Shown piece after piece: positions 1 through 64,000 of a DNA stretch of 64,000 bases. How positions within the stretch are numbered: the stretch's first letter is position 1; every line of letters starts with the position of its first letter. The position numbers and the translations under genes are program-made. The stretch lies in assembly GCA_018266615.1 (NCBI GenBank), contig JAFEAB010000102.1:1-64000 (forward strand), read 5' to 3'. The notes beneath the pieces were generated by a model. That model worked only from the letters and a program-made list of their open reading frames with translations, was not told where the DNA came from and made no database searches. Origin of the DNA: Bacteroidota bacterium. Lineage in GTDB: Bacteria; Bacteroidota; Bacteroidia; Chitinophagales; Chitinophagaceae.

Positions 1-1959
1 AATATGGGCCGGCCCGAAGATTTTGAGAGTGATGAAGCAACCGCCGATTCGGCAGGGGCACAAAATTCTTCCCAGGCTAAAAAAGAGGAACCGCATTATA
101 ATCAGCAAGCAGGCCCCAAAAAATTGTTTCGCGATGAAAATGATAAAGTAATTGGCGGGGTTTGTAGCGGGCTGGCCAATTATTTTGGCATTGATGTGGT
201 GGTGGTGCGTATCATCTTTGTAATCCTGGCCATCTCTTTTGGGTTTGGCATAATACCCTACCTGGTTCTATGGATTGCGGTACCGAGTTCTGCCACAACC
301 GAAATCGGAAGCCTGCGGAAAAAACTTTACCGCGATAATGATAACAAACTGGTAGCAGGTGTTTGCTCGGGGTTGGGAAATTATTTTGGTATCAATGCCT
401 GGATCCCACGGGTTTTGTTTCTCCTTCCTTTTTTAAGTTTTGCCCTGCACGACAGCGACTTTCATTTTTTCCGGTTTGGATTCAGTCCGGGCGCCCTCAT
501 CGTGTACATCATCCTGTGGATGGTTCTTCCGGAGGCTCTTACCACGTCTGAAAAATTGGAAATGAAAGGAGAAAAAGTGGATATGAACTCCATTAAAAAT
601 TCTATCCGCGAAGAGATGCAGGGCCTGCACGAAAGGGTGCAAAAGTTTGGAAAAGAAGCCGGGGACTATGCCCGCGAAAAAGGAAAATCGATGGGTACCG
701 AAATGAATACCGCCGCACGCAGGGGAGGAAATTCTTTTGGTAACATTATCTCTCTGTTGTTTAAGATTGTAGTTTATTTCATCCTCGGTTGTGTGGGATT
801 TGGGGTACTGGTTGCTTTATTTGCACTTGCTATTTTTTCGATCGGGATTTTTCCATTGAAAGATTTTGTGTTAACCGATGGATGGCAGAATATCCTGGCA
901 TGGGGAACGCTCCTGTTTTTTATCGCCGTTCCAATTATCGGGATACTAACCTGGGTGATTAGACGAATTGCCAGGGCGCGTCGCAACAATAAGCTGTTAT
1001 CGGGCTCCTTCATCGCATTATGGGTGATTGGCTGGATTTGTTTTTTCGCCCTGATCTCATTGGTGGGGAGGGATTTTAGCTCCCTGAACCATTATAAAGA
1101 ACAAAATTTCCAACTGGCTAACCCCATGGTTCAGAAATTAGAAATTACTGCGGTAAACCCCGAAACAAGGATCTTTAAAAATTCCTGGCTTCGCTTCGAG
1201 CCCTTTGAAGGAATTTCGGAGGATACGGTTTATGTAAAAAACATCGATGTTCAAATTGCCAAATCTCCCAATGACAGTTTTAAGGTAACGATGGTGAAAC
1301 TGGCAAGAGGAAACAGCAGGCGAAGCGCCGATTTACTGGCACAAAAAATTGAATTGAATATTCATCAGCAGGACTCGTTACTCATTTTAGACCGTGGAAT
1401 TGAGATCAATAAGCATGATAAATTCAGAAATCAAAAAGTGATACTGACCATCTTCGTACCGGTTGGTAAAATGATCCGGGTGGATAAAAGCATTGGCTGG
1501 TCGAACAACATCCGCTTTGAAGGCCCCTGGAATGGCGACTGGGATGTAGATGTGGATGATGTGGAATCGGACTGGGATGTGGACAAGGATTATATCATGA
1601 AGGCGGACGGGTTGTATGAATTAAATGGACAGCCGGCCCGGAACCGAAAAAATGGCCACAACAATTGGAATAATAATCCCGACTGGGATAACCAGGAAAC
1701 CGCGACCCCGGCGGATGAAAACCAAACCAACATTAATACGGCACCTGGCGGGAACTCCGTGAACGAACCCAAGGACCCGCAACCGGTTCAGCCTCCCATG
1801 CCCCCCGTAAAACCGGATATGAATAAAGTGAAGGACTCGTTACAAAAAGAGAAGGAAAAAATTGATAAGCAAATACAGCAGCTCGGGGAGAGAAGGGATA
1901 AATCTCAATCGGTTCTCCTTTATTCCCTGGCAGCGTATAACCCACTTTTAATGCGATAA
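1..1959 (+). CDS. PspC-domain membrane protein, 5' end cut by window
   Basis: The reading frame is open to the first base, and MGRPEDFE at the first ATG (position 4) is normally internal in this Bacteroidota family, so the true N-terminus (roughly 70 residues) lies before the window. Two PspC modules follow (about residues 38-97 and 105-178), each with the GVCSGL-NYFGI signature and a hydrophobic segment. Three further membrane segments lie around residues 250-350. The region after about residue 370 is probably extracytoplasmic. It carries a D/W-rich patch with repeated DWDVD near residue 520 and a charged, coiled-coil-like tail near the end. PspC domains belong to envelope-stress proteins; a stress or regulatory role is inference. 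A hairpin terminator follows the stop codon. Confidence 0.85.
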   Translation, partial: NMGRPEDFESDEATADSAGAQNSSQAKKEEPHYNQQAGPKKLFRDENDKVIGGVCSGLANYFGIDVVVVRIIFVILAISFGFGIIPYLVLWIAVPSSATTEIGSLRKKLYRDNDNKLVAGVCSGLGNYFGINAWIPRVLFLLPFLSFALHDSDFHFFRFGFSPGALIVYIILWMVLPEALTTSEKLEMKGEKVDMNSIKNSIREEMQGLHERVQKFGKEAGDYAREKGKSMGTEMNTAARRGGNSFGNIISLLFKIVVYFILGCVGFGVLVALFALAIFSIGIFPLKDFVLTDGWQNILAWGTLLFFIAVPIIGILTWVIRRIARARRNNKLLSGSFIALWVIGWICFFALISLVGRDFSSLNHYKEQNFQLANPMVQKLEITAVNPETRIFKNSWLRFEPFEGISEDTVYVKNIDVQIAKSPNDSFKVTMVKLARGNSRRSADLLAQKIELNIHQQDSLLILDRGIEINKHDKFRNQKVILTIFVPVGKMIRVDKSIGWSNNIRFEGPWNGDWDVDVDDVESDWDVDKDYIMKADGLYELNGQPARNRKNGHNNWNNNPDWDNQETATPADENQTNINTAPGGNSVNEPKDPQPVQPPMPPVKPDMNKVKDSLQKEKEKIDKQIQQLGERRDKSQSVLLYSLAAYNPLLMR

Positions 1960-1995
1960 AAGATCTTGTTTTGATAGCGGCGTTGACGTTGATGT

Positions 1996-2025
1996 AAAAA
2001 GTCCTGCCTTTGGGCAGGATTTTTC
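1996..2025 (+). terminator. Rho-independent terminator after the PspC gene
   Basis: A perfect 7-bp stem (TCCTGCC at 2002-2008, GGCAGGA at 2013-2019) with a TTTG loop is followed by a T-rich run. An A-run precedes the stem. It separates the PspC gene from gcvT. Confidence 0.85.
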
Positions 2026-2060
2026 TTTTATCCGGCTAACCTTTCAGCCCTGCTTTCAGT

Positions 2061-2068
2061 TAATTTTG
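2061..2068 (+). promoter_or_regulatory. -7 box of gcvT-comB
   Basis: TAATTTTG matches the Bacteroidota -7 consensus TAnnTTTG and ends 16 nt before the gcvT ATG. No convincing -33 TTTG is visible at the usual distance. Confidence 0.5.
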
Positions 2069-2084
2069 CAGACAAATTTTTTTC

Positions 2085-3164
2085 ATGAAACAAACCCCCT
2101 TCACCGGTAAACATATTGCACTGGGTGCAAAAATGGCGCCTTTTGCAGGCTTTAATATGCCCATTTCCTATACCGGGATAAATGAGGAACACCTCGCAGT
2201 AAGAAAACATGCCGGGGTATTTGACGTTAGCCACATGGGCGAATTTTTAGTGAAAGGCCCCGATGCCCTGGGGCTTATACAAAAAGTAACCAGCAACGAT
2301 GCCGCTAAACTTACCCGGGGTAAAATTCAGTATAGCTGCTTTCCTAACAGGAGTGGCGGGATTATTGACGACCTGCTGGTATATTGCCTCGAAGAAAACC
2401 AGGAATATATGCTGGTTGTAAATGCAGGAAATATAAAAAAAGACTGGGATTGGATTGTGGAAAATAATACGGATAATGCAGAATTGGTTGATGTTTCCGA
2501 TTCCACCGGACTGCTTGCGGTGCAGGGCCCCAATGCAACGCGCATCCTGCAACCCCTATCCTCTATCGATATACTCAATCTGAAATATTACAATTTCTCA
2601 AAAGGCAGTTTTGCAGGAGTGGATGATGTATTAATAAGCGCCACAGGATATACCGGCGCGGGGGGAGTGGAAATTTATTTTGAGAATAAGCCCGGGAATG
2701 CGGATAAGATTTGGGATGCAATCTTTTCGGCCGACAGCCAGATAAAACCGGTTGGTCTTGGCGCAAGAGATACCCTCCGCCTCGAAATGGGATTTTGCCT
2801 TTATGGAAATGATATTGACGATACCACAAGTCCGCTGGAAGCAGGCCTTGGATGGATAACTAAATTCTCCAAAGAGTTTATCTCCCGTCCCATTTTGGAA
2901 AAACAAAAGCAGGAGGGTGTATTGAGGAAGCTTATTGGTTTCGAAATGCTCGACCGGGGCATTGCACGGCATGGATATGAGATAACGGATAGGGATAATC
3001 GAAGAATTGGAAGGGTAACCTCAGGTACGCAATCTCCCTCCCTGGGTAAGGCCATTGGTTTGGGATATGTAGATGTATCTCATGCGGCCATTGGGTCAGA
3101 AATTTATATCCTTGTCCGGAATACCCCGATCAAAGCGAAGCTGGTTAAAATCCCATTTGAATAA
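2085..3164 (+). CDS. gcvT: Aminomethyltransferase, glycine cleavage T protein
   Basis: GcvT transfers the aminomethyl-derived one-carbon unit from lipoyl-H protein to tetrahydrofolate, releasing ammonia. The protein has 359 residues, usual for the family. The N-terminus has the typical [16 protein letters not shown] and HMGEF regions. The later [11 protein letters not shown] segment and the C-terminal barrel region ([22 protein letters not shown]) are also characteristic. The ATG start follows a TAATTTTG promoter element. The stop codon is 2 nt before comB, so the two genes form an operon. The H and P proteins of the system are not in this window. Confidence 0.96.
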
Positions 3165-3166
3165 AC

Positions 3167-3910
3167 ATGAGCCATAATTTAAAACCGGCATTATACACTT
3201 CTCTTTCTCCTGCCCTGCTTCATCTATATGATATTTCGCAGAGTATTGTGGTGATCATTGATGTATTGCGGGCCACTTCTACTATTGCTACGGCATTGTA
3301 CAACGGGGCCAAAACCATTATCCCGGTTGATGGGGTGGCAGAATGCATCCGGTTGGGAAAGCAAATAAACGCCATTACAGCGGGGGAGCGCGATGGAAAA
3401 ATTGCGGAAGGGTTACAGCACGGGAATTCCCCATCCGAATACCCGGCCGCTTTTATTAAGGGGAAAACCCTTGTGCTCACTACCACCAATGGCACCCGAC
3501 TCCTTCATATTGCGCTTAATAATGGCGCCAAAACCATTATTACCGGATCCTTTGCCAATGTTGACCGGGTTTGCGATTTTCTCCTCAAAAAGAAAATGCC
3601 GGTGATGCTTGCCTGTGCAGCATGGAAGGACCGGGTAAATGTGGAAGACAGCCTGTTTGCCGGAATGGTAATTTCGCGGATTGGAGCGCATTTCACCATT
3701 CCCTGCGATGCCTCAAAAATGGTATTAGGGATGTACCATCAGGCGGAAGGCGATTTATATGGTTTTATGGAAAGAAACCAGACCTCCCATTTTGAAAGGC
3801 TTTCCGGATATGGCTTACAGGATGATATCCGTCTCTGTCTTACTCCCAATACCGCCTCCTCGTTACCGTTATATGTAGATGGAAAGCTAATCAATCATAC
3901 GGAAGATTGA
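3167..3910 (+). CDS. comB: 2-phosphosulfolactate phosphatase family protein (ComB)
   Basis: Family members hydrolyse 2-phosphosulfolactate to sulfolactate, a step in coenzyme M synthesis in archaea and in sulfolactate formation in some bacteria. The 247-residue protein shows the family signatures VIIDVLRATSTI near the N-terminus, ITAGERDGKIAEG and LTTTNGTRLL, followed by the Cys-containing ACAAWKDR region and the VEDSLFAGM segment. It starts two bases after gcvT and is surely cotranscribed with it. No other sulfolactate or coenzyme M genes are nearby, so the physiological substrate is uncertain. Confidence 0.88.
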   Translation: MSHNLKPALYTSLSPALLHLYDISQSIVVIIDVLRATSTIATALYNGAKTIIPVDGVAECIRLGKQINAITAGERDGKIAEGLQHGNSPSEYPAAFIKGKTLVLTTTNGTRLLHIALNNGAKTIITGSFANVDRVCDFLLKKKMPVMLACAAWKDRVNVEDSLFAGMVISRIGAHFTIPCDASKMVLGMYHQAEGDLYGFMERNQTSHFERLSGYGLQDDIRLCLTPNTASSLPLYVDGKLINHTED

Positions 3911-3927
3911 TTTTTTTTGCTTTTTCC

Positions 3928-3960
3928 TTTGATTGGCTGGGATAAAATCCGTTACTTTTG
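3928..3960 (+). promoter_or_regulatory. Promoter of the SNF2 helicase gene
   Basis: TTTG at 3928-3931, a 21-bp spacer and TACTTTTG at 3953-3960 give an almost ideal Bacteroidota vegetative promoter. The predicted leader of about 70 nt reaches the TTG start of the helicase gene. Confidence 0.75.
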
Positions 3961-4037
3961 CAAATTGCCCTTTTCGGAACGGGTTTGCCTATACCCGAAT
4001 TGATGGGTGCAATCCGTAACTTAAAATACCTATCGCA

Positions 4038-7000
4038 TTGGCATTACCCCATATCATCAAGCATATTTATAATAATGGCGCCGAAGAGGTTATCCGAAGA
4101 GGAAAAAAAATTAATCAACTCGGATTTGTTGAACTGATAGAACACGATGAACTGACCAGTACGGTTGTTTTTCGGGTGAAGGACGACAATTACAGCACAT
4201 TTTATAAAGTGTACATTCAAAAATATACCGATCCCAAATCGATGACGTTGCGGTGTGGCTGCCCGTATAATTTGGGCGATATATGCAGGCACGAAGCGGC
4301 GGCTCTTTTCCGGCTGCAGGATATGGTAGATAAAAACCTCCTGCTTAATGACGCCATTCAGTTTAATCAGCTTCATACAGTAGCGAAGATGAAATACATC
4401 GATCTTAAAATGATCAAGATGCTTTCCTCTCCGTCAATTTATGAGGAAGCCGAAAAATTGTTACGCACTTCAAAAGCCAACATCCTCCATGCGGCCAACG
4501 AACGGGTAGAAGCCGAGGTAGTTGCTTACGGCGATACATACCCGCTGGTTATCCAAAAAAATGATGAGCGGAATTTTGACACTTCCTGCACCTGTGCCGA
4601 ATCCATGCATCCCTTATGCGAGCACAAAGTGATGCTCTTTCTGCAAATTCTGAATGCGTATGGAGCCAATTATTTCGATAGTATCCGTAATTGGGATAAA
4701 GAAAAGAGCAAACTTCTCCAGCTTTATGGCTATAACCTGGCCGATGACCTTACCGGCAAATTTGAGTTTACGTATAAGGAGGGGAAACCGTTTTTAAAGG
4801 TACTCGATCCCTCCATCAAGCGCGTGGCAGGTATTGTTTCAACGCCGCCCCAACCGGCGAAACCCGAACCTGCTATGCAGGAAGTTGACATTGAAGAAGA
4901 AGAACGACCGGCAAAACAATTGGGGATCGTATTTAATTTTAATTATAAAATATACCCCGGATTTAAAATAGATGCCATCCAGGGGGAGGCCAATGATGAC
5001 TTTACCGATTTTTTAGGAAAGGTAGAAACATTGGATCTTACCAAATTTGTAAATACTGAATTATTTTCTGAAGAAGACCGGCAAATTTTCCAACAGGTTA
5101 GGAAAATGCAAAATACGGAGGTGAATAAATACCTCAATCGAAATTCCCCTTTTAGCGGGATATGGGAAAATATCATCCACAGCGAAGAAGATGATTTACC
5201 GGAAGAAACCAAATCGCTAATTGCAGAGTATCTGCAACCGAAATTGCGAAAGCTTTTTGAGGAAAAGGAGAATAGGCCCTTTGTTTATGCGTTGCCGGCA
5301 GGAAAGCAGTTCCGGACGGACAATCTCGAGCCCATATTGTTGGATGCAAATCTGCTCACGCCGCAGTTTAGAGTGGAAGCCGTGGATTCAGGATTTTCAA
5401 TGGGTTGTTTTGTGAAGTTAAAGGGAAAGGCGGTTGAACTCAACGAAAACGAAGCCGAAAGCAGCATCATCATGCTTTACGACCACGTATTATATCTATG
5501 GAAACAACCGGAAGATGTAATGCATGTTGGAAGTTTATTGCAGGCAGGGAAGCTCAATTTTAGTACTGCCGAATGGAATGAACAAATGCAGAAACGGATC
5601 CTGCCGTTAACCAGGGAGTATCATGTGGAGTTTGACCGGTCGTTGGTGAAGGAAGTAAAGACCGATAATCCGGAGATTAAGGTTCAGTTGCAGGAGAAGG
5701 GAGACTACCTTGTTTTTCAACCGGTGTTCACCTATCATGGGATTGATGTAAAGGGGAATACAGGCAAAACTATTATGATCCCGGAAGGAAATAAAATCAC
5801 CATCATACACCGCAACCGGGAAGTTGAGGATGAGTTCCTTCAAAAACTGGAAAACCTGCATTCAATGTTTACCCGGCAGCCGGAAACAGGGAGCCTGATA
5901 TTAAAAGGAGTAGATGTTTTAAAGAACAATTGGTTCTTTCTCTTTATTGATGCCATGAAGGAAATGAAGATGCCGGTATATGGGTTTGAGGCATTACGAA
6001 ACTTCCGGTTTAATACGGCCCGGCCCAATACCCATATTCATGTGAGCAGTGGCTTGGATTGGTTTGATGCCAAGGTTGAAATTGAATTTGGAGAACAGCG
6101 TGTAGGCATTGCTGATATTAAACGGGCCCTGGCAGGGAAGCAATCCTTTGTACAATTGGGGGATGGGACGCTGGGGATACTCCCGGATGAATGGCTGAAA
6201 CGATATGCCCTCCTCTTTAAAGTGGGGGAAGGCAAGAGTGATAAGCTCCGGTTATCGAAGTACCACATGAGTGTTATCGACGATCTGTACGAAAATCGGG
6301 ACGCTGCAGAATTGAGCTTTGCCCTGGATGAAAAATTTGAACGCCTTCGCGAGTTTAAAGATATCCCGGAAATACCGGCGCCACAAACGTTGCATGGAGT
6401 CTTACGCCCCTACCAGGTTTCGGGTTTCCAATGGCTCAGTTATTTGAACGATGTTGGCTGGGGTGGGATCCTTGCAGATGATATGGGGCTGGGTAAAACC
6501 GTTCAGGCGCTTACCATGCTCGATCATTACCGAAACCATACAGGCGCCTTGCAGGCCATTGTTATTTGCCCAACCACGCTTATTTATAACTGGCAAAACG
6601 AAGTGAAAAAATTCACTCCTCAACTGAATTCTGTAATCCATCATGGAAACGCAAGGGCCAGGAATCCACTCCAGTTTGAAGGAATAAATATTATTATTAC
6701 CACGTATGGCACCCTGCGCAGCGATATCCAGATGCTGGTGAAGATGAATTTCGATTTTATTATCCTGGATGAGAGCCAGGCCATCAAGAACCCCTCTTCC
6801 AAAGTTACCAAAGCGGCCAGCCTGCTGAAAGGAAAAAATCGGATATGCATGAGCGGTACCCCGCTTCAGAATAACACCTTTGATATTTTTGCCCAAATGA
6901 ATTTCCTGAACCCCGGGCTGCTGGGCAGCGTCGAGTTTTTTAGAAATGAATTTGCCACCCCCATTGATAAGTTTGGAGAACAGGATCAGAAAGAACACCT

Positions 7001-7790
7001 CAGGAGATTATTATATCCTTTTATTCTGCGACGTACCAAAGAACAGGTTGCCAGCGACCTCCCCGAAAAGACAGAAACTATACTTTTCTGCGAAATGGAA
7101 ACGGCCCAACGAAAAATATATGAAGCATACCGCAATAGCTATCGGGATAAAATTTTGGGTACTATAGATGAACAGGGAATCGATAAATCGCAACTTACCA
7201 TACTTCAGGGGTTGATGAAACTCCGGCAAATTTGTGATAGCCCGGCCATATTAAACGAAGAGGAAAAATTCCCGAATAATTCTATAAAGTTGGAAGAGCT
7301 TTCCCGGGAAATACAGGAAAATATCGGAGAACATAAAGCCCTTGTGTTTTCTCAGTTTTTAGGAATGCTTGGGTTGATACGGGAAAAACTTACCGAATTA
7401 AATATCCCATTCGAATATTTTGATGGTAGCACCTCACCTGCAGAAAGGGAAAGGGCCATTAAAAACTTCCAGGAGAACGACAGTTGCCGGGTATTCCTGA
7501 TCTCATTAAAAGCAGGAGGTGTGGGGTTAAACCTTACGGCTGCAGATTACGTATATATTGTGGACCCCTGGTGGAACCCGGCAGTAGAACAACAGGCCAT
7601 CGACAGGACACATCGTATTGGCCAAACTAAAAATATTTTTGCGTACCGGATGATTTGTATTGATACGATTGAAGACAAAATTCTGCAACTCCAGGAAAGA
7701 AAGCGGGCTTTGGCAAAGGAACTGATTACAGACGACAGCAGCTTTGTGAAAGCACTCACCAAAGCAGATGTAGAGTATCTGTTTAGTTAG
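4038..7790 (+). CDS. SNF2-family helicase with two SWIM-type zinc fingers
   Basis: A large (1250-residue) ATP-dependent DNA translocase. Two Cys/His SWIM-type modules lie near the N-terminus: CGCPYNLGDICRHE around residue 73 and CTCAESMHPLCEHK around residue 185. A long middle region without recognised motifs follows. The SNF2 ATPase occupies about residues 780-1250, with Walker A DDMGLGKT near 815, a DESQ box near 909, and the helicase C-terminal motifs KAGGVGLNLT and QAIDRTHRIGQ. The start is TTG: an in-frame TAA lies at 4017-4019 and no ATG or GTG lies between it and 4038. Chromatin-like remodelling or repair/transcription-recycling roles are known for relatives; the job here is not evident from its neighbours. 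Confidence 0.9.
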   Translation: MALPHIIKHIYNNGAEEVIRRGKKINQLGFVELIEHDELTSTVVFRVKDDNYSTFYKVYIQKYTDPKSMTLRCGCPYNLGDICRHEAAALFRLQDMVDKNLLLNDAIQFNQLHTVAKMKYIDLKMIKMLSSPSIYEEAEKLLRTSKANILHAANERVEAEVVAYGDTYPLVIQKNDERNFDTSCTCAESMHPLCEHKVMLFLQILNAYGANYFDSIRNWDKEKSKLLQLYGYNLADDLTGKFEFTYKEGKPFLKVLDPSIKRVAGIVSTPPQPAKPEPAMQEVDIEEEERPAKQLGIVFNFNYKIYPGFKIDAIQGEANDDFTDFLGKVETLDLTKFVNTELFSEEDRQIFQQVRKMQNTEVNKYLNRNSPFSGIWENIIHSEEDDLPEETKSLIAEYLQPKLRKLFEEKENRPFVYALPAGKQFRTDNLEPILLDANLLTPQFRVEAVDSGFSMGCFVKLKGKAVELNENEAESSIIMLYDHVLYLWKQPEDVMHVGSLLQAGKLNFSTAEWNEQMQKRILPLTREYHVEFDRSLVKEVKTDNPEIKVQLQEKGDYLVFQPVFTYHGIDVKGNTGKTIMIPEGNKITIIHRNREVEDEFLQKLENLHSMFTRQPETGSLILKGVDVLKNNWFFLFIDAMKEMKMPVYGFEALRNFRFNTARPNTHIHVSSGLDWFDAKVEIEFGEQRVGIADIKRALAGKQSFVQLGDGTLGILPDEWLKRYALLFKVGEGKSDKLRLSKYHMSVIDDLYENRDAAELSFALDEKFERLREFKDIPEIPAPQTLHGVLRPYQVSGFQWLSYLNDVGWGGILADDMGLGKTVQALTMLDHYRNHTGALQAIVICPTTLIYNWQNEVKKFTPQLNSVIHHGNARARNPLQFEGINIIITTYGTLRSDIQMLVKMNFDFIILDESQAIKNPSSKVTKAASLLKGKNRICMSGTPLQNNTFDIFAQMNFLNPGLLGSVEFFRNEFATPIDKFGEQDQKEHLRRLLYPFILRRTKEQVASDLPEKTETILFCEMETAQRKIYEAYRNSYRDKILGTIDEQGIDKSQLTILQGLMKLRQICDSPAILNEEEKFPNNSIKLEELSREIQENIGEHKALVFSQFLGMLGLIREKLTELNIPFEYFDGSTSPAERERAIKNFQENDSCRVFLISLKAGGVGLNLTAADYVYIVDPWWNPAVEQQAIDRTHRIGQTKNIFAYRMICIDTIEDKILQLQERKRALAKELITDDSSFVKALTKADVEYLFS

Positions 7791-7829
7791 CTCTCCTGTT
7801 TCAAAACACAGCAAGGGGTTTTGTTTCTA

Positions 7830-8015
7830 TTACGAGGCGATAAAATTCTTTAGTCTTTGAAAATCGCGGTCTTCGGTAAAAAACAGGTTATTGATAGCTT
7901 GCGAAATTGCGCTGATCAATACAGTGAGGGTTGATGCGTGGCGTACATTCTTTTTCATAATGTCGGATTTTATAAGTTCAAATTTACCCTGCCTTATCTT
8001 CCGTGTCAAGCGCAA
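7830..8015 (-). pseudogene. Possible C-terminal remnant of a PIN-domain (VapC-like) toxin
   Basis: The 61-residue minus-strand frame ends in ISAISQAINNLFFTEDRDFQ, which resembles the end of PIN-domain ribonucleases (a helix followed by a T-x-D-x-DF motif). Only a TTG could start it; the frame stays open to about 8057, with no ATG. The N-terminal half expected to hold the first PIN acidic residues and any antitoxin gene are not recognisable in 8058-8470. The rest of 7791-8470 shows no supported gene. The call rests on a short resemblance and could be chance. Confidence 0.25.
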
Positions 8016-8470
8016 TTCTTCTGAATATCCGATTCCGTAATTTCCGTTACAGCGGTGTTATTTTACGGAAGGCAATCGTTTTTTGAACCGGTGATTTTTT
8101 TTATAATACTTTATTGGGTATACATCGGGGTTTTGCATCATCCTTGCCAAAAACTCCTTAACAACCTGAATTACCGGGTGTTGGCTTTGGGTTTGCCGGT
8201 GTCTCATATCTAAATGTGGTTTTTACTCAAATCATAACGGCGCAAAAATTCGATTATTGTATGATGGGAAATAGAAGCGCCATTTTTCAGGCGCTGATCT
8301 TCAGAACGGCTTGTTTTTATTCTTTCTTTAAAAGGGTGAAATGAATTCGTTGAATTGCCTGGGATATTAACGCGGGGGATTAATCACCCATTTTAAGGAG
8401 CATACTTTTTTTGGAAGTTTGCGGGAAAATCGGGCATCCACTTTCTATTGGAATTTGCACCATTATCCCC

Positions 8471-9592
8471 TCAGTAATCGATCACCTGCTCTTCCATAAC
8501 CGGTAACTCCCGCCATTCATATTGTTGGTTGCGGAGCTGGGGTTCAAAACCTGCCTGGCGGATGGCCTCCTGAATGCTTTTGCTGGTGAAGCGGTGTGGG
8601 GCTCCTGCAGCGCTCACTACATTTTCTTCAATCATAATACTTCCAAAATCATTGGCGCCGGCATGAAGGCAAACAGAAGCAACCTCCTTCCCCACCGTTA
8701 ACCAGCTTGCCTGGATGTTTTTAATATTGGGGAGCATGATCCGGGAAAGGGCCGTCATTCGTATGTATTCTTCGGAGCTGGTTAGGTTATGTACACCCCG
8801 GATTCGCGCCAGTAAGGTATCCACATCCTGGAAGGTCCAGGGAATAAAGGCGAGAAACCCCTTTGCCGCTTCCGGTTTGCGGCTTTGCACTTCCCGAATT
8901 TTTACAAGATGCTCAAACCTTTCAGAAATTGTTTCCACATGGCCAAACATCATGGTGGCTGAAGTGGTGATATTTAGCTTGTGTGCCTCATGCATAATAT
9001 CCAGCCATTCCTGCGATCCGCATTTTCCTTTGCTGATGAGTCGGCGTACCCTGTCGATGAGGATTTCGGCCCCCGCGCCGGGCAGGCTGTCTAAACCTGC
9101 TTCCTTCAAAGCCGTTAGCACTTCTTTATGGGTGGATTTGGCCAGCTTGGTGATATGTGCAACCTCCGGAGGGCCCAGTGCGTGTAATTTAATTTGGGGA
9201 TACAGCTTTTTTAATTCCCTGAAAAGATGGGTATAAAATTCCAACCCCAGGTTGGGATGATGCCCACCCTGCAACAAGAGCTGGTCGCCACCAAAACGAA
9301 TGGTTTCTTCAATCTTTTTTTTGTAGGTTTCTATATCCGTGATATAGGCGTCCTTATGGCCGGGGATCCGGTAGAAATTGCAAAACTTACAATTGGCGAT
9401 ACATACATTGGTCGTATTCACGTTGCGGTCGATCTGCCAGGTCACCTTTCCGTGGGGTACCTGTATCTTTCTCAGCTCGTCGGCAATATGCATTAATTCG
9501 GTTAATGCAGCGTTCTCAAAAAGAAATACGCCTTCTTCTACCGACAGGAACTCAAAATTCAACGCCTTACAATAAAGATCTTTCCGGTTCAT
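8471..9592 (-). CDS. mqnC: Cyclic dehypoxanthinyl futalosine synthase, radical SAM
   Basis: MqnC cyclises dehypoxanthinyl futalosine in the futalosine route to menaquinone. The 373-residue protein has the radical-SAM cysteines C64-x3-C68-x2-C71 in the TNVCIANCKFC segment. Family features follow: GGHHPNLGLEFY, LHALGPPEV, SLPGAGAEILIDRVRR, TSATMMFGHVET and IPWTFQ, then GSIMIEENVVSAAGAPH near the end. The SLPGAGAEIL-DRVRR and IPWTFQ motifs favour MqnC over the related MqnE. The ATG directly abuts the ATG of the divergent frame (CATATG at 9590-9595). The other mqn genes are outside this window. Menaquinol is the expected donor for the Act complex encoded further on. Confidence 0.93.
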   Translation of the reverse strand: MNRKDLYCKALNFEFLSVEEGVFLFENAALTELMHIADELRKIQVPHGKVTWQIDRNVNTTNVCIANCKFCNFYRIPGHKDAYITDIETYKKKIEETIRFGGDQLLLQGGHHPNLGLEFYTHLFRELKKLYPQIKLHALGPPEVAHITKLAKSTHKEVLTALKEAGLDSLPGAGAEILIDRVRRLISKGKCGSQEWLDIMHEAHKLNITTSATMMFGHVETISERFEHLVKIREVQSRKPEAAKGFLAFIPWTFQDVDTLLARIRGVHNLTSSEEYIRMTALSRIMLPNIKNIQASWLTVGKEVASVCLHAGANDFGSIMIEENVVSAAGAPHRFTSKSIQEAIRQAGFEPQLRNQQYEWRELPVMEEQVIDY

Positions 9593-9607
9593 ATGTCAAA
9601 CAAAATG

Positions 9608-9615
9608 CAAAATTA
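9608..9615 (-). promoter_or_regulatory. -7 box of mqnC
   Basis: On the minus strand TAATTTTG ends 15 nt before the mqnC ATG. It lies inside the 5' extension of the divergent protease frame, which supports the later protease start at 9641. Confidence 0.5.
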
Positions 9616-9640
9616 CATCCATTCGGTTGTAAATTCAGGG

Positions 9641-10837
9641 ATGGGCTTTAAACGGTTGTTTTGGCTGTTAATATATTTGTTTCCGGTATATGTTTCTCTG
9701 GGGCAAACCCGTTCCGATAGTTCCAATTTGGCAAAACTCCTTACCAGCTTCAGTTTTCGGCAGTTTAGCGGGGGGGTGATGGTTATCCGGGGCTGCATTG
9801 AAAATATTCCCGACTCTTTCAATTTTGTATTAGATACAGGAAGTGGGGGTATTTCTCTCGACTCTTCCACTTGTGCCCAATATCAAATCCTGAACCGGCC
9901 CACCGATACGTTAATAAAGGGAATTGCCGGGGTTAGGAAAGTAAGCTTTGCATTCGATCATACCCTCCGGTTGCCGGGATTAACGGTACCGCACCTCAAT
10001 TTCCATATTAATAATTACGAGGTGCTTAGCAGTGTGTATGGCGAAAAGATTGACGGGATCATTGGGTACAGTTTCTTCCGGCGGTTTATTGTAGAGGTAA
10101 ATTTCGACAGCCTCCGTATTAATGTTTACCAGCCTGGCAAGATGGCATATCCCCAGCACGGCTATTTACTGCACCCTAATTTTACTTCTATTCCCATTGA
10201 AGATATCCGGTTTAGGGATGACCGGAGGAATGATTTTCCTTTTTATATTGATAGCGGAGCCGGTCTTTGTTTTCTGTTGTCGGAACAATTGGTTGCTGAT
10301 AGCGCTATTTTAAAAAAGAAAAGGAAGCCAATTGTAACTCAGGCCGAGGGTATGGGAGGGCGGTTGCGTATGCGGCTTACCGTTATTAAGTCACTAAAAC
10401 TGGGCCCTTACCGGTTTAATAAAGTCCCTGTTTTTATTTACGATGATGTGAATAATATTTTAAATTACCCTGCTGTGGGAGGCGTGATAGGGAATGATTT
10501 ACTCCGGCGGTTTAATGTAATCTATAATTACCCACTAAAAGAAATCCATCTTCAGCCCAACTCTCATTTTACAGACGAGTTTGATTATGCTTATACGGGG
10601 CTTGGTATTTACCAGATAGAAGATAAGGTATTGGTATTGGATGTGATTACGGGGTCCCCGGCCGAGAAGGCAGGGATCCGCGTAAACGATGAAATCATAG
10701 GAATTAATAACCTGATCCATCAGCATATACAAGCCTACAAAAATGCACTCCAGGTAAAAAACCAACGGGTAACGATTATTATTTTACGGGAAGGTAAACT
10801 GATGGAAATAAAAATGAAAACCGGCAGTATTCTTTGA
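9641..10837 (+). CDS. Secreted or periplasmic aspartyl protease with C-terminal PDZ domain
   Basis: A retropepsin/pepsin-like protease of the Bacteroidota type. The first catalytic-type motif is FVLDTGSGGISLD and the second is FYIDSGAGLCFLL, each an Asp-Ser/Thr-Gly. A PDZ domain fills the last 90 or so residues (VITGSPAEKAGIRVNDEIIGIN). I place the start at ATG 9641 because it begins a clear signal peptide (MGFKRLFWLLIYLFPVYVSL, then GQ). The frame can be extended to an ATG at 9593, but that would place 16 extra residues over the mqnC promoter. The protein is likely exported and acts in the envelope; its substrate is unknown. Confidence 0.85.
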   Translation: MGFKRLFWLLIYLFPVYVSLGQTRSDSSNLAKLLTSFSFRQFSGGVMVIRGCIENIPDSFNFVLDTGSGGISLDSSTCAQYQILNRPTDTLIKGIAGVRKVSFAFDHTLRLPGLTVPHLNFHINNYEVLSSVYGEKIDGIIGYSFFRRFIVEVNFDSLRINVYQPGKMAYPQHGYLLHPNFTSIPIEDIRFRDDRRNDFPFYIDSGAGLCFLLSEQLVADSAILKKKRKPIVTQAEGMGGRLRMRLTVIKSLKLGPYRFNKVPVFIYDDVNNILNYPAVGGVIGNDLLRRFNVIYNYPLKEIHLQPNSHFTDEFDYAYTGLGIYQIEDKVLVLDVITGSPAEKAGIRVNDEIIGINNLIHQHIQAYKNALQVKNQRVTIIILREGKLMEIKMKTGSIL

Positions 10838-10861
10838 GCTGCAGCATTCGCTGTAAATTTG
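10833..10861 (+). promoter_or_regulatory. Promoter of the M16 peptidase pair
   Basis: TTTG at 10833-10836, a 17-bp spacer and TAAATTTG at 10854-10861. The -7 box ends only 5 nt before the ATG at 10867, so the transcript is probably leaderless or nearly so. The promoter overlaps the end of the protease gene. Confidence 0.6.
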
Positions 10862-10866
10862 CCCCC

Positions 10867-12105
10867 ATGATAAATTTTGAAAAATTCACCCTTGGCAATG
10901 GGTTAAGGGTAATAGTGCATGAAGACGTAAGTACACCCATGGCCGTGGTGGATGTCATTTATGATGTAGGGGCAAGGGATGAAAATCCGGAAAAGACCGG
11001 CTTTGCCCACCTCTTCGAGCATTTGATGTTTGGCGGAAGTATTAATATCCCCTCGTACGACGAACCACTCCAAATGGCAGGAGGCGAAAACAATGCATTC
11101 ACCACCAACGATCTCACGAATTACTATTCCCAATTACCGGCAGAGAATATTGAAACTGCATTTTGGCTGGAAAGCGACCGGATGCTCAGCCTGGCATTCA
11201 GTAAAAGGAGCCTGGACGTGCAACGTAAAGTGGTGATGGAGGAGTTCAAAGAACATTATATTAATAAGCCCTACGGCGATGCCTGGCATAAGTTTATGGA
11301 CCTTTCCTTTAAGGTGCATCCCTACCGTTGGATGACGATCGGAAAAGAACTAAAGCATATTGAAACAGCCACCCTCGATGAAGTAAAACAATTCTTTTGG
11401 AAACACTATACCCCACAGAATGCGGTTTTGGTGGTAGCCGGCAATGTGAAACCGGCGCAGGTGAAAGCACTATCTGAAAAATGGTTTGGCTCCATTCCGG
11501 CTGGAGAAAAATACCAGCACCTCATTCCTCATGAGCCAATACAGGAAAATCCACGGCACCTGGAAGTAAAATCAGATGTTCCCTTTGATGCGCTTTATAA
11601 AGGCTGGCATATTGCTTCGCGTACGGATCCCCGTTATTATGTGGCCGATCTCATAACCGAGATTTTGGGAGGCGGAGGCTCTTCCAGGCTATTTCAGGCA
11701 TTGGTTAAAGAGAAAAAGATGTTTTCGAATATTAGCTGTTACCATTTAGGAAGTACCGATGAAGGCTTGTTGGTGATTACAGGAAAACTCGTAAAAGGAG
11801 TTAGGATACAAGAAGCCGACGAGGCGGTATATGCCGAACTGGAAAAGCTGATGAATCAGGGGGTATTGGATACAGAGTTAGAAAAGGTAAAGAACCGCAC
11901 AGAAAGTGCGATGACCTTTGAGGATATGAGCCTCACCAACCGGGCAGCAAGCCTGGCCATGTACGAATTGCTGGGCGACCCCAACCTGATTAATACCGAG
12001 CTGGGGAATTACCAAAAAGTTAGCGCGTTGGATATTTTGAATGAGAGCCGGTTGATTTTTAATAGAAACAACTGCAACACCATGTATTACCTTTCAAATA
12101 AGTAA
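10867..12105 (+). CDS. M16-family zinc metallopeptidase, catalytic subunit
   Basis: An insulinase/processing-peptidase family protein. The inverted zinc motif HLFEH is at about residues 48-52 (counting from ATG 10867), and the downstream Glu of the family is expected in the VVMEEFKEHY segment. A second M16 domain with the FKVHPYRW and GGGGSSRLFQALVKEKK regions follows. The frame extends to a TTG at 10834, but ATG 10867 gives the usual N-terminus (NFEKFTLGNGLRVIVHED) and fits the promoter. The next gene, 9 nt downstream, encodes a partner lacking the zinc motif. Substrate unknown. Confidence 0.92.
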   Translation: MINFEKFTLGNGLRVIVHEDVSTPMAVVDVIYDVGARDENPEKTGFAHLFEHLMFGGSINIPSYDEPLQMAGGENNAFTTNDLTNYYSQLPAENIETAFWLESDRMLSLAFSKRSLDVQRKVVMEEFKEHYINKPYGDAWHKFMDLSFKVHPYRWMTIGKELKHIETATLDEVKQFFWKHYTPQNAVLVVAGNVKPAQVKALSEKWFGSIPAGEKYQHLIPHEPIQENPRHLEVKSDVPFDALYKGWHIASRTDPRYYVADLITEILGGGGSSRLFQALVKEKKMFSNISCYHLGSTDEGLLVITGKLVKGVRIQEADEAVYAELEKLMNQGVLDTELEKVKNRTESAMTFEDMSLTNRAASLAMYELLGDPNLINTELGNYQKVSALDILNESRLIFNRNNCNTMYYLSNK

Positions 12106-12114
12106 ACCGAAAGA

Positions 12115-13392
12115 ATGAACCGAAAGATTTCTCCTTCTATAAAGGATGCCGTTGATTTTTCCCTTACCCTTAAACCCTATCAATCGGCTACCCTCGATAA
12201 CGGGATACCGGTATATATGATAGATGCCGGTTCGCAGGAAGTGGTTTCCCTCGAAATTGTTTTTCCTGCCGGAAAAGTATTTGAGGACGACCGGAAGTTG
12301 TCTGCCGTCACCAACGCTTTATTGAAGAATGGAACCCAAACCCGATCGGCGCTGGAAATAAATGAGGCCTTCGATTATTATGGCGCCTTTTGTAAATGCA
12401 CGAGAAGAAATGAATCGGCCGATATCAGCATTCATTCACTTTCAAAACACCTGGATAAATTGTTGCCTGTTTTGCAGGATATGATTGAAAATCCCGTGTT
12501 CCCCCAGGAAGAGCTGGATATTTATATTCAGAATAATAAACAGAACCTCCAGGTGGCCATGAAGAAGTGTGATTATGTGGGCGACCTGTTGATAGACCGT
12601 TATGTTTTTGGCCCCGCTCATCCGTATGGCTCTTATACCAGGCCCGAGGATCTTGATCGCATAACGCGGGAAGATGTGGTCTCTTTTTATAACCAGCATT
12701 ATGTTAATGCAGGAGTTCGCATTTTTGTGGCAGGGCGATTACCCAATGGAATTGTTGAGATGCTCAATGCCAGCTTAGGAAAAATTAAAGCAAAGGCGCC
12801 GGAAAAAGATTTTCCCCTTATTCCGGTTCATCCGGCGGAAGAAAAAAAATTCCGGGTAACCAACGATGATACGGCTGTTCAGGGGGCCATCCGGATAGCT
12901 TCTCCTTTTCCGGGGATATTGCATGAAGATTATGCGGATAGTTTTGTCTTAAATACGTTGTTTGGTGGCTTTTTTGGATCAAGACTGATGCGGAATATCC
13001 GGGAGGATAAGGGATATACTTATGGCATTCATAGTTTCATTCAGTCTAACATGCATCAATCGGCATGGCAAATTTCAACCGAAGCGGGAAAGGATGTGTG
13101 CGAAGCGGCTATTAAAGAAGTGTATGCTGAAATGGAAAAACTCCGTAATGAGAAAATCGATACACAGGAGCTATTGCTGGTAAAGAATTATATCATGGGC
13201 ATTATGCTTTCGAGCCTGGATGGTCCATTTAAAATTATGAGCCGGTGGCGCAGGATTGTGATGAACAACCTGCCGGATGATCATTTTCAAAAAACCATTA
13301 CCACTATCAAAAATGCCAGCCCCCAAAAGATGCAGGAGCTGGCGAATAAATATCTTCGTCCCGAAAATTTTTATGAATTGGTGGTATATTAA
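12115..13392 (+). CDS. M16-family peptidase-like protein, non-catalytic partner
   Basis: A 425-residue homologue of the preceding protein. Where HxxEH should stand the sequence reads NALLKNGTQTRS, so the zinc site is absent. The C-terminal half keeps the R/Y substrate-binding signature MRNIREDKGYTYGIHS near residue 300. This pattern is that of the regulatory or beta-like subunit of heterodimeric M16 peptidases. The gene sits 9 nt after the catalytic gene in the same operon, so a heterodimer is the natural inference. Confidence 0.9.
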   Translation: MNRKISPSIKDAVDFSLTLKPYQSATLDNGIPVYMIDAGSQEVVSLEIVFPAGKVFEDDRKLSAVTNALLKNGTQTRSALEINEAFDYYGAFCKCTRRNESADISIHSLSKHLDKLLPVLQDMIENPVFPQEELDIYIQNNKQNLQVAMKKCDYVGDLLIDRYVFGPAHPYGSYTRPEDLDRITREDVVSFYNQHYVNAGVRIFVAGRLPNGIVEMLNASLGKIKAKAPEKDFPLIPVHPAEEKKFRVTNDDTAVQGAIRIASPFPGILHEDYADSFVLNTLFGGFFGSRLMRNIREDKGYTYGIHSFIQSNMHQSAWQISTEAGKDVCEAAIKEVYAEMEKLRNEKIDTQELLLVKNYIMGIMLSSLDGPFKIMSRWRRIVMNNLPDDHFQKTITTIKNASPQKMQELANKYLRPENFYELVVY

Positions 13393-13402
13393 ATAAGGAA
13401 AT

Positions 13403-13750
13403 ATGAATTTTATAATCCGGCTTCTGCTAAATGCGGCAGTGGCGTATGGCGCCTCCCTGATCCTCAGTGGGGTTCACATTAACGATTACCTTGCAGCCAT
13501 TGGTTTTGCCCTGGTTCTGGCGGTGTTGAACACGTTTATTAAACCGCTGCTTATTTTTCTTACCCTGCCCATTACGGTTCTCACCCTTGGACTTTTCCTT
13601 TTTGTTGTGAATGCGATCATCATCATTATAGCGGATAAACTAATGGACAGTATCCGGATTGACAGTTTTATGTATGCGCTTGCATTAAGCCTGGTTCTAT
13701 CGGCCTTCTCCACCGCCATCAATGCATTATTAAACGAAAAGGCCGGTTAA
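13403..13750 (+). CDS. Small four-helix membrane protein, phage holin family 4 type
   Basis: The 115-residue, strongly hydrophobic protein has about four transmembrane segments. It shows the NTFIKPLLIFLTLPITVLTLGLF signature typical of the family annotated as mycobacteriophage holin family 4, which is chromosomal and widespread in bacteria. Holin activity is not established for such copies. It starts 10 nt after the M16 pair, probably in the same operon, and its end overlaps by 4 nt the convergent VWA gene. Confidence 0.8.
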   Translation: MNFIIRLLLNAAVAYGASLILSGVHINDYLAAIGFALVLAVLNTFIKPLLIFLTLPITVLTLGLFLFVVNAIIIIIADKLMDSIRIDSFMYALALSLVLSAFSTAINALLNEKAG

Positions 13751-14916
13751 TCAATTTTAATTCCAAAATTCTTTGCCTGGTTACGAATAATTTTTTCAAT
13801 TTCAGATTGAAGGGTTTTTTCTTCGGGGGATAATTTTTCATTTTTCTTTTGTTGAAGCCAGGCATCCCGTTGCATACTCAGGGAAAGGATTTCTTTTTGT
13901 AAACCATCCCGCAATGCAGCCTTTTCTCTTATGAGTTCCTTTAATTGGGCGGTTGTTTTATTTTTCAGGCTGTCTGGGAGTTGTGCTTTGTTGATGGAAG
14001 CAACAAAATTCTCATCTTTCTTTGCCGCATCAATCATATCCCAGGATGCATTGTTATAGACTTTGGCGGAAGCCTTCACCTTGGTGCGTGAAACGGCGCT
14101 GGATTTGTTCATGGAATAGGTTTTGCTGTCAACCTCCTTAACCTGGGCAACCGCCAATTCGCCCTGGCTGCCATAACCGATATAGGTATTATTCAATAGG
14201 TTATTTTTTGCCAGAAGGGCTGAATCATAAGGAGTGGCAATATCATCTATCGATGCGTTTTGATTGATGTTGGTAAAACTTCCGGAGCCGCAATCGCCAT
14301 TCAGGTTCCAGTGTTCTCTGATACCCTGCTCCCGTGGCCCGCAGTAAATGGTATTAACAATCACGGATTTTTTTATTGCTTCCTGGCAGGCCCGGGTATA
14401 GGGGAGGGTTCCCTGCAGGAAATCTTCATTTCCGGCAATGAATATAACTTTGTATGTTGAATCACCCTTATCCCAATTAAGTTCATTCAGGGAAGTGAAA
14501 ATTACCTGGCCGCAATACTCCAAACCGCCATAGGTGGTAAGCCCAAAGAGAATAGTTGAGAGCGAATCGAGATTTTGGGTAAAGGGTGATAATTGTTTGA
14601 TATATCCGTTTTGTTTGTCGCCATTTTGCCGTCCATATTCATAAAGTGCCAGCTCAATTTCGGGTGCCACTCCATTGCATTCACCTTTTGCCATTACACT
14701 AACCATATTCCATAGTTGCAGTTTAGCCTGGTTTATCAGCCCGTCCATACTGCTGCTTACATCCAAAAGAATTGCCGCCTGGATCCGGGGTGTTTGACGG
14801 ATAGTTGTTGCCGGGTAATGCCTGTATTTAGTTTGGGGTTCATTATTATTAAAGAATAAAACGATAACCAATAAAGTGGTTACAGGAAACGCAACCCAGG
14901 TACTTAGCCATTTCAT
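13747..14916 (-). CDS. VWA-domain protein with membrane anchor
   Basis: An N-terminal hydrophobic segment (about residues 7-22) is followed by a von Willebrand factor A domain. Its MIDAS motif is LLDVSSSMDG, with D52, S54 and S56. The rest contains a probable metal or ligand region (NGDCGSGSF) and ends in a long charged helix rich in Lys and Glu (about residues 310-389). The protein is likely displayed outside the inner membrane and binds a partner through a divalent cation. No catalytic domain is visible and its partner is unknown. It is monocistronic as far as can be seen. Confidence 0.8.
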   Translation of the reverse strand: MKWLSTWVAFPVTTLLVIVLFFNNNEPQTKYRHYPATTIRQTPRIQAAILLDVSSSMDGLINQAKLQLWNMVSVMAKGECNGVAPEIELALYEYGRQNGDKQNGYIKQLSPFTQNLDSLSTILFGLTTYGGLEYCGQVIFTSLNELNWDKGDSTYKVIFIAGNEDFLQGTLPYTRACQEAIKKSVIVNTIYCGPREQGIREHWNLNGDCGSGSFTNINQNASIDDIATPYDSALLAKNNLLNNTYIGYGSQGELAVAQVKEVDSKTYSMNKSSAVSRTKVKASAKVYNNASWDMIDAAKKDENFVASINKAQLPDSLKNKTTAQLKELIREKAALRDGLQKEILSLSMQRDAWLQQKKNEKLSPEEKTLQSEIEKIIRNQAKNFGIKID

Positions 14917-15058
14917 AGCAGGATAATTTTTGTGAAAAATAAAGACTGCGCTTTGAGAGTCAAATAGAAAAAAATTTCACAACCCGGCCAGCTAAAAAGG
15001 GACTATTTTCATTTTTTTTAACAACGGGAAGAAAACAAATTTCAGCAATTGTTCGCCG

Positions 15059-15066
15059 TACCTTTG
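15059..15066 (+). promoter_or_regulatory. -7 box of the E1 dehydrogenase gene
   Basis: TACCTTTG matches TAnnTTTG and ends 18 nt before the ATG at 15085. The -33 element is not clear. Confidence 0.5.
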
Positions 15067-15084
15067 CGCGAATAACTGTGAAAG

Positions 15085-17061
15085 ATGGAGTTTAACAGAA
15101 AAGACCTTAGTACCGGAGAACTGCGTACATTATATAAAGCCATTCTTCTTCCCCGAATGATTGAAGAAAAGATGCTGGTATTGCTTAGGCAGGGGAAAAT
15201 TTCAAAATGGTTCAGCGGGATAGGGCAGGAAGCGATTTCCGTTGGTGTAACAAAGGCTCTTCAAAAGGATGAATGGATCATGCCACTTCACCGGAATTTG
15301 GGAGTTTTTACTTCCCGGGATATGCCCTTGCGGAAACTATTCAGGCAATGGCAGGGAAATAAAGACGGCTACTCGAAGGGAAGAGAACGGAGTTTCCATT
15401 TTGGTACGAAGGAACATCATATATGCGGAATGATTTCTCACCTGGGCCCTCAACTTGCCATTGCAGATGGCGTTGGCCTTTCGTATAAATTGAGGAACGA
15501 AGAAAAAGTAGCTGTTGCATTTACCGGAGATGGAGGTACCAGCGAAGGCGATTTTCATGAGGCGTTAAACACGGCTGCGGTTTGGGATCTTCCGGTCATC
15601 TTTATCATTGAAAATAATGGATACGGTTTAAGTACTCCGGTAAGTGAACAATACCGTTGTGCCAGCCTGCTTGATAAAGCCATTGGATACGGAATAGAAG
15701 GGGTCCAAATAGATGGTAATAATATCCTAACGGTATATGATACTCTAAAGGGAGTGCGCGAATATTGCATTAAAAATCAGAAACCCTATCTTATTGAGTG
15801 CCTCACCTTCCGGATGCGGGGGCACGAGGAAGCCAGTGGTGTAAAATATGTACCTCCCGAACTTTTTGAAGAATGGGCTAAGAAAGATCCGATCCGGAAT
15901 TTTGAAGACTGGCTGCTGAGGGAAGCTGTTATTACACAGGAAGAAGTGGATTCGATCAAAGAAGAAACAAAACGATATATAGAAACAGAACTTGCCGATG
16001 CATTTACTGCAGAATCCATTCAACCGGATACAACTGAAGAATTACAAGACGTGTATGCCCCCTACGTTTCGTCCAAATCCAATTCCACCGGCACCTCTAC
16101 GGAAATGAAATTTATCAATGCCATCAGCGATGCATTGGATTTATCGATGAAGAAACACGCCAACCTGGTGTTAATGGGGCAGGATATTGCCGAATACGGA
16201 GGGGCGTTTAAAGTAACCGAGGGTTTTGTGCAACGGTTTGGAAAATCGCGCGTGCGCAATACCCCGCTTTGCGAAAGTGCCATTGTTGGCGCCGGACTGG
16301 GTCTTGCATTGGAAGGAAATAAATCGGTGATGGAAATGCAGTTTGCCGATTTTGTTTCGGTGGGGTTTAACCAAATCGTAAACAACCTGGCAAAGATTCA
16401 TTACCGGTGGGGCCAAAACGCCGATATGGTAATCCGAATGCCTACCGGTGGAGGCGTAGGTGCCGGTCCTTTCCACAGCCAGAGCAATGAGGCCTGGTTT
16501 GTACACACGCCCGGATTGAAAATTGTTTTTCCTTCCACACCCGAAGATGCAAAAGGGTTGCTGATTGCCGCCATCAACGATCCTAACCCGGTTATGTTTT
16601 TTGAACATAAGGCGCTTTACAGAGGCATAAGCGGACCGGTTCCTGCCGGGTATTATGAGATCCCCATTGGGAAAGCAAAACAGGTGAAGGAAGGCGAAGA
16701 TATTTCTATAATAACCTATGGTAGCGGGGTTCACTGGGCGTTGGAATTTGCACAGGCACACCCCCCTATCTCTGTAGATATTCTTGATCTCAGAACGCTG
16801 CTCCCGCTCGACTATGATGCCATTACAAAAGCGGTGATCCGCACCGGAAAAGTATTGGTGCTTCATGAAGCGACTTTAACCGGTGGTGTGGGTGCAGAAA
16901 TTGCCGCCTGGATTTCGGCTCATTGCTTTGAGCACCTGGATGCCCCCGTAATGCGTTGCGCCAGCTTGGATACTCCCGTACCTTTTAATATCAGCCTCGA
17001 AAAGAACTTTATGGCAAAAAACCGGCTGGAAGAAATGGCGGAAACTTTGTATAATTATTAG
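15085..17061 (+). CDS. 2-oxoisovalerate/2-oxoacid dehydrogenase E1, alpha and beta fused
   Basis: The thiamine-diphosphate E1 enzyme decarboxylates a branched-chain or related 2-oxoacid for transfer to lipoyl-E2. The alpha part spans residues 1 to about 330, with the TPP motif GDGGTSEGDFHEALNTA starting at G148 and closing at IENN. A short Ser/Thr linker follows near residue 335. The beta part spans about 345-658, with GQDIAEYGGAFKVTEGF, AIVGAGLGLALEG and a C-terminal TGGVGAEIAAWI. Such fusions are common in Bacteroidota. E2 and E3 are not nearby. The exact substrate (branched-chain, pyruvate or acetoin-like) cannot be fixed from sequence alone. Confidence 0.92.
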   Translation: MEFNRKDLSTGELRTLYKAILLPRMIEEKMLVLLRQGKISKWFSGIGQEAISVGVTKALQKDEWIMPLHRNLGVFTSRDMPLRKLFRQWQGNKDGYSKGRERSFHFGTKEHHICGMISHLGPQLAIADGVGLSYKLRNEEKVAVAFTGDGGTSEGDFHEALNTAAVWDLPVIFIIENNGYGLSTPVSEQYRCASLLDKAIGYGIEGVQIDGNNILTVYDTLKGVREYCIKNQKPYLIECLTFRMRGHEEASGVKYVPPELFEEWAKKDPIRNFEDWLLREAVITQEEVDSIKEETKRYIETELADAFTAESIQPDTTEELQDVYAPYVSSKSNSTGTSTEMKFINAISDALDLSMKKHANLVLMGQDIAEYGGAFKVTEGFVQRFGKSRVRNTPLCESAIVGAGLGLALEGNKSVMEMQFADFVSVGFNQIVNNLAKIHYRWGQNADMVIRMPTGGGVGAGPFHSQSNEAWFVHTPGLKIVFPSTPEDAKGLLIAAINDPNPVMFFEHKALYRGISGPVPAGYYEIPIGKAKQVKEGEDISIITYGSGVHWALEFAQAHPPISVDILDLRTLLPLDYDAITKAVIRTGKVLVLHEATLTGGVGAEIAAWISAHCFEHLDAPVMRCASLDTPVPFNISLEKNFMAKNRLEEMAETLYNY

Positions 17062-17077
17062 TTTGGAGGTATAAATT

Positions 17078-17119
17078 ACGAGTTACGAGTTACGAGTTAG
17101 GAGTTAGGAGTTACGAGTT
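17078..17119 (+). repeat. Tandem 7-bp repeat array, ACGAGTT, six units
   Basis: Six direct heptamers: three ACGAGTT, two AGGAGTT and one ACGAGTT, 42 bp in all, directly downstream of the E1 gene. The reverse-complement array lies at 18473-18549, so the two arrays face each other around the ankyrin gene. Confidence 0.95.
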
Positions 17120-17291
17120 GGGAATGATGGACGTTTAAATTTCTAATTCAGAGCTTGGTGATGATTTTCGGTGGAGGGGGTATTTAGCAATAAAGGTTAA
17201 TTAATGATCTAATGTGTAATAAAATTCAAACGCTTAATTGAAGTACTTAGACCCCCCTAATTCCATTGTGATGTTAGCGGCTGCTCAAATT

Positions 17292-18443
17292 TTATTTTGC
17301 TCCTGCATTTATTAAAAGTGTTTCGCATTGGCTTAAGATCTCTTCATCCTCACAAGTATTAAAATCACCTAAAATTTTGTCCAAAGCAGAAGAGGTAATA
17401 TATACTTGCCCGTCTTCTGGAAAATAATTGAAATTCGGATTTGCACCATTGTCGAGTAAAAATTTCATCAAAGTCGGATTATGAGCATATGCAGTGAATT
17501 GTAGCGCATTCACCCCGCCATAACCAAAAAAGTTTATATCCGCACCAAGTTCGAGCATTTTTTGGGCAATGAAAATTGTTTGCATGGTAAATGCTTCTTT
17601 GCCTGATAACTCAGTGTCACAAAATTTGTCATTAAAGTTTCGAAACACTTTTGTAAACGCTGTTTCTCCATCCGAATCTATCGCATTAATATTAGCTCCT
17701 TGATTAACGGCGATAATAACCCCTTCTAAATTTGAATTTTCTGCTGCTATAAAAAGCGACTTTTCAGTTTCAGTTATCTCGTTGACTCCGTCAGTGGCAT
17801 TTAGTAACCCTAACAATCGGCTGTCGCAATAAACAAAATATTCCTTTATTTCTTCAAAAGGAAATCTTTGATTTTTTAGGTCGAATAAATAATGATTTTC
17901 ACCTTTACTAAATTGCTTATAAACCTTATCTTTTATTTCATCCGTAATTTTATCTTCGTTTAAAGAAACCTCTAGTTGTAAATCGTTGCTGTTATAACCA
18001 ATATGTTCGTGTCTTTTAAAAACGACTCGTTCGCTTGAAACAATTTTTGTGTCTTTACAAACTTCCTTAAGCATTTGATAAAAATAGGATTCTGCTTTTT
18101 TTCTGTTTTCACTTATTAAAACAAGTTCTTTTATTGGGTCGTTTGATTTGAGCCATTTATACTCCAGGTAGTCAAAGTATTTTTTCTTTGTCAAATCTTG
18201 TGCAATTTCCCAAACCTGGATTGCAAAGTCTAGTTTAAGATTACGAACTTTTAGGTTGACAGATACATCTTTGTTTGAAATGGTTGACTCGAAACAAAGT
18301 TGTGATAAAGAGTTATTTGCTTTAATTTGGTAAGGTTGATAATTTCCGGAAAATCTGTCGTTTCGTGTAATATGCAAAACTGATCTTATGTCTTCAGTCA
18401 ATTGAAATTCGTTGCCAGTATATCTTTCAGCAAATGGTTTCAT
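17292..18443 (-). CDS. Ankyrin-repeat protein, AT-rich, between inverted heptamer arrays
   Basis: The 383-residue protein has an N-terminal region of about 220 residues that I do not recognise and a C-terminal region with ankyrin-type repeats (about 225-383), for example NLEGVIIAVNQGANINAIDSDGETAF and NPTLMKFLLDNGANPNFN. There is no signal peptide or membrane segment, so it is probably cytoplasmic and binds a protein partner. Its codons are visibly richer in A and T than those of the flanking genes. With the inverted repeat arrays on both sides, this suggests an acquired gene. Between 17120 and 17291 I see nothing else. Confidence 0.75.
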   Translation of the reverse strand: MKPFAERYTGNEFQLTEDIRSVLHITRNDRFSGNYQPYQIKANNSLSQLCFESTISNKDVSVNLKVRNLKLDFAIQVWEIAQDLTKKKYFDYLEYKWLKSNDPIKELVLISENRKKAESYFYQMLKEVCKDTKIVSSERVVFKRHEHIGYNSNDLQLEVSLNEDKITDEIKDKVYKQFSKGENHYLFDLKNQRFPFEEIKEYFVYCDSRLLGLLNATDGVNEITETEKSLFIAAENSNLEGVIIAVNQGANINAIDSDGETAFTKVFRNFNDKFCDTELSGKEAFTMQTIFIAQKMLELGADINFFGYGGVNALQFTAYAHNPTLMKFLLDNGANPNFNYFPEDGQVYITSSALDKILGDFNTCEDEEILSQCETLLINAGAK

Positions 18444-18472
18444 TTTTTAATAATTCGTCATACGCCATTCTA

Positions 18473-18549
18473 AACTCGTAACTCGCAACTCGCAACTCGT
18501 AACTCGTAATTCGTAATTCGTAACTCGTAATTCGTAACTCCTAACTCGT
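18473..18549 (+). repeat. Tandem 7-bp repeat array, AACTCGT, eleven units
   Basis: Eleven contiguous heptamers, AACTCGT with variants AACTCGC, AATTCGT and AACTCCT, cover 77 bp. AACTCGT is the exact reverse complement of the ACGAGTT unit at 17078-17119. The array sits 29 nt upstream of the ankyrin gene start and 11 nt past the stop of the next minus-strand gene. Confidence 0.95.
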
Positions 18550-18560
18550 CATCCCTAAAT

Positions 18561-19112
18561 TCAATCTCCCCTGCTCCCTTTTTCGCCTACAAACCAATGT
18601 TCTTTGTCTTTAAACAGCACATTAAAACTGGTTAGGGTTCCATAAATGCGGGTAATATATTGCTGGATATTAACCTTGTCTTCGTCGGTCAATACTTTAT
18701 GACTGTTGATATTTTGTTCCAATACCCGAAGCCTGTCGCGAAGCATTACAATTTTATGAAAGAATACATCAATGGGGAGTTCTTTGGGTTTGATCGATTT
18801 GTCTGCGGGCTGCAAAATAAGGGTTCCTCCAATCCATCGGTCGCCCAGTTTAACGGTTTCGCTCACTTCAGCCCATTGCCTTAAAATTTTTAATAAGGAT
18901 ATCTCCAGTTCTGCGGTGGTTTCAACCTCCGGACTTACATTTTCCGGAATAATTTCATCGAGGTGAGGATCCGTTTTATCCACCTCTTTAGTACCGTGAT
19001 TGATAAAGGAGATGAGGTAAGTGGCATACCGGATGCCCACCACTACGCCAGGTCCAAAATGCGTATGTTGTAAACGGGAACCAACTCCCAGGTTCAATTG
19101 TATTTCTTCCAT
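18561..19112 (-). CDS. Uncharacterised protein with N-terminal Tudor-like segment
   Basis: I do not recognise a named family. The 183-residue protein begins with a motif, VGSRLQHTHFGPGVVVGIRY, of the kind found in small beta-barrel (CarD/UvrD C-terminal Tudor-like) nucleic-acid or protein interaction modules. Two mostly helical segments follow. It is soluble, without signal peptide. It lies 32 nt downstream of the next minus-strand gene and may be in an operon with it and the PurN fusion. Confidence 0.6.
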   Translation of the reverse strand: MEEIQLNLGVGSRLQHTHFGPGVVVGIRYATYLISFINHGTKEVDKTDPHLDEIIPENVSPEVETTAELEISLLKILRQWAEVSETVKLGDRWIGGTLILQPADKSIKPKELPIDVFFHKIVMLRDRLRVLEQNINSHKVLTDEDKVNIQQYITRIYGTLTSFNVLFKDKEHWFVGEKGSRGD

Positions 19113-19144
19113 AATTGCAAGATAAAAGAATATAACCTGGAGTG

Positions 19145-19897
19145 CTATTCTTTTTTAGCCTCCGGAATTTGCATGATTTTCCGGTATTGATAAAGGGCAT
19201 CCAGTATATATTGGTTGAAGGTGATTTCATCGGCAAGATGAGCAAATGCATAGGTGGGGCGGTACCATACCAGGAAGCTGTCAAGGTATTTGCCCTGCAG
19301 TCCGGTTATTCGCTGTACGGTTATTCTGCTAAACCGGTAACTCACATATTTTTCCTGTTCCTGTTCTTCCAGCCTTTTTTGAAATGCCTGAAGCCGTTTA
19401 TTTCTTTTGAAGCGGAAGATATTGATGATCTGATCCAGATCGGCACCCGGAACTCCGCCCGGGACCATAGAAGTAGATAGGCCGGGTTTCTGATAGTTGA
19501 AAACCTGGGCATATTCCAATCGGTTTTCGATCGAATCCTGACGGTAAGATTTTGAATATACCATTACCTCACTCATCATTTGGTATTTGCTTTTTACCGG
19601 AACATGAATGGAGATAACAAAGTTTTGTGGATCCGGAATTTTTGAAACGGCAAATTGCTGAGTGGGCTTATTATGGTAATAAAAAGAGAGGGAATCATTT
19701 TCATTCGCCAATATATTAAATCTGCCCAGGCTGTCGGTAACATCGAACAGCCCATTGGTACAAACCACCCGTATTCCCTCCACTAAATTTTTTTTGCTGA
19801 TGTCTACCACCGTTCCTTCAATCTTAATTTGCCCAATACTCTGCAGCGCTGGAAGGGTGATAATTAGAGCAAGGAGGTATCTGTAGAAAATTGCCAT
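19145..19897 (-). CDS. Exported protein with carboxypeptidase-like regulatory domain
   Basis: A signal peptide (MAIFYRYLLALIITLPALQSI, then GQ) precedes a beta-sandwich of the CarboxypepD_reg-like type (IKIEGTVVDISKKNLVEGIRV, then DSLGRFNI). The rest is a helical, charged region unique to related Bacteroidota proteins. I use ATG 19897 because it opens the signal peptide; the frame extends to 19921. It is likely periplasmic or on the outer membrane. Its function is unknown. Confidence 0.7.
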   Translation of the reverse strand: MAIFYRYLLALIITLPALQSIGQIKIEGTVVDISKKNLVEGIRVVCTNGLFDVTDSLGRFNILANENDSLSFYYHNKPTQQFAVSKIPDPQNFVISIHVPVKSKYQMMSEVMVYSKSYRQDSIENRLEYAQVFNYQKPGLSTSMVPGGVPGADLDQIINIFRFKRNKRLQAFQKRLEEQEQEKYVSYRFSRITVQRITGLQGKYLDSFLVWYRPTYAFAHLADEITFNQYILDALYQYRKIMQIPEAKKE

Positions 19898-19953
19898 GGA
19901 GGGCTGTAATATTAATTCCAATTAATGGAAATTATCGGGGATGGGGAATCACT

Positions 19954-20829
19954 TTAACCCCGATTTGGCTTTGTAATATATTCTTTAATAACACGGGGAT
20001 AATGCGTGTGTTCAAGTTGCTGGATTTTCTTTGCGAGGCTTTGTGGCGTTTCTCCCGGATCAATTTCACATTGCGCCTGGAATATCGGGTTGCCTTCATC
20101 GTAATGTTCATTTACCTCATGAATTGAGATGCCGGAATATTTTTCGCCTGCTGCTATAACTGCTTCGTGCACGTTATGACCGTACATTCCGCGCCCTCCA
20201 AATTTGGGTAAAAGCGCCGGGTGAATATTCAGAATACGGTTGGGGAAGGCAGCAATAATAGCCGGAGGCACTTTCCATAAAAACCCTGCAAGAATGACAT
20301 ACTTAATTTCATTTTGCTTCAACTCAGAAAGGTAATTATCGCCAGAAAAGAATCTTTCTTTTGCTATATGAAGAACAGGGATGCCTTCATTTTTTGCCAT
20401 ATTTACAACCCCCGCGTCTGGGTTGTTGGTAACCACTAAATTAACCGTGGCAATCCTTCTATTACCTTGATTATTAAAGAATTCGATAATCTCCCTGGCA
20501 TTAGAGCCTGTACCACTTGCAAAAATGGCCAGTTTCGCAGGAATCGCTGCTTTTTTACCAGTAAACCGCCCCAAAATCCGCCTGATATATTTGGTAAAGA
20601 AAGCATATTGTCCGGTTAATACGCTGATTATCAGCACACAAATTGGCCATAGTAAGGTTACCAATACAATATAAAGAACCATCCATAAAATTCCGGCAGG
20701 GATCGGAAGCATCTCCAGGATCTGCCTCCCCAGCCAGCCACAAAGGCTTCCGCCAAGGGTAAAGGTTAGTAAAACGAGAAATAATTGAAAGGGGGAAACC
20801 TGCCATCGTTTCCGAAGGTTGCGAAACAT
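19954..20829 (-). CDS. purN: Phosphoribosylglycinamide formyltransferase with N-terminal membrane domain
   Basis: PurN formylates glycinamide ribonucleotide with 10-formyl-tetrahydrofolate in purine synthesis. The catalytic domain covers about residues 98-291. It has the phosphate-binding ASGTGSN (104-110), the catalytic N201 and H203 in NIHPALLP, and D244 in the EVNEHYDEGNP segment. Ahead of it lie about 95 residues with two hydrophobic helices (about 16-40 and 46-73), starting MFRNLRKRWQVSPFQLF. This resembles a small Bacteroidota membrane domain I recall as DUF6787 (number from memory). There is no Met between the two parts, so the fusion is a single protein. Usual PurN is about 190-210 residues and soluble. 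Confidence 0.88.
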   Translation of the reverse strand: MFRNLRKRWQVSPFQLFLVLLTFTLGGSLCGWLGRQILEMLPIPAGILWMVLYIVLVTLLWPICVLIISVLTGQYAFFTKYIRRILGRFTGKKAAIPAKLAIFASGTGSNAREIIEFFNNQGNRRIATVNLVVTNNPDAGVVNMAKNEGIPVLHIAKERFFSGDNYLSELKQNEIKYVILAGFLWKVPPAIIAAFPNRILNIHPALLPKFGGRGMYGHNVHEAVIAAGEKYSGISIHEVNEHYDEGNPIFQAQCEIDPGETPQSLAKKIQQLEHTHYPRVIKEYITKPNRG

Positions 20830-21024
20830 AATGCAAAAATGGGGGAAAATTTGCGGATATTTTCCACAAAAACCTACTCTTTTAGTAGGGTAAATAGAAG
20901 GGGGTATAATGGGTTACAAACACATGACAAATAAGTTAATTTAATAATTACAATTCGCTGAAATCCACTGTGAATAAGCGAAAAAAAAATTAACAAATGT
21001 TGATAGTTTATTGTTATGCTCCCT

Positions 21025-21032
21025 TATTTTTG
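21025..21032 (+). promoter_or_regulatory. -7 box of the respiratory operon
   Basis: TATTTTTG fits TAnnTTTG and lies 45 nt before the actA ATG. A GTTG at 20999-21002, 22 nt upstream, may be the -33 element. The 248-bp gap 20830-21077 holds no gene. Confidence 0.5.
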
Positions 21033-21077
21033 CAACTTATATAGGAAAATTTTCCACATTACTTCCGAATTAACTGT

Positions 21078-22361
21078 ATGAGTCGCTTTAGAAAAATCAT
21101 GCCCCGGATTATTGCTATTTCTTTCCTTGTTTTCTGTGTAACTTTTTCATTTAGGTCCACAGCCCAGGACGGGGAGCAACTGTTTAAAACCAATTGTGCC
21201 AATTGCCATAAGCCCGATGCTGATTTTGTGGGACCCAAACTCCAGGGGGTAAAGGATGCTATTCCCTACCCGGAATGGATTTATGACTGGGTGCACAACC
21301 CATCGGCCATGATTGTTAAGGATGCTTATGCAAAAAAGCTGGCAGATAAGTGGAAGCCTATTGTGATGACATCTTTCAGTTCCCTTACCAATGCGGAGAT
21401 TGATGCCATTATGAAGTATGTGGATGATTATAAGCCACCTACTGCAAAAGCGGCACCGGGGGGTGGTGTAGCAGCAGAACCGGTGGTTGACAACTCCATG
21501 ATTTTTGGTATCCTCACCCTGATTCTTGCCATTGTTGCATTTATCCTGCTCCAAATCAATAAAAATCTTCGCCATTATACCGATGAAAAAGAAGGCATAA
21601 AACGCGGAAAGCATGTTCCATTTTACCGCAACAAAACCTATTTAATGATTTTCACCCTCCTGCTTTTTATGTTTGGCGGGTATCTTGTCATAAATGCTGC
21701 CATTGGCTTGGGTCATTCCAGGGGGTATGAACCGAAACAACCGATTTTTTATTCCCACCAGGTACATGCCGGTGTAAATCAAATCAGTTGTCTGTATTGC
21801 CATGGTGGTGCTGAATACAGCAAACAGGCCGGGATCCCTTCGGTTAACGTTTGTATGAATTGCCACATGGCCATTAAGGAATATAAAGGGGAGCCCATTG
21901 TTCGGGAAGACGGAACCAAAGTAGATGGAACCGCAGAAATTCAAAAGTTATATCAATACGCCGGCTGGAATCCCGATACAAAAACATATAATCCGGATAA
22001 CGATGGCGATGGCCATCCGGATGGCTCCAAGCCGATCGAATGGGTGAAAATTCACAACCTGCCCGATCATGTGTATTTTAACCATAGCCAGCACGTGGTG
22101 GTTGGAAAACAGGCTTGCCAAACATGCCATGGTAACATCCAGGAAATGCCCGAAGTGTACCAGTTTGCACCATTAAGCATGGGTTGGTGTATTAACTGCC
22201 ACAGGCAAACAAAAGTTGACTTCTTTAATGAGGCCGACAGTTCCGGCAATAAATTTTACAGTATTTATGAAAAGTTCCATCGCGACCTGGCCAATCATAA
22301 ATTAGACAGTGTTACGGTGGAAACCATTGGAGGGACCGAGTGCCAGAAATGCCACTATTAA
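21078..22361 (+). CDS. actA: Alternative Complex III subunit A, hexahaem cytochrome c
   Basis: Electron-transfer subunit of the quinol oxidising Act complex. A signal peptide or anchor covers residues 1-30. An N-terminal monohaem domain carries CANCH at 40-44. Two membrane segments lie near 141-160 and 187-212. The pentahaem domain has CxxCH motifs at 238-242, 259-263, 347-351, 371-375 and 422-426. A monohaem domain fused ahead of the five-haem part appears in Bacteroidota ActA. It is the first gene of the operon, with actB 66 nt downstream. Confidence 0.93.
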   Translation: MSRFRKIMPRIIAISFLVFCVTFSFRSTAQDGEQLFKTNCANCHKPDADFVGPKLQGVKDAIPYPEWIYDWVHNPSAMIVKDAYAKKLADKWKPIVMTSFSSLTNAEIDAIMKYVDDYKPPTAKAAPGGGVAAEPVVDNSMIFGILTLILAIVAFILLQINKNLRHYTDEKEGIKRGKHVPFYRNKTYLMIFTLLLFMFGGYLVINAAIGLGHSRGYEPKQPIFYSHQVHAGVNQISCLYCHGGAEYSKQAGIPSVNVCMNCHMAIKEYKGEPIVREDGTKVDGTAEIQKLYQYAGWNPDTKTYNPDNDGDGHPDGSKPIEWVKIHNLPDHVYFNHSQHVVVGKQACQTCHGNIQEMPEVYQFAPLSMGWCINCHRQTKVDFFNEADSSGNKFYSIYEKFHRDLANHKLDSVTVETIGGTECQKCHY

Positions 22362-22427
22362 TATAATAATTGCTGTAATGGTTGAAAGGCCTTCAATTTT
22401 AAAATTTAGAATTTTCAATTTGTAATA

Positions 22428-25400
22428 ATGAATAAAAAGTACTGGCAGAATTTCGGTGAGTTGAATCAGTCTGATGCTTTTAAACAAAGGGGTAAGGATG
22501 AGTTTGGGGAAGATCTGCTTCCGCTGGAAGAGATGGATGATAAAGGGTTTATGGAAGGAAAAACCCCGCGCCGCGATTTTCTGAAATATCTTGGATTCAG
22601 CACTGCCGCTGCTGCTTTGGCTGCCAGTTGCGAAACCCAGGTGCACAAAGCGGTTCCCTATCTCAATAAACCCGAGGATATGGTGGCCGGCGTGGCTAAC
22701 TATTATGCTTCCACTTATGTAAAGGGAGGAGATGTAATTCCGGTTGTGGTAAAACAACGCGAGGGAAGACCCATTAAAATTGAAGGGAATACCGAATCTA
22801 CAATTACGAACGGAGGTACAACGGCACAGGCCCAGGCTTCGGTTCTCGACCTGTATGATACGACCCGTCTCCGCCACCCCATGCAGGCAGATGGAAAAGG
22901 GTATAAGGAGGTAAGCACCTTCGATGCAATGGATAAAATGGTGGCTTCTGCTTTAGCCGGAGTTGCGGGAAAATCAATTGTTATCCTTACTTCTACCATC
23001 AGCTCCCCTACCACCCTGCAAATTATCAATGAATTTATCGCGAAACATCCAGGCAGCCGCCACGTACAATATGATGGGGTTAGTTATAGCGGGATGTTGA
23101 TGGCGAATGAACTTACCTATGCAAAAAGGGCAATCCCCTCTTATCATTTCGATAAGGCAAAGGTAGTAGTAAGCCTTGGGGCCGACTTTTTGGGAACATG
23201 GATTAGTCCGGCTGAGTTTGCAAACCAATATGCAAGCCTGCGCCGGGTTAAAGGAACCAACCCCGAACTGAGCCGCCATTTCCAATTTGAAAGTATGATG
23301 AGCCTCACCGGTGCAAATGCCGATGATCGCTTCATCCATAAGCCTTCTGAAACCGGAGCCGTAGCGCTGGCCCTCCTGGCGAAATTAGGAGGAGCTGTTT
23401 CTGCGCCTTCCCTGGCCGATGCAAGGCTCAATGACGGTATCCGTAAAGCTGCAGAAGCCCTTTCCGTAAGTAAGGGGAATGCGCTGGTTGTTTGCGGAAG
23501 CAACGATGTGAATATCCAGGTAATTGTAAATGCCATCAATGAAGCCATTGGTGCAAATGGAACCACCATCGATTGGTCGGCGACAGCCAACTATCGCAAA
23601 GGAGTAGACGCCGAAATGGCCCAACTGGTAACGGAAATGAATAATGGTTCTGTTGGCGCCCTATTAGTATATGAAGTGAATCCGGTGTACAATTACCACG
23701 ATGCTCAGGGGTTTGCCGGAGCATTGGCAAAAGTACCTGTATCCATTTCTTTTAATGGTACCATGGATGAAACCACGGAACGTTGTAAATATGTAATACC
23801 CGCTCACCACTGGCTTGAGAGCTGGGGCGATGCAGAACCCAAAACCGGATATTATAGTCTTATACAACCGGTAATAAGCCCGTTGTTTAAAACCCGGCCA
23901 TTCCAAACCAATCTGCTTTTATGGATGGGTGCATCTGCAAGTGCTGCAACAACAGGAAAAGACAGCACATCAAAAACAGAAGCCACTGCAGAAGCCGTGC
24001 TTAAAGTGGTGGATGTGTATGAAAAATATTTCCGTAATTACTGGATAGGAAAGCTGGGTGGCGAAGCCAACTTTGAAAAAGCCCTGCGCGACGGAGTGGT
24101 TGAACCCGCTACCGCTCCGGTTGCTGCTTCTGCAACCTATAACGGAGGGGCTGTGGCTGCTGCAGCCGCCAAAGCGGGTACTGTAAAAAGCGGTGCTTAC
24201 GAAGTCGTATTTTACCAGAATGTTGCCATGGGAGATGGATCCCAGGCGAACAACCCCTGGCTTCAGGAACTTCCCGATCCCATTTCGAAAGTAACCTGGG
24301 ATAACTATGCATTGATAGGCCCGGCTATTGCAAAGCAAATTTTAGGTATCGATATGCGCCACCAGCGCGATTCAGATAAATATGAGGTACATCCCGAAAA
24401 ACCCGTAATAAAGGTTACGGTAAATGGGAAAGCCCTTTCCCTGCCGGTATTAATTATTCCCGGTATGCAGCCGGCCACCATTGGCATTGCCCTTGGGTAT
24501 GGCCGCGCCAGTATGAATAAAGATTATTCAGTTGAAAGAATAGGCCGCTCGGCTACCAATGCAGGTCAAAATGCATTTCCGCTTTGCGGATGGGATGGAG
24601 CCACCCGTATTTATAACGGAGTAGCAACTATCGAAAAAACACCGGCCACCTACCCCTTGGCGCAAACCCAAACCCACAGTTTATCGGAAGGTCGCCATAT
24701 CTTTTTTGAAACCAACCTGTCGAGTTTTATAAAAAACCCGGAAGCGATACTTGCCGAACCCAGAGAGGAAAGGGAAGTGTTGCTCGCAGATGGGTATGAA
24801 GATTTTGTAAAGGATGGAACGATTTATCCCGATTATGCGAAGCCGGGTATTAAATGGGGTATGAGCATCGATATGAATACCTGTATTGGATGTGGTGCTT
24901 GTGTTGTTGCTTGCAATGCCGAAAATAATATTTCCGTTGTAGGTAAAACACAAGTTCAACGGGCCCACGAAATGCACTGGATGCGCATCGACCGGTATTT
25001 TGTAGGAGACCTCGAAAATCCGGATGTGGTATTCCAACCCATGCTATGCCAGCAATGCGATAATGCCCCTTGCGAAAACGTTTGCCCGGTTGCAGCAACT
25101 AACCACAGCTCCGAAGGATTAAACCAAATGGCATATAACAGGTGTATCGGTACCCGGTATTGCGCCAATAACTGCCCTTATAAAGTGCGTCGCTTCAACT
25201 GGCTCGATTATAACGGATCGGATAGTTTCCCGAATAATCAGGTTCAACTTATTGGAGTGGATACCGACCCGGTAATCCTTCAAATGAACGACGACCTGAC
25301 CCGCATGGTATTGAACCCGGATGTTACGGTTCGTTCCCGCGGGGTAATGGAGAAATGTTCCTTCTGCGTTCAACGTTTGCAGGATGGCAAACTGGAAGCG

Positions 25401-25670
25401 AAAAAGAAACAGGATCCTTCCGTTATCCGGAACTTACAGACCGCCTGCTCCCAGGCATGCCCTACCAAGGCCATCACTTTTGGCAATGTAAATGATAAAC
25501 TGAGCGACGTATATGTATCGCGTGAAGATAAAAACAGGAATTTTTATGTGCTGGAATCACTTCACGTGTTACCGAATATTAGTTACCTGGCAAAAATTAG
25601 AAATACAGACAGGAATATAGGTGCAGAAGAAGGCGCCCCCGAAACAGGCCCTCAAAAACTGCACCACTGA
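22428..25670 (+). CDS. actB: Alternative Complex III subunit B, molybdopterin-type and Fe-S fusion
   Basis: A 1080-residue protein joining a molybdopterin-oxidoreductase-like part (about 60-800) to a ferredoxin-like part (about 810-1040). A twin-arginine signal (RRDFLKYLGFS) followed by AASC, a possible lipobox, lies near residues 48-68. Four cysteine groups are visible: CIGCGACVVAC near 818, CQQCDNAPCENVCP near 873, CIGTRYCANNCP near 906, and CSFC near 976 with CSQACP near 1007. The third group has T-R-Y in place of the second Cys spacing, consistent with one 3Fe-4S cluster among 4Fe-4S clusters. In known ActB the molybdopterin part carries no cofactor. It sits on the outer face of the membrane. 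Confidence 0.93.
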   Translation: MNKKYWQNFGELNQSDAFKQRGKDEFGEDLLPLEEMDDKGFMEGKTPRRDFLKYLGFSTAAAALAASCETQVHKAVPYLNKPEDMVAGVANYYASTYVKGGDVIPVVVKQREGRPIKIEGNTESTITNGGTTAQAQASVLDLYDTTRLRHPMQADGKGYKEVSTFDAMDKMVASALAGVAGKSIVILTSTISSPTTLQIINEFIAKHPGSRHVQYDGVSYSGMLMANELTYAKRAIPSYHFDKAKVVVSLGADFLGTWISPAEFANQYASLRRVKGTNPELSRHFQFESMMSLTGANADDRFIHKPSETGAVALALLAKLGGAVSAPSLADARLNDGIRKAAEALSVSKGNALVVCGSNDVNIQVIVNAINEAIGANGTTIDWSATANYRKGVDAEMAQLVTEMNNGSVGALLVYEVNPVYNYHDAQGFAGALAKVPVSISFNGTMDETTERCKYVIPAHHWLESWGDAEPKTGYYSLIQPVISPLFKTRPFQTNLLLWMGASASAATTGKDSTSKTEATAEAVLKVVDVYEKYFRNYWIGKLGGEANFEKALRDGVVEPATAPVAASATYNGGAVAAAAAKAGTVKSGAYEVVFYQNVAMGDGSQANNPWLQELPDPISKVTWDNYALIGPAIAKQILGIDMRHQRDSDKYEVHPEKPVIKVTVNGKALSLPVLIIPGMQPATIGIALGYGRASMNKDYSVERIGRSATNAGQNAFPLCGWDGATRIYNGVATIEKTPATYPLAQTQTHSLSEGRHIFFETNLSSFIKNPEAILAEPREEREVLLADGYEDFVKDGTIYPDYAKPGIKWGMSIDMNTCIGCGACVVACNAENNISVVGKTQVQRAHEMHWMRIDRYFVGDLENPDVVFQPMLCQQCDNAPCENVCPVAATNHSSEGLNQMAYNRCIGTRYCANNCPYKVRRFNWLDYNGSDSFPNNQVQLIGVDTDPVILQMNDDLTRMVLNPDVTVRSRGVMEKCSFCVQRLQDGKLEAKKKQDPSVIRNLQTACSQACPTKAITFGNVNDKLSDVYVSREDKNRNFYVLESLHVLPNISYLAKIRNTDRNIGAEEGAPETGPQKLHH

Positions 25671-25731
25671 TAATTAATTTTGAAAAATCAAAATGCCTTA
25701 CGGTAACCGGTAGGCGAAAAGAAAAACTGAT

Positions 25732-27183
25732 ATGTCATTACTGAAATACGAGTCACAACAAAGGGAACCATTGGTTGATGGTGATAAGAATTACCACCAG
25801 GTTACCGTGGACATTATCGGCACCATTGAAGCAAAGCCCACCCGGCTTTGGTACATTGGTTTTTGGCTTAGTGTGGTGCTGTTGCTTATCGGGGTTTACT
25901 CTGTGTATCGCGTGGTTGATTATGGTATTGGGCAGTGGAACCTGAATAAGACCATCGGATGGGGTTGGGATATCACCAACTTTGTATGGTGGATCGGTAT
26001 TGGGCACGCCGGAACCCTGATCTCTGCGATCCTCCTGCTTTTCAGGCAGGGCTGGCGCACCGGCGTAAACCGGGCAGCGGAAGCCATGACCATTTTTGCC
26101 GTGATTTGCGCCGGGCAGTTTCCTATCTGGCACATGGGCCGGGTTTGGATGGGCTTTTTCGTACTTCCATATCCCAATACCCGCGGACCACTCTGGGTTA
26201 ACTTTAACTCTCCACTCCTTTGGGACGTGTTCGCGATTTCAACTTATTTCACCGTATCCTTATTGTTCTGGTATGCAGGGCTTTTACCGGATCTTGCCAC
26301 GGTGCGCGACAGAGCTAAAACCAAACTCCGCAAATTCATGTATGGCGTTGCATCCTTTGGATGGACGGGAAGTACCAAGCACTGGCAGCGGCACGAAAGC
26401 CTCTCTCTGGTATTGGCCGGGTTAAGTACCCCACTGGTACTTTCGGTACATACCATTGTATCCTTCGACTTTGCCACTTCGGTTATCCCCGGTTGGCATA
26501 CCACCATCTTCCCCCCTTACTTTGTGGCCGGTGCGATCTTTTCCGGGTTTGCCATGGTGCAAACGCTATTGCTTATTATTCGGAAGGTGATGAACCTTCA
26601 GGAATATATTACCATCGGGCATATAGATGCCATGAATAAGGTAATTGTACTTACAGGTAGCATTGTAGGTTGCGCTTACCTTACCGAGTTGTTTGTTGCC
26701 TGGTATAGCCAGAACCCCTACGAATGGTGGGCGTTCAGGGAAAACCGGGTAAATATTTTCAGCCCTTACGGATGGAGTTATGCATTGATGATGTTCTGTA
26801 ATGTGGCTGCACCCCAGGTATTCTGGATTCGTAAAATGCGCCGTAACGTTACCGTTACCATGTTTATGAGTATTATCGTTAATATCGGTATGTGGTACGA
26901 ACGTTTTGTAATTATAGTTACCTCTATTTATCGCGATTTTCTCCCCTCGAGCTGGAGTACTTATTACAGCCCGTCGATATATGAACTTGGTTTTTATCTC
27001 GGAACTTTCGGGTTGTTCTTTACCTGCTTCTTCTTGTTTGCCAAATATTTCCCGGTGATTGCGGTTGCAGAAATTAAAGCCATCCTGAAAACCAGTGGAG
27101 AAAATTATAAAGTGAAGATGACGGATATTGAAAAGGCAGATACGGAGAAATTTTATCACGAAGAAGTTGTGCACGCCCACTAA
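25732..27183 (+). CDS. actC: Alternative Complex III subunit C, NrfD/PsrC-type quinol-binding
   Basis: The 483-residue polytopic protein has about ten transmembrane helices in the NrfD/PsrC fold. Signatures include WWIGIGHAGTLISAILLLF and the QFPIWHMGR region, typical of ActC. In the family this subunit binds menaquinol and is thought to form a proton path. It lies between actB and actD in the conserved gene order. Confidence 0.93.
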   Translation: MSLLKYESQQREPLVDGDKNYHQVTVDIIGTIEAKPTRLWYIGFWLSVVLLLIGVYSVYRVVDYGIGQWNLNKTIGWGWDITNFVWWIGIGHAGTLISAILLLFRQGWRTGVNRAAEAMTIFAVICAGQFPIWHMGRVWMGFFVLPYPNTRGPLWVNFNSPLLWDVFAISTYFTVSLLFWYAGLLPDLATVRDRAKTKLRKFMYGVASFGWTGSTKHWQRHESLSLVLAGLSTPLVLSVHTIVSFDFATSVIPGWHTTIFPPYFVAGAIFSGFAMVQTLLLIIRKVMNLQEYITIGHIDAMNKVIVLTGSIVGCAYLTELFVAWYSQNPYEWWAFRENRVNIFSPYGWSYALMMFCNVAAPQVFWIRKMRRNVTVTMFMSIIVNIGMWYERFVIIVTSIYRDFLPSSWSTYYSPSIYELGFYLGTFGLFFTCFFLFAKYFPVIAVAEIKAILKTSGENYKVKMTDIEKADTEKFYHEEVVHAH

Positions 27184-27214
27184 GCGTAACATAAAATAAA
27201 TAAAGCTGAAAATA

Positions 27215-27805
27215 ATGGCTGGAGGAATTAAAAAATTTGTTGTAGGCGCTTTCGATGATGAGAAAGTGTTGTTTCCTGCGGTAAAAAATGTAAGGAAATC
27301 GGGGTATAAAATCCACGATGTTTACACCCCATTCCCGGTACACGGGCTCGATCATGCCATGGGTCTTCGGGAAACAAGTATCCACACCGCAGGATTTATT
27401 TACGGAATCACAGGAACTTCCGTTGCCCTGGGTTTTATGAGTTGGATCTTTACCAAAGACTGGCCCCTGAATATTGGCGGTAAACCCCACTTTGCCCTAC
27501 CGGCATGGATTCCCATTACATTTGAGTTAACTGTATTGTTCTCGGCCGTTGGGATGGTAATTACATTTTGCTGGTTATGCCAGATGATGCCCTTTGTAAA
27601 GAAACATCATTTCCATCCACGCGCTACCGATGATCTGTTTGTAATGGCCATTGAATGTACCGATAAAACTGACGATGCAGAAGTACAACGGTTTTTGAAA
27701 AGTGAAGGCGCTATTGAAATAAATGTTCAACACGCTGAATCCGGATGGTGGTTTGGATTTTATAACCGCCAGGAAAAATTGTACAGAGACGAAAACGAAA
27801 ATTAA
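27215..27805 (+). CDS. actD: Alternative Complex III subunit D (DUF3341)
   Basis: The 196-residue protein has a soluble N-terminal domain (VVGAFDDEKVLFPAVKNVR, then YTPFPVHGLDHAMGLR) followed by two transmembrane helices (about 65-90 and 100-125), the layout of DUF3341/ActD. It belongs to the membrane arm of the Act complex. Order and spacing (31 nt after actC, 17 nt before actE) fit the operon. Confidence 0.92.
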   Translation: MAGGIKKFVVGAFDDEKVLFPAVKNVRKSGYKIHDVYTPFPVHGLDHAMGLRETSIHTAGFIYGITGTSVALGFMSWIFTKDWPLNIGGKPHFALPAWIPITFELTVLFSAVGMVITFCWLCQMMPFVKKHHFHPRATDDLFVMAIECTDKTDDAEVQRFLKSEGAIEINVQHAESGWWFGFYNRQEKLYRDENEN

Positions 27806-27822
27806 TACAACGAAAAATTTTC

Positions 27823-28461
27823 ATGAAACGAATTACCTATATCACGGCTACTATTTCTGCCCTTATCCTGATTGCAAGTGGCTGCAAACACGATAAGCGT
27901 AAACCCGGTTATGTGTATATGCCCGATATGGCATACAGCAGGGCATTTGAAGCCTATGCCAAACTGGATCCAAATAAGTTTACTACCGATCCTGCCCATC
28001 GCGGGGGGAGCCAGATTTATTATGATGCAAAACCGGTAGTGGGCACCATGGCCCGGAGTGAAGCCGCATTGATTTATGAATTACCCAACGACAGTAACGG
28101 ATATAAACTGAGTGCAACCATTAAAAATCCAATTGATTCCATGTCGGCCGATGATATGAAAGAAACCAAACGGCTTTTTGATATCAATTGTGGTATTTGC
28201 CACGGGGTAAAAGGAACAGCGGATGGTCCTATTGCGGCCTCCGGACATATTGGAGGGGTAGCCAACCTTACGTTGCCTGCTTATGTGGAAATGGCGGATG
28301 GCACCATGTATCATTCCATTACCTACGGGAAAAATAATATGGGAAGCTATGCATCCCAACTCTCCCGCGAACAGCGCTGGAAGATTATTAAATACATCAG
28401 AACCCTTCAGCCAAAACCTGCTACTGCTGCAAAAGATACCACCGCAAAAGCAGGAAAATAA
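27823..28461 (+). CDS. actE: Alternative Complex III subunit E, monohaem cytochrome c lipoprotein
   Basis: The lipobox IASGC places the acylated Cys at residue 21. A cytochrome c domain has its CGICH haem motif at 123-127 and a candidate axial Met in the KNNMGSY segment. The 212-residue length suits ActE, which accepts electrons from ActA on the periplasmic side and can pass them to the oxidase. The C-terminus is Ala/Lys-rich. Confidence 0.92.
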   Translation: MKRITYITATISALILIASGCKHDKRKPGYVYMPDMAYSRAFEAYAKLDPNKFTTDPAHRGGSQIYYDAKPVVGTMARSEAALIYELPNDSNGYKLSATIKNPIDSMSADDMKETKRLFDINCGICHGVKGTADGPIAASGHIGGVANLTLPAYVEMADGTMYHSITYGKNNMGSYASQLSREQRWKIIKYIRTLQPKPATAAKDTTAKAGK

Positions 28462-28487
28462 AAAAGCAAACACAAAAAAAGTTTTAG

Positions 28488-29741
28488 ATGAACACTACTT
28501 TCGAATTACCGGGCAGTTATAAAAAATGGACATGGGGGCTGATTATTGTTGGTCTCGTGGCATTGCTGTACGGGCTTATTATGCTTCACCCTTTTGAGCA
28601 TGGCCATGGGGAAGAACATATTGGAAGCACCCGTTTCTGGGCTGTGCTTTTGCAAAATAGTGTGTACTGGCTTTTAACAGTAAATGCGGCCATGTTCCTG
28701 ATTTGTGCTACCACTATGGCCATGGGCGGCTGGCAGGTGGCACTTCGCCGTGTACCCGAAGCCATCTCCAGTGTGCTTCCGGTACTGGGGTCCATCACCT
28801 TTATTATCTTAATGATTTTGGTTTGGGGCGGGCATTCCGATATTTATCATTGGGTTGATAAAACCGTTGCCGAATCGGACCCGGTTATTAAAGGGAAAAG
28901 CGGATTTCTTAATCCTGTTTTCTTTACCGTTATGGCAGTGATTACGATCGGTGGATGGGCCTTGCTGGGAAGAAAAATGCGGGCGATGAGTTTGAAGATT
29001 GATGAAAATGGCCCGTTAACCTACGAACAGGGGAAACGCTGGATTTGGAACAACACGGTTTGGGCATCCCTATTTATGGTATTTTTTACGCTTACCGTTG
29101 CTTCTTCCACTCCCTGGCTTTGGCTAATGAGTATTGATCCGCATTGGTACAGTACCATGTACAGTTGGTATAATTTCGCCAGCACCTTTGTTTCGGGGCT
29201 ATGCCTTATTACGATTTATGTAATCTTCCTGAAAAACAGGGGACAATTGGAATATGTAACGGAAGAACACCTTCAGGACCTGGGAAAATTCATCTTTGCA
29301 TTTTCCATTTTCTGGACTTATATCTGGTTTTCTCAATACTTACTTATCTGGTATAGTAACCAACCCGAAGAAACCAAATATTTTATTGAAAGGATAGGAA
29401 CTGCAACCCATGCAGGCCCATACAAAGGATTATTCTTCCTCAACCTGATCATAAACTTTGTGGCACCCATTCTTATTCTGATGAAAAAATCAACCAAAAG
29501 AAATTGGTCGCTGATGGTGTTTATGTCGGTGTTGCTTCTTTTTGGTCACTGGATCGATTATTACCTGATGGTAATGCCGGGCACTGTGGGTAAACATGCC
29601 GAACTAATGCCATTTGAATTTGGGATTGCGGCCTTGTTTATTGGAATCATAATGTGGAGCGTGGGAAGATTCCTTACTAAACATCCGTTAACACCTAAAA
29701 ACCATCCATTCCTGAAGGAGAGTGTAATCCATCAATCCTAA
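28488..29741 (+). CDS. actF: Alternative Complex III subunit F, polytopic membrane protein
   Basis: A 417-residue protein with about ten transmembrane helices, related to ActC. It matches the family often named quinol:cytochrome c oxidoreductase membrane subunit. It contains conserved-looking SSTPWLWLMSIDPHWYSTMY and a second quinol-type arm. It is the last act gene before coxB. Confidence 0.9.
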   Translation: MNTTFELPGSYKKWTWGLIIVGLVALLYGLIMLHPFEHGHGEEHIGSTRFWAVLLQNSVYWLLTVNAAMFLICATTMAMGGWQVALRRVPEAISSVLPVLGSITFIILMILVWGGHSDIYHWVDKTVAESDPVIKGKSGFLNPVFFTVMAVITIGGWALLGRKMRAMSLKIDENGPLTYEQGKRWIWNNTVWASLFMVFFTLTVASSTPWLWLMSIDPHWYSTMYSWYNFASTFVSGLCLITIYVIFLKNRGQLEYVTEEHLQDLGKFIFAFSIFWTYIWFSQYLLIWYSNQPEETKYFIERIGTATHAGPYKGLFFLNLIINFVAPILILMKKSTKRNWSLMVFMSVLLLFGHWIDYYLMVMPGTVGKHAELMPFEFGIAALFIGIIMWSVGRFLTKHPLTPKNHPFLKESVIHQS

Positions 29742-29821
29742 CATATAGTTGGTACCTTTAGGATAAAACAGGAAAAGAAAAAATAAGGGAAAGGCCACAG
29801 CTGGCCTAAAAAAAACAACAA

Positions 29822-30898
29822 ATGAAGGCAATTTTTGTAATCGCGATTATTATTTTGATTTTCATTGTGATCTTTCAGATTGCAAGAACCAGCGAATTTA
29901 TAAGTACGCTCAGAGGGGAGGAGAAGACCCGCAAGCAAAGTAATAAGATTAATGCGTACCTGTTGCTGGCTTTTATGATTCTCGGGCTTGTGGCAGCCTG
30001 GTATTGCAATAAAATACTTTATCCCAAGACCCTGCTCCATATCGAGTCGGCATCAGAAGAAGGGAAACATATCGATCTTCTGCTCTGGATCAACATCATT
30101 CTTACCGGAATCGTATTTATCATTACTCATATCCTGCTGTTTTGGTTTGCTTATAAATACCGGGAGCAGGACAATAAGAAAGCGTATTACTTCCCCCACG
30201 ATAGCCGCCTGGAATTATTGTGGACAACCGTTCCTGCGGTGGTACTAACCGTATTGATTGTATTTGGGTTAAAATTCTGGTTTAAAATTACCGGTGATCC
30301 GCCGAAGAATGCCCTGGTTGTAGAAATAACCGGCAAACAGTTTGCCTGGGAAGTTCGCTATCCGGGAAAGGACGGCGTTTTGGGAAAGAAAAATTTTAAA
30401 TTATTTAATCAGCCTGCAGGCAATAACCTCGGTGTTGATTTTGAAGACCCTGAAAGTTGGGACGACATCCATGTGGCGGAAATGCACCTGCCCGTTGGCC
30501 GCCCTGTAAAGTTGGTTATTAATTCGATGGATGTGGTACATGATGTGGGCCTGGCAGCATTTCGTATGAAGATGGATGCCGTTCCGGGTATCCCAACCAC
30601 CATGTGGTTTACTCCCATTCATACCACAGAAGAAATGAGGAAAATGACCGGAAACCCCAACTATCTGTATGAAATCAGTTGCGACCAGATGTGTGGAAAC
30701 GGACACTTTTCGATGCGCGGAATCATTGTTGTAGAATCGGAAGCGGATTATAATGCGTGGCTTGCTAAGCAAACTCCGGAATATTATTCTCTCTTCCCCG
30801 ATAAGAACCCCAATAATAAACCCGCCGTAGTAGCTCCTGCAACGGATAGCTCGAAGACCTCGACTCCAATTGCAGCCGTATTACCCGCAAAACCATAA
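29822..30898 (+). CDS. coxB: Cytochrome c oxidase subunit II
   Basis: Subunit II takes electrons from cytochrome c through the dinuclear CuA centre. Three hydrophobic segments lie in the first half (one N-terminal, then the two of the usual hairpin near 90-150). The cupredoxin domain follows, with VHDVGL and the CuA motif CDQMCGNGHFSM near residues 286-297. The C-terminal tail is Ala/Pro/Lys-rich and lacks a CxxCH, so no haem c is fused here. A gap of 80 nt separates it from actF; both are probably on one transcript. Confidence 0.94.
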   Translation: MKAIFVIAIIILIFIVIFQIARTSEFISTLRGEEKTRKQSNKINAYLLLAFMILGLVAAWYCNKILYPKTLLHIESASEEGKHIDLLLWINIILTGIVFIITHILLFWFAYKYREQDNKKAYYFPHDSRLELLWTTVPAVVLTVLIVFGLKFWFKITGDPPKNALVVEITGKQFAWEVRYPGKDGVLGKKNFKLFNQPAGNNLGVDFEDPESWDDIHVAEMHLPVGRPVKLVINSMDVVHDVGLAAFRMKMDAVPGIPTTMWFTPIHTTEEMRKMTGNPNYLYEISCDQMCGNGHFSMRGIIVVESEADYNAWLAKQTPEYYSLFPDKNPNNKPAVVAPATDSSKTSTPIAAVLPAKP

Positions 30899-30929
30899 GT
30901 TAAACAACCTATAATTTAATATTACCGAT

Positions 30930-32729
30930 ATGAGCAGTGTTGTTACAGCCCCCGATACTACTGGCCATGTGCATGATGCGCATCATGACCACGCACATCA
31001 GGAAAGCTTTATCACCAAATATATTTTCAGCCAGGATCATAAAATGATTTCCAAACAATTCCTGATAACAGGGATTATCTGGGCCATGATTGGCGGATTG
31101 TTTTCGGTGCTTTTTAGAATTCAACTGGGATTTCCAAACGAAACGTTCCCGTTCCTGGAAGATATTCTCGGGCATTGGGCAAAGGGAGGAAAAATCTCTC
31201 CCGAATTTTACTATGCCCTGGTAACCATGCATGGTACTATCCTGGTTTTCTTTGTACTAACGGCCGGGCTTAGTGGAACTTTTTCCAATTTCCTTATTCC
31301 GCTGCAGGTGGGTGCCCGCGATATGGCATCTCCTATGTTGAATATGCTGAGCTATTGGTTTTTCTTTGCTGCTTCGGTGGTAATGATTTCTTCCCTCTTC
31401 CTGCAAACAGGCCCTGCTGCAGGTGGCTGGACGGTATATCCTCCGCTGAGCGCCCTGGGCGACGCATCTCCCGGAAGCCGAATGGGTATGGACCTGTGGC
31501 TGGGAGGGATGGCCTTATTTATTGTGTCTTCTCTGCTTGGTGGGCTTAACTATATCACCACCATTTTGAATATGCGTACCAAAGGGATGAGTATGACCCG
31601 GCTCCCGCTTACCGTTTGGGCCATGCTGTTTACCGCTGTTCTGGGGGTATTAACCTTCCCGGTATTATTTTCCGGGGTACTGCTTTTACTTTTTGATCGT
31701 AACCTGGGTACCAGTTTTTATCTGAGCGATATTGTAATTGCGGGCAAGATACTTCCCAACGAAGGGGGAAGCGCCATTTTGTTCCAGCACCTGTTCTGGT
31801 TCCTGGGTCACCCCGAAGTGTATATTATTATCCTTCCCGTAATGGGCGTGGTATCCGAAATCCTTTCTATTTATTCGCGTAAACCCATTTTTGGTTACCT
31901 GGCGATGGTGGGCTCTCTTTTTGCCATTTGTATCCTGGCCTGCCTGGTATGGGCGCACCATATGTTTGTAACCGGACTTAACCCTTTTGTAGGATCCATC
32001 TTTGTTCTGCTGACACTTTTAATTGCAGTTCCGTCTGCCATTAAGACGTTTAACTGGCTTACGACCATTTGGCGGGGAAATATCCGGTTTACGCCGGCCA
32101 GTTTGTTTGCCATTGGCTTTGTAAGTATGTTCATTAGTGGCGGGCTAACCGGAATCTTCCTGGGGAACTCCGCTATTGATATCCATCTTCATGATACCTA
32201 TTTTGGTATTGCCCACTTCCACCTGGTAATGGGTGTGGCCGCTTTCTTTGGCATGTTTGCCGGTGTTTACCACTGGTTCCCTAAGATGTATGGCCGGTAT
32301 ATGAATAATACCCTGGGCTATATCCATTTCTGGTTTACCCTGGTGGGGGCCTATTGCATTTTCTGGCCTATGCACTACGAAGGTTTTGCAGGTATGCCTC
32401 GCCGTTATTATGATTACCAGAACTGGGAATCTTTTAAAATGTTTGGCGGCCTGAATGAATTTATCAGCATTGTGGCTATCATCACCTATGCGGCACAATT
32501 ACTTTTTGTTATTAACTTTTTCTATAGCATTTGGAAAGGACGCAGAGTAAAAGATACCAACCCATGGAAGGCTAATACCCTGGAGTGGACAACCCCTATA
32601 AAACCGGGGCACGGGAACTGGGTTGGAGAAATTCCGGAAGTTCATCGTTGGCCTTATGATTATAGTAAAGACGGGCATGATTTTATTCCGCAAACAACCC
32701 CGATAGGGAAAGACGAATCAAGCCATTAA
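30930..32729 (+). CDS. coxA: Cytochrome c oxidase subunit I
   Basis: Haem-copper oxidase catalytic subunit, 599 residues and about 12 transmembrane helices. HPEVY near residue 293 contains the CuB His cross-linked to Tyr, and HHMF near 343 supplies the two other CuB ligands. HFHLVMG near 428-434 supplies the haem a3 and haem a ligands. The short His-rich N-terminus (HVHDAHHDHAHQ) may bind metal. It reduces oxygen to water with proton pumping. Confidence 0.96.
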   Translation: MSSVVTAPDTTGHVHDAHHDHAHQESFITKYIFSQDHKMISKQFLITGIIWAMIGGLFSVLFRIQLGFPNETFPFLEDILGHWAKGGKISPEFYYALVTMHGTILVFFVLTAGLSGTFSNFLIPLQVGARDMASPMLNMLSYWFFFAASVVMISSLFLQTGPAAGGWTVYPPLSALGDASPGSRMGMDLWLGGMALFIVSSLLGGLNYITTILNMRTKGMSMTRLPLTVWAMLFTAVLGVLTFPVLFSGVLLLLFDRNLGTSFYLSDIVIAGKILPNEGGSAILFQHLFWFLGHPEVYIIILPVMGVVSEILSIYSRKPIFGYLAMVGSLFAICILACLVWAHHMFVTGLNPFVGSIFVLLTLLIAVPSAIKTFNWLTTIWRGNIRFTPASLFAIGFVSMFISGGLTGIFLGNSAIDIHLHDTYFGIAHFHLVMGVAAFFGMFAGVYHWFPKMYGRYMNNTLGYIHFWFTLVGAYCIFWPMHYEGFAGMPRRYYDYQNWESFKMFGGLNEFISIVAIITYAAQLLFVINFFYSIWKGRRVKDTNPWKANTLEWTTPIKPGHGNWVGEIPEVHRWPYDYSKDGHDFIPQTTPIGKDESSH

Positions 32730-32784
32730 GCGGAATTGAAAATGAACTTTTAGGCTCTGTTGCCCAGGCAACCGGGTGTCAACA

Positions 32785-33702
32785 ATGGAGCAGAAACCAA
32801 ACATATCCAATTCAACGTCGTTTGCATTGGCAGGAAAAGTGAAGGATTATTTTGTTTTAATCAAATTCACGTTAAGTTTTTTGGTTTCGTTTAGTGCGGT
32901 GGTAAGTTTTTTGATAGCACCTTACCAACAGGTTTATACCCGGTCAACGCTATCCTTAGTTCTTTTACTTTTTATCGCAGGCATGCTTATTACAGGTGCT
33001 GCCAACGGAATTAACCAGGCTGCAGAAAAGGACACCGACGCATTAATGCGGCGAACTGCCAAACGGCCGGTTGCCAGTGGAAAAATGAAACCTCTTGAGG
33101 CCTATATTTTCTCGGCCATTTGCGTTTCATTGGGATTAGCCATGATGTGGTACTTTTTTAATCTTCAAAGTGCTGCCATCAGTGCATTTAGCTTTTTCCT
33201 TTATGCCTTCATTTACACCCCGCTGAAAAAAATTAATTCTATTTCAGTGTTGGTGGGCGCTGTTCCAGGGGCACTTCCCTGTCTGATTGGCTGGGTAGCA
33301 GCCACAAACAGTTTTAGCATGGGAGGATGGGTGTTATTCGCTATCCAGTTTCTGTGGCAGTTTCCGCATTTTTGGGCGATCGCATGGCTGGCGCATGGAG
33401 ATTATACCAAAGCAGGATTTAAATTGCTTCCATCCGAAAAGGGGCCAACCAAATTTACCGCGGTGCAATCCATCATTTATAGTGTGATGATGGTGCCAAT
33501 TGGGTTCCTCCCCTATATTTTTGGGATCAGCGGACTGGCGAGCCTTTTTATTTTGCTGGTTTGCAACCTGTGGATGGTATATGTAAGTGTTATGTTGTAC
33601 CGGAAAATGACGCCAAAGAGTGCAAGAATGGTGATGTTCAGCGCCTATTTCTATCTGATGATTGTACTGCTTTCGTTATATGCCGATAAAGTAAAAATTT
33701 AA
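32785..33702 (+). CDS. ctaB: Protohaem IX farnesyltransferase
   Basis: A UbiA-family prenyltransferase that makes haem O from haem B, needed for the oxidase. It shows the metal-binding motif NGINQAAEKDTDALMRRTAKR, the CyoE/CtaB-type form of the first UbiA motif, and about eight membrane segments. The second motif region is the HGDYTKAGFKLLPSEKG stretch. ATG 32785 is preferred; a GTG three codons upstream (32776) is possible. It lies directly inside the oxidase gene set. Confidence 0.93.
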   Translation: MEQKPNISNSTSFALAGKVKDYFVLIKFTLSFLVSFSAVVSFLIAPYQQVYTRSTLSLVLLLFIAGMLITGAANGINQAAEKDTDALMRRTAKRPVASGKMKPLEAYIFSAICVSLGLAMMWYFFNLQSAAISAFSFFLYAFIYTPLKKINSISVLVGAVPGALPCLIGWVAATNSFSMGGWVLFAIQFLWQFPHFWAIAWLAHGDYTKAGFKLLPSEKGPTKFTAVQSIIYSVMMVPIGFLPYIFGISGLASLFILLVCNLWMVYVSVMLYRKMTPKSARMVMFSAYFYLMIVLLSLYADKVKI

Positions 33703-33728
33703 AAAAGAAGAGCAAAAGAATAATTGAT

Positions 33729-34295
33729 ATGCTTGCAGGAGCAATGGAACAAAAAAATAAAATACACCCCCATAAGTTTACTCTTTGGGTTGGTATTGGG
33801 AGCATATTGATGATGTTTGCCGGTTTAACCAGCGCCTACATCATAAAAAGAAACCAGGTTAATTGGGAAACATTTGAGCTTCCCGTTGCCTTTTGGTGGA
33901 GCACAGGGGCCATATTGGCAAGCAGCATTACGTTGTTCCTGGCATTAAGATCTTTTAAAGAAAGGCAGGTTCACCGATACAGAATGCTATTGATTTCGAC
34001 CCTTGTATTGGGTTTGTTATTTATTGTTCTGCAAATTGTGGGGTTTGCCAATATCTGGGCGCAGGGAATAACGTTTACGGGTAGTGTGTCGTATTCTTTT
34101 CTCTATACCATTGTTGGCTTACACGCATTGCACGTTTTGGGAGGAATTATTGCATTGATTGTAATGCTGTTCAAAGCCTATAGTGCAAAAGTGCGGAACT
34201 ACAGTGTGGTTCCGGTGGAATTGATAAATACCTACTGGCATTTTGTTGATATATTATGGATATATCTGCTTGCATTTTTGATTTTTATTAGATAG
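33729..34295 (+). CDS. Cytochrome c oxidase subunit III, short form
   Basis: The 188-residue protein has five hydrophobic helices of the subunit III fold, ending with HFVDILWIYLL, a subunit III signature. It is shorter than the next gene, which encodes a second subunit III. Two starts are possible, ATG 33729 or 33744 (MEQKNK). Confidence 0.88.
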   Translation: MLAGAMEQKNKIHPHKFTLWVGIGSILMMFAGLTSAYIIKRNQVNWETFELPVAFWWSTGAILASSITLFLALRSFKERQVHRYRMLLISTLVLGLLFIVLQIVGFANIWAQGITFTGSVSYSFLYTIVGLHALHVLGGIIALIVMLFKAYSAKVRNYSVVPVELINTYWHFVDILWIYLLAFLIFIR

Positions 34296-34324
34296 TAAAG
34301 AATAAAGAATATTTATTATTAATT

Positions 34325-35203
34325 ATGGCAACAACAACGATACCTGCAGGAACTAAGTGGTGGAGTGGCGGAAAAAGCCCCTTCAATGTTAGTTATGGCA
34401 AGGTTATGATGTGGTATTTCCTGATGAGTGACTCTTTTACCTTTGGCTCTCTGCTGATTGCCTATGGGGCCACTCGCTTCAGCGAAAATTTTTGGCCCGA
34501 TCCAAACCATGTATTCAACACCTTTCCTTTTGCGGGCGAAGCAAATCTGCCGCTTGCGTTTGTGAGCTTAATGACCTTCATCCTCATTTTCAGTTCCGTT
34601 ACGATGGTGCTGGCAGTTCATGAAGGCCATAAAATGAACCGGAAAGGGGTTGAAAAATATATGCTGTTAACCATCCTCGGCGGGCTCGCATTTTTAAGCT
34701 GCCAGGCCTGGGAGTGGACGCACTTATTAACCGGACACCATATTGCCCTGCTTAAGGATGGCACCCTGGGTACCATGCACACCAGCATTATGCAAAATCC
34801 ATTTGGCCCCGCCCTTTCGCATGAAGAAATAGTTAATGCCCTTCAGGTTACCCCTCACGATCAACTGGTAACCATTGCCGGAACGCTGGAGCATACCGGA
34901 GGAGTAGCAGCGGATTTGGCCAAACTTTCCGATCAGGATTTAATAAATCAAATTTCAAGTGCAGGGATTCATGCCAATCAACCCGGGGTTGTTTCGTTTG
35001 GAGGCTTCTTTTTTGGAATTACCGGGTTCCATGGCTTCCATGTGTTTAGCGGGGTTGTAATCAACCTGGTTATGTATATTAAAACAAGGCTTGGCCACTT
35101 CGATGAAAGAGGCCATTACGAAATGATCGAAAAAGCAGGGCTGTACTGGCACTTCGTAGATCTTGTTTGGGTATTTGTATTCCTTTTCTTCTACCTTGTT
35201 TAA
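34325..35203 (+). CDS. Cytochrome c oxidase subunit III, long form
   Basis: The 292-residue subunit III homologue ends with YWHFVDLVWVFVFLFFY. It has an insertion of about 80 mostly hydrophilic residues (about 140-225) before the GFHGFHVFSG helix. The tandem of a short and a long subunit III gene recurs in Bacteroidota oxidase operons. It follows the first copy by 29 nt. Confidence 0.88.
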   Translation: MATTTIPAGTKWWSGGKSPFNVSYGKVMMWYFLMSDSFTFGSLLIAYGATRFSENFWPDPNHVFNTFPFAGEANLPLAFVSLMTFILIFSSVTMVLAVHEGHKMNRKGVEKYMLLTILGGLAFLSCQAWEWTHLLTGHHIALLKDGTLGTMHTSIMQNPFGPALSHEEIVNALQVTPHDQLVTIAGTLEHTGGVAADLAKLSDQDLINQISSAGIHANQPGVVSFGGFFFGITGFHGFHVFSGVVINLVMYIKTRLGHFDERGHYEMIEKAGLYWHFVDLVWVFVFLFFYLV

Positions 35204-35224
35204 TCTTTATTTCTAAATAATTTT

Positions 35225-35659
35225 ATGAGTCAGCATACCATATCGCCGGAAATTACCTATCATTCTGCCCCATCGGAGAATACCAAACGCATTTGGAAAA
35301 CATTTTGGATCCTTTCTGTGATTACCCTGGTGGAATTAGGGATTGGATTGGCTATTTATAATATTCATAAAGAAGCCCAGCCCAATCAGGCATTGGTCCA
35401 TTTCTTTAAAGGAATGGTAACCATCCTCACTTTGGCAAAAGCGTATTATATTATTTCTGTGTTCATGCACCTGGGCGATGAAATCAGAAATTTTATTTTG
35501 TCTATTGCCGTACCCATGTCCTTGTTCGTGTGGTTTATTATTTCCATGATTTGGGAAGGAGACAGTTGGAGGAACCTCAAAAATACCGATGCCGGTTCTC
35601 GGCCCGCTAAAACGGAAATGGTGAAACCGGCTGCCGTTCAACCCGGCGCTCCACAATAG
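35225..35659 (+). CDS. Cytochrome c oxidase subunit IV family protein
   Basis: The 144-residue protein has three transmembrane helices and the AYYIISVFMHLGDEIRNF segment typical of prokaryotic subunit IV (CyoD-like) proteins. The Pro/Ala-rich tail resembles that of coxB. It is the last gene of the operon; a hairpin terminator follows. Confidence 0.85.
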   Translation: MSQHTISPEITYHSAPSENTKRIWKTFWILSVITLVELGIGLAIYNIHKEAQPNQALVHFFKGMVTILTLAKAYYIISVFMHLGDEIRNFILSIAVPMSLFVWFIISMIWEGDSWRNLKNTDAGSRPAKTEMVKPAAVQPGAPQ

Positions 35660-35687
35660 CCCTGCTAAAACCTTAATACGTTAAAAT

Positions 35688-35713
35688 GCCCTCCCAATGG
35701 AGGGTGTTTTTTT
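35688..35713 (+). terminator. Terminator of the act-cox operon
   Basis: A perfect 6-bp GC stem, CCCTCC (35689-35694) and GGAGGG (35699-35704), with a CAAT loop is followed by seven T. It lies inside the 5' extension of the SCO frame and shows that this extension is not coding. Confidence 0.88.
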
Positions 35714-35772
35714 ACAATCCTTTGTGCAGTTCGGTTGTTTTGTTCGACCTTTGCGGCACAATCGAACTTACC

Positions 35773-36561
35773 TTGAATACAAAAGCGTTTTCCGCCTTAC
35801 TTATTGCCATCCTCCTTCCGCTAACCGGATATTGGATATTGAAATATTACAGCAAAGAGGCGGTTCATATCCCTCCCCGGTATTTTTATGATAGCGTCCG
35901 CACGGTTGAAGGAAATGGAAAAATTAGTACCGATACGGTTTGGCACCATGTAAAGAACATCTCATTTACCAACCAGCTTGGCCAAAAAGTTTCACTCGAT
36001 GACCTAAAGGGGAAAATTATTGTTTTGGACTTCTTCTTTACCCATTGCCCTTCCATTTGCCCAAGCCTCACCCGAAACATGAAGAAATTGCAGGACTCGT
36101 TTCAAAAGAACGACAGCATTGTACAATTCATCTCATTTAGTGTTGACCCTGAGAGGGACAGTGTGCCTCAGTTACGAAAATTTGCCGACCGGTTTAAGGT
36201 GGATCATGATAACTGGTGGTTTGCGCAGGCCGACCGGAAGACGTTGTACGACTTTGCATTCTCAGAAATAAAAGCAAGCATTGCCGATACGCGCATTGAT
36301 ACGGCGTTTATACATACCGAAAACTTCTTTTTGCTGGACAGCAACCGGGTGGTGCGTGGCTGGTATAATGGCCTCGATACAAACCGACTTTCACAACTTG
36401 CCCGCGATATCCCCATCCTCCTACTCGAAAAAAGTAAAACCAGCCCTTCCTTTTTCAGAAATTACATCCCATACCTTCCTGTTATTTTTATTGGGATTGG
36501 GTTGATTATTTTTATTTCAGTTTACCTTTCTACCCGGAAAGACAAATACGATAAGCCCTGA
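35773..36561 (+). CDS. SCO1/SenC-family copper chaperone for oxidase assembly
   Basis: A thioredoxin-fold protein that delivers copper to the CuA site. The N-terminal anchor (NTKAFSALLIAILLPLTGYW) is followed by the redox/copper motif FTHCPSICPSL and the downstream conserved His (AFIHTENFFLLD). A second hydrophobic segment lies near the C-terminus. I choose the TTG at 35773 as start. The frame extends back to an ATG at 35686, but that codon and the following bases form the operon terminator, and the extra 29 residues do not resemble the family. Confidence 0.88.
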   Translation: MNTKAFSALLIAILLPLTGYWILKYYSKEAVHIPPRYFYDSVRTVEGNGKISTDTVWHHVKNISFTNQLGQKVSLDDLKGKIIVLDFFFTHCPSICPSLTRNMKKLQDSFQKNDSIVQFISFSVDPERDSVPQLRKFADRFKVDHDNWWFAQADRKTLYDFAFSEIKASIADTRIDTAFIHTENFFLLDSNRVVRGWYNGLDTNRLSQLARDIPILLLEKSKTSPSFFRNYIPYLPVIFIGIGLIIFISVYLSTRKDKYDKP

Positions 36562-36562
36562 T

Positions 36563-37156
36563 ATGATGCTTCATCCTGTATTGAAAAGAAACGACAAGAA
36601 GGCCAAATGGATAATTGGTACGGCCACTGTAATTGTATTTATTCTGATGACCATTTTGGGTAAATACAACCTCGCAGGTAAAGTAAACCTTCCTTTCGAT
36701 AAACACATTTTTGCCACCCTTAATGCCATAATAAATACCGTGGTGAGCGGGTTGCTGATAGCCGGATTAATTACAGCAAAACGAAAGTACTATCCGGTTC
36801 ATAAAACCATTATGCTTACTGCATTGGCCTTGTCGGTAGTTTTTTTGGTGAGCTATGTATGCCACCATCTTTTTGCAGGAGAAGCTATATATGGCGATGT
36901 GGATGGGAACAGGGTGTTAAGTGATATGGAAAGGAGCACCGTTGGAGGTATGCGAGCTGTATATCTTATCCTGTTAATCCTGCACATCCCGCTGGCCGGA
37001 CTGGTACTGCCCTTTATTTTATTTGCGGCCTACCGGGCCTTATCAGGAGATTATGAAAAGCATAAAAAACTGGTGCGATTTGTATGGCCGGTATGGTTTT
37101 TTGTAGCCGTTTCGGGGGTTGTTATTTACCGGATGATATCACCCTATTATCATTAA
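36563..37156 (+). CDS. DUF420-domain membrane protein
   Basis: The 197-residue protein has about five hydrophobic helices and conserved His residues in the YPVHKTIMLTAL, YVCHHLF and LHIPLAG segments, the pattern of DUF420. Members include CtaM-like factors needed for oxidase maturation in Firmicutes. Its position 1 nt after the SCO gene supports an assembly role here (inference). The ATG at 36563 is followed by a second ATG; either may be used. Confidence 0.82.
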   Translation: MMLHPVLKRNDKKAKWIIGTATVIVFILMTILGKYNLAGKVNLPFDKHIFATLNAIINTVVSGLLIAGLITAKRKYYPVHKTIMLTALALSVVFLVSYVCHHLFAGEAIYGDVDGNRVLSDMERSTVGGMRAVYLILLILHIPLAGLVLPFILFAAYRALSGDYEKHKKLVRFVWPVWFFVAVSGVVIYRMISPYYH

Positions 37157-37158
37157 GA

Positions 37159-37545
37159 TTATTTGAAAGATAATTCCACCACGGGGTCCCAGAATTTCTT
37201 TTCAAAATCAACCACGGTTTCATTTTTTACCAACACTTTTTCTTTTTTCAGCAACTCTTCCATTTCGGTTGGGGAAGAAAAATGATGTTTACCGGTTAGC
37301 ATTCCATTGCGGTTTACCACCCGTTGTGCCGGTACAGCGGGGTGTGCGAATCGGGAGGAGTTAAGGGCCCACCCAACCATTCGGGCACTCATTTTAGTTC
37401 CGAGATAGGCCGCTATGGCACCATAGGAAGTAACTCTGCCTTTGGGAATTTGCCGCACCACATCATACACGTCATTGTAGAAATTAAAATCTCCCCTATG
37501 GATCTCCGGGAGCTTTTCTGCACTCTTATTTTTCGCCTTTTTCAT
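37159..37545 (-). CDS. Alkyltransferase-like (ATL) DNA-binding protein, no active-site Cys
   Basis: The domain matches the DNA-binding half of O6-methylguanine methyltransferase: VYDVVRQIPKGRVTSYGAIA, then ARMVGWALNSS. The reactive PCHRV motif is replaced by PAQRVV, so it cannot accept an alkyl group. Family ATL proteins bind alkylated bases and flag them for nucleotide excision repair. I use ATG 37545 (MKKAKNKSAEK), which overlaps the end of the upstream gene by 20 nt; the frame runs back to 37650. It ends 2 nt from the convergent DUF420 gene stop. Confidence 0.85.
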   Translation of the reverse strand: MKKAKNKSAEKLPEIHRGDFNFYNDVYDVVRQIPKGRVTSYGAIAAYLGTKMSARMVGWALNSSRFAHPAVPAQRVVNRNGMLTGKHHFSSPTEMEELLKKEKVLVKNETVVDFEKKFWDPVVELSFK

Positions 37546-37738
37546 TTTGTTGTGCTTTTCTTTTTTCCAGCAACTGGGTTCTTTTGGGTTCCGGAACTGC
37601 TTTGTAATTGTAGGGGCAATGCCTGCAGCCGTTGCCGCAACAGTAGCCACGATCCAGCAGGTACTTTTCGGTAAATACCTGGAACCCTTCCGGATTCAGG
37701 TAGTATTCATCGTCATCCAATGGTGGCCGTATCCTCAT
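37526..37738 (-). CDS. Small Cys-rich protein (DUF5522-like)
   Basis: About 70 residues from ATG 37738 (MRIRPPLDDDEYYLNPEG). The core GYCCGNGCRHCPYNYK has four Cys and a His in metal-ligand spacing, as in the small family I recall as DUF5522. The ATG overlaps the trmB 3' end by about 26 nt, and its own end overlaps the ATL gene, so trmB, this gene and the ATL gene are coupled. Function unknown. Confidence 0.75.
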   Translation of the reverse strand: MRIRPPLDDDEYYLNPEGFQVFTEKYLLDRGYCCGNGCRHCPYNYKAVPEPKRTQLLEKRKAQQNEKGEK

Positions 37739-38426
37739 TTTTTGTAATGGTGCGCAGGGTTTCATCCAGTTCTACAGGAAGCTCCCCTTCAATTTTAAAT
37801 TTCAGGTAGTGAATGCGGCTGCTTTTCGCAATATCCAATTTTTCGTAGTGCGTTTTGATATTTAGTTCCGGTACGAGGTTATCCATAGCATAAATATCTT
37901 CTGCCTGGGTAAGAAGAGGCAACCGGTATAAATCAATTACGGTTTTTGTAAACTGATATAATTGAGGCGAATCCGTTTTCAAATGAACAACACCCCCAGG
38001 TTTTAAAAATTGACGGTATGCCCGAAGAAACCGGGGATGCGTTAGCCTGTGTTTGGCCTTCGACCAGCGCAACTGCGGATCGGGAAAAGTTATCCAAATT
38101 TCATCAACCTCGCCGGGCAAAAAATATTTTGAAATCATTTCAATCTGGGTGCGCAGAAATGCTGCATTACCGAGCCCCTCATCAAGCGCTTTTTTAGCCC
38201 CTAAATAAATCCTGTTTCCTTTAACATCTACACCGAGGTAATTGTTTTGGGGGTACATAGCCGCTAATCCGGTAGTGTATTCGCCCCGGCCACAAGCTAA
38301 TTCTAAAATAATAGGCCCCTGATTTTTAAAAAAGGCATTCCAATTCCCGGGCATATTTTCCGGGTATTCGAGTACATTTTCAAAAGACTTAATCTGGCTA
38401 AATCGCAATAATTTTTTTTGCCCCAT
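37713..38426 (-). CDS. trmB: tRNA (guanine-N7-)-methyltransferase
   Basis: TrmB makes m7G46 in the tRNA variable loop using SAM. The SAM site LELACGRGEYTTGLA is near residue 45, the VDVKGNRIYLGAKKA region follows, and the family motif ITFPDPQLRWSKAKHRLTHPRFL is near 120. The start at 38426 (MGQKKLLRF) is preferred over 38435. It heads a small overlapping operon. The tRNA-like RNA gene lies directly upstream on the same strand but ends at its own terminator. Confidence 0.93.
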   Translation of the reverse strand: MGQKKLLRFSQIKSFENVLEYPENMPGNWNAFFKNQGPIILELACGRGEYTTGLAAMYPQNNYLGVDVKGNRIYLGAKKALDEGLGNAAFLRTQIEMISKYFLPGEVDEIWITFPDPQLRWSKAKHRLTHPRFLRAYRQFLKPGGVVHLKTDSPQLYQFTKTVIDLYRLPLLTQAEDIYAMDNLVPELNIKTHYEKLDIAKSSRIHYLKFKIEGELPVELDETLRTITKNEDTATIG

Positions 38427-38490
38427 GGGATGCAAAGATGCTGAAATATCCTGTTGCTATATCCGCAGCAAGAAGGAAGATAAAAGGAAT

Positions 38491-38519
38491 AAAAAAACCT
38501 TCCGGATTTCCGGAAGGTT
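38491..38519 (-). terminator. Terminator of the tRNA-like RNA
   Basis: A perfect 11-bp inverted repeat (38496-38506 with 38509-38519) is followed, on the minus strand, by seven T (38497-38491). It ends the RNA gene at 38524 and isolates it from trmB. Confidence 0.9.
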
Positions 38520-38523
38520 GATG

Positions 38524-38693
38524 CTGTAGGGGAAGGGTTCGAACCTTCACGGGGCAGTTAGCTATAGCACAAAGTTCAGTGGTCGACCCTGGTCGCCGGG
38601 TATTGCTACCCAACGGCTCTATGCTACGTTTATCCTGAATTCCCCACCCCCGAGACAAGGGGGCATGTCTGCCAAAAATTTCATCACCCCACA
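38524..38693 (-). ncRNA. tRNA-like RNA: class II tRNA body with about 98-nt extra arm
   Basis: On the minus strand the ends pair as a 7-bp acceptor, TGTGGGG (38693-38687) with CCCTACA (38531-38525), containing one G-T pair. TG at positions 8-9 follows, then a 3-bp D stem (ATG/CAT) with a D loop holding A14, A15, GG and A21. The anticodon arm is CCCCC/GGGGG with loop TTGTCTC (anticodon GTC by position). The T arm is GAAGG-TTCGAAC-CCTTC, joined directly to the acceptor. The D arm, the 13-22 mismatch and T44-G45 are like tRNA-Leu; the discriminator is G (38524). CCA is not encoded. Positions 38646-38549 form the extra arm, closed by GGGG/CCCC and holding a hairpin GGGTA-GCAA-TACCC. A -7 box lies upstream and a terminator downstream. 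Confidence 0.65.
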
Positions 38694-38722
38694 GTAAAAA
38701 GAACTAAATTTCTTTGTGAATA

Positions 38723-38730
38723 CAAACCTA
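38723..38730 (-). promoter_or_regulatory. -7 box of the tRNA-like RNA
   Basis: TAGGTTTG on the minus strand ends 29 nt before the acceptor 5' end, a usual distance for a short tRNA precursor leader. No good -33 box is seen at 19-21 bp. Confidence 0.45.
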
Positions 38731-38838
38731 AAGAATACGCACTATATTTAAAAATAATTCAACAAAAATTTTGAAAATATAGAAAATATTCAAATATTTG
38801 CTAAAATTATTTAAACTGATTTAAAAACAAGCTTTGAA

Positions 38839-39312
38839 ATGAGTGCCAAATTAAATCTCGACAAACTAGACCTGCAAATTATTGAGGCAATGATGGCCGA
38901 TGCCGAAATTTCTTATGCCGAATTGGGAAAGAAATTATTTGTGAGTGGGGGCACTATCCATGTTCGGATAAAAAAATTGCAGGAGTTTAATATAGTGAAA
39001 GGGACGCGGCTAAGCGTGGATCTTAAAATGTTAGGATATGATATTACGGCTTTTGTTGGGATCTATCTCGAGAAAAGCTCACTATACGATTCTGTTGCCA
39101 AAGAACTGATGGAAATTCCACAGATTGTAAGGTTAAATTACATCACCGGGAATTACAGCATGTTTATTGAGGTGGTATGCAAAGATATTGCCCAACTGCG
39201 ATATGTGTTGCATGATGAGTTGCAAAAGATAAAAGGGATCGATCGTACCGAAACTTTTATATCCCTGGAAGAAGGTTTTAGCCGGAATGTGCCGGTAGCG
39301 CCGGTGGGGTAA
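38839..39312 (+). CDS. Lrp/AsnC-family transcriptional regulator
   Basis: The 157-residue protein has an N-terminal winged helix-turn-helix (LDLQIIEAMMADAEISYAELGKKLFVSGGTIHVRIKKLQE) and a C-terminal RAM/AsnC ligand domain (FVGIYLEKSSLYDSVAKELMEIP, then GNYSMFIEVVCKD). Regulators of this class respond to amino acids or related metabolites. Its target is not evident; it is divergent from the tRNA-like RNA gene, with about 145 bp between. Confidence 0.92.
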   Translation: MSAKLNLDKLDLQIIEAMMADAEISYAELGKKLFVSGGTIHVRIKKLQEFNIVKGTRLSVDLKMLGYDITAFVGIYLEKSSLYDSVAKELMEIPQIVRLNYITGNYSMFIEVVCKDIAQLRYVLHDELQKIKGIDRTETFISLEEGFSRNVPVAPVG

Positions 39313-39335
39313 TTCAAAACCACGCTCATTTAAGA

Positions 39336-39464
39336 ACGGGTTCGGGCTTTGAGTTCGGGCGGATTTCAGAGCACAAAGTTTCAATTTATTACTAAAGTTC
39401 ATTAGAAGCACAAAGCTCCAAGTTTGCACGTCAGCCCGCCTGACGCAAAACCCGTGTTAGCGGT
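39336..39464 (-). repeat. attC-like imperfect palindrome after the two-CxxC gene
   Basis: Read on the minus strand, the gene at 39483-40142 is followed by ACCGCTAAC (39464-39456). Next comes ACGGGTT, whose complement AACCCGT closes the element at 39342-39336. Inside lies a bulged hairpin (39423-39449; TTTG, 2-nt bulge, CGTCAG, loop, CTGACG, CAAA). The matching boundary GTTAGCGGT lies before the gene at 40189-40181. This is the order of a gene cassette with a 3' recombination site, though the R boxes deviate from the integron consensus. Confidence 0.4.
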
Positions 39465-39482
39465 TCGTTGCTTTATTTCTAT

Positions 39483-40142
39483 TCATTCTATCCAATTTGT
39501 TTGCCTTAACCAAACACCACCTTTTTGGTTGATTTTTATTTCTAATTCCTGCAAAGTATCAACGAAATTTTCTGTCAAAATTTTGAATGTTGGACTTACT
39601 AGAAAAATATCATTGTTTTTCCAAGTAGCATGGTATACATTGATGGGCAACGGATTGTCAATATCCTTACCTGTTAGTTCAGGGTTTGCTCTGGATTTTG
39701 AAGCTTCTATAGTCATCATTTTATTATTGGCTTTACAACCTTCACATTCTGTGGGGTCAAGAATCATGTACCAATCATCCAAAGCAGCCTCAGCTTTCCC
39801 TATTACTTGAAAATGATAAAATGCTGGAAGTTCGTCTTGATAAGCACCTTTACCGATTCTTATTACACCACCTCTTTGCTTGGAAAATTTTACATTTACA
39901 GGTGTGGTTTTAAAACCTTTAATTTTTTTTTCTTCCAGTTTGTCTTTTAGACGTTGGGAAATAAATTGTTCACCACCACCGCTTATAAAATCTTCACCAT
40001 TCCATCTGTCGAAAATAAAGGTAATGTCGGAATATTGAATATCCCATCGTTCACAAACTTCGCAGGTTGTGATTTTTGTTTTTACAGTTTCAGGGCTCAT
40101 TTCTCCCATTACAGGTACTCCCAATAGAAAGTGTATGTTCAT
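39483..40142 (-). CDS. Uncharacterised two-CxxC protein on a cassette-like segment
   Basis: The 219-residue soluble protein has two CxxC pairs: CEVC near residue 27 and CEGC near 130 in DWYMILDPTECEGCKAN. This layout recalls the double-CxxCG proteins grouped with contact-system immunity proteins (SitI6/Imm11 type), but the resemblance is weak and I do not assign a function. There is no toxin gene next to it. It is AT-rich compared with its neighbours and bounded by a 9-bp perfect inverted repeat (39456-39464 and 40181-40189). Confidence 0.55.
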   Translation of the reverse strand: MNIHFLLGVPVMGEMSPETVKTKITTCEVCERWDIQYSDITFIFDRWNGEDFISGGGEQFISQRLKDKLEEKKIKGFKTTPVNVKFSKQRGGVIRIGKGAYQDELPAFYHFQVIGKAEAALDDWYMILDPTECEGCKANNKMMTIEASKSRANPELTGKDIDNPLPINVYHATWKNNDIFLVSPTFKILTENFVDTLQELEIKINQKGGVWLRQTNWIE

Positions 40143-40206
40143 ATTTTAAATGTTTGATTTTTTAGATTCGCTCCGCAATGACCGCTAACGGAAAAATTTC
40201 TGTAGG

Positions 40207-41280
40207 TTATTTTCCCGACCTCACATCCATTGCATCTCTTAACCCATTGCCCACCAGGTTAACCGATAAAACCAGTAACATTATTGCGATGCCAGGTAAT
40301 AATGCCAGCATAGGATGTTGGGTAATAATAAAATTATAATTCTCCTTAATCATCAATCCCCAACTGGGAACCGGCGGTTGTACCCCAATGCCCAAAAAAC
40401 TCAGCCCCGCTTCTATAATAATAGCGGCTGCAAAATTTGCTGTTGCAATAACTAATATGGGGCCCAGGATATTGGGAAGGATGTGGCGGAATATGATTCG
40501 CATATTACTAACTCCAAGCACTTTGGAAGCCTGAATAAATTCAAGTTCAGACATAGCTAAAACCTGACCCCGCACCAGACGTGCCACATTCACCCACATG
40601 GTAAGCCCCACGGCAATAAAAATTTGCCAAAACCCTTTTCCCAAAGCAAGGGTTAGCGCAAATACCAGCAATAGGGTGGGGATACTCCAGGTTACATTGA
40701 TAAGCCACATCACTACTGCATCTATCCTTCCCCGGTAGTATCCGGAAATTGCTCCCAAAAACACACCAATGAATAAGGAAATAAATACGGCAATAAGCCC
40801 TACGGAGAGGCTTACCCTGGCGCCAATCATCAGCCGGCTGAGCATATCCCTTCCAAAACCATCCGTCCCTAAAAGGTATTTCTTTTGAAGGATGGTAATA
40901 TTTCCATTCGCCTTGTATGGAATAGAGGCAGCAAAAGAGGTATCTGCATCTACATATTGTTGAAAATACAGACTGTCGTTTCGAACCGAGTAGCTATTGA
41001 TTGGGATTAGTCTTTTACTAAGGAGCTTGCCGGTAACCGGCCAGTACCATGGCTGTGGCCGGTTGTTGTTTTGAATGGCTAAGAACATTTGGGAATAACC
41101 GGGGGGCATGGCCTGGATTTCTACCGATTGCTGATCGGCATTCCGGGTTTTATCCGGGGTGATGGAATATCCTAAAATAGCTATCAGAATAAACAAAAAC
41201 AGTATAATGGCGCCAAACATAGCGGAGGGGTTACGCCTAAAGCGTTGCCATGTGGTTGCTCTTGTACTATTCGTTTTCAT
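40207..41280 (-). CDS. ABC transporter permease, peptide/nickel type (DppC/OppC)
   Basis: The 357-residue inner-membrane permease has an N-terminal anchor (FGAIILFLFILIAILGYSI), an extended periplasmic segment of about 80 residues and five further helices. The EAA loop is EFIQASKVLGVSNMRIIFRHILPN. The ending GNGLRDAMDVR is typical of DppC/OppC. Its ATG overlaps the glycosyltransferase stop as ATGA, so the two are translationally coupled. The partner permease, ATPases and binding protein are not in this window. Confidence 0.9.
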   Translation of the reverse strand: MKTNSTRATTWQRFRRNPSAMFGAIILFLFILIAILGYSITPDKTRNADQQSVEIQAMPPGYSQMFLAIQNNNRPQPWYWPVTGKLLSKRLIPINSYSVRNDSLYFQQYVDADTSFAASIPYKANGNITILQKKYLLGTDGFGRDMLSRLMIGARVSLSVGLIAVFISLFIGVFLGAISGYYRGRIDAVVMWLINVTWSIPTLLLVFALTLALGKGFWQIFIAVGLTMWVNVARLVRGQVLAMSELEFIQASKVLGVSNMRIIFRHILPNILGPILVIATANFAAAIIIEAGLSFLGIGVQPPVPSWGLMIKENYNFIITQHPMLALLPGIAIMLLVLSVNLVGNGLRDAMDVRSGK

Positions 41281-42449
41281 TTTTTAAATCTTCTTCCTTT
41301 CCAGTTATAACTGCCCCACAATGAAAGAAATGCCGTACTAACGGTATAGGCTATATGAAATGGTTGTAGAAATGGAAGCCAGTACCAAAATTTGGGCTGT
41401 TTAAAAAAGCGGGAAACCGGTAGAAAAAGTAAGGATTCTGCCAGGATTTTTATCAGGAGAAGTGCCAGCAGTTGATAAATTACCAGAAACCCGGAAAAGT
41501 TTGCCTTCGGATTAAAAATCCACACAACCACCGTAAGAATAATTTCCAGGTTAACCAGCAACACAAAAAACATTATAGGTAGGATCGATTTTTCTGAGTA
41601 CCCGGCCGATTTACCTGCCCATCTGATTCTTTGCTGAAAAAAGCTGCCAATATTTTGCGCCGGTTCGGTGTGTACTATAGCAGCCTGGTTCATCAGGTAG
41701 AGAGCAGAACCAGGATACCGGGTTACCATCTTTTGCATCAGAAAGATATCATCACCTGAGGGCCGGTCTTCGTTGCCCGAAAAGCCATTAATGGCTTTGA
41801 ATGCTTCTTTTTTATACGCCAGGTTGGCGCCATTACATAGGTGATGCATTCCATTGGCTATTCCTCCTCCTGTAATACCCTGGTACATCAAAAAATCAAT
41901 TTGCTGAAATGCTGAAAACATCCGTGTAAAAATTCCATTTCCTTTTACCGGATTTAAACAAACCGGCCCGGCAATTATTTTAGTATCCGGGTTATTAGTA
42001 AACGCCGTCGCAATGGATTTGAGCCAGTTTTTCTCCATCAAACAGTCGGCATCCGTGCTAAATATAATATCTCCTTTTGCTTTTCCGATCCCAATATTGA
42101 TTGCCTTTTTCTTAAAGGAAATTGTGGTATTATCTGTGTAATTTGACAGGGATAACACTAATGTTTTATCAAAACTCCCTGCAATTTCGACCGTTCTGTC
42201 TTCCGAATGATCGTCGATAACCAATATTTCAAAACAGTCCGGGGGGTATTCCTGGTTAACAATACTTTGCAAACAGCCTGGAAGGGATAATTCTTCATTT
42301 CTTGCCGGAATGATAATGGAGATTTTTGGAAAGGATTTCGGCGGCCCAAACTCATCTTTTGGTAATTTTTTCCAGCCATACCGGTACAACCCCAGTAACA
42401 GGAGGTAGCTAACTAACAGAACCCATCCGGAAATAAAAATGAAATGCAT
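41277..42449 (-). CDS. Membrane-bound family 2 glycosyltransferase
   Basis: The GT-A domain has ISIIIPARNEELSLPGCLQS, VIDDHSEDRT and the DxD-like STDADCLMEKNW. The acceptor-side motif is GDDIFLMQKMV followed by QQRIRWAGKS (QxxRW type). One N-terminal and about three C-terminal transmembrane helices fix it in the membrane. The open frame starts at a TTG at 42509; I prefer ATG 42449, which still includes the first helix. It is coupled to the ABC permease downstream. The sugar and acceptor are unknown. Confidence 0.87.
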   Translation of the reverse strand: MHFIFISGWVLLVSYLLLLGLYRYGWKKLPKDEFGPPKSFPKISIIIPARNEELSLPGCLQSIVNQEYPPDCFEILVIDDHSEDRTVEIAGSFDKTLVLSLSNYTDNTTISFKKKAINIGIGKAKGDIIFSTDADCLMEKNWLKSIATAFTNNPDTKIIAGPVCLNPVKGNGIFTRMFSAFQQIDFLMYQGITGGGIANGMHHLCNGANLAYKKEAFKAINGFSGNEDRPSGDDIFLMQKMVTRYPGSALYLMNQAAIVHTEPAQNIGSFFQQRIRWAGKSAGYSEKSILPIMFFVLLVNLEIILTVVVWIFNPKANFSGFLVIYQLLALLLIKILAESLLFLPVSRFFKQPKFWYWLPFLQPFHIAYTVSTAFLSLWGSYNWKGRRFKK

Positions 42450-42550
42450 GGATATAGCTGTAAGATAAGTACCGATTGTGAAAGCGCCTACCAGCAAATA
42501 TTCTTTCAAAATAATTTTGTTTACTCAAAAGAATCTCTACCTTTATATAG

Positions 42551-42562
42551 TTGTTTAAACAA
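42551..42562 (+). promoter_or_regulatory. Palindromic operator candidate before the marR-type gene
   Basis: TTGTTTAAACAA is a perfect 12-bp palindrome ending 4 nt before the regulator ATG. A TAATTTTG -7 box lies at 42512-42519. Autoregulation through this site is inference. Confidence 0.45.
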
Positions 42563-42566
42563 CTGT

Positions 42567-43007
42567 ATGCAAAACAACCAATTTAAGAAAAGCGAATTAT
42601 ATAGTTTCATCACCGGGAAGGCTACTACCGCCATTGCCCGCAGGCTGCAAAAGAATTTTAAGCAGCAAGGAGTGGAAATTACGATCGAGCAATGGAGCGT
42701 GTTGTACCATTTGTGGAAAGAAGACGGGTTAAGCCAGCAGGCACTTTGCGATGCGACGTTCAGAGACAAGCCCAGTATTACCCGGCTGGTAGATAATTTG
42801 GAAAAATTGAAACTGGTAAAGCGGGTGCCGTCAAAAGACGACCGCCGCATCAACCTGATTTGCCTTACACCCGAAGCGCTGCAACTGCAGGAAACAACCA
42901 TGGGTATTGCCAATCAAACCCTGGTGGAAGCCCTGGAAGGGGTAACAAATGGCCAGGTGGAAATTGCAAAGGAAGTATTGCAAATTGTTTACGAAAATCT
43001 TAAATAA
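42567..43007 (+). CDS. MarR-family transcriptional regulator
   Basis: About 146 residues from ATG 42567 (MQNNQFKKSELYSF). The winged helix-turn-helix spans GVEITIEQWSVLYHLWKEDGLSQQALCDATFRDKPSITRLVDNLEK, with the wing KRVPSKDDRRINLICLT. The frame can be read back to 42444, but that segment crosses the promoter and palindrome. It lies 27 nt before the acyl-CoA dehydrogenase gene and may control it, a common arrangement for fatty-acid genes. Confidence 0.9.
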   Translation: MQNNQFKKSELYSFITGKATTAIARRLQKNFKQQGVEITIEQWSVLYHLWKEDGLSQQALCDATFRDKPSITRLVDNLEKLKLVKRVPSKDDRRINLICLTPEALQLQETTMGIANQTLVEALEGVTNGQVEIAKEVLQIVYENLK

Positions 43008-43034
43008 TACATTTTACCATTCAATACATTAATA

Positions 43035-44813
43035 ATGAGCAATACGAACACAACCACAGAGAAGCCTCTTGCAGGTGGCGAATGGCTGATAAAGGAGTCG
43101 GATCAGATTTTTATTCCCGAAGATTTCAATGAAGAGCAGGTAATGGTGAGGGATATGTGCCTGCAGTTCCTGGCAGCCGATGTAATTCCCATCATTGAAC
43201 GGATTGACAAAGCCGAACCGGGGCTGATGCCATCCCTGATGGTAAAGGCCGGAGAACAAGGCTTGTTAGGCGCCTCTATACCCGAAGCCTTTGGCGGACT
43301 GGGAAAAGATTTTATCACTTCCACCCTGGTGAATGAAGGATTAGGCGGCGGATTTTCTTTTAGCGTAGCCATTGCGGCTCATACCGGCATTGGCACCCTC
43401 CCCATACTTTATTTTGGTACCGAAGAACAGAAAAAGAAATATATACCCAAACTTGCCACCGGCGAATGGAAAGGTGCTTATGGACTAACGGAGCCGAATA
43501 GTGGCAGTGATGCATTGGGCGCAAAGACGTCTGCTATTCTATCTCCTGATGGGAAATATTACCAACTCAACGGACAAAAGTGCTGGATCACTAACGGCGG
43601 CTTTGCCGATGTATATACGGTTTTTGCCAAAGTGGATGGCGATAAATTTACTGCGTTTATTATTGAACGTGGTATGGAAGGATTTACCCAGGGGCCGGAA
43701 GAACATAAAATGGGGATCAAGGGTTCCTCAACCGTTCAATTGTATTTCCAGGATTGCAAGGTGCCGGTGGAGAATGTATTGGGCGAAATCGGCCGCGGCC
43801 ACGTTATTGCATTTAATATTCTCAACATTGGCAGGTTGAAACTTTGTGCTGCCGCATTAGGGGCTGCAAAATATGCGATGGATATATCTATTAATTACGC
43901 CATCACCAGGGAACAATTCAAAACTTCGATTTCCAACTTTGGGGCCATCAAACACAAACTGGCCGATATGGCCATCCGCACCTGGGTGGCCGAATCGGGA
44001 CTGTATCGAACTGCAAAGTGGATTGAAGACAAGGAGGCAGAATTACTCGCAAAAGGAAAGCCCTTTAATGAATCTTTATTAGGCGCTGCCGAAGAGTATG
44101 CCATTGAATGTGCCATGCTGAAAGTGGAAGGAAGTGAAGTGCTGGATTTTGTGGTAGATGAAGGGGTACAAATACACGGCGGCAACGGATTTAGTGATGA
44201 GTACCCCATCAGTCGTGCTTATCGCGACAGCCGTATCAACCGCATTTATGAAGGAACCAATGAAATTAACAGGCTGCTTACCGTTGATATGGTATTAAAA
44301 AGAGCGATGAAAGGCCAGCTCGACCTGATGGGCCCGGCCATGGCTGTTGCCAAAGAACTTACCAGCATACCCGAGTTTGGTAGCGATGATGATTCTGCTT
44401 TTGCAACGGAGAAAAAGGCAGTGCAAAATCTTAAAAAAGCCATCCTGATGGTAGCGGGAGCTGCTGTACAGAAGTTTATGATGAAATTATCCGACGAGCA
44501 GGAAATTCTGATGCATATCGCGGATATGGCTATACTTACTTTCCACGCAGAAAGTGCCCTGCTGCGGGTTATTAAAATGAATAATGGCGACGACAGTATC
44601 CAGGCTAACATGATGCGTGTTTACCTGACAGATGCCGTGGATGCCGTAAATAAAGCGGGGAAGGACGCGATTAATTCTTTTGCAACGGGGGATGAACAGC
44701 GCATGATGCTGCTGGGTTTAAAGCGGTTCACTAAAATGCAACCATTTAATTTAAAACAGGCCAGAAGAAAAATTGCCGATGCGTTGATTGGTTCTGGAAA
44801 ATATAACTACTAA
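43035..44813 (+). CDS. Acyl-CoA dehydrogenase family protein
   Basis: A flavoenzyme for alpha,beta-desaturation of acyl-CoA in fatty-acid oxidation. The 592-residue length indicates the long form with a C-terminal helical extension, as in very-long-chain-type enzymes. It shows GAYGLTEPNSGSDA, WITNGGFADVYTVFAKV and the end of the catalytic domain RIYEGTNEINRLL, where the family catalytic Glu lies. The QIHGGNGFSDEYP segment is also typical. No other beta-oxidation genes are adjacent. A hairpin terminator follows. Confidence 0.93.
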   Translation: MSNTNTTTEKPLAGGEWLIKESDQIFIPEDFNEEQVMVRDMCLQFLAADVIPIIERIDKAEPGLMPSLMVKAGEQGLLGASIPEAFGGLGKDFITSTLVNEGLGGGFSFSVAIAAHTGIGTLPILYFGTEEQKKKYIPKLATGEWKGAYGLTEPNSGSDALGAKTSAILSPDGKYYQLNGQKCWITNGGFADVYTVFAKVDGDKFTAFIIERGMEGFTQGPEEHKMGIKGSSTVQLYFQDCKVPVENVLGEIGRGHVIAFNILNIGRLKLCAAALGAAKYAMDISINYAITREQFKTSISNFGAIKHKLADMAIRTWVAESGLYRTAKWIEDKEAELLAKGKPFNESLLGAAEEYAIECAMLKVEGSEVLDFVVDEGVQIHGGNGFSDEYPISRAYRDSRINRIYEGTNEINRLLTVDMVLKRAMKGQLDLMGPAMAVAKELTSIPEFGSDDDSAFATEKKAVQNLKKAILMVAGAAVQKFMMKLSDEQEILMHIADMAILTFHAESALLRVIKMNNGDDSIQANMMRVYLTDAVDAVNKAGKDAINSFATGDEQRMMLLGLKRFTKMQPFNLKQARRKIADALIGSGKYNY

Positions 44814-44838
44814 GATTTTGTTTTGTTTTTATTGGGTA

Positions 44839-44867
44839 ATAAAAATGCTGCAGTAATGTGGCATTTT
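44839..44867 (+). terminator. Terminator after the acyl-CoA dehydrogenase gene
   Basis: AAAAATGC (44839-44846) pairs with GCATTTTT (44859-44866) around a 12-nt loop and ends in a T-run. From here to 45128 there is no well-supported gene. Confidence 0.6.
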
Positions 44868-45064
44868 TTATTAGGGAAAGATTGAGGAAACAGTATATTT
44901 TTTAGCCATGAATGCACGAATGAATTCCTCCTCTTCTCTTGTCAATACCCCATAACCATCCGGAACATGAATATCAGGATCCATCAATCTCCCCTTGGTT
45001 TTTTTAATAAGGAAAAACGTTACTGCCGTAAACAACCAATCCGGAATATGCAAACATTAGGGAG

Positions 45065-45121
45065 AAAGGGGATATAATATTATCCCTTTGATATAGTTTA
45101 CTATTTTTATGATTTATATCA
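45065..45121 (+). promoter_or_regulatory. Two inverted repeats upstream of the AraC-type gene
   Basis: AAAGGGGATA (45065-45074) faces TATCCCTTT (45081-45089), and TGATATA (45089-45095) faces TATATCA (45115-45121). The second ends 7 nt before the ATG at 45129. They may be operator sites; no clear TAnnTTTG box is present. Confidence 0.35.
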
Positions 45122-45128
45122 GACGAAT

Positions 45129-46151
45129 ATGCCATCATTTTGGGTAAGTATGCCCATTTTACGCAATATTATTTTAACTGCTGCGCGTACAACTGATGAT
45201 TTAAAAAGAATTTGCGCTCAGGGGAATATTTCTATTTCCGACCTGGAAGAATCCAGTTTGAAATTGTCTTTGGAGCAGAACTGTGCGCTTATGGACGCAT
45301 CTCTTCAAATTTCGGGGGATCCTTACCTGGGGCTACATACAGGAGAACGTACAACAGTAAATGTATTAGGGATTGCCGGTCATTTGATGGAAAGCAGCAA
45401 AGATCTTCTAACCGCCTTACAATACCTGCAGGAATATACTTCATCATTCACTGGCTTGTATCTTTTTAATATAGAACTTAATAAAGAAGAAGCGATTTAC
45501 TTGTGTGAACCAATTGAACTCTGGAATGATATTTCACCCGAAACTGCACGCCAAAGTGTTGATATCGCATTTTCAGGGACCCTTCATATCCTTAGGCTGT
45601 TAACGGGAACTAAGGTGCAACCTTTACAGGTCTGGTACCGGTATCAGCGAATATTTGACACAGCTGAACATGAACGAATTTTAAATTGCAAACCTCAATT
45701 CAACCAGACTTCCAACGCCCTCATCTTCTCATTAAACGATCTTCAACGCAGCATAATCGGGTATAACCGGGAATTAAACGAGATTTTTCTTAAAATGCTT
45801 CAGAAAAAGGTACGGGAAGAAAATCTATCCTTTATTCAACAGGTAAGAACAATTATTTTAGAATTAAGTAGGGAATCCTTTCCTGCGATAGATGAAGTAG
45901 CTGCCCGATTGCACCTTACTACCCGTACCCTTCAGCGTAAACTTAAGGATGAAAATATTAGCTTTCGTACAGAAACAGAATTAATAAAAAAGGAACTGGC
46001 CTGTAATCTGCTTTTGGCAAAAGGCTTTACTATTTCTCAAATTGCAGAACGTCTTGGATATGCTGATAAAGCAGCTTTCCAGAGATCTTTTAAACAATGG
46101 ACTGGAATTACGCCGAGTTCTTATCGTTTCCAGGAAGGGAACAAAGAATAG
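45129..46151 (+). CDS. AraC-family transcriptional regulator
   Basis: The 340-residue protein has an N-terminal ligand-sensing domain of the arabinose-binding-like type seen in OruR/QbsM-like regulators (GERTTVNVLGIAGHLMESSKDLLTALQYLQEY). Two C-terminal helix-turn-helix units follow (FPAIDEVAARLHLTTRTLQRKLK and ISQIAERLGYADKAAFQRSFKQWTGITPSSYR). It starts at ATG 45129; an internal ATG at 45150 is possible. Its stop codon touches the stop of the convergent cytochrome gene with no base between. Confidence 0.92.
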   Translation: MPSFWVSMPILRNIILTAARTTDDLKRICAQGNISISDLEESSLKLSLEQNCALMDASLQISGDPYLGLHTGERTTVNVLGIAGHLMESSKDLLTALQYLQEYTSSFTGLYLFNIELNKEEAIYLCEPIELWNDISPETARQSVDIAFSGTLHILRLLTGTKVQPLQVWYRYQRIFDTAEHERILNCKPQFNQTSNALIFSLNDLQRSIIGYNRELNEIFLKMLQKKVREENLSFIQQVRTIILELSRESFPAIDEVAARLHLTTRTLQRKLKDENISFRTETELIKKELACNLLLAKGFTISQIAERLGYADKAAFQRSFKQWTGITPSSYRFQEGNKE

Positions 46152-47051
46152 TTAATGAATGCTTTTCGAAAATGTATAAATGGCAGCCAGCTCTTCATTG
46201 GTGAAACTCTGCATGTTCTGCCAGGGCATATATTCTTTTCGCAGAATTTTTCCTTCCGGTGTTTTTCCGCTACGGATTGTTTTTATAAATTCTGCTTCAG
46301 TCCATCTTCCCGCTGCACCTTTTGCGCTAATATCTGGAACCGGGGGAAATTCCGGTGCTAAAGCTGAACCTCCTTTCATATCGTGCATGTGGCAACTCTG
46401 ACATGTGGAAGCAAGGTATTTTCCTGTTTCATATACTGTTGCCGGAGGATTGGCAGAAATAGGCAAAGCATGATTAATATGTTCGGCTGGTAAAACTGCC
46501 ACCCGATCAATTTTCATCAACACCCGCCCTATTGGACCAATTGATTTTAATTTTCTCAGTTGATTATTCCTGGGTGGAACACTTTGGCAATAAGCAATAA
46601 GGTTGGCAAGGTCATCTTTATTTAGTGTGTTGCTTTCGTGTGCCGGCATCATCCAAAGTGATTTTCCATTCTTATCCACTCCATGCCTAAGTACACGTAT
46701 CCAATCCCTGGAAGAATATTCAGGCGAAAGCCCTCCTTTACCCTTAGTTAAATTTGGCGCTGAAATTTGAAGTAACAAAGGATCATTCATAAATATACCC
46801 CCTTGTAATGATGTGCCATGGCAGTCGCCACAACTCCTTATTTGATAAAGATGCTTTCCTTTTTCGATCGATTGGGAATCCGAAGGGATGGCTAACCTTG
46901 TTTCTGAAAAACGATATTTCTTGTTTAATCGCTTCTCTGTACTAATATATATATAGGTGTAACCCAAAACAATTACTGAAATCACGAGAAGTATTGTTCT
47001 CCCAATCCATTTAAAAATGGTCTTAATCACTTGCATTCTTCTATTTTCCAT
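46152..47051 (-). CDS. Membrane-anchored dihaem cytochrome c
   Basis: An N-terminal anchor (IGRTILLVISVIVLGYTYIYI) is followed by two cytochrome c domains with haem motifs SCGDCHG and SCQSCHM. Candidate axial Met residues lie in the KSLWMMPAHES and REYMPWQNMQ segments. The layout resembles the cytochrome subunits that pass electrons from membrane dehydrogenases. No dehydrogenase gene is adjacent. Start choice is open among ATG 47051, ATG 47036 and TTG 47072; the first overlaps the upstream gene by 11 nt. Confidence 0.85.
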   Translation of the reverse strand: MENRRMQVIKTIFKWIGRTILLVISVIVLGYTYIYISTEKRLNKKYRFSETRLAIPSDSQSIEKGKHLYQIRSCGDCHGTSLQGGIFMNDPLLLQISAPNLTKGKGGLSPEYSSRDWIRVLRHGVDKNGKSLWMMPAHESNTLNKDDLANLIAYCQSVPPRNNQLRKLKSIGPIGRVLMKIDRVAVLPAEHINHALPISANPPATVYETGKYLASTCQSCHMHDMKGGSALAPEFPPVPDISAKGAAGRWTEAEFIKTIRSGKTPEGKILRKEYMPWQNMQSFTNEELAAIYTFSKSIH

Positions 47052-47775
47052 TATTGGGTAAATCACTGTCAATTTTATTTAACACCGGCCTGGCATTAGA
47101 GATGTGGAGGATATTTACCCCCAGTGCAACGGGCCAGACTATTCCCATCAGCAAGTAAATATTAACTCCTAATTCAGCCGGCATATTCCAATTTGCGATT
47201 GTTGCTACTGCGTCTAATAAACAGGCAAATCCTGCTACAAGGGATAAAGTCCCGATTATTTTATAATCTCGCAGAAGCAATTTTCCAAAACCGATCCACC
47301 ATAAAGCTGCAAACAGCACTTCGAGCATATTCCAAAGGCCCTTAGTAACCAGCAAATTGATGCTGTTAAAAACCAACGCTATATTTTGCTGATTTGCTGC
47401 TGGTGATACACTATGCAGTTGCATTAAATATGGCCATGTTGCTGCCAACATAGCCGCGCCAATTGCCCCGGTCAATACGTATCCAATACCACAAAAAGTG
47501 AATAGGGATGTCCAGGGAGAATGATATTTAAATTGTTGATGCAGATATAGTACCGCTGGTAACAAGAGCAGGTAATATCCTGCCATATCAAAAATCAGGA
47601 ACCAATAAACCAGTTGAGAATTATGATCATATTGCAAAAGAAGAGAAGGGTTGCTAAAAGCGTCGAAGTTATACTCCACGGCCATTGCCCCTGTCAGCAG
47701 GCATCCAGCGGCAAACAGGCCCGCCATAATAGTAACTATTCCCAAAATTCGCGTATAGGTAAAATTCTTTTTCAT
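47041..47775 (-). CDS. Seven-helix membrane protein, DUF4386-like
   Basis: About 244 residues from ATG 47775 (MKKNFTYTRILGIVTIMAGLF), with about seven transmembrane helices. The arrangement, including YWFLIFDMAGYYLLLLPAVLYL and the LLVTKGLWNMLEVLFAALWWIGFG helices, recalls DUF4386 proteins of unknown function. It overlaps the cytochrome c gene, so the two form an operon. The frame extends to 47847, but a TATTTTTG -7 box at 47780-47787 lies just ahead of the chosen ATG. Confidence 0.7.
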   Translation of the reverse strand: MKKNFTYTRILGIVTIMAGLFAAGCLLTGAMAVEYNFDAFSNPSLLLQYDHNSQLVYWFLIFDMAGYYLLLLPAVLYLHQQFKYHSPWTSLFTFCGIGYVLTGAIGAAMLAATWPYLMQLHSVSPAANQQNIALVFNSINLLVTKGLWNMLEVLFAALWWIGFGKLLLRDYKIIGTLSLVAGFACLLDAVATIANWNMPAELGVNIYLLMGIVWPVALGVNILHISNARPVLNKIDSDLPNNGK

Positions 47776-47779
47776 ACGG

Positions 47780-47787
47780 CAAAAATA
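47780..47787 (-). promoter_or_regulatory. -7 box of the membrane protein/cytochrome operon
   Basis: TATTTTTG on the minus strand ends 4 nt before ATG 47775. Transcription should therefore start at or beside the start codon, giving a leaderless mRNA. Confidence 0.5.
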
Positions 47788-48084
47788 TTTTACAGCTCCT
47801 GGGAAAATGGTATCAGAAAGCGACAAAGTGATTGCAGATTGCGACAAAAATTAAATGAATAGGAGACTCAAGACGCTTTACCACTTTGCAGATATTCCCT
47901 CGGCAGTTAATTTATTCTTGTTTAAAATAAGGTGCAAAGGATCTTCCTTCTGATTATTTTTAACAGAATGGCTGTTTCTTCCTAAAAATTATAGGCTGTT
48001 TAAAAACTTGTGGAGGCCGGCGTGCAACAAAAAAGGGGATGGTCTTTGATTTTCAAACTCAGGATTATGTTGAAATTCTTTAGC

Positions 48085-48115
48085 ATTTTACTGCCCCCTC
48101 CCCGGGGGTAAAAAT
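48085..48115. other. GC hairpin with A/T flanks in a gene-free stretch
   Basis: CCCCC (48094-48098) and GGGGG (48104-48108) pair around TCCCC, flanked by ATTTTA and TAAAAAT. It could act as a terminator in either direction. The surrounding stretch 47848-48320 shows no supported gene, only this hairpin and two copies of a CACGAATG-type repeat. Confidence 0.5.
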
Positions 48116-48177
48116 ATGCTCGTTAAAAATTTATACAAAGAATTTTTACTGAAGAAAATTTAGCAATGGAATAATAT

Positions 48178-48275
48178 ATTTTAGTCACGAATGTACGAAT
48201 GAACATTTTTAAAGGCATGCACCCTCGCTTTATGATGTGCGATCAATATAATAAAGCAACGAATGCACGAATACT
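48178..48275. repeat. Dispersed CACGAATG-type short repeats
   Basis: Copies at about 48178-48203 (ATTTTAGTCACGAATGTACG, then AATGAA) and 48257-48272 (AACGAATGCACGAATA) share a core with 44900-44925 (TTTTAGCCATGAATGCACG, then AATGAA). The first and third agree over about 25 bases. These are non-coding dispersed repeats. Confidence 0.55.
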
Positions 48276-48320
48276 TTATTTACAGGTGAATACATCTTCC
48301 ACTCCGTTTATATCTTATAA

Positions 48321-48617
48321 CTAACGGTCATCCATATCCTCTTCCTGGTATTTCTGATGGATCTCATCATCCATATCAGTAGTTAAACTGGGGCCAGGTT
48401 TAAATGTATTCATTCGGTGAACCAGCTCGTCGGGGTCCTCGTGCATTATTTGTTGACTGCTCCTGCTTTCCTCCTGCTGGTGAACCCAGTCATCAGCATC
48501 TTCACCAGCGCCTTTGTTGACACCGGGAGTAGTTGTTAACCCTACCCTTTTCATCTTTCCACCGGTACTGGCGGCCAATTCGAAATGGGGGTTTTGGTCG
48601 TTTTGTTTGATGGTCAT
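48321..48617 (-). CDS. Small hydrophilic, probably disordered protein
   Basis: The 98-residue acidic protein runs from ATG 48617 (MTIKQNDQNPHFELAAS). It is rich in Asp, Glu, Gln and His, with repeated D-E-x-H pieces (DDWVHQQEE, DPDELVHRMN, DDEIHQKYQEED). It has no signal peptide or membrane segment and no domain I recognise. The frame extends to 48740, but the upstream part looks non-coding. Confidence 0.5.
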   Translation of the reverse strand: MTIKQNDQNPHFELAASTGGKMKRVGLTTTPGVNKGAGEDADDWVHQQEESRSSQQIMHEDPDELVHRMNTFKPGPSLTTDMDDEIHQKYQEEDMDDR

Positions 48618-48794
48618 GATTTGAGGTTTTGTTGTACATGAAATGTAAGTCTTTTTTTTAAAGTAAATTATGATCAGGATACCCTTAACTGAAACGGGGT
48701 TAATGAGGTGGAAATAAAATAGCGAATTGCGTAAAATCAACCAGAATATCGTCTCTTTTCATATTTTTTTTACAGGGATGGTATTTGAAAGCCA

Positions 48795-48802
48795 TAATTT
48801 TG
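48795..48802 (+). promoter_or_regulatory. -7 box of korB
   Basis: TAATTTTG lies 20 nt before the ATG at 48823, inside the 5' extension of the open frame, which supports the later start. Confidence 0.5.
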
Positions 48803-48822
48803 TAATTGTAAATAAGAATTGT

Positions 48823-49860
48823 ATGAGCGAACAAATAGCTTCGCCGGCAGCGGCCCTTACCTCAAAAGATTTTGCTACCGACCAGGAAGTACGCTGGTGC
48901 CCCGGCTGCGGCGATTATTCAATACTTGCGCAGGTACAAAAAGTAATGCCCACCCTGGGTATCCCCCGCGAAAATTTTGTAATCATATCCGGAATTGGCT
49001 GCAGCAGCCGGTTTCCTTATTATATGAATACCTATGGCATGCATAGCATTCATGGCAGAGCCACCGCCATTGCCAGTGGGTTAAAAGCGGCGCGGCCCGA
49101 GTTAAGTGTCTGGATTGTTACCGGCGATGGCGACAGCCTTAGCATTGGGGGGAACCACCTCATTCATTTGTTGCGGAGGAATTTTGACGTAAACATCCTG
49201 TTGTTTAATAATCAGATTTATGGTTTAACCAAGGGGCAATACTCTCCTACTTCGGAGGAACATAAAGTAACGAAGAGTACACCGTTTGGAAGCATCGATC
49301 ATCCGTTTAATCCGGCCGCTTTAGCCATGGGAGCCGATGCCAGTTTTGTTGCCCGAACAATGGATCGTGACCCGAAACACCTGCAGGCCATGCTTTCTCG
49401 AAGCCATCAGCACCACGGTGCCTCTTTTCTCGAAATATATCAAAACTGCAACATCTTTAATGATGGCGCATTTGAAATTTTTACAGAGAAAGGGTCAAAA
49501 GCAGATGAAGTATTGTTCCTGGAGCAGGGCCAACCCCTCATTTTTGGTGCAAATAAACAAAAGGGAATTAAAATTGATGGGCTTAAACCGGCACTGGTAA
49601 ACCTGGAAGAAGGTTTCAGTGCCGACGATTTATGGATACATGATGAAAAAGATCTGTATAAGGCCCAGATGCTGGTTCGGTTATTTGATGACCCCACAAT
49701 GGAAGGCCACATGCCAAGGCCGTTTGGGGTGTTTTATGAGGTAAACAGGCCCTGCTACGAAGAGGGAATGAAACTTCAATTGGAAGATGTGATTTCCCGT
49801 AAGGGAAAAGGCAACCTCGATGCTCTACTGAAGGGCAATGAAACCTGGGAAATTAATTAA
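48823..49860 (+). CDS. korB: 2-oxoacid:ferredoxin oxidoreductase subunit beta
   Basis: The TPP-binding beta subunit of a 2-oxoglutarate-type ferredoxin oxidoreductase, about 345 residues from ATG 48823 (MSEQIASPAAALTSKDF). Features are VRWCPGCGDYSILAQVQ, GIGCSSRFPYYMNTYGMHSIHGRA, the TPP motif GDGDSLSIGGNHLIHLLRRN and FNNQIYGLTKGQYSPTS. The alpha subunit normally adjacent is absent on both sides: a small minus-strand gene precedes it and asd follows tail to tail (8-nt overlap). Confidence 0.92.
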   Translation: MSEQIASPAAALTSKDFATDQEVRWCPGCGDYSILAQVQKVMPTLGIPRENFVIISGIGCSSRFPYYMNTYGMHSIHGRATAIASGLKAARPELSVWIVTGDGDSLSIGGNHLIHLLRRNFDVNILLFNNQIYGLTKGQYSPTSEEHKVTKSTPFGSIDHPFNPAALAMGADASFVARTMDRDPKHLQAMLSRSHQHHGASFLEIYQNCNIFNDGAFEIFTEKGSKADEVLFLEQGQPLIFGANKQKGIKIDGLKPALVNLEEGFSADDLWIHDEKDLYKAQMLVRLFDDPTMEGHMPRPFGVFYEVNRPCYEEGMKLQLEDVISRKGKGNLDALLKGNETWEIN

Positions 49861-50845
49861 CCAGCCCGGTCTTTAGCAGGTATTCCGCAATCTGGATGGC
49901 ATTGGTAGCAGCCCCCTTCCGGAGGTTATCGCTCACGATCCAGCAATTCATCGTATTGGGTTGGGTTTCATCTCTGCGGATCCGCCCTACAAAAGTTTCA
50001 TCTCTTTCATGAGCAGTTAACGGCATCGGATACACGAAGTTATCTACATCGTCCTGCAATATCACACCCGGGGTGTTCGAAAGAAGGCGGCGCACCTCTT
50101 CGATTGAAAAATCCTGTTCAAACTCAATATTAACGCTCTCACTATGGCCACCCATGGTGGGGATGCGTACACAGGTAGCGGTGACGGCAATGGTATTATC
50201 GGCTAATATTTTCTTTGTTTCGTGCGTCATCTTCATTTCTTCCCTGGTATACCCGTTTTCAAGAAAAACATCGATATGCGGCAGCGCATTTTGATCGATG
50301 GGATATTTATATGCCATTTCTCCAACTATTCCTTTTCTTTCATTTTCCATTTGGGTTACCGCTTTTACCCCCGTGCCGGTTACACTTTGATAAGTGCTTA
50401 CCACTACCCGCCTGATCCGGTATTTATCGTGAAGCGGTTTTAATACCATTACCATTTGGATAGTGGAGCAATTGGGGTTGGCAATAATTTTATCAGCCTC
50501 TTTTATTATGCCTGCATTAACCTCCGGAACAACAAGGGGAATTTTGGGGTCCATTCTCCAGGCGCTGGAATTGTCAATAACCGTAATCCCCGCAGCGGCA
50601 AATCGGGGCGCCCATTCCAGCGAAGTGGCACCACCGGCTGAAAAAAGTGCTATGGCGGGTTTGGCGTTAAGGGCATCCTCCATCCCGATCACTTTTAACG
50701 GCGTTCCTTTAAAAAGCACTTCTTTTCCCACCGATTTGGGAGAGGCAACCGCCAAAAGCCCGGTAACCGGAAATTTTCTTTCTGCCAAAACCTGCATCAT
50801 TTTACTGCCTACGAGGCCTGTTGCCCCCACTACCGCAACCTTCAT
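49853..50845 (-). CDS. asd: Aspartate-semialdehyde dehydrogenase
   Basis: An NADPH-dependent enzyme that converts aspartyl phosphate to the semialdehyde, leading to lysine, threonine, methionine and cell-wall diaminopimelate. The 330-residue protein has the N-terminal VGATGLVGSKMMQVL, the active-site Cys in ANPNCSTIQMVM and the VVSTYQSVTGTGVKA region. The family His lies in the PTMGGHSESV segment. A TAATTTTG box (50860-50867, minus) precedes the ATG by 14 nt. Confidence 0.95.
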   Translation of the reverse strand: MKVAVVGATGLVGSKMMQVLAERKFPVTGLLAVASPKSVGKEVLFKGTPLKVIGMEDALNAKPAIALFSAGGATSLEWAPRFAAAGITVIDNSSAWRMDPKIPLVVPEVNAGIIKEADKIIANPNCSTIQMVMVLKPLHDKYRIRRVVVSTYQSVTGTGVKAVTQMENERKGIVGEMAYKYPIDQNALPHIDVFLENGYTREEMKMTHETKKILADNTIAVTATCVRIPTMGGHSESVNIEFEQDFSIEEVRRLLSNTPGVILQDDVDNFVYPMPLTAHERDETFVGRIRRDETQPNTMNCWIVSDNLRKGAATNAIQIAEYLLKTGLVN

Positions 50846-50946
50846 AATTGTATTTTATTCAAAATTAATCCATCCCGCCCCTCTCTAAAGAAGTTTTAGG
50901 ATAATTGCTTTTTACTTCGCAAATCTAATACTGTATCTTTAAGCGT

Positions 50947-53562
50947 ATGAAAAAATGGTATTTTTTATGGCTGTGTCTTTTCTGCATGTTTTCAGTAAAA
51001 GCACAGGTAGATGATAATTTCTCGGATGGTGATTTTACTAATAATCCAACCTGGACCGGTACAGACGCCAGCTGGCAGGTTAACAGCAACTTCCAATTGC
51101 AAAGCGCGAATACCGTTACCAACAGCAGTTTTTATATCAGCACAGAAAACAGCCTTGCCACGGTGGCCCAATGGGAAGCATACATCCGCCTGGATTTTAA
51201 CCCTTCCGGCGCAAATTTTGTTGATTTTTTTCTGACTTCAAATCAGCAAAACCTGACTTTATCATCCGGTATACAAGGTTATTTTGTCCGAATCGGAAAT
51301 ACAAATGATGAGATTTCGCTATACCGGAAAAATGGAAATATTGAAACGGTAATTATTGATGGATTAAACGGGATCCTTAATAACAGCAGTAATACCATCA
51401 GGCTCAAGGTTACCCGTAATGCGGCTAACCAATGGGAGTTATTCAGAGACCTCTCCGGAACAGGATCTTCGTTCACCAGCGAAGGCACAGCTTTTGACGA
51501 TACCTATACTACATCCGGCTATCTTGGTTTTTTGGTAAAACAGAGTACCCCTACTTTTTTCTCGAAACATTATTTTGATGATATCTTAGCTACTGCCTAT
51601 TCTCCTGATGTTACTCCCCCTTCTCTGGTAAGCGCAACCGTTACCGGCTCCAATACCGTGGATATACTTTTTTCGGAAGCAGTTACCCAGGCTTCTGCAG
51701 AAAACCAGTTGAGTTATTCCGTAAGTAACGGGGTGGGCTTTGCGGTTTCAGCGGTGAGAGAGGTTTCTAATTTTTCAATGGTCCACCTTACCTTTCTGAA
51801 TAACTTTCCGAATAATGTTTCGGTTACCCTAACGGCTACAAGTATTTCTGACCTTTCGGGTAATGTAATGAGTAGTGGTAATATTCAGTTTATGTACACT
51901 ACAGTGGCTCCATTTGGGGTAGTGATAGATGAGATTATGGCCGATCCCTCGCCGCCGGTAAGCCTGCCGGAGGTGGAGTGGGTTGAGCTTAAAAATACAG
52001 CGGGCTTTGATATTAACCTCCAGGGCTGGCGACTGGGAAAACCCGGAAGTTTGAGCGGGCCTATGCCGGTATATAATTTAAAGAAAGATAGTTTTCTTAT
52101 TGTTTGTTCCTCAGGCTCCCTTTCCGCCATGGGGGCATATGGCAACGCCATATCTGTTACCAGCTTTCCTTCTTTGAGCAATAGCGGCGACCAGATTTTT
52201 CTTCAAAATGCTTCGGGGATGGTAATCCACGCTGTTAAATATTCCGATACCTGGTACCAGAATGATTTAAAAAAGCAGGGCGGATGGACCCTGGAGATGA
52301 TCGATACGCACAACCCCTGTGTGGGCATGGATAACTGGCGTGCAAGTAATGACCCTTCGGGAGGCACCCCGAGCAGAAAAAATTCCATTGATGCCGTTAA
52401 CCCCGATATTGCTTCGCCGCATCTTCTTCGTGCATACGCTCCCGATAGTTTACATATTGTTTTGGTTTTTGATGAGCAGGTAGACAGTACCAACGCCTCC
52501 TTTGTTACCCAATATTCTATAAGTGATGGAATTGGAGAGCCTGTTTCAGCAAACGCATTGCCTTATGGTTTCGACAGGGTTCAACTTACCCTTGCCCCTG
52601 CACAAGCACTTAACAGAAACCACGTGTACACCGTAACCGTAAATGCCGTTACCGATTGCAGTGGGAATGCTGTACAACAACCGGCTACGGCAAGGGTGGG
52701 CCTTTACGAGCATACCGATAGCCTGGGGGTGGTGATAAATGAAGTGTTGTTTAACCCCAAGCCTTCCAGTACCGATTATGTGGAAATTTATAACCGTTCC
52801 GGAAAAATCCTAAACCTGCGCAATCTGTATATTGCCAACCGGAACACAACGGGAGATATCAGCAGTATTACCCAGGCAAGCAGTGAAGACTATTTATTAT
52901 TCCCCGGCGATTTTATGGTATTTACACAAAGCAAAGCGCTGGTATTGCACGATTATGTAGCCCTTAACCCGCAACAGTTTATTGAGCTGTCGATGCCTTC
53001 TTATAATGATGATGCGGGAGATGTCATCTTTTTAAATGAGCAGGGTACTATTATCGATGAATTAAAATACGATCAGCGCTGGCATTTTAAACTGATCAGC
53101 AACAGAGAAGGAGTGGCACTCGAACGCACCAACTATGATGCGGTAACCCAGGATGCCAACAACTGGCACAGCGCCGCTACCAATGTGGGTTATGGAACGC
53201 CCACCTACAAAAATTCCCAATATATGGCGGATGCGGCCACCTTTGGAGAGATCACGGTAACCCCGGATATTGTGAGTCCGGATAACGACGGGTTGGATGA
53301 TTATGCGACGATAAATTACCAGTTCCCACAACCCGGGTTTGTGGCGAACATCACCATTTTTGATGCAGCCGGGAGGCCGGTAAGGTATTTACAACGCAAT
53401 GCGCTTTGCGGATTGAAGGGATATTTCCGCTGGGATGGATTGAGTGAGAAAAATCAAAAACTGCCTGTGGGTATGTATATTATTTATACGGAAGTGTTTA
53501 ATCTTAACGGGAAAACTAAAAAATTTAAAAACGTGATTGTGCTTGCCCGGAGGAATGGGTAG
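50947..53562 (+). CDS. Large secreted lamin-tail/Ig-like protein with T9SS-like C-terminus
   Basis: The 871-residue protein has a signal peptide (KKWYFLWLCLFCMFSVKAQ) and a concanavalin-like N-terminal domain to about 220. Ig-like segments follow (VTPPSLVSATVTGSNTVDIL near 225 and a second near 490), alternating with two lamin-tail domains (VIDEIMADPSPP near 325 and VINEVLFNPKPSSTDYVEIY near 600). The C-terminus (SPDNDGLDDYATIN, then GMYIIYTEVFNLNG) is of the gliding-motility/type IX secretion kind. It is likely exported to the cell surface by T9SS. Lamin-tail domains are often linked to adhesion or exonucleases; no nuclease domain is seen here. Confidence 0.85.
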   Translation: MKKWYFLWLCLFCMFSVKAQVDDNFSDGDFTNNPTWTGTDASWQVNSNFQLQSANTVTNSSFYISTENSLATVAQWEAYIRLDFNPSGANFVDFFLTSNQQNLTLSSGIQGYFVRIGNTNDEISLYRKNGNIETVIIDGLNGILNNSSNTIRLKVTRNAANQWELFRDLSGTGSSFTSEGTAFDDTYTTSGYLGFLVKQSTPTFFSKHYFDDILATAYSPDVTPPSLVSATVTGSNTVDILFSEAVTQASAENQLSYSVSNGVGFAVSAVREVSNFSMVHLTFLNNFPNNVSVTLTATSISDLSGNVMSSGNIQFMYTTVAPFGVVIDEIMADPSPPVSLPEVEWVELKNTAGFDINLQGWRLGKPGSLSGPMPVYNLKKDSFLIVCSSGSLSAMGAYGNAISVTSFPSLSNSGDQIFLQNASGMVIHAVKYSDTWYQNDLKKQGGWTLEMIDTHNPCVGMDNWRASNDPSGGTPSRKNSIDAVNPDIASPHLLRAYAPDSLHIVLVFDEQVDSTNASFVTQYSISDGIGEPVSANALPYGFDRVQLTLAPAQALNRNHVYTVTVNAVTDCSGNAVQQPATARVGLYEHTDSLGVVINEVLFNPKPSSTDYVEIYNRSGKILNLRNLYIANRNTTGDISSITQASSEDYLLFPGDFMVFTQSKALVLHDYVALNPQQFIELSMPSYNDDAGDVIFLNEQGTIIDELKYDQRWHFKLISNREGVALERTNYDAVTQDANNWHSAATNVGYGTPTYKNSQYMADAATFGEITVTPDIVSPDNDGLDDYATINYQFPQPGFVANITIFDAAGRPVRYLQRNALCGLKGYFRWDGLSEKNQKLPVGMYIIYTEVFNLNGKTKKFKNVIVLARRNG

Positions 53563-53591
53563 TGCAAAATTTATTTTTCCTTTTCATGGAC

Positions 53592-53626
53592 TGGGTTGCT
53601 TTCAAATGCGAGGCAACCCATTTTCT
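53592..53626 (+). terminator. Terminator after the surface protein gene
   Basis: TGGGTTGC (53592-53599) pairs with GCAACCCA (53613-53620) around a 13-nt loop and is followed by TTTTCTT. Confidence 0.75.
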
Positions 53627-53665
53627 TGCCTGGGTAAACTAAATTAGTTTGAAAAAAATGGAAAG

Positions 53666-53968
53666 TTAAGGCCTTAACTGATCGGAACCGATGCGGTTGA
53701 TATCATCGTCCATATTATTATCCGGGAGTTTTTCCAACCTGTATTTAACCAGGAGGTAACCGCCAAAAGCGCAGGCCACGCTGAATAACATGAGGCCTAT
53801 AAAATTCTCATTTCCAAAAGCAAGAATGCCGATGATTGCACCCATGAATTCGAACAGGAACCAGTATCCCACGGTAATCCATTTCCAACGGGTGGGGGGG
53901 AGTCCCTTTCTTACGGCCAACTCTCCAATATGCCGGGTAAGAAATATTAAAATGATGATTTCGAGCAT
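53666..53968 (-). CDS. Small three-helix membrane protein of unknown function
   Basis: 100 residues with a short N-terminal helix (MLEIIILIFLTRHIGELA) and two further helices (about 30-50 and 54-73), then a charged tail ending DNNMDDDINRIG. I recognise no family. It lies 14 nt downstream of the sugar kinase and is probably cotranscribed with it. Confidence 0.65.
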   Translation of the reverse strand: MLEIIILIFLTRHIGELAVRKGLPPTRWKWITVGYWFLFEFMGAIIGILAFGNENFIGLMLFSVACAFGGYLLVKYRLEKLPDNNMDDDINRIGSDQLRP

Positions 53969-53982
53969 TGGATTAATTGGAA

Positions 53983-54906
53983 TTAAACCAGGTCAATATC
54001 AAAGTTTACTAACTGTACAAATTCTTCGATTCGGCCATGGATATCGTCGTTTGAAATTTCCTTTAACCGTTGGGGTCCGAATTTTTCCACGCAGAAACTG
54101 GCCATAGCGCTTCCCACAATAATCGCAGTTTTCATGTTTTCAAACCCGGTATCCCTGGTTTTTGCGAGGTATCCCATAAATCCTCCGGCAAATGTATCGC
54201 CAGCCCCGGTTGGGTCAAATACTTCCTCCAATGGCAAGGCGGGTGCAAAGAAGACATGGTTTTTATGAAACAGGAGGGCTCCGTGTTCTCCTTTTTTAAT
54301 GATCAGGTATTGAGGCCCCATACCCAGGATCTTATTGGCTGCCCGTACCAGGGAGATTTCGCCGCTTAGTTGTCTTGCCTCCCCGTCATTAACCAACAAT
54401 ACATCTACCCGGGTTAATACGGTTTTAAGGTCGTCCATAGCGGTATCCATCCAAAAATTCATGGTGTCCAGTACGATAAGCCGGGGGCGGGTTTTAAGCT
54501 GGTTAATTACGCTGAGCTGCAGTTTCGGCATCAGGTTACCCAACATTAAAAATTCTGCATTCTGGTAACTATCCGGAACAATGGGATTAAAATCGGCCAA
54601 TACATTCAAATCGGTAATAAGCGTATCGCGGGAGTTCATATCAATGTGATACCTGCCACTCCAGAAAAAGGATTTTTTATCCTTTACCATTTCCACGCCA
54701 TCTAATTCAACCCCGCGTGCTTTTAATTCTTTCAACTCTTCTTCCGGGAAATCATTCCCTATAATAGATATCTGTTGAACCGGTTTAATGAATTTTGATG
54801 CGGCATAAGCCAGGTAGGTGCCCGAGCCGCCCACAATGCGATCCACTTTATCAAAGGGGGTTTCAATTGCATCGAAAGCCATCGTACCAAGGTTGATCAG
54901 AGACAT
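53983..54906 (-). CDS. PfkB-family sugar kinase
   Basis: A ribokinase/PfkB kinase of 307 residues. It has the glycine-rich N-terminal substrate lid region VGGSGTYLAYAASKF and the catalytic ATP-site motif DPTGAGDTFAGGFMGY near residue 228, in which the GAGD aspartate is the base. The substrate cannot be told from sequence alone. A TATTTTTG box (54943-54950, minus) lies 36 nt upstream of the ATG. Confidence 0.9.
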   Translation of the reverse strand: MSLINLGTMAFDAIETPFDKVDRIVGGSGTYLAYAASKFIKPVQQISIIGNDFPEEELKELKARGVELDGVEMVKDKKSFFWSGRYHIDMNSRDTLITDLNVLADFNPIVPDSYQNAEFLMLGNLMPKLQLSVINQLKTRPRLIVLDTMNFWMDTAMDDLKTVLTRVDVLLVNDGEARQLSGEISLVRAANKILGMGPQYLIIKKGEHGALLFHKNHVFFAPALPLEEVFDPTGAGDTFAGGFMGYLAKTRDTGFENMKTAIIVGSAMASFCVEKFGPQRLKEISNDDIHGRIEEFVQLVNFDIDLV

Positions 54907-55003
54907 GTTTCAGGAATTAGGTTATTTCTTTAAAAAACGTTGCAAAAATAGTTGTTTCAAAGAGGATTACGAAAGAAGGATTTTTTTATACTAATTTGGG
55001 GAA

Positions 55004-55612
55004 GTGCTTATCCAAATTCACCCCATTGATCCCCAGCCCAGGTTGGTAAAGCAGGTAGCTGAATGCCTGCAGGATGGCGGTATTATCATATACCCCACCG
55101 ATACCATTTATGGCCTGGGGTGCGATATATTTCAGCACAAGGCGGTAGAACGTATTGCCCGGATAAAAAATATCAACCCCGCAAAAGCGCAATTTTCATT
55201 TATCTGCCGGGATTTGAGCCATCTCAGCGATTATACCAAACCCGTGAATACACCTCTTTACCGCATTTTAAAACAATACCTTCCGGGACCATTTACTTTT
55301 ATCCTTCCGGCAAGCAGGCAGGTGCCCAAAATCCTTCAAAGTAAAAAATCAACGATTGGGTTAAGGATACCGAACAATAAAATTTGCCTGGATATTATTC
55401 AAGCCCTCGATCATCCCATTTTGAGCACTACCTTACCGGGGGAAACAGTGGAAGAATATACCGACCCGGAGGTCATTTATGAAAAGTTCAACGCTCAGGT
55501 GGATATTGTTATTGATGGTGGGCCCGGGGGTATTCATCCATCTACCGTTATCGATTGTACGAAGGATGAGTATGAAGTAATAAGGCAGGGGTTGGGTGAA
55601 TGGAATGAATGA
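55004..55612 (+). CDS. Sua5/YciO/YrdC-family protein (threonylcarbamoyl-AMP synthase type)
   Basis: The 202-residue protein has the YrdC fold signatures GGIIIYPTDTIYGLGCDIFQ and KAVERIARIKN, then YLPGPFTFILPAS and TIGLRIPNN near the middle. True TsaC/Sua5 makes threonylcarbamoyl-AMP for t6A37 in tRNA; the YciO branch may differ, and the length fits either. The start is GTG 55004; no ATG lies in frame before the conserved region. It is tail to tail with rnhB, 4 nt apart. Confidence 0.85.
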   Translation: MLIQIHPIDPQPRLVKQVAECLQDGGIIIYPTDTIYGLGCDIFQHKAVERIARIKNINPAKAQFSFICRDLSHLSDYTKPVNTPLYRILKQYLPGPFTFILPASRQVPKILQSKKSTIGLRIPNNKICLDIIQALDHPILSTTLPGETVEEYTDPEVIYEKFNAQVDIVIDGGPGGIHPSTVIDCTKDEYEVIRQGLGEWNE

Positions 55613-55616
55613 TTTT

Positions 55617-56219
55617 TCAGTCATTAAAAAGAGGTGCCCCGGCGGGTAGGATGTGAAAACTTTTCCGGTGGTATTTTGATAAACCCCGCAATGCAATGGC
55701 TTTTCTATGCGTTGCGGTACCATAGCCTTTGTTTGTATCCCATCCATAGTAATCAAATTCTTTGTGAAGTTTCAGCATAAACTCATCCCGGTGTGTTTTC
55801 GCCAGGATGCTGGCTGCCGCAATCGATGCATAAATCCCATCTCCCTTCACGATACAATGGTGAGAAATATTCCGATATGTCTTAAACCGGTTACCATCCA
55901 CCAATAAATGCTCCGGTTTTATGGAAAGCTGATCCAGCGAAAGGTGCATGGCCTTAAAAGATGCCTGGAGGATATTGATTCGGTCTATTTCCTGATTATC
56001 TACTCTTGCCACTGCAAAAGCCAGGCTTTCTCTTTCTATCACCTGCCGCAGTAATTCCCTGTTTTTTACACTAACCTGCTTGCTGTCGTTTAATAAAGGA
56101 TGAAAAAAATCGCCGGGAAGGATTACGGCAGCAGCAAAAACCGGCCCGGCATAGCATCCCCTTCCCGCCTCATCAACACCGGCTTCTATTTTTGATTTAT
56201 AATACCCGGATTCTAACAC
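55617..56219 (-). CDS. rnhB: Ribonuclease HII
   Basis: It cleaves the RNA strand of RNA-DNA hybrids and single ribonucleotides in DNA. The 200-residue protein has the N-terminal [21 protein letters not shown] with the first two acidic ligands (D and E), the LLVDGNRF segment and [16 protein letters not shown] for the remaining site. The start is ATG 56219. Confidence 0.94.
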
Positions 56220-56418
56220 GTTTAAATTTATATTACGCCATTAATCTTTTCCTATTATTCAGGATTAGTTTTTTGTAGGATATTTTTTCGATTGGCAGGT
56301 ACGGGGAAATATCCATTATCTCTCATAATTCATAAAATGCCCGGGAAAGGAATCTGGATAGAAAATGTTTTTATCCGGAGAGTAACAAATATTGTTTACA
56401 AACGTATGACAGAAAAAA

Positions 56419-57240
56419 ATGAAAGCAACTTTTATCCTGTTATTTTCATTGGCTTTCCTGGTTACCAGGGCACAACCCTCCAAACCAGCCGTATTGACCC
56501 TGGCAACTTTTCATTTTGACTTTCCCAACCTTGATGTGGTCCAAATTTCAAAAAATGACCAGATAGACGTGCTGGATCCAAAATACCAAAATGAAATTGA
56601 AGAAATCGTAAAAAAGATCATGAAATTCAAACCCACTATAATTGCAATTGAGAGGAATCCCAATGAACAAGGAGTTACTGATTCAGCTTATCTGCAATAT
56701 GTGCAAAACAAGTACTCCCTTGCCCGTTGTGAAGAAGAACAGATTGGATTTCGAATAGCCAAACAGATGGGATTAACAAGGCTTTATTGCGTAAATGCAT
56801 GGGGGAATTTCAATGACCGCATTGCGCGTATCGTGTATGGGAAAGACAGTGTAGAAGCGAAAAAATTTGAATCCTATTTTGAAAAGAATCCCGATTCTTC
56901 GAAGCGGGTATTGATGCCTATTGTTTTTAAAAAAGCGGGCATCCTTGCTACATTAAGACAAGTAAATGACGAAACAAACATTAAGAAAGACCTGGGAAAT
57001 TATTTAATCGGATTATTTAAATATGAGTCCAAACCAAATGACTTTTTGGGAGTTGATTTTGAAACAGGACGCTGGTTTAGCAGAAATTTAAAAATTTTTA
57101 GAAATATCCAAAGAATACCTGCCGCCCCATCCGACAGAATTTTAGTGATTTTTGGTGCGGGCCATATGAATATTTTAAATTACCTGTTCGATTGCTCCCC
57201 AGAATATATCCGGGTAAATACAAACCACTATTTAGAATAG
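56419..57240 (+). CDS. Exported DUF5694 protein, TraB/EreA-like fold
   Basis: The 273-residue protein has a signal peptide (KATFILLFSLAFLVTRAQ) and the family opening LATFHFDFPNLDV. An IIAIERNPNEQ segment and a closing ILVIFGAGHMNIL follow. His and Glu at these places resemble the metal-site pattern of TraB/EreA-like hydrolases, but activity is not known. The family is frequent in Bacteroidota. Spacing to its neighbours (about 200 and 290 bp) indicates a single-gene unit; 57241-57531 shows no other gene. Confidence 0.75.
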   Translation: MKATFILLFSLAFLVTRAQPSKPAVLTLATFHFDFPNLDVVQISKNDQIDVLDPKYQNEIEEIVKKIMKFKPTIIAIERNPNEQGVTDSAYLQYVQNKYSLARCEEEQIGFRIAKQMGLTRLYCVNAWGNFNDRIARIVYGKDSVEAKKFESYFEKNPDSSKRVLMPIVFKKAGILATLRQVNDETNIKKDLGNYLIGLFKYESKPNDFLGVDFETGRWFSRNLKIFRNIQRIPAAPSDRILVIFGAGHMNILNYLFDCSPEYIRVNTNHYLE

Positions 57241-57531
57241 AATATTTATTAGAGATTGAATCGGGGAATTTCCCACTTCAACCTGCAACCGGTTTTGTTT
57301 TGCCGGGTTCCTGGTATTCCTTATTCCAAAGCCTCCTGCAAATTTTAATAGAGGATCCGTCTAAATTCATCAGCTCCGATATTGAGGTCATATTAGGCAG
57401 TAATTTATAATATAAGGTTACGGCTAATCTTCAGAATGGAAATATAAAATGGCCGGCACAATGCAACAAATATCCTGATCGTTTATTGAGCAACGATTTT
57501 GTAGTAACTTACCAATTAACAACTTGCTATT

Positions 57532-59754
57532 ATGAAGAGATATGTAACGGATTTTTACTATTCTTTTCCCGTACAGCTCTTTATCCTACACTTCAGGAAA
57601 TACCAGATTCTCTTACTATTCTGGTTTATCCTTATCAGCACCATTAGCAGCGATTTTTTGAAGCATTATGGCGCCGATGCCTTGTTTTTTGTTCCCGAAT
57701 ACCTGGGGTCTGTAAATTTTGTGGGGGCTGCCATAGTGGGTGTTGCCCTTGGGGTCTATATCATGAGTTGGAATGTTACCACGTTCATTCTTCACAGCAA
57801 GCGTTTTAAATTCCTGGCTACTACCCGAAACCCCTTCCTGAAATATTGTATTAACAATGCCCTGTTTCCCATTTTATTTGTGCTTTATTATTTCGGCAGA
57901 TTGTATTGGTTCTCAGAATACCGGGAATTGATGACATTCTCAGAAATCATGGTTATCCTTTTGGGCATCCTTTTGGGCCTGGCATTATTAATGGGAATTT
58001 CACTGGCCTATTTTTTTGGCGCCGATAAAACCATTGTACGCACCATGGCGCCCATAATAAACAGCCCCGAACTATTTAATAAACGGTTTTCCAACAAACG
58101 GTATGTAGATGAAGGTTTTGGATTAAAAGTAGGCGTTTATTTAAGCGGACACCTGCGTTGGAAGAAAGCGCGTAATGTTAGTCACTACCGGCAGGATTTC
58201 CTGGATACCATTTTTAAACGCCACCATCTGGCAGCCATTGCCAGTATTGTATTGGCCTTCCTGTTTTTGATTCTGGTTGGGTTTTTACTGGATAACTCTT
58301 ATTTTGAACTCCCGGCCGCCGCCAGCATCCTGGTATTTTTTGCCATTCTGATAGCGGTAATCGGATCCTTAACCTATTTCCTGGAAAGCTGGAGCCTGCC
58401 AGCCGCTATTTTACTGCTGGTGGTTGTGAATGTACTGTATGAGCACGAGATAATTGACCCCCGGAATAAAGCGTACGGTATCGATTATACGAAAAGAGAT
58501 CTTCGCCCCGATTATGATAAGCAATCCCTTCAAAACCTGTGTACTAACACAAGAATGAAAGCGGACGAACAAAACATGCTGGGCATTTTGAACCGATGGA
58601 AAGCCAGGCAAAAGGAAGAGAAGCCGCTTATGGTTTTTATTAATGTAAGCGGAGGCGGATTGCGAAGCGCGGCTTTTGTAATGAACGCCCTTCAAAAAAT
58701 GGACAGTATTACCCAGGGAAAACTGATGGAGCACAGTTTCCTTTTCAGCGGTGCCAGTGGAGGTATGCTGGCCGCCAGCTATTACCGCGAATTGTACCGG
58801 CTGAAATTGCAAAATCCAAAGTTTGATATTTCAAAGGAAACCTATACCGACAATATTGCCAAGGATTTGCTTAACCCGGTCTTCACCTCCATGATTGCCA
58901 GGGACTTGTTTTCTCCGGCACAGCGTTTCTCGGTTGACGGATTTTCGTATGTGAAAGACCGGGGGTATGCTTTCGAAAAAAAATTGTCCGACAATACCAA
59001 CGGGTTATTAGACAAACAGATGAAGGACCTTTCCGCGGATGAGCATGCCGCTAAAATCCCGCTTATTATTTTTAATTCGGTAGTAACAGTGGATGGAAGA
59101 AAAATGGTTATGGGTACCCAACCCATGAGCTTTATGATGAAACCACCCAATATGATGGAAGATAGCCTGGCCAATCCGGATGCGGTGGATTTTAATGCCC
59201 TGTTTAAGAACCTGCAACCTCAAAACCTGCGCATTCTAACCGCTTTGCGAATGAGTGCTACGTTCCCCTATGTTTTGCCTAATGTATGGCTTCCTACTAA
59301 CCCTGTTGTGGATGTGATGGATGCCGGATTGCGGGATAATTATGGCATGGAAACTACGCTACGGTTTATTGATGTGTTCCGCAACTGGCTGAAGGAGAAT
59401 ACGTCGGGTGTAGTGATCCTTCAATTAAAAGACCGGGTGCTTGAAAATGTTCCCCTGCATTTTGATAAGGGATCTGTTACCAATATGATCGTTACGCCTG
59501 CCACTATGCTGCAACAGAATTGGTTCCGCTTGCAAGACTATGCTCAATCTGATGAATATAATTATATCACACAGAATAATGACGACCTGAAGATTCAGCG
59601 GCTTTCCATCATGTACCTTCCTCAAAAGCCGGACAAGGGGGCCGTTCTGAATTTTCACCTAACGGCAAGGGAGAAACGCGATGTAAAGAATGCATTTTAC
59701 GGAGAGATCAATCAGAAAGCGATTGCTACGGTAAAGCAGCTTCTCAGCCCATAG
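57532..59754 (+). CDS. Patatin-like phospholipase with polytopic membrane N-terminus
   Basis: The 740-residue protein begins with about seven or eight hydrophobic helices (about 20-320). A cytosolic patatin domain follows: oxyanion motif SGGGLRSA near 373, nucleophile GASGG near 406 and dyad Asp in VMDAGLRDNYG near 596. This is a Ser-Asp lipid acyl hydrolase held in the membrane. Substrate unknown, presumably phospholipid. It ends overlapping by 11 nt the convergent lipid kinase gene. Confidence 0.88.
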   Translation: MKRYVTDFYYSFPVQLFILHFRKYQILLLFWFILISTISSDFLKHYGADALFFVPEYLGSVNFVGAAIVGVALGVYIMSWNVTTFILHSKRFKFLATTRNPFLKYCINNALFPILFVLYYFGRLYWFSEYRELMTFSEIMVILLGILLGLALLMGISLAYFFGADKTIVRTMAPIINSPELFNKRFSNKRYVDEGFGLKVGVYLSGHLRWKKARNVSHYRQDFLDTIFKRHHLAAIASIVLAFLFLILVGFLLDNSYFELPAAASILVFFAILIAVIGSLTYFLESWSLPAAILLLVVVNVLYEHEIIDPRNKAYGIDYTKRDLRPDYDKQSLQNLCTNTRMKADEQNMLGILNRWKARQKEEKPLMVFINVSGGGLRSAAFVMNALQKMDSITQGKLMEHSFLFSGASGGMLAASYYRELYRLKLQNPKFDISKETYTDNIAKDLLNPVFTSMIARDLFSPAQRFSVDGFSYVKDRGYAFEKKLSDNTNGLLDKQMKDLSADEHAAKIPLIIFNSVVTVDGRKMVMGTQPMSFMMKPPNMMEDSLANPDAVDFNALFKNLQPQNLRILTALRMSATFPYVLPNVWLPTNPVVDVMDAGLRDNYGMETTLRFIDVFRNWLKENTSGVVILQLKDRVLENVPLHFDKGSVTNMIVTPATMLQQNWFRLQDYAQSDEYNYITQNNDDLKIQRLSIMYLPQKPDKGAVLNFHLTAREKRDVKNAFYGEINQKAIATVKQLLSP

Positions 59755-60652
59755 GCTGAATAAGATTTATTGCGTGGGGAATGATTCGGATATTAAATTC
59801 TCTTTCTGTTTCAGCCGGCTCTCCGTCAATATGCAGTGGCGCCAGAGAATTATTTTTAAGCGTTAGGGTAGCCGCCCTGAAATAGTGGATTGTTCTGTTT
59901 TTTTTTCTGATATCTGCCACGGGTATTGGTTTTCCCCTGGTTATTTGAAGCAGCACTTTTCCTAATAATAAAATTCGGTTTGTTTTGTTAACCACCACAA
60001 TATCGAGTAATCCGTCACTTAAACTTGCTTTGGGTGCAATACGCATATTATTTCCAAATTGATTTGCATTGGCAATACTGATAAAATAAGCATTAAAAGC
60101 AAGCGCCTCGCCTTCGGTAAAGAGGGAGAATGGGTATGATTTTGCGAGTATCCAATGCTTAACGGTTAAACGGGTATACGTTTTTAAACCCCTGGAAGAT
60201 ACGTTTGCAAATTCGTGTGCAATTTTGGCATCAAATCCCAAACCACAAAGCATAAAACTGTACCGGTTGTTAACTTGAAAAGCATCAATAAAAGAAGCCT
60301 GGCCATCCAGGATAATAGCCATGGCTCTCTTAATATTTTTTGGGATGCCTGCGCTAAATGCAAGCCCGTTTCCGGAACCCCGTGGAATAATGCCAATGCG
60401 TACCGGGTTTCCAATCAGGTATGTGGCAATTTGGTTAATACTTCCATCACCACCACAAATCACCACATCGGTAATTTGTTCCTTTTTTATTTTTTCGGGC
60501 AGGAAATTATAATTTCCGGATGCCTGGGTATGCTCAATGGAATAGATATGCGGGTGCATTTTCAAAGCCTGGTTAATATACCCGACCAGGGCTTTATAGT
60601 TACCGGTACCGGAAATCGGGTTGACAAAAAAAAGCAGATTCCTTTTTAGCAT
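59744..60652 (-). CDS. Diacylglycerol/lipid kinase family protein
   Basis: The 302-residue protein has the DAGK catalytic domain: VNPISGTGNYKALVGYI near the N-terminus, the GGDGSINQIATYL nucleotide loop and GIIPRGSGNGLAFSAGIP. The YegS/DgkB-type C-terminal domain carries DGLLDIVVVNK. It phosphorylates a diacylglycerol-like or sphingoid lipid. It is cotranscribed with fabH, 3 nt downstream of that gene. Confidence 0.9.
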   Translation of the reverse strand: MLKRNLLFFVNPISGTGNYKALVGYINQALKMHPHIYSIEHTQASGNYNFLPEKIKKEQITDVVICGGDGSINQIATYLIGNPVRIGIIPRGSGNGLAFSAGIPKNIKRAMAIILDGQASFIDAFQVNNRYSFMLCGLGFDAKIAHEFANVSSRGLKTYTRLTVKHWILAKSYPFSLFTEGEALAFNAYFISIANANQFGNNMRIAPKASLSDGLLDIVVVNKTNRILLLGKVLLQITRGKPIPVADIRKKNRTIHYFRAATLTLKNNSLAPLHIDGEPAETEREFNIRIIPHAINLIQPMG

Positions 60653-60655
60653 AAT

Positions 60656-61705
60656 TTACCATCTCATTAATACCGATCCCCAGGTGTAGCCACTGCCAAA
60701 AGCTGCCAGGCATATCAGGTCGCCTTCCTTTATTTTTCCTTTTTCCCATGCTTCGCAGAGCGCAATGGGAATGGAAGCGGCCGTTGTATTACCGTAATGT
60801 TCAATGTTGTTAAATACCTGGTCGTTGCTGAGCTTTAATTGCTTTTGAACAAACTGTGCGATTCGGAGATTTGCCTGGTGAGGCACTAAAAGGGTTAGGT
60901 CGGATGTTTTTAGTCCATTATCATCCAACGCTTCATGAATCACTTCGGGAAATTTTTCCACCGCTTTTTTAAATACCGCCGGGCCATCCATAAAAGGGTA
61001 GTTCTGCCCCTTCTCAATCATGGCATGGCTCATAAACATTTCGCCCATTTCTTTATCCTCAAAATCAGCATGCGGTTTATCCGACCAATGGTTGGCATGT
61101 GTACCGGGGTTGTACATGGCGAGTACTTCCGCAAATTCCCCATCGCTATGCAGATGCGTACTTAAAATTCCCTGGTTTTCTTTTTCAGTAGGCTGAATTA
61201 CGGCTGCACCTGCCCCATCCCCAAATATCACGGAAATATTGCGGCCCCTGGTAGAGAAATCTAAACCAAAAGAATGTTTTTCACTGCCCACGATCAGGAT
61301 GTTTTTATACATGCCTGTTTTAATATATTGATCGGCGACGGATAAGGCATAAATAAAACCACTGCACTGGTTTCTTACATCCAGCGCACCAATGTGATTC
61401 ATCTTCATGGCGCGTTGAAGCAATACGCCACAACCGGGGAAATAATAATCGGGGGAAAGGGTGGCAAAAATAATGAAGTCGATATCATTTGGGGTTATTC
61501 CCGCTCTTTCAATGGCAATCCTGGCAGCTTCCACCCCCATGGTAGTGGTGGTTTCTTTGGTGCGATGGGCAAAACGCCGTTCCTTAATTCCGGATCTTTC
61601 CTGAATCCAAGCGTCGGAAGTATCCATGAATCGGGTAAGATCGTTATTGGTAACTATATTTTCCGGGACATAAAAGCCAATTCCGGCAATTTTGGATCTG
61701 GGCAT
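60656..61705 (-). CDS. fabH: 3-oxoacyl-ACP synthase III (FabH-type)
   Basis: A thiolase-fold ketosynthase that starts fatty-acid or related chains. Catalytic residues are present: C114 in DVRNQCSGF, H276 in VPHQAN and N306 in EHYGNTTAAS. The 349-residue length is slightly above E. coli FabH because of an insert around 205-245. A paralogue making another polyketide or alkyl chain cannot be excluded. It shares an operon with the lipid kinase. Confidence 0.9.
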   Translation of the reverse strand: MPRSKIAGIGFYVPENIVTNNDLTRFMDTSDAWIQERSGIKERRFAHRTKETTTTMGVEAARIAIERAGITPNDIDFIIFATLSPDYYFPGCGVLLQRAMKMNHIGALDVRNQCSGFIYALSVADQYIKTGMYKNILIVGSEKHSFGLDFSTRGRNISVIFGDGAGAAVIQPTEKENQGILSTHLHSDGEFAEVLAMYNPGTHANHWSDKPHADFEDKEMGEMFMSHAMIEKGQNYPFMDGPAVFKKAVEKFPEVIHEALDDNGLKTSDLTLLVPHQANLRIAQFVQKQLKLSNDQVFNNIEHYGNTTAASIPIALCEAWEKGKIKEGDLICLAAFGSGYTWGSVLMRW

Positions 61706-61760
61706 GTTCTTAACAATTTAGCAAGCATGGCAAATTACGTTTTTTAATAAAAGCCTTCCG

Positions 61761-62297
61761 TTAATTTACACGAACCATGTTGCGTAGGCAAAAGTCATCA
61801 TCGTATCGGGGTCTTAACCGCGTTTTCATGTGGAAGCGCAATGCCTCCCGTAGTTGCTGGTCGGATCCGATATGTTTATTGGTAAAGGATTCTGCCATGG
61901 GAAGGAGGGTAAGCTTGTTTTTATCATAAAGGATTTGGATGATGAATACTTCTCCCCGGATCACGAAATTCAAAAACTCCCAATGATCTACGGTACTTAA
62001 ATATCCCGTTCCTTTTAAGGTATCGCTAAGTGAAATCCGGTATCGGAGTAATTCTTTTACATCACCGGTAAAAGCCACGGCATACTCTGTGTCCGATTTT
62101 TTTGAAAGTATTAATTTCACGGGTTCGCCAAAATTGGAGTTTGTATTCACCAATACAGCCCACTTTCCCAGATAGTCTTCGTTTATGGGGAGTGCGGGTT
62201 CCGGATCGAGTGTATATACCGAACTATAGGGGCAACCTGTTAACAAGATTCCACATAATCCTGCAATAAATATCAAACAAAGGGCTCCTTTCCTCAT
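61761..62297 (-). CDS. Uncharacterised lipoprotein
   Basis: From ATG 62297 (MRKGALCLIFIAGLCGILLT, then GC) the protein has a clear lipoprotein signal with the acylated Cys in LLTGC. The rest is beta-rich, with WAVLVNTNSNFGEP and EYAVAFTGDVKEL segments and a basic helix near the end (LREALRFHMKTRLRP). I recognise no family. The frame extends to 62342 but the signal sets the start. It lies between fabH and obgE on the same strand. Confidence 0.7.
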   Translation of the reverse strand: MRKGALCLIFIAGLCGILLTGCPYSSVYTLDPEPALPINEDYLGKWAVLVNTNSNFGEPVKLILSKKSDTEYAVAFTGDVKELLRYRISLSDTLKGTGYLSTVDHWEFLNFVIRGEVFIIQILYDKNKLTLLPMAESFTNKHIGSDQQLREALRFHMKTRLRPRYDDDFCLRNMVRVN

Positions 62298-62374
62298 AAG
62301 CGCGAACTGGGGTTCGTTACGAATATAGAAACAACGAATCACCCCCCGAAGGATTGTTAGTCCACAGGTGTGGA

Positions 62375-63379
62375 TTACGCCTGTTCCTGCCGGTTAAGGG
62401 TAGCCCAAAGCAGGTCTTTTAATTGTTGGAGATGTTGCCCTGTAACGGAAGAAATAAAAATGTGTGGTATGTTTTTGGGAAGCTCATTATCGATGGCTTT
62501 CATCAGTTCTTCATCCAACATATCCGATTTGCTGATGGCAATTACAAAATCTTTTTGGAGCATATCGGGATTGTATTCTTCCAATTCCTTTTTAAGGATA
62601 TTAAATTCTTCCAAATGATTTTTACTATCTGCGGGAATAACGAAGAGCAATATGGAATTCCGTTCAATATGCCGCAGGAACCGGTGGCCCAGACCCTTGC
62701 CTTCGGCGGCTCCTTCGATGATACCAGGCAGATCGGCCATACAAAAACTTTTTCCATCGCGGTATTCTACCATGCCCAATTGAGGAGTAATGGTAGTAAA
62801 GGCGTAATCAGCAATTTTCGGTTTAGCCGCGGTTATGCTGGAAAGCAGCGTGGATTTACCGGCATTAGGAAATCCGACCAGGCCCACATCCGCAAGTACT
62901 TTTAATTCGAGTACTTTAATTCCTTCTTCACTGGGTTCGCCAGGCTGGGCATATTCGGGCGCCTGGTTGGTAGCTGTTTTAAAATTACTATTACCCAATC
63001 CGCCGCGCCCGCCGCGAAGCAAAATAACTTCCTGGCCGTCTTCTAAAATTTCAGCTTCTACTTTCCCGGTTACTTCATCCTTCGCCACCGTACCAAGCGG
63101 AACTTCAATAATAATATCTTTCCCTGTTTTGCCCGTTGAATTATTGGCACTTCCGTTGCCGCCATCTTCGGCAAGGATGTTTTTAAAATATCGTAAATGG
63201 AGAAGGGTCCAAAGTTGTTTGTTTCCCCTCAGGATAATATGTGCCCCGCGGCCGCCATCCCCTCCATCCGGCCCTCCCTTTGCAGTAAGCTTGTTTCGAA
63301 GAAAATGCCTGCTTCCTGCTCCGCCATGGCCACTGCGGCAAAACACTTTAATCTGATCTACAAAATTTGTTTTCTCCAT
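62375..63379 (-). CDS. obgE: GTPase ObgE/CgtA
   Basis: A ribosome-assembly GTPase. The N-terminal Obg domain is glycine-rich ([27 protein letters not shown]). The G domain follows, with G1 [12 protein letters not shown]3 [10 protein letters not shown]4 ISKSD and G5 ISSV. The 334-residue length shows that the C-terminal TGS-like extension is absent. Confidence 0.96.
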
Positions 63380-63428
63380 CTTTGCAAAGGTGCAGGTTTT
63401 CCGGCATCATTTTTTGAACCGGGTGTTT

Positions 63429-63785
63429 ATGAAGAAAATATTTCTATTTTTCCTTGTGTTTGTAATTTGTGGGTGCTCGAAATCCAAAAAAATGCAGCGC
63501 CCCACTTTAGACGTCCCAGCCTGTGTAAAAAGCCTTATTAAGAAGTTCTCTCAGGAAGAGATGACTAATCCGCCCCGGGCTGTGTACAGGTACAGTTATA
63601 AAGGAAATACGGTGTATTTTGTGCCGGCAATCTGTTGCGACTTTTACAGTGATTTATTTGATGATCATTGTAATTTATTGGGGCATCCGGATGGTGGTAT
63701 TATGGGAAAGGGGGATGGAAAGGTTCCGGATTTTTTTGATAAGCGAACGGATCCATACCTCATTTGGAAAGACATCCGTAAATAA
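63429..63785 (+). CDS. Small lipoprotein, DUF6970-like
   Basis: 118 residues from ATG 63429. The signal MKKIFLFFLVFVICGC places the acylated Cys in ICGC. The mature part has CVKSLIKKFSQEE, then YKGNTVYFVPAICCDFYSDL and CNLLGHPDGGIMGKGDGKVPDF, which resemble a small Bacteroidota family I recall as DUF6970. Function unknown. It is divergent from obgE with 49 bp between. Confidence 0.7.
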   Translation: MKKIFLFFLVFVICGCSKSKKMQRPTLDVPACVKSLIKKFSQEEMTNPPRAVYRYSYKGNTVYFVPAICCDFYSDLFDDHCNLLGHPDGGIMGKGDGKVPDFFDKRTDPYLIWKDIRK

Positions 63786-63812
63786 GTTCAATTTTTAGTT
63801 TACAATTGGAAA

Positions 63813-63820
63813 TAATTTTG
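63813..63820 (+). promoter_or_regulatory. -7 box of the last gene
   Basis: TAATTTTG ends 8 nt before the GTG at 63829, implying a very short leader. Confidence 0.45.
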
Positions 63821-63828
63821 TGGATTAA

Positions 63829-64000
63829 GTGAAATACAAATTGGCATACCTCTGTGGAACCTCGAGCTGGGGCGGGTTAGAAATGAACCAATTGCGGAAT
63901 GCTATTTGGATGCAACAAAGGGGACATGCTGTGGTAATTCTTTGTTGCGGTAATTCTCCCATTGAAGAAAATGCCCGGAAAGAAAATGTGAAAGTAATTC
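63829..64000 (+). CDS. Glycosyltransferase (GT4-like), 3' end cut by window
   Basis: The frame from GTG 63829 reads VKYKLAYLCGTSSWGGLEMN, followed by QRGHAVVILC, and stays open to the last base (57 codons). The SWGGLEMN loop followed by a helix and a GH-x-V strand is typical of the first Rossmann fold of GT4/GT1-type glycosyltransferases. No upstream ATG lies in frame near the promoter; the start is inferred from the promoter and the strand beginning. Confidence 0.65.
   Translation, partial: MKYKLAYLCGTSSWGGLEMNQLRNAIWMQQRGHAVVILCCGNSPIEENARKENVKVI

Follow-up and report, generated by a model that had tools for sequence, protein, structure and literature searches.

The locus raises the question of why a single AT-rich gene should lie between two oppositely oriented arrays of the same heptamer, and whether gene and arrays belong together. 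In the window (the whole stretch of 64,000 nucleotides that was analysed), repeat search and inspection of the sequence delimited a left arm of six ACGAGTT-type units (17078-17119, plus strand, inward reading GTTACGA) and a right arm of eleven units (18473-18549, minus strand, AACTCGT on the plus strand) that faces inward like the left one. The ORF list and Pfam place between them the gene of a 383-aa ankyrin-repeat protein (17292-18443, minus strand), whose start codon lies about 30 bp from the right arm and whose stop codon is separated from the left arm by an AT-rich spacer (17120-17291). On the outer side, a 16-bp remnant of intergenic spacer (17062-17077) leads from the left arm to the stop codon of an E1-type dehydrogenase fusion (15085-17061, plus strand, with domain matches to E1_dh, Transket_pyr and Transketolase_C), and 11 bp lead from the right arm to the stop codon of a conserved 183-aa protein (18561-19112, minus strand), which was found in 31 of the 39 genomes searched and for which neither Pfam nor NCBIfam gave a match that passed its cut-off. 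With arms so close to both flanking stop codons, the unit occupies the entire convergent spacer between the E1 and 18561 genes.

Tandem Repeats Finder called both arrays (17076-17119, TTACGAG, 6.3 copies, 94% matches; 18473-18549, AACTCGT, 11 copies, 88% matches). Two-unit heptamer matches with at most 2 mismatches numbered 15 in the window, compared to 0.13 expected and a maximum of 1 in shuffles, which together with these calls rules out a chance repeat. The count of six and eleven units, exact reverse complements of each other in strict 7-bp register, had been given in an earlier note made from the sequence, and it was confirmed for the heptamer unit; the arms are not unit-for-unit copies, with four ACGAGTT and two AGGAGTT on the left and, read on the minus strand, five ACGAGTT, three ACGAATT, two GCGAGTT and one AGGAGTT on the right. 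The same note called the enclosed gene AT-rich and unlike its neighbours, and its GC content of 0.332 is indeed the lowest among the 46 window ORFs of at least 120 aa. A very long imperfect stem around the gene, also suggested there, holds as a prediction: the arm-arm duplex, taken as RNA, was computed at -71.7 kcal/mol, compared to a mean of -24.3 and a minimum of -40.5 kcal/mol over 500 shuffles, and the predicted plus-strand fold of the entire stretch contains 51 arm-arm pairs. No known RNA family was matched by Rfam anywhere in the window. Recombination between the inverted arrays could in principle flip the ankyrin gene and cause phase variation, and promoter switching by DNA inversion reportedly occurs in Bacteroides fragilis. 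The inverted repeats around the gene, 42 and 77 bp long, would suit such an invertible segment, but there is no recombinase gene inside and the neighbours are convergent, so that a flip would not obviously switch a promoter; we regard this explanation as highly improbable.

The ankyrin repeats score above the Pfam cut-off (Ank_5, 2.1e-7) and span approximately residues 225-340. Searches of 59 relatives and 395 phylum genomes with the protein returned ankyrin-repeat matches only, and residues 1-200 found no relative in these genomes or in viral contigs. A viral origin of the gene was rejected for want of a relative in the viral contigs. Two candidate identities were discarded as generic ankyrin matches: the NCBIfam effector AnkH (56 residues, 20.9 bits compared to a 600-bit cut-off) and PADLOC PDC-M72A (52 residues covered). 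A single-sequence AlphaFold model had a mean pLDDT of 36.6 and was unusable.

The history of the junction was followed on the 3' side of the E1 gene in 16 relatives, together with the own copy. In none of the 16 did the interval from E1 to the following gene contain an array, and none has the ankyrin gene. In G029, E1 is followed after 447 bp by the 18561 and 19145 genes with no array; E1 directly adjoins 19145 in 7 of the 16 relatives and other genes in another 7. Since the E1/18561/19145 block occurs in relatives without arrays or ankyrin gene, the arms and the gene are, within the set of genomes examined, confined to this lineage. The earlier note had proposed to look between E1 and 18561 for an empty site with a single array; no relative examined has one, and the junction is found without arrays. 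No target-site duplication was recognised by eye, the relatives being only about 71-79% identical in the neighbour proteins and too distant to define the ends. In G016 a different gene, presumably secreted ceramidase-like, occupies the interval from E1 to 18561, which is free of arrays (L426 2258-3553), and this spacer may thus accept insertions generally. The latter observation suits the main rival to a single unit, namely that the ankyrin gene came by ordinary horizontal transfer and that two independent arrays arose later on both sides, by slippage or by spread in spacers, without relation to its arrival. We find this unlikely, though it deserves serious weight; the arms that fill the whole spacer up to the flanking stops argue against it. 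Period-7 repeats were also seen inside the E1 coding sequence of two relatives (L389 2571-2598 in G022 and L391 1515-1542 in G014), close to the point at which the E1 protein match divides into two halves, as though an array of heptamers had lengthened an internal linker.

The earlier note had proposed a genome search for further ACGAGTT arrays and for what they flank. A tolerant pattern (3 mismatches per 21 bases) run over 2.9 Mb matched the heptamer at three places only, the ankyrin locus, C105 and C107, and a survey of period 6-10 arrays in 337 kb of this genome (the window, the two other loci and 20 contig starts) found none beyond these three. At C105, arrays flank both sides of the only S23 gene of the genome (PF05635 / TIGR02436, a four-helix-bundle protein of the family named after 23S rRNA intervening sequences) as an inverted set: an ACGAGTT-type array on the left (L031 4789-4899) and, on the right, a degenerate direct array (about 5434-5583) followed by an inverted one (5598-5691). 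The neighbours of this S23 gene are protein genes, and its GC content is 0.33, as for the ankyrin ORF, compared to 0.42 in a genome sample. The link to S23 was absent from the earlier note and is not visible from the window alone. C107 (L032 4742-4905) carries a lone array in which ACGAATT units alternate with ACGAGGT units; it lacks both a partner array and cargo and lies downstream of a gene that we take to be rlmN-like and followed by a small gene on the other side. Similarity between the array edges of C105 and C107 (3 of 200 shuffles, in one of 36 comparisons) was not significant after multiple testing. An array standing alone at C107 is what independent arrays would predict; in a genome so poor in arrays, however, the same unit with inward polarity on both sides of one gene would then be a coincidence.

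S23 genes proved to be associated with inverted arrays far beyond this genome. PF05635 matches were found in 38 of the 39 genomes searched (own included), with up to 12 per genome, and 71 loci were retained: the 30 best-listed, the first 40 further matches listed and the own copy. These loci are not fully independent (L095/L121 and L144/L146 are neighbours), and L111 was dropped from the flank comparison for its short flanks, leaving 70. Left and right 350-bp flanks were compared, scores of at least 16 being counted and homologues of the 18561 gene serving as control. Inverted flank repeats were present at 29 of the 70 S23 loci, compared to direct repeats at 5/70, 0/70 in shuffles and 0/27 for the control gene (Fisher p 1e-5 for S23 against control). 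The arms consist of repeated 7-9 bp units, with units that vary between copies, and their polarity is consistent: GTT outnumbered AAC in 18 left arms and AAC outnumbered GTT in none, with 11 ties. Period-7 arrays lay near 29 of the 71 S23 loci and near none of 29 control genes. Phylum-wide, inverted arms were seen at 9 of 30 S23 loci, with 1 direct case and 1 in shuffles. S23 copy number and array matches were not correlated across 24 genomes (rho 0.11, p 0.62).

The arrays themselves were then taken as the starting point. Five GTTnnnn units in a row, searched as a generic pattern, occur in 32 of 40 congeners, with a dominant unit that varies among the congener genomes listed; the reversed-pattern control of this search was not clean, because the arrays also contain TTG periodically. 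We collected 60 array-centred regions from G011 (20), G006 (12), G025 (8) and G003 (20 of about 30 listed places), the counts leaving out G022, G454 and G009. These regions hold 94 arrays, whose midpoints fall within ORFs of at least 150 aa in 9 of 57 cases in one set and 0 of 37 in the other. Neighbouring arrays at most 2.5 kb apart form 24 inward, 4 outward and 4 direct pairs, and below 1 kb the figures are 23, 0 and 2. Most of the inward pairs (21 of the 24) are cargo-free, with gaps of -7 to 127 bp, two enclose an S23 gene (604 and 449 bp) and one, in G003, encloses across 1811 bp a 528-aa housekeeping-type protein, which we take to resemble release factor 3. No acquired gene other than S23 was found inside the 24 inward pairs of the four congeners. 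Cargo-free arrays in intergenic positions had been named beforehand as evidence against a mobile unit, and such arrays do exist, both as the lone C107 array and as the 21 cargo-free pairs of these four relatives. The spacers of some cargo-free pairs are related in sequence: in G003, 5 of 55 spacer comparisons exceeded all 100 shuffles, and the sequence shared by L432, L439, L444 and L445 indicates that at least these four are copies of one dispersed element.

This survey bears on two of the alternatives. Single arrays are common in relatives, as independent arrays would require, and the inward pair around the native-looking housekeeping gene, found in an array-rich genome, shows that two separate arrays can come to flank a gene, which counts against reading the ankyrin locus as one element. 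The other alternative is a device acting at the RNA level, in which the arms would pair as a long transcript stem, as in the intervening sequence (IVS) of 23S rRNA, and would act on transcription termination, message stability or cutting by RNase III. The ankyrin message would begin just past one arm and stop short of the second, the predicted duplex is far more stable than in any shuffle, and the Coxiella IVS offers a precedent in which complementary ends, RNase III cutting, an S23 ORF and heptamers are combined (PMC4990558). In two G003 inward pairs (L436 3021-3152 and L444 3041-3213), the arms were seen to carry different heptamers with only GTT in common, GTTGGAG or GTTCATA on one hand and GTTTAAG on the other. 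Several G003 pairs whose two heptamers share only GTT/AAC should pair poorly, which favours a recognised motif over pairing alone, and we judge a purely RNA-level device to be quite improbable.

On this basis, we propose, with slightly more conviction than doubt, that both arrays belong, as its arms, to a single inward-facing, S23-associated heptamer element of a class which is dispersed in the genus and here encloses an AT-rich ankyrin gene. In its commonest form such an element would be cargo-free, with a pair of GTTnnnn arrays pointing towards each other over about 0-130 bp, and in a second form it would enclose an S23 gene. The ankyrin copy would have entered the conserved convergent E1-18561 spacer in this lineage, arms and gene arriving as one unit, the element holding the gene or having captured it. 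The arms may act as paired ends, either as a DNA hairpin or as an RNA stem around the gene in the manner of the 23S rRNA IVS, and the element may spread through a factor acting in trans, for which the S23 protein encoded at C105 is a candidate. Mobility and function of the element are inferred. The mobile unit suggested by the earlier note thus came out strengthened, by the lineage-private stretch and by the inward heptamer pairs recurring in the genus, and not proven, for want of a single-array site and of a recognised target duplication or excision product. Apart from the housekeeping gene of G003 and the lack of any acquired non-S23 gene in the inward pairs of the congeners, we counted against a single element that the two arms are not copies of each other unit by unit, that S23 and array numbers do not follow each other, that many ACGARTT arrays of other phyla occur without S23 and that polarity is reversed at two cyanobacterial S23 loci. 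The ankyrin locus represents an unusual copy within a broader pattern that is reproducible, and the pattern is of more interest than the locus.

In their anatomy, the closest parallel to these elements would be REPINs, doublets of REP sequences that form hairpins and whose mobilisation is attributed, tentatively, to REP-associated tyrosine transposases (RAYTs) (PMC3116915). Both would be made up of inverted doublets scattered through intergenic DNA, with short spacers, with a dedicated gene that has repeats beside it (RAYT there, S23 here) and with singlets as well (PMC3116915). The likeness extends to the extragenic position and to the 23 inward and 0 outward doublets within 1 kb in the four relatives; the arms, however, are tandem 7-mers here, whereas REPs are palindromic. 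Heptamer arrays lay near 2 of 20 Y1_Tnp (RAYT-type) genes of relatives, and the inverted flanks present at 5 of these 20 genes are GC-rich and REP-like, not heptamers. RAYT-driven arrays were therefore ruled out, RAYT-type genes having REP-like flanks of their own. The 23S rRNA IVS of Coxiella shares with the ankyrin locus its complementary ends and a stem, a predicted one here and a 28-bp one in Coxiella, and it has three tandem heptamers directly before the S23 ORF that it encloses; the S23/IVP protein is given there as having no known function (PMC4990558). By contrast, the ankyrin locus lies between protein genes and not in a 23S rRNA gene, and its cargo is an ankyrin gene, an S23 ORF being enclosed only at C105.

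S23 proteins are also said to resemble Avd, the partner of the reverse transcriptase in diversity-generating retroelements (PMC10053308). RVT_1 was matched in 1 of the 11 genomes searched and not in the own genome, which leaves an Avd-like copying route without its enzyme here; a reverse-transcriptase route was accordingly rejected for this genome. Heptamer arrays have a wider record, the STRR sequences of cyanobacteria being related ones. Intergenic 7-bp tandem arrays of TAACTGA and related units have been described in Beggiatoaceae, Cyanobacteria and Bacteroidetes, with a suggested role in gene rearrangement in Bacteroidetes, and a text search of that article for 'helix bundle' and 'intervening' gave no link to S23 (0 occurrences) (PMC4679880). 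The unit here differs (TAACTCG), as do the inverted inward pairs. MITEs are likewise short non-coding elements with inverted ends and many copies, but here the ends consist of tandem arrays that vary in length and sequence, and no target duplication was recognised.

S23 is, to our knowledge, not a known transposase. More speculatively, S23/IVP proteins and inward heptamer arrays might together make up a selfish system of two parts, corresponding to RAYT/REPIN but without a transposase, in which S23 genes would reside in long array-armed elements, cargo-free hairpins would be their miniatures, foreign genes would be picked up and the S23 of the IVS would be one branch; taken as a whole we consider this rather improbable. 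In the open-archive literature, subscription journals and preprints lying outside that scope, nothing recognisable by title or abstract connected inverted heptamer arms in Bacteroidota with S23 genes, which is not proof of novelty, and the nearest published parallel is provided by the Coxiella heptamers. The association places the abundant S23/IVP protein in one testable context with the heptamer arrays, which were noted long ago, with the ankyrin locus as a candidate copy carrying another gene as cargo.

Outside the congener set, a scan for ACGARTT arrays returned at least 117 stretches, of which 80 loci were taken. Among the matches listed, other phyla included, S23 was present in 5 of the 80 loci and most had none. 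In 3 of these 5, inverted arrays surround the S23 gene (L166, Nostoc L197 and Dolichospermum L221), the polarity being reversed in the two cyanobacterial loci. Cargo-free inward ACGARTT pairs, 60-80 bp apart, were noticed in distant hosts sharing the same heptamer, namely Odoribacteraceae (L171 1407-1523), Akkermansia (L172 6895-7037), Chitinophaga (L200 2903-3046) and Prevotellaceae (L214 6782-6922). One further locus, L225 from a Chloroflexaceae MAG, packs about 26 short arrays of period 7, built from many different units, into 5 kb.

Follow-up and report, generated by a model that had tools for sequence, protein, structure and literature searches.

The window, the whole 64,000-nucleotide stretch of DNA analysed here, encodes a tRNA-like RNA on the minus strand at 38524..38693, with position 1 at 38693 and the discriminator G73 at 38524. 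It scores 143.6 bits with the covariance model R1, and its fold is supported by covariation in 49 members of its family. The 7-bp acceptor stem joins TGTGGGG (38687..38693), in which U1, G2 and U3 are invariant, to CCCTACA (38525..38531), in which A70, C71 and A72 are invariant. After T8 comes the D arm (38665..38684), with a 3-bp stem (ATG/CAT), A14/A15 and the conserved GG in a loop that reads GGCA; in other members the stem is GTG/CAC, ACG/CGT, TTG/CAA or GCG/CGC. The anticodon arm, CCCCC-TTGTCTC-GGGGG (38647..38663), has a 5-bp stem, G34, U35 and C36 at 38656-38654, U37, and C38 at 38652. Between it and the T arm, GAAGG-TTCGAAC-CCTTC (38532..38548), lies an extra arm of 98 nt (38549..38646), all on the minus strand. 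A closing helix, GGGG (38645-38642)/CCCC (38554-38551), encloses a second helix, CAG (38637-38635)/CTG (38557-38555), and an internal loop, GATAAA (38634-38629)/CTAA (38561-38558), beyond which the arm continues as a branched helix. The minimum free energy (MFE) of the RNA is 3.0 sd below that of shuffles, and the D arm is not drawn by MFE alone. The initial annotation had proposed a class II body with a giant structured arm of about 98 nt closed by GGGG/CCCC, a GTC (Asp) anticodon, T37, G73 and a strong terminator, and our analysis bears this out, with every arm at its place on the minus strand.

The terminator, at 38496..38519 on the minus strand, is of the intrinsic type and lies directly 3' of the RNA. 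The region upstream of the RNA is enriched in the promoter-like words TAGATTTG and AGTTCTTA. At positions -4 to -1, A(-4) and A(-2) are ~90% conserved across all members and G almost never occurs, which might reflect either a start site or an RNase P leader. At the 3' end, the DNA encodes C74 (38523..38523, minus strand), which is present in 123/123 members, and lacks C75 and A76. Most tRNA genes of the host genome likewise stop at an encoded N73-C74 without CA, so completion of the CCA end is likely for this RNA as well.

Divergent from the RNA, on the plus strand at 38839..39312, lies a gene for a regulator of the Lrp/AsnC family, with Pfam AsnC_trans_reg and HTH_AsnC-type domains. The protein scores 155 bits with the AsnC model and 62 bits with the next one; this is under the NCBIfam AsnC equivalog cut-off (227 bits) and far above Lrp and the other models, and we therefore call it AsnC-like on the strength of its sequence. 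Between the two genes, the palindrome CAAATATTTG (38791..38800) is a candidate operator, and 79 of 124 asnC-RNA intergenic regions contain AAATATTT, where about 11 would be expected. A divergent asnC-like gene lies about 150 bp upstream of the RNA in 138/197 loci and, by comparison of coordinates, adjoins it in 30 of 40 genomes carrying the RNA, the other class (see below) included. No fixed partner enzyme was found near the RNA in the 197 loci, where asnC is the sole constant neighbour. The association with trmB on the opposite side, to which the initial annotation had drawn attention, proved to be a minority context (27/197 loci).

In E. coli, asnC lies next to asnA and is divergent from it. 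AsnC activates asnA there, and asparagine damps the activation (PMC8707732). The locus studied here resembles that pair in that a regulator of AsnC type, which would control asparagine supply, is divergent from its putative target, but the RNA occupies the place of asnA. In six related genomes lacking the RNA, no asparagine synthetase was found beside asnC. Upstream of asnC in three genomes of family f23 without the RNA (L325-L327), the site is empty, but a downstream element there (about TAGGTTTATAATTGGTTA), with an inverted repeat after it, resembles the sequence 3' of the RNA in L250.

A widespread RNA family with a covarying cloverleaf

In an alignment of 49 diverse members, 95% of the pair cells are paired and 23 pairs have changed on both sides. 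Doubly changed cells number 223, against 62 ± 11 in shuffles and 27-49 when the structure is slid along the alignment, and pairing is complete (100%) in the acceptor, D, anticodon, arm-closing and T helices. The cloverleaf is thus conserved far beyond chance, and the covariation test in homologues that the initial annotation had named is strongly passed.

A DNA search of 99 relatives recovered copies 69-91% identical in most genomes of the same genus and, in other families of the order, matches that were shorter. Among named genomes, a pattern scan matched at least 120 stretches; those listed come from Chitinophaga, Ferruginibacter, Niabella, Terrimonas, Saprospiraceae, Neolewinella, Phaeodactylibacter, Marivirga, Dyadobacter, Emticicia, Flammeovirga, Fulvivirga and others, with five tandem copies in Phaeodactylibacter and three in Marivirga among the matches listed. 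Model R1 was built from the 49-member alignment. Across 395 Bacteroidota genomes it gives family members at least 89 bits and its next-best matches, ordinary short tRNAs, at most 67 bits, which leaves a clear gap, and it finds members in seven families, one of which (f68) belongs to another class. The family extends over Chitinophagales, Saprospiraceae, Cytophagales, one family of another class, and phages. Genomes carry from one to several copies. All members have an extra arm of 39-124 nt and share the conserved internal loop, and the long forms carry an additional conserved branched arm. Short (about 110-125 nt) and long copies adjoin in several genomes. Tandem arrays of three to five copies occur in Phaeodactylibacter, Flammeovirga, Marivirga and family f68 (L093:312-1052, L129:3688-4630, L092:1976-2621, L243, L244).

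This large family is undescribed and unannotated. A literature search of open-licence papers found no published description of the RNA. In the whole window, ARAGORN reported neither a tmRNA nor an ordinary tRNA, and Rfam gave nothing at gathering; weak matches (SpF41 and others) fall below that threshold. ARAGORN did not match the RNA when introns were allowed either, its few intron calls having unrelated anticodons. A search of the whole genome with RF00005 gave no match at the locus. The RNA shares with tmRNA a tRNA-like end and a long additional RNA domain. However, it has a D stem, which covaries, a full anticodon arm, Asp rather than Ala identity and no tag reading frame, and the earlier view that it is not a tmRNA holds. 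Like the class II tRNA(Leu), it has a 3-bp D stem, a GGYA-type D loop and a long extra arm, but it differs in its GUC anticodon, G73, U1-A72, the length of the extra region and the conserved loop within it. Known translation tRNAs with long variable arms and a non-canonical cloverleaf are similar in these two respects, but have extended acceptor or anticodon stems, whereas the present RNA keeps a 7-bp acceptor and a 5-bp T stem and has far longer arms.

Identity marks at conserved positions

Conservation was counted in 99 unique members collected without using the anticodon; sets that forced G73 (the first extraction) or GUC-N-C (the genome pattern) were left out. U1-A72, G2-C71, U3-A70, U35, C36, C38 and the D-loop GGCA are invariant (99/99). 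G34, and with it the GUC anticodon, occurs in 96/99, and G73 in every intact match. Position 33 is U in 86 members, A in 7, C in 5 and G in 1, and position 37 is U in 86, C in 8 and G in 5, never A. The three members without G34 (L246:4072-4186, L247:4432-4546 and L238:1501-1610) are the sole ones with C34 or U34. AsnA is present in one of the genomes concerned (G295), so the function may be relaxing there.

The RNA has the GUC anticodon, G73 and C38 of a decoding tRNA(Asp). It does not keep U33 or a purine at 37, and its giant arm replaces the 4-5 nt variable loop of class I; these features make use by the ribosome unlikely. Its first pair is U1-A72, where tRNA(Asp) has G1-C72. The GUC anticodon, the tandem copies and the carriage by phages would suit an odd-armed decoding tRNA(Asp) or a decoy that tRNA-cleaving toxins would attack. 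Both ideas leave U1-A72, GatB and AsnC unexplained, U33 is not kept and 37 is never A, and the genus also has a normal tRNA-Asp, so that we find both scarcely credible. The RNA is not the cell's sole tRNA-Asp, since most genomes of the genus have a normal gene; in the window's own assembly, tRNA-Asp appears only as a 33-bp partial match, probably because of an assembly gap. Of the roles considered in the initial annotation, the tRNA-like nature stands, but an ordinary decoding tRNA does not, nor does a one-off insert, because every member has an arm of 39-124 nt. An unusual tRNA or a regulatory RNA, as suggested there, overlooks the links to AsnC, GatCAB and the asparagine synthetases.

Strong determinants of aspartate identity are G73, G34, U35, C36 and C38, and amidation of Asp-tRNA(Asn) needs U1-A72; in tRNA(Asp), G1-C72 and U20a block amidation (PMC9976931). 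All members have U1-A72, and the GGCA loop, without U20a, is equally constant (99/99 for each). The RNA thus unites the marks for AspRS with those for GatCAB, without the anti-determinants, and has given up positions usual in decoding. Two positions count against a role that involves charging by AspRS and amidation: where the bacterial Asp set has G10, the family usually has A, and G1-C72, an aid to E. coli AspRS, is absent.

The same charging and amidation marks would be found in an RNA charged with Asp or Asn for non-ribosomal transfer, for example to lipid, peptidoglycan or a peptide. Aminoacyl-tRNA has known non-ribosomal uses. However, no constant transferase gene adjoins the RNA, the constant neighbour being the AsnC-like regulator, and such a role is very improbable.

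Co-occurrence with GatB and asparagine synthetases

We compared 80 genomes, 40 of them with the RNA, scoring GatCAB by GatB. GatB is present in 40/40 genomes with the RNA, and AsnRS in 79 of the 80. GlnRS is absent from six genomes with the RNA and, among those of the class without the RNA, only from the two that have GatB. In genomes of the same class with both AsnRS and GlnRS, GatB accompanies the RNA in 34/34 and is found in 0/26 lacking it; these genomes are related and the counts are not phylogenetically independent, so that Fisher values overstate the significance, though losses agree inside families f1 and f23. AsnA or an E. coli-type AsnB (TIGR01536 matches on model positions 1 to about 385) occurs in 3/37 genomes with the RNA, compared to 24/28 genomes of the class without it. 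Neither AsnA nor AsnB exceeds the cut-off in five genomes carrying the RNA (G279, G319, G378, G398 and G449).

Within the genus, GatB is found in 27/29 genomes with the RNA and 4/13 without, and in the rest of the order in 11/11 and 11/19, respectively, G070 counting among the former with a damaged copy. In one genome with the RNA but without detectable GatB (G043, L283:2746-2917), A/C mismatches at 6-67 and in the arm-closing helix, together with a changed G26, break helices that are always paired in other members, as if this RNA were decaying. In G052, which has the RNA, GatB was not found in a fragmented assembly. In G013 (L281:2698-5720), gatB lies 1.4 kb from the RNA on the opposite strand.

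Two observations weigh against the RNA as a route to asparagine. GatB persists in genomes that lack the RNA, 11 in the rest of the order and four within the genus, counted without the GlnRS filter, and long AsnB-like amidotransferases are kept in most genomes that carry the RNA. The genome of the window has four of the latter, three in glycan clusters and one not, judged from the neighbouring reading frames.

Proposed role in asparagine supply

We propose, with a probability of roughly two in three, that this RNA takes no part in decoding and serves as a dedicated aminoacyl carrier, which AspRS and GatCAB use to make asparagine under AsnC-type control. Transcription would run opposite to asnC, and the transcript would be trimmed as tRNAs are and provided with CCA. 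AspRS would load it with aspartate via G73, G34, U35, C36, C38 and G2-C71, and GatCAB would recognise U1-A72 and turn the bound Asp into Asn. The asparagine would then be released to feed AsnRS and other uses, with the AsnC-like regulator tuning production to asparagine. Release as free asparagine is the least secure of these steps.

The closest known process is tRNA-dependent asparagine synthesis, in which a non-discriminating AspRS and GatCAB act on tRNA(Asn) in Deinococcus, Thermus and Bdellovibrio (PMC4206432). Both would employ AspRS and then GatCAB on an RNA with U1-A72, in organisms with AsnRS, GlnRS, GatCAB and few or no asparagine synthetases. Genera with AsnRS, GlnRS and GatCAB and no asparagine synthetase include Bacteroidetes, and synthesis on tRNA(Asn) has been proposed for them (PMC4206432). 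Here, instead, a separate RNA with a giant extra arm, no sign of decoding and an AsnC-like neighbour would serve as an alternative or additional substrate to tRNA(Asn). Because this RNA has an Asp anticodon, an ordinary discriminating AspRS would suffice, and our model does not require a non-discriminating one.

With identical partners, the RNA might also bind AspRS and GatCAB and form the core of a transamidosome for tRNA(Asn) charged by a non-discriminating AspRS, without being a substrate itself. In favour of such a scaffold, U1-A72 is present in tRNA(Asn) in the genome of the window, and a precedent has been proposed for Bdellovibrio (PMC4206432). However, the conservation of G73, the first acceptor pairs and the encoded C74 suggests that the 3' end is functional, which makes a scaffold quite unlikely.

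If the RNA carries asparagine as proposed, it would be, to our knowledge, the first RNA dedicated to carrying an amino acid through biosynthesis outside decoding. The puzzle of why many Bacteroidota keep GatCAB despite having AsnRS and GlnRS, to which PMC4206432 drew attention, would also be explained. We are inclined to regard the family as a new class of RNA, derived from tRNA but not used in decoding. On this carrier an amino acid would be made and then set free, and in several orders of Bacteroidota, whose phages carry it as well, the RNA would stand in for asparagine synthetase. The family is of interest for being widespread, in phages too, yet unannotated, and for the structured RNA domain added to a tRNA fold.

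In IMG/VR, 31 viral contigs (L294-L324) carry the RNA (for example L320:6955-7098 and L309:4923-5069) in 17 distinct sequences, all with GUC loops and with the same charging and amidation marks. The copies sit among genes for terminase, portal, helicase and lysis proteins, some beside phage tRNAs, and are not accompanied by asnC. The plasmid and INPHARED phage collections gave no match. The absence of asnC from phages bears on the possibility that the RNA is a sensor or regulator of asparagine, which, charged and amidated, would control genes or titrate AspRS or GatCAB and supply no bulk asparagine. The AsnC-like neighbour, the long conserved extra arm and the presence of one to several copies per genome would all suit a sensor, but phage copies lack asnC, and most genomes with the RNA have neither AsnA nor an E. 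coli-type AsnB and need a source of asparagine. We thus consider a sensor rather unlikely, and favour the carrier. Further tRNA-like sequences of the Leu type (AGTCAGG...CCTGACTA), whose D or anticodon region contains inserts, occur on viral contigs at L304:4343-4504, 4588-4706 and 9980-10112 (minus strand) and at L324:5951-6099 (plus strand).
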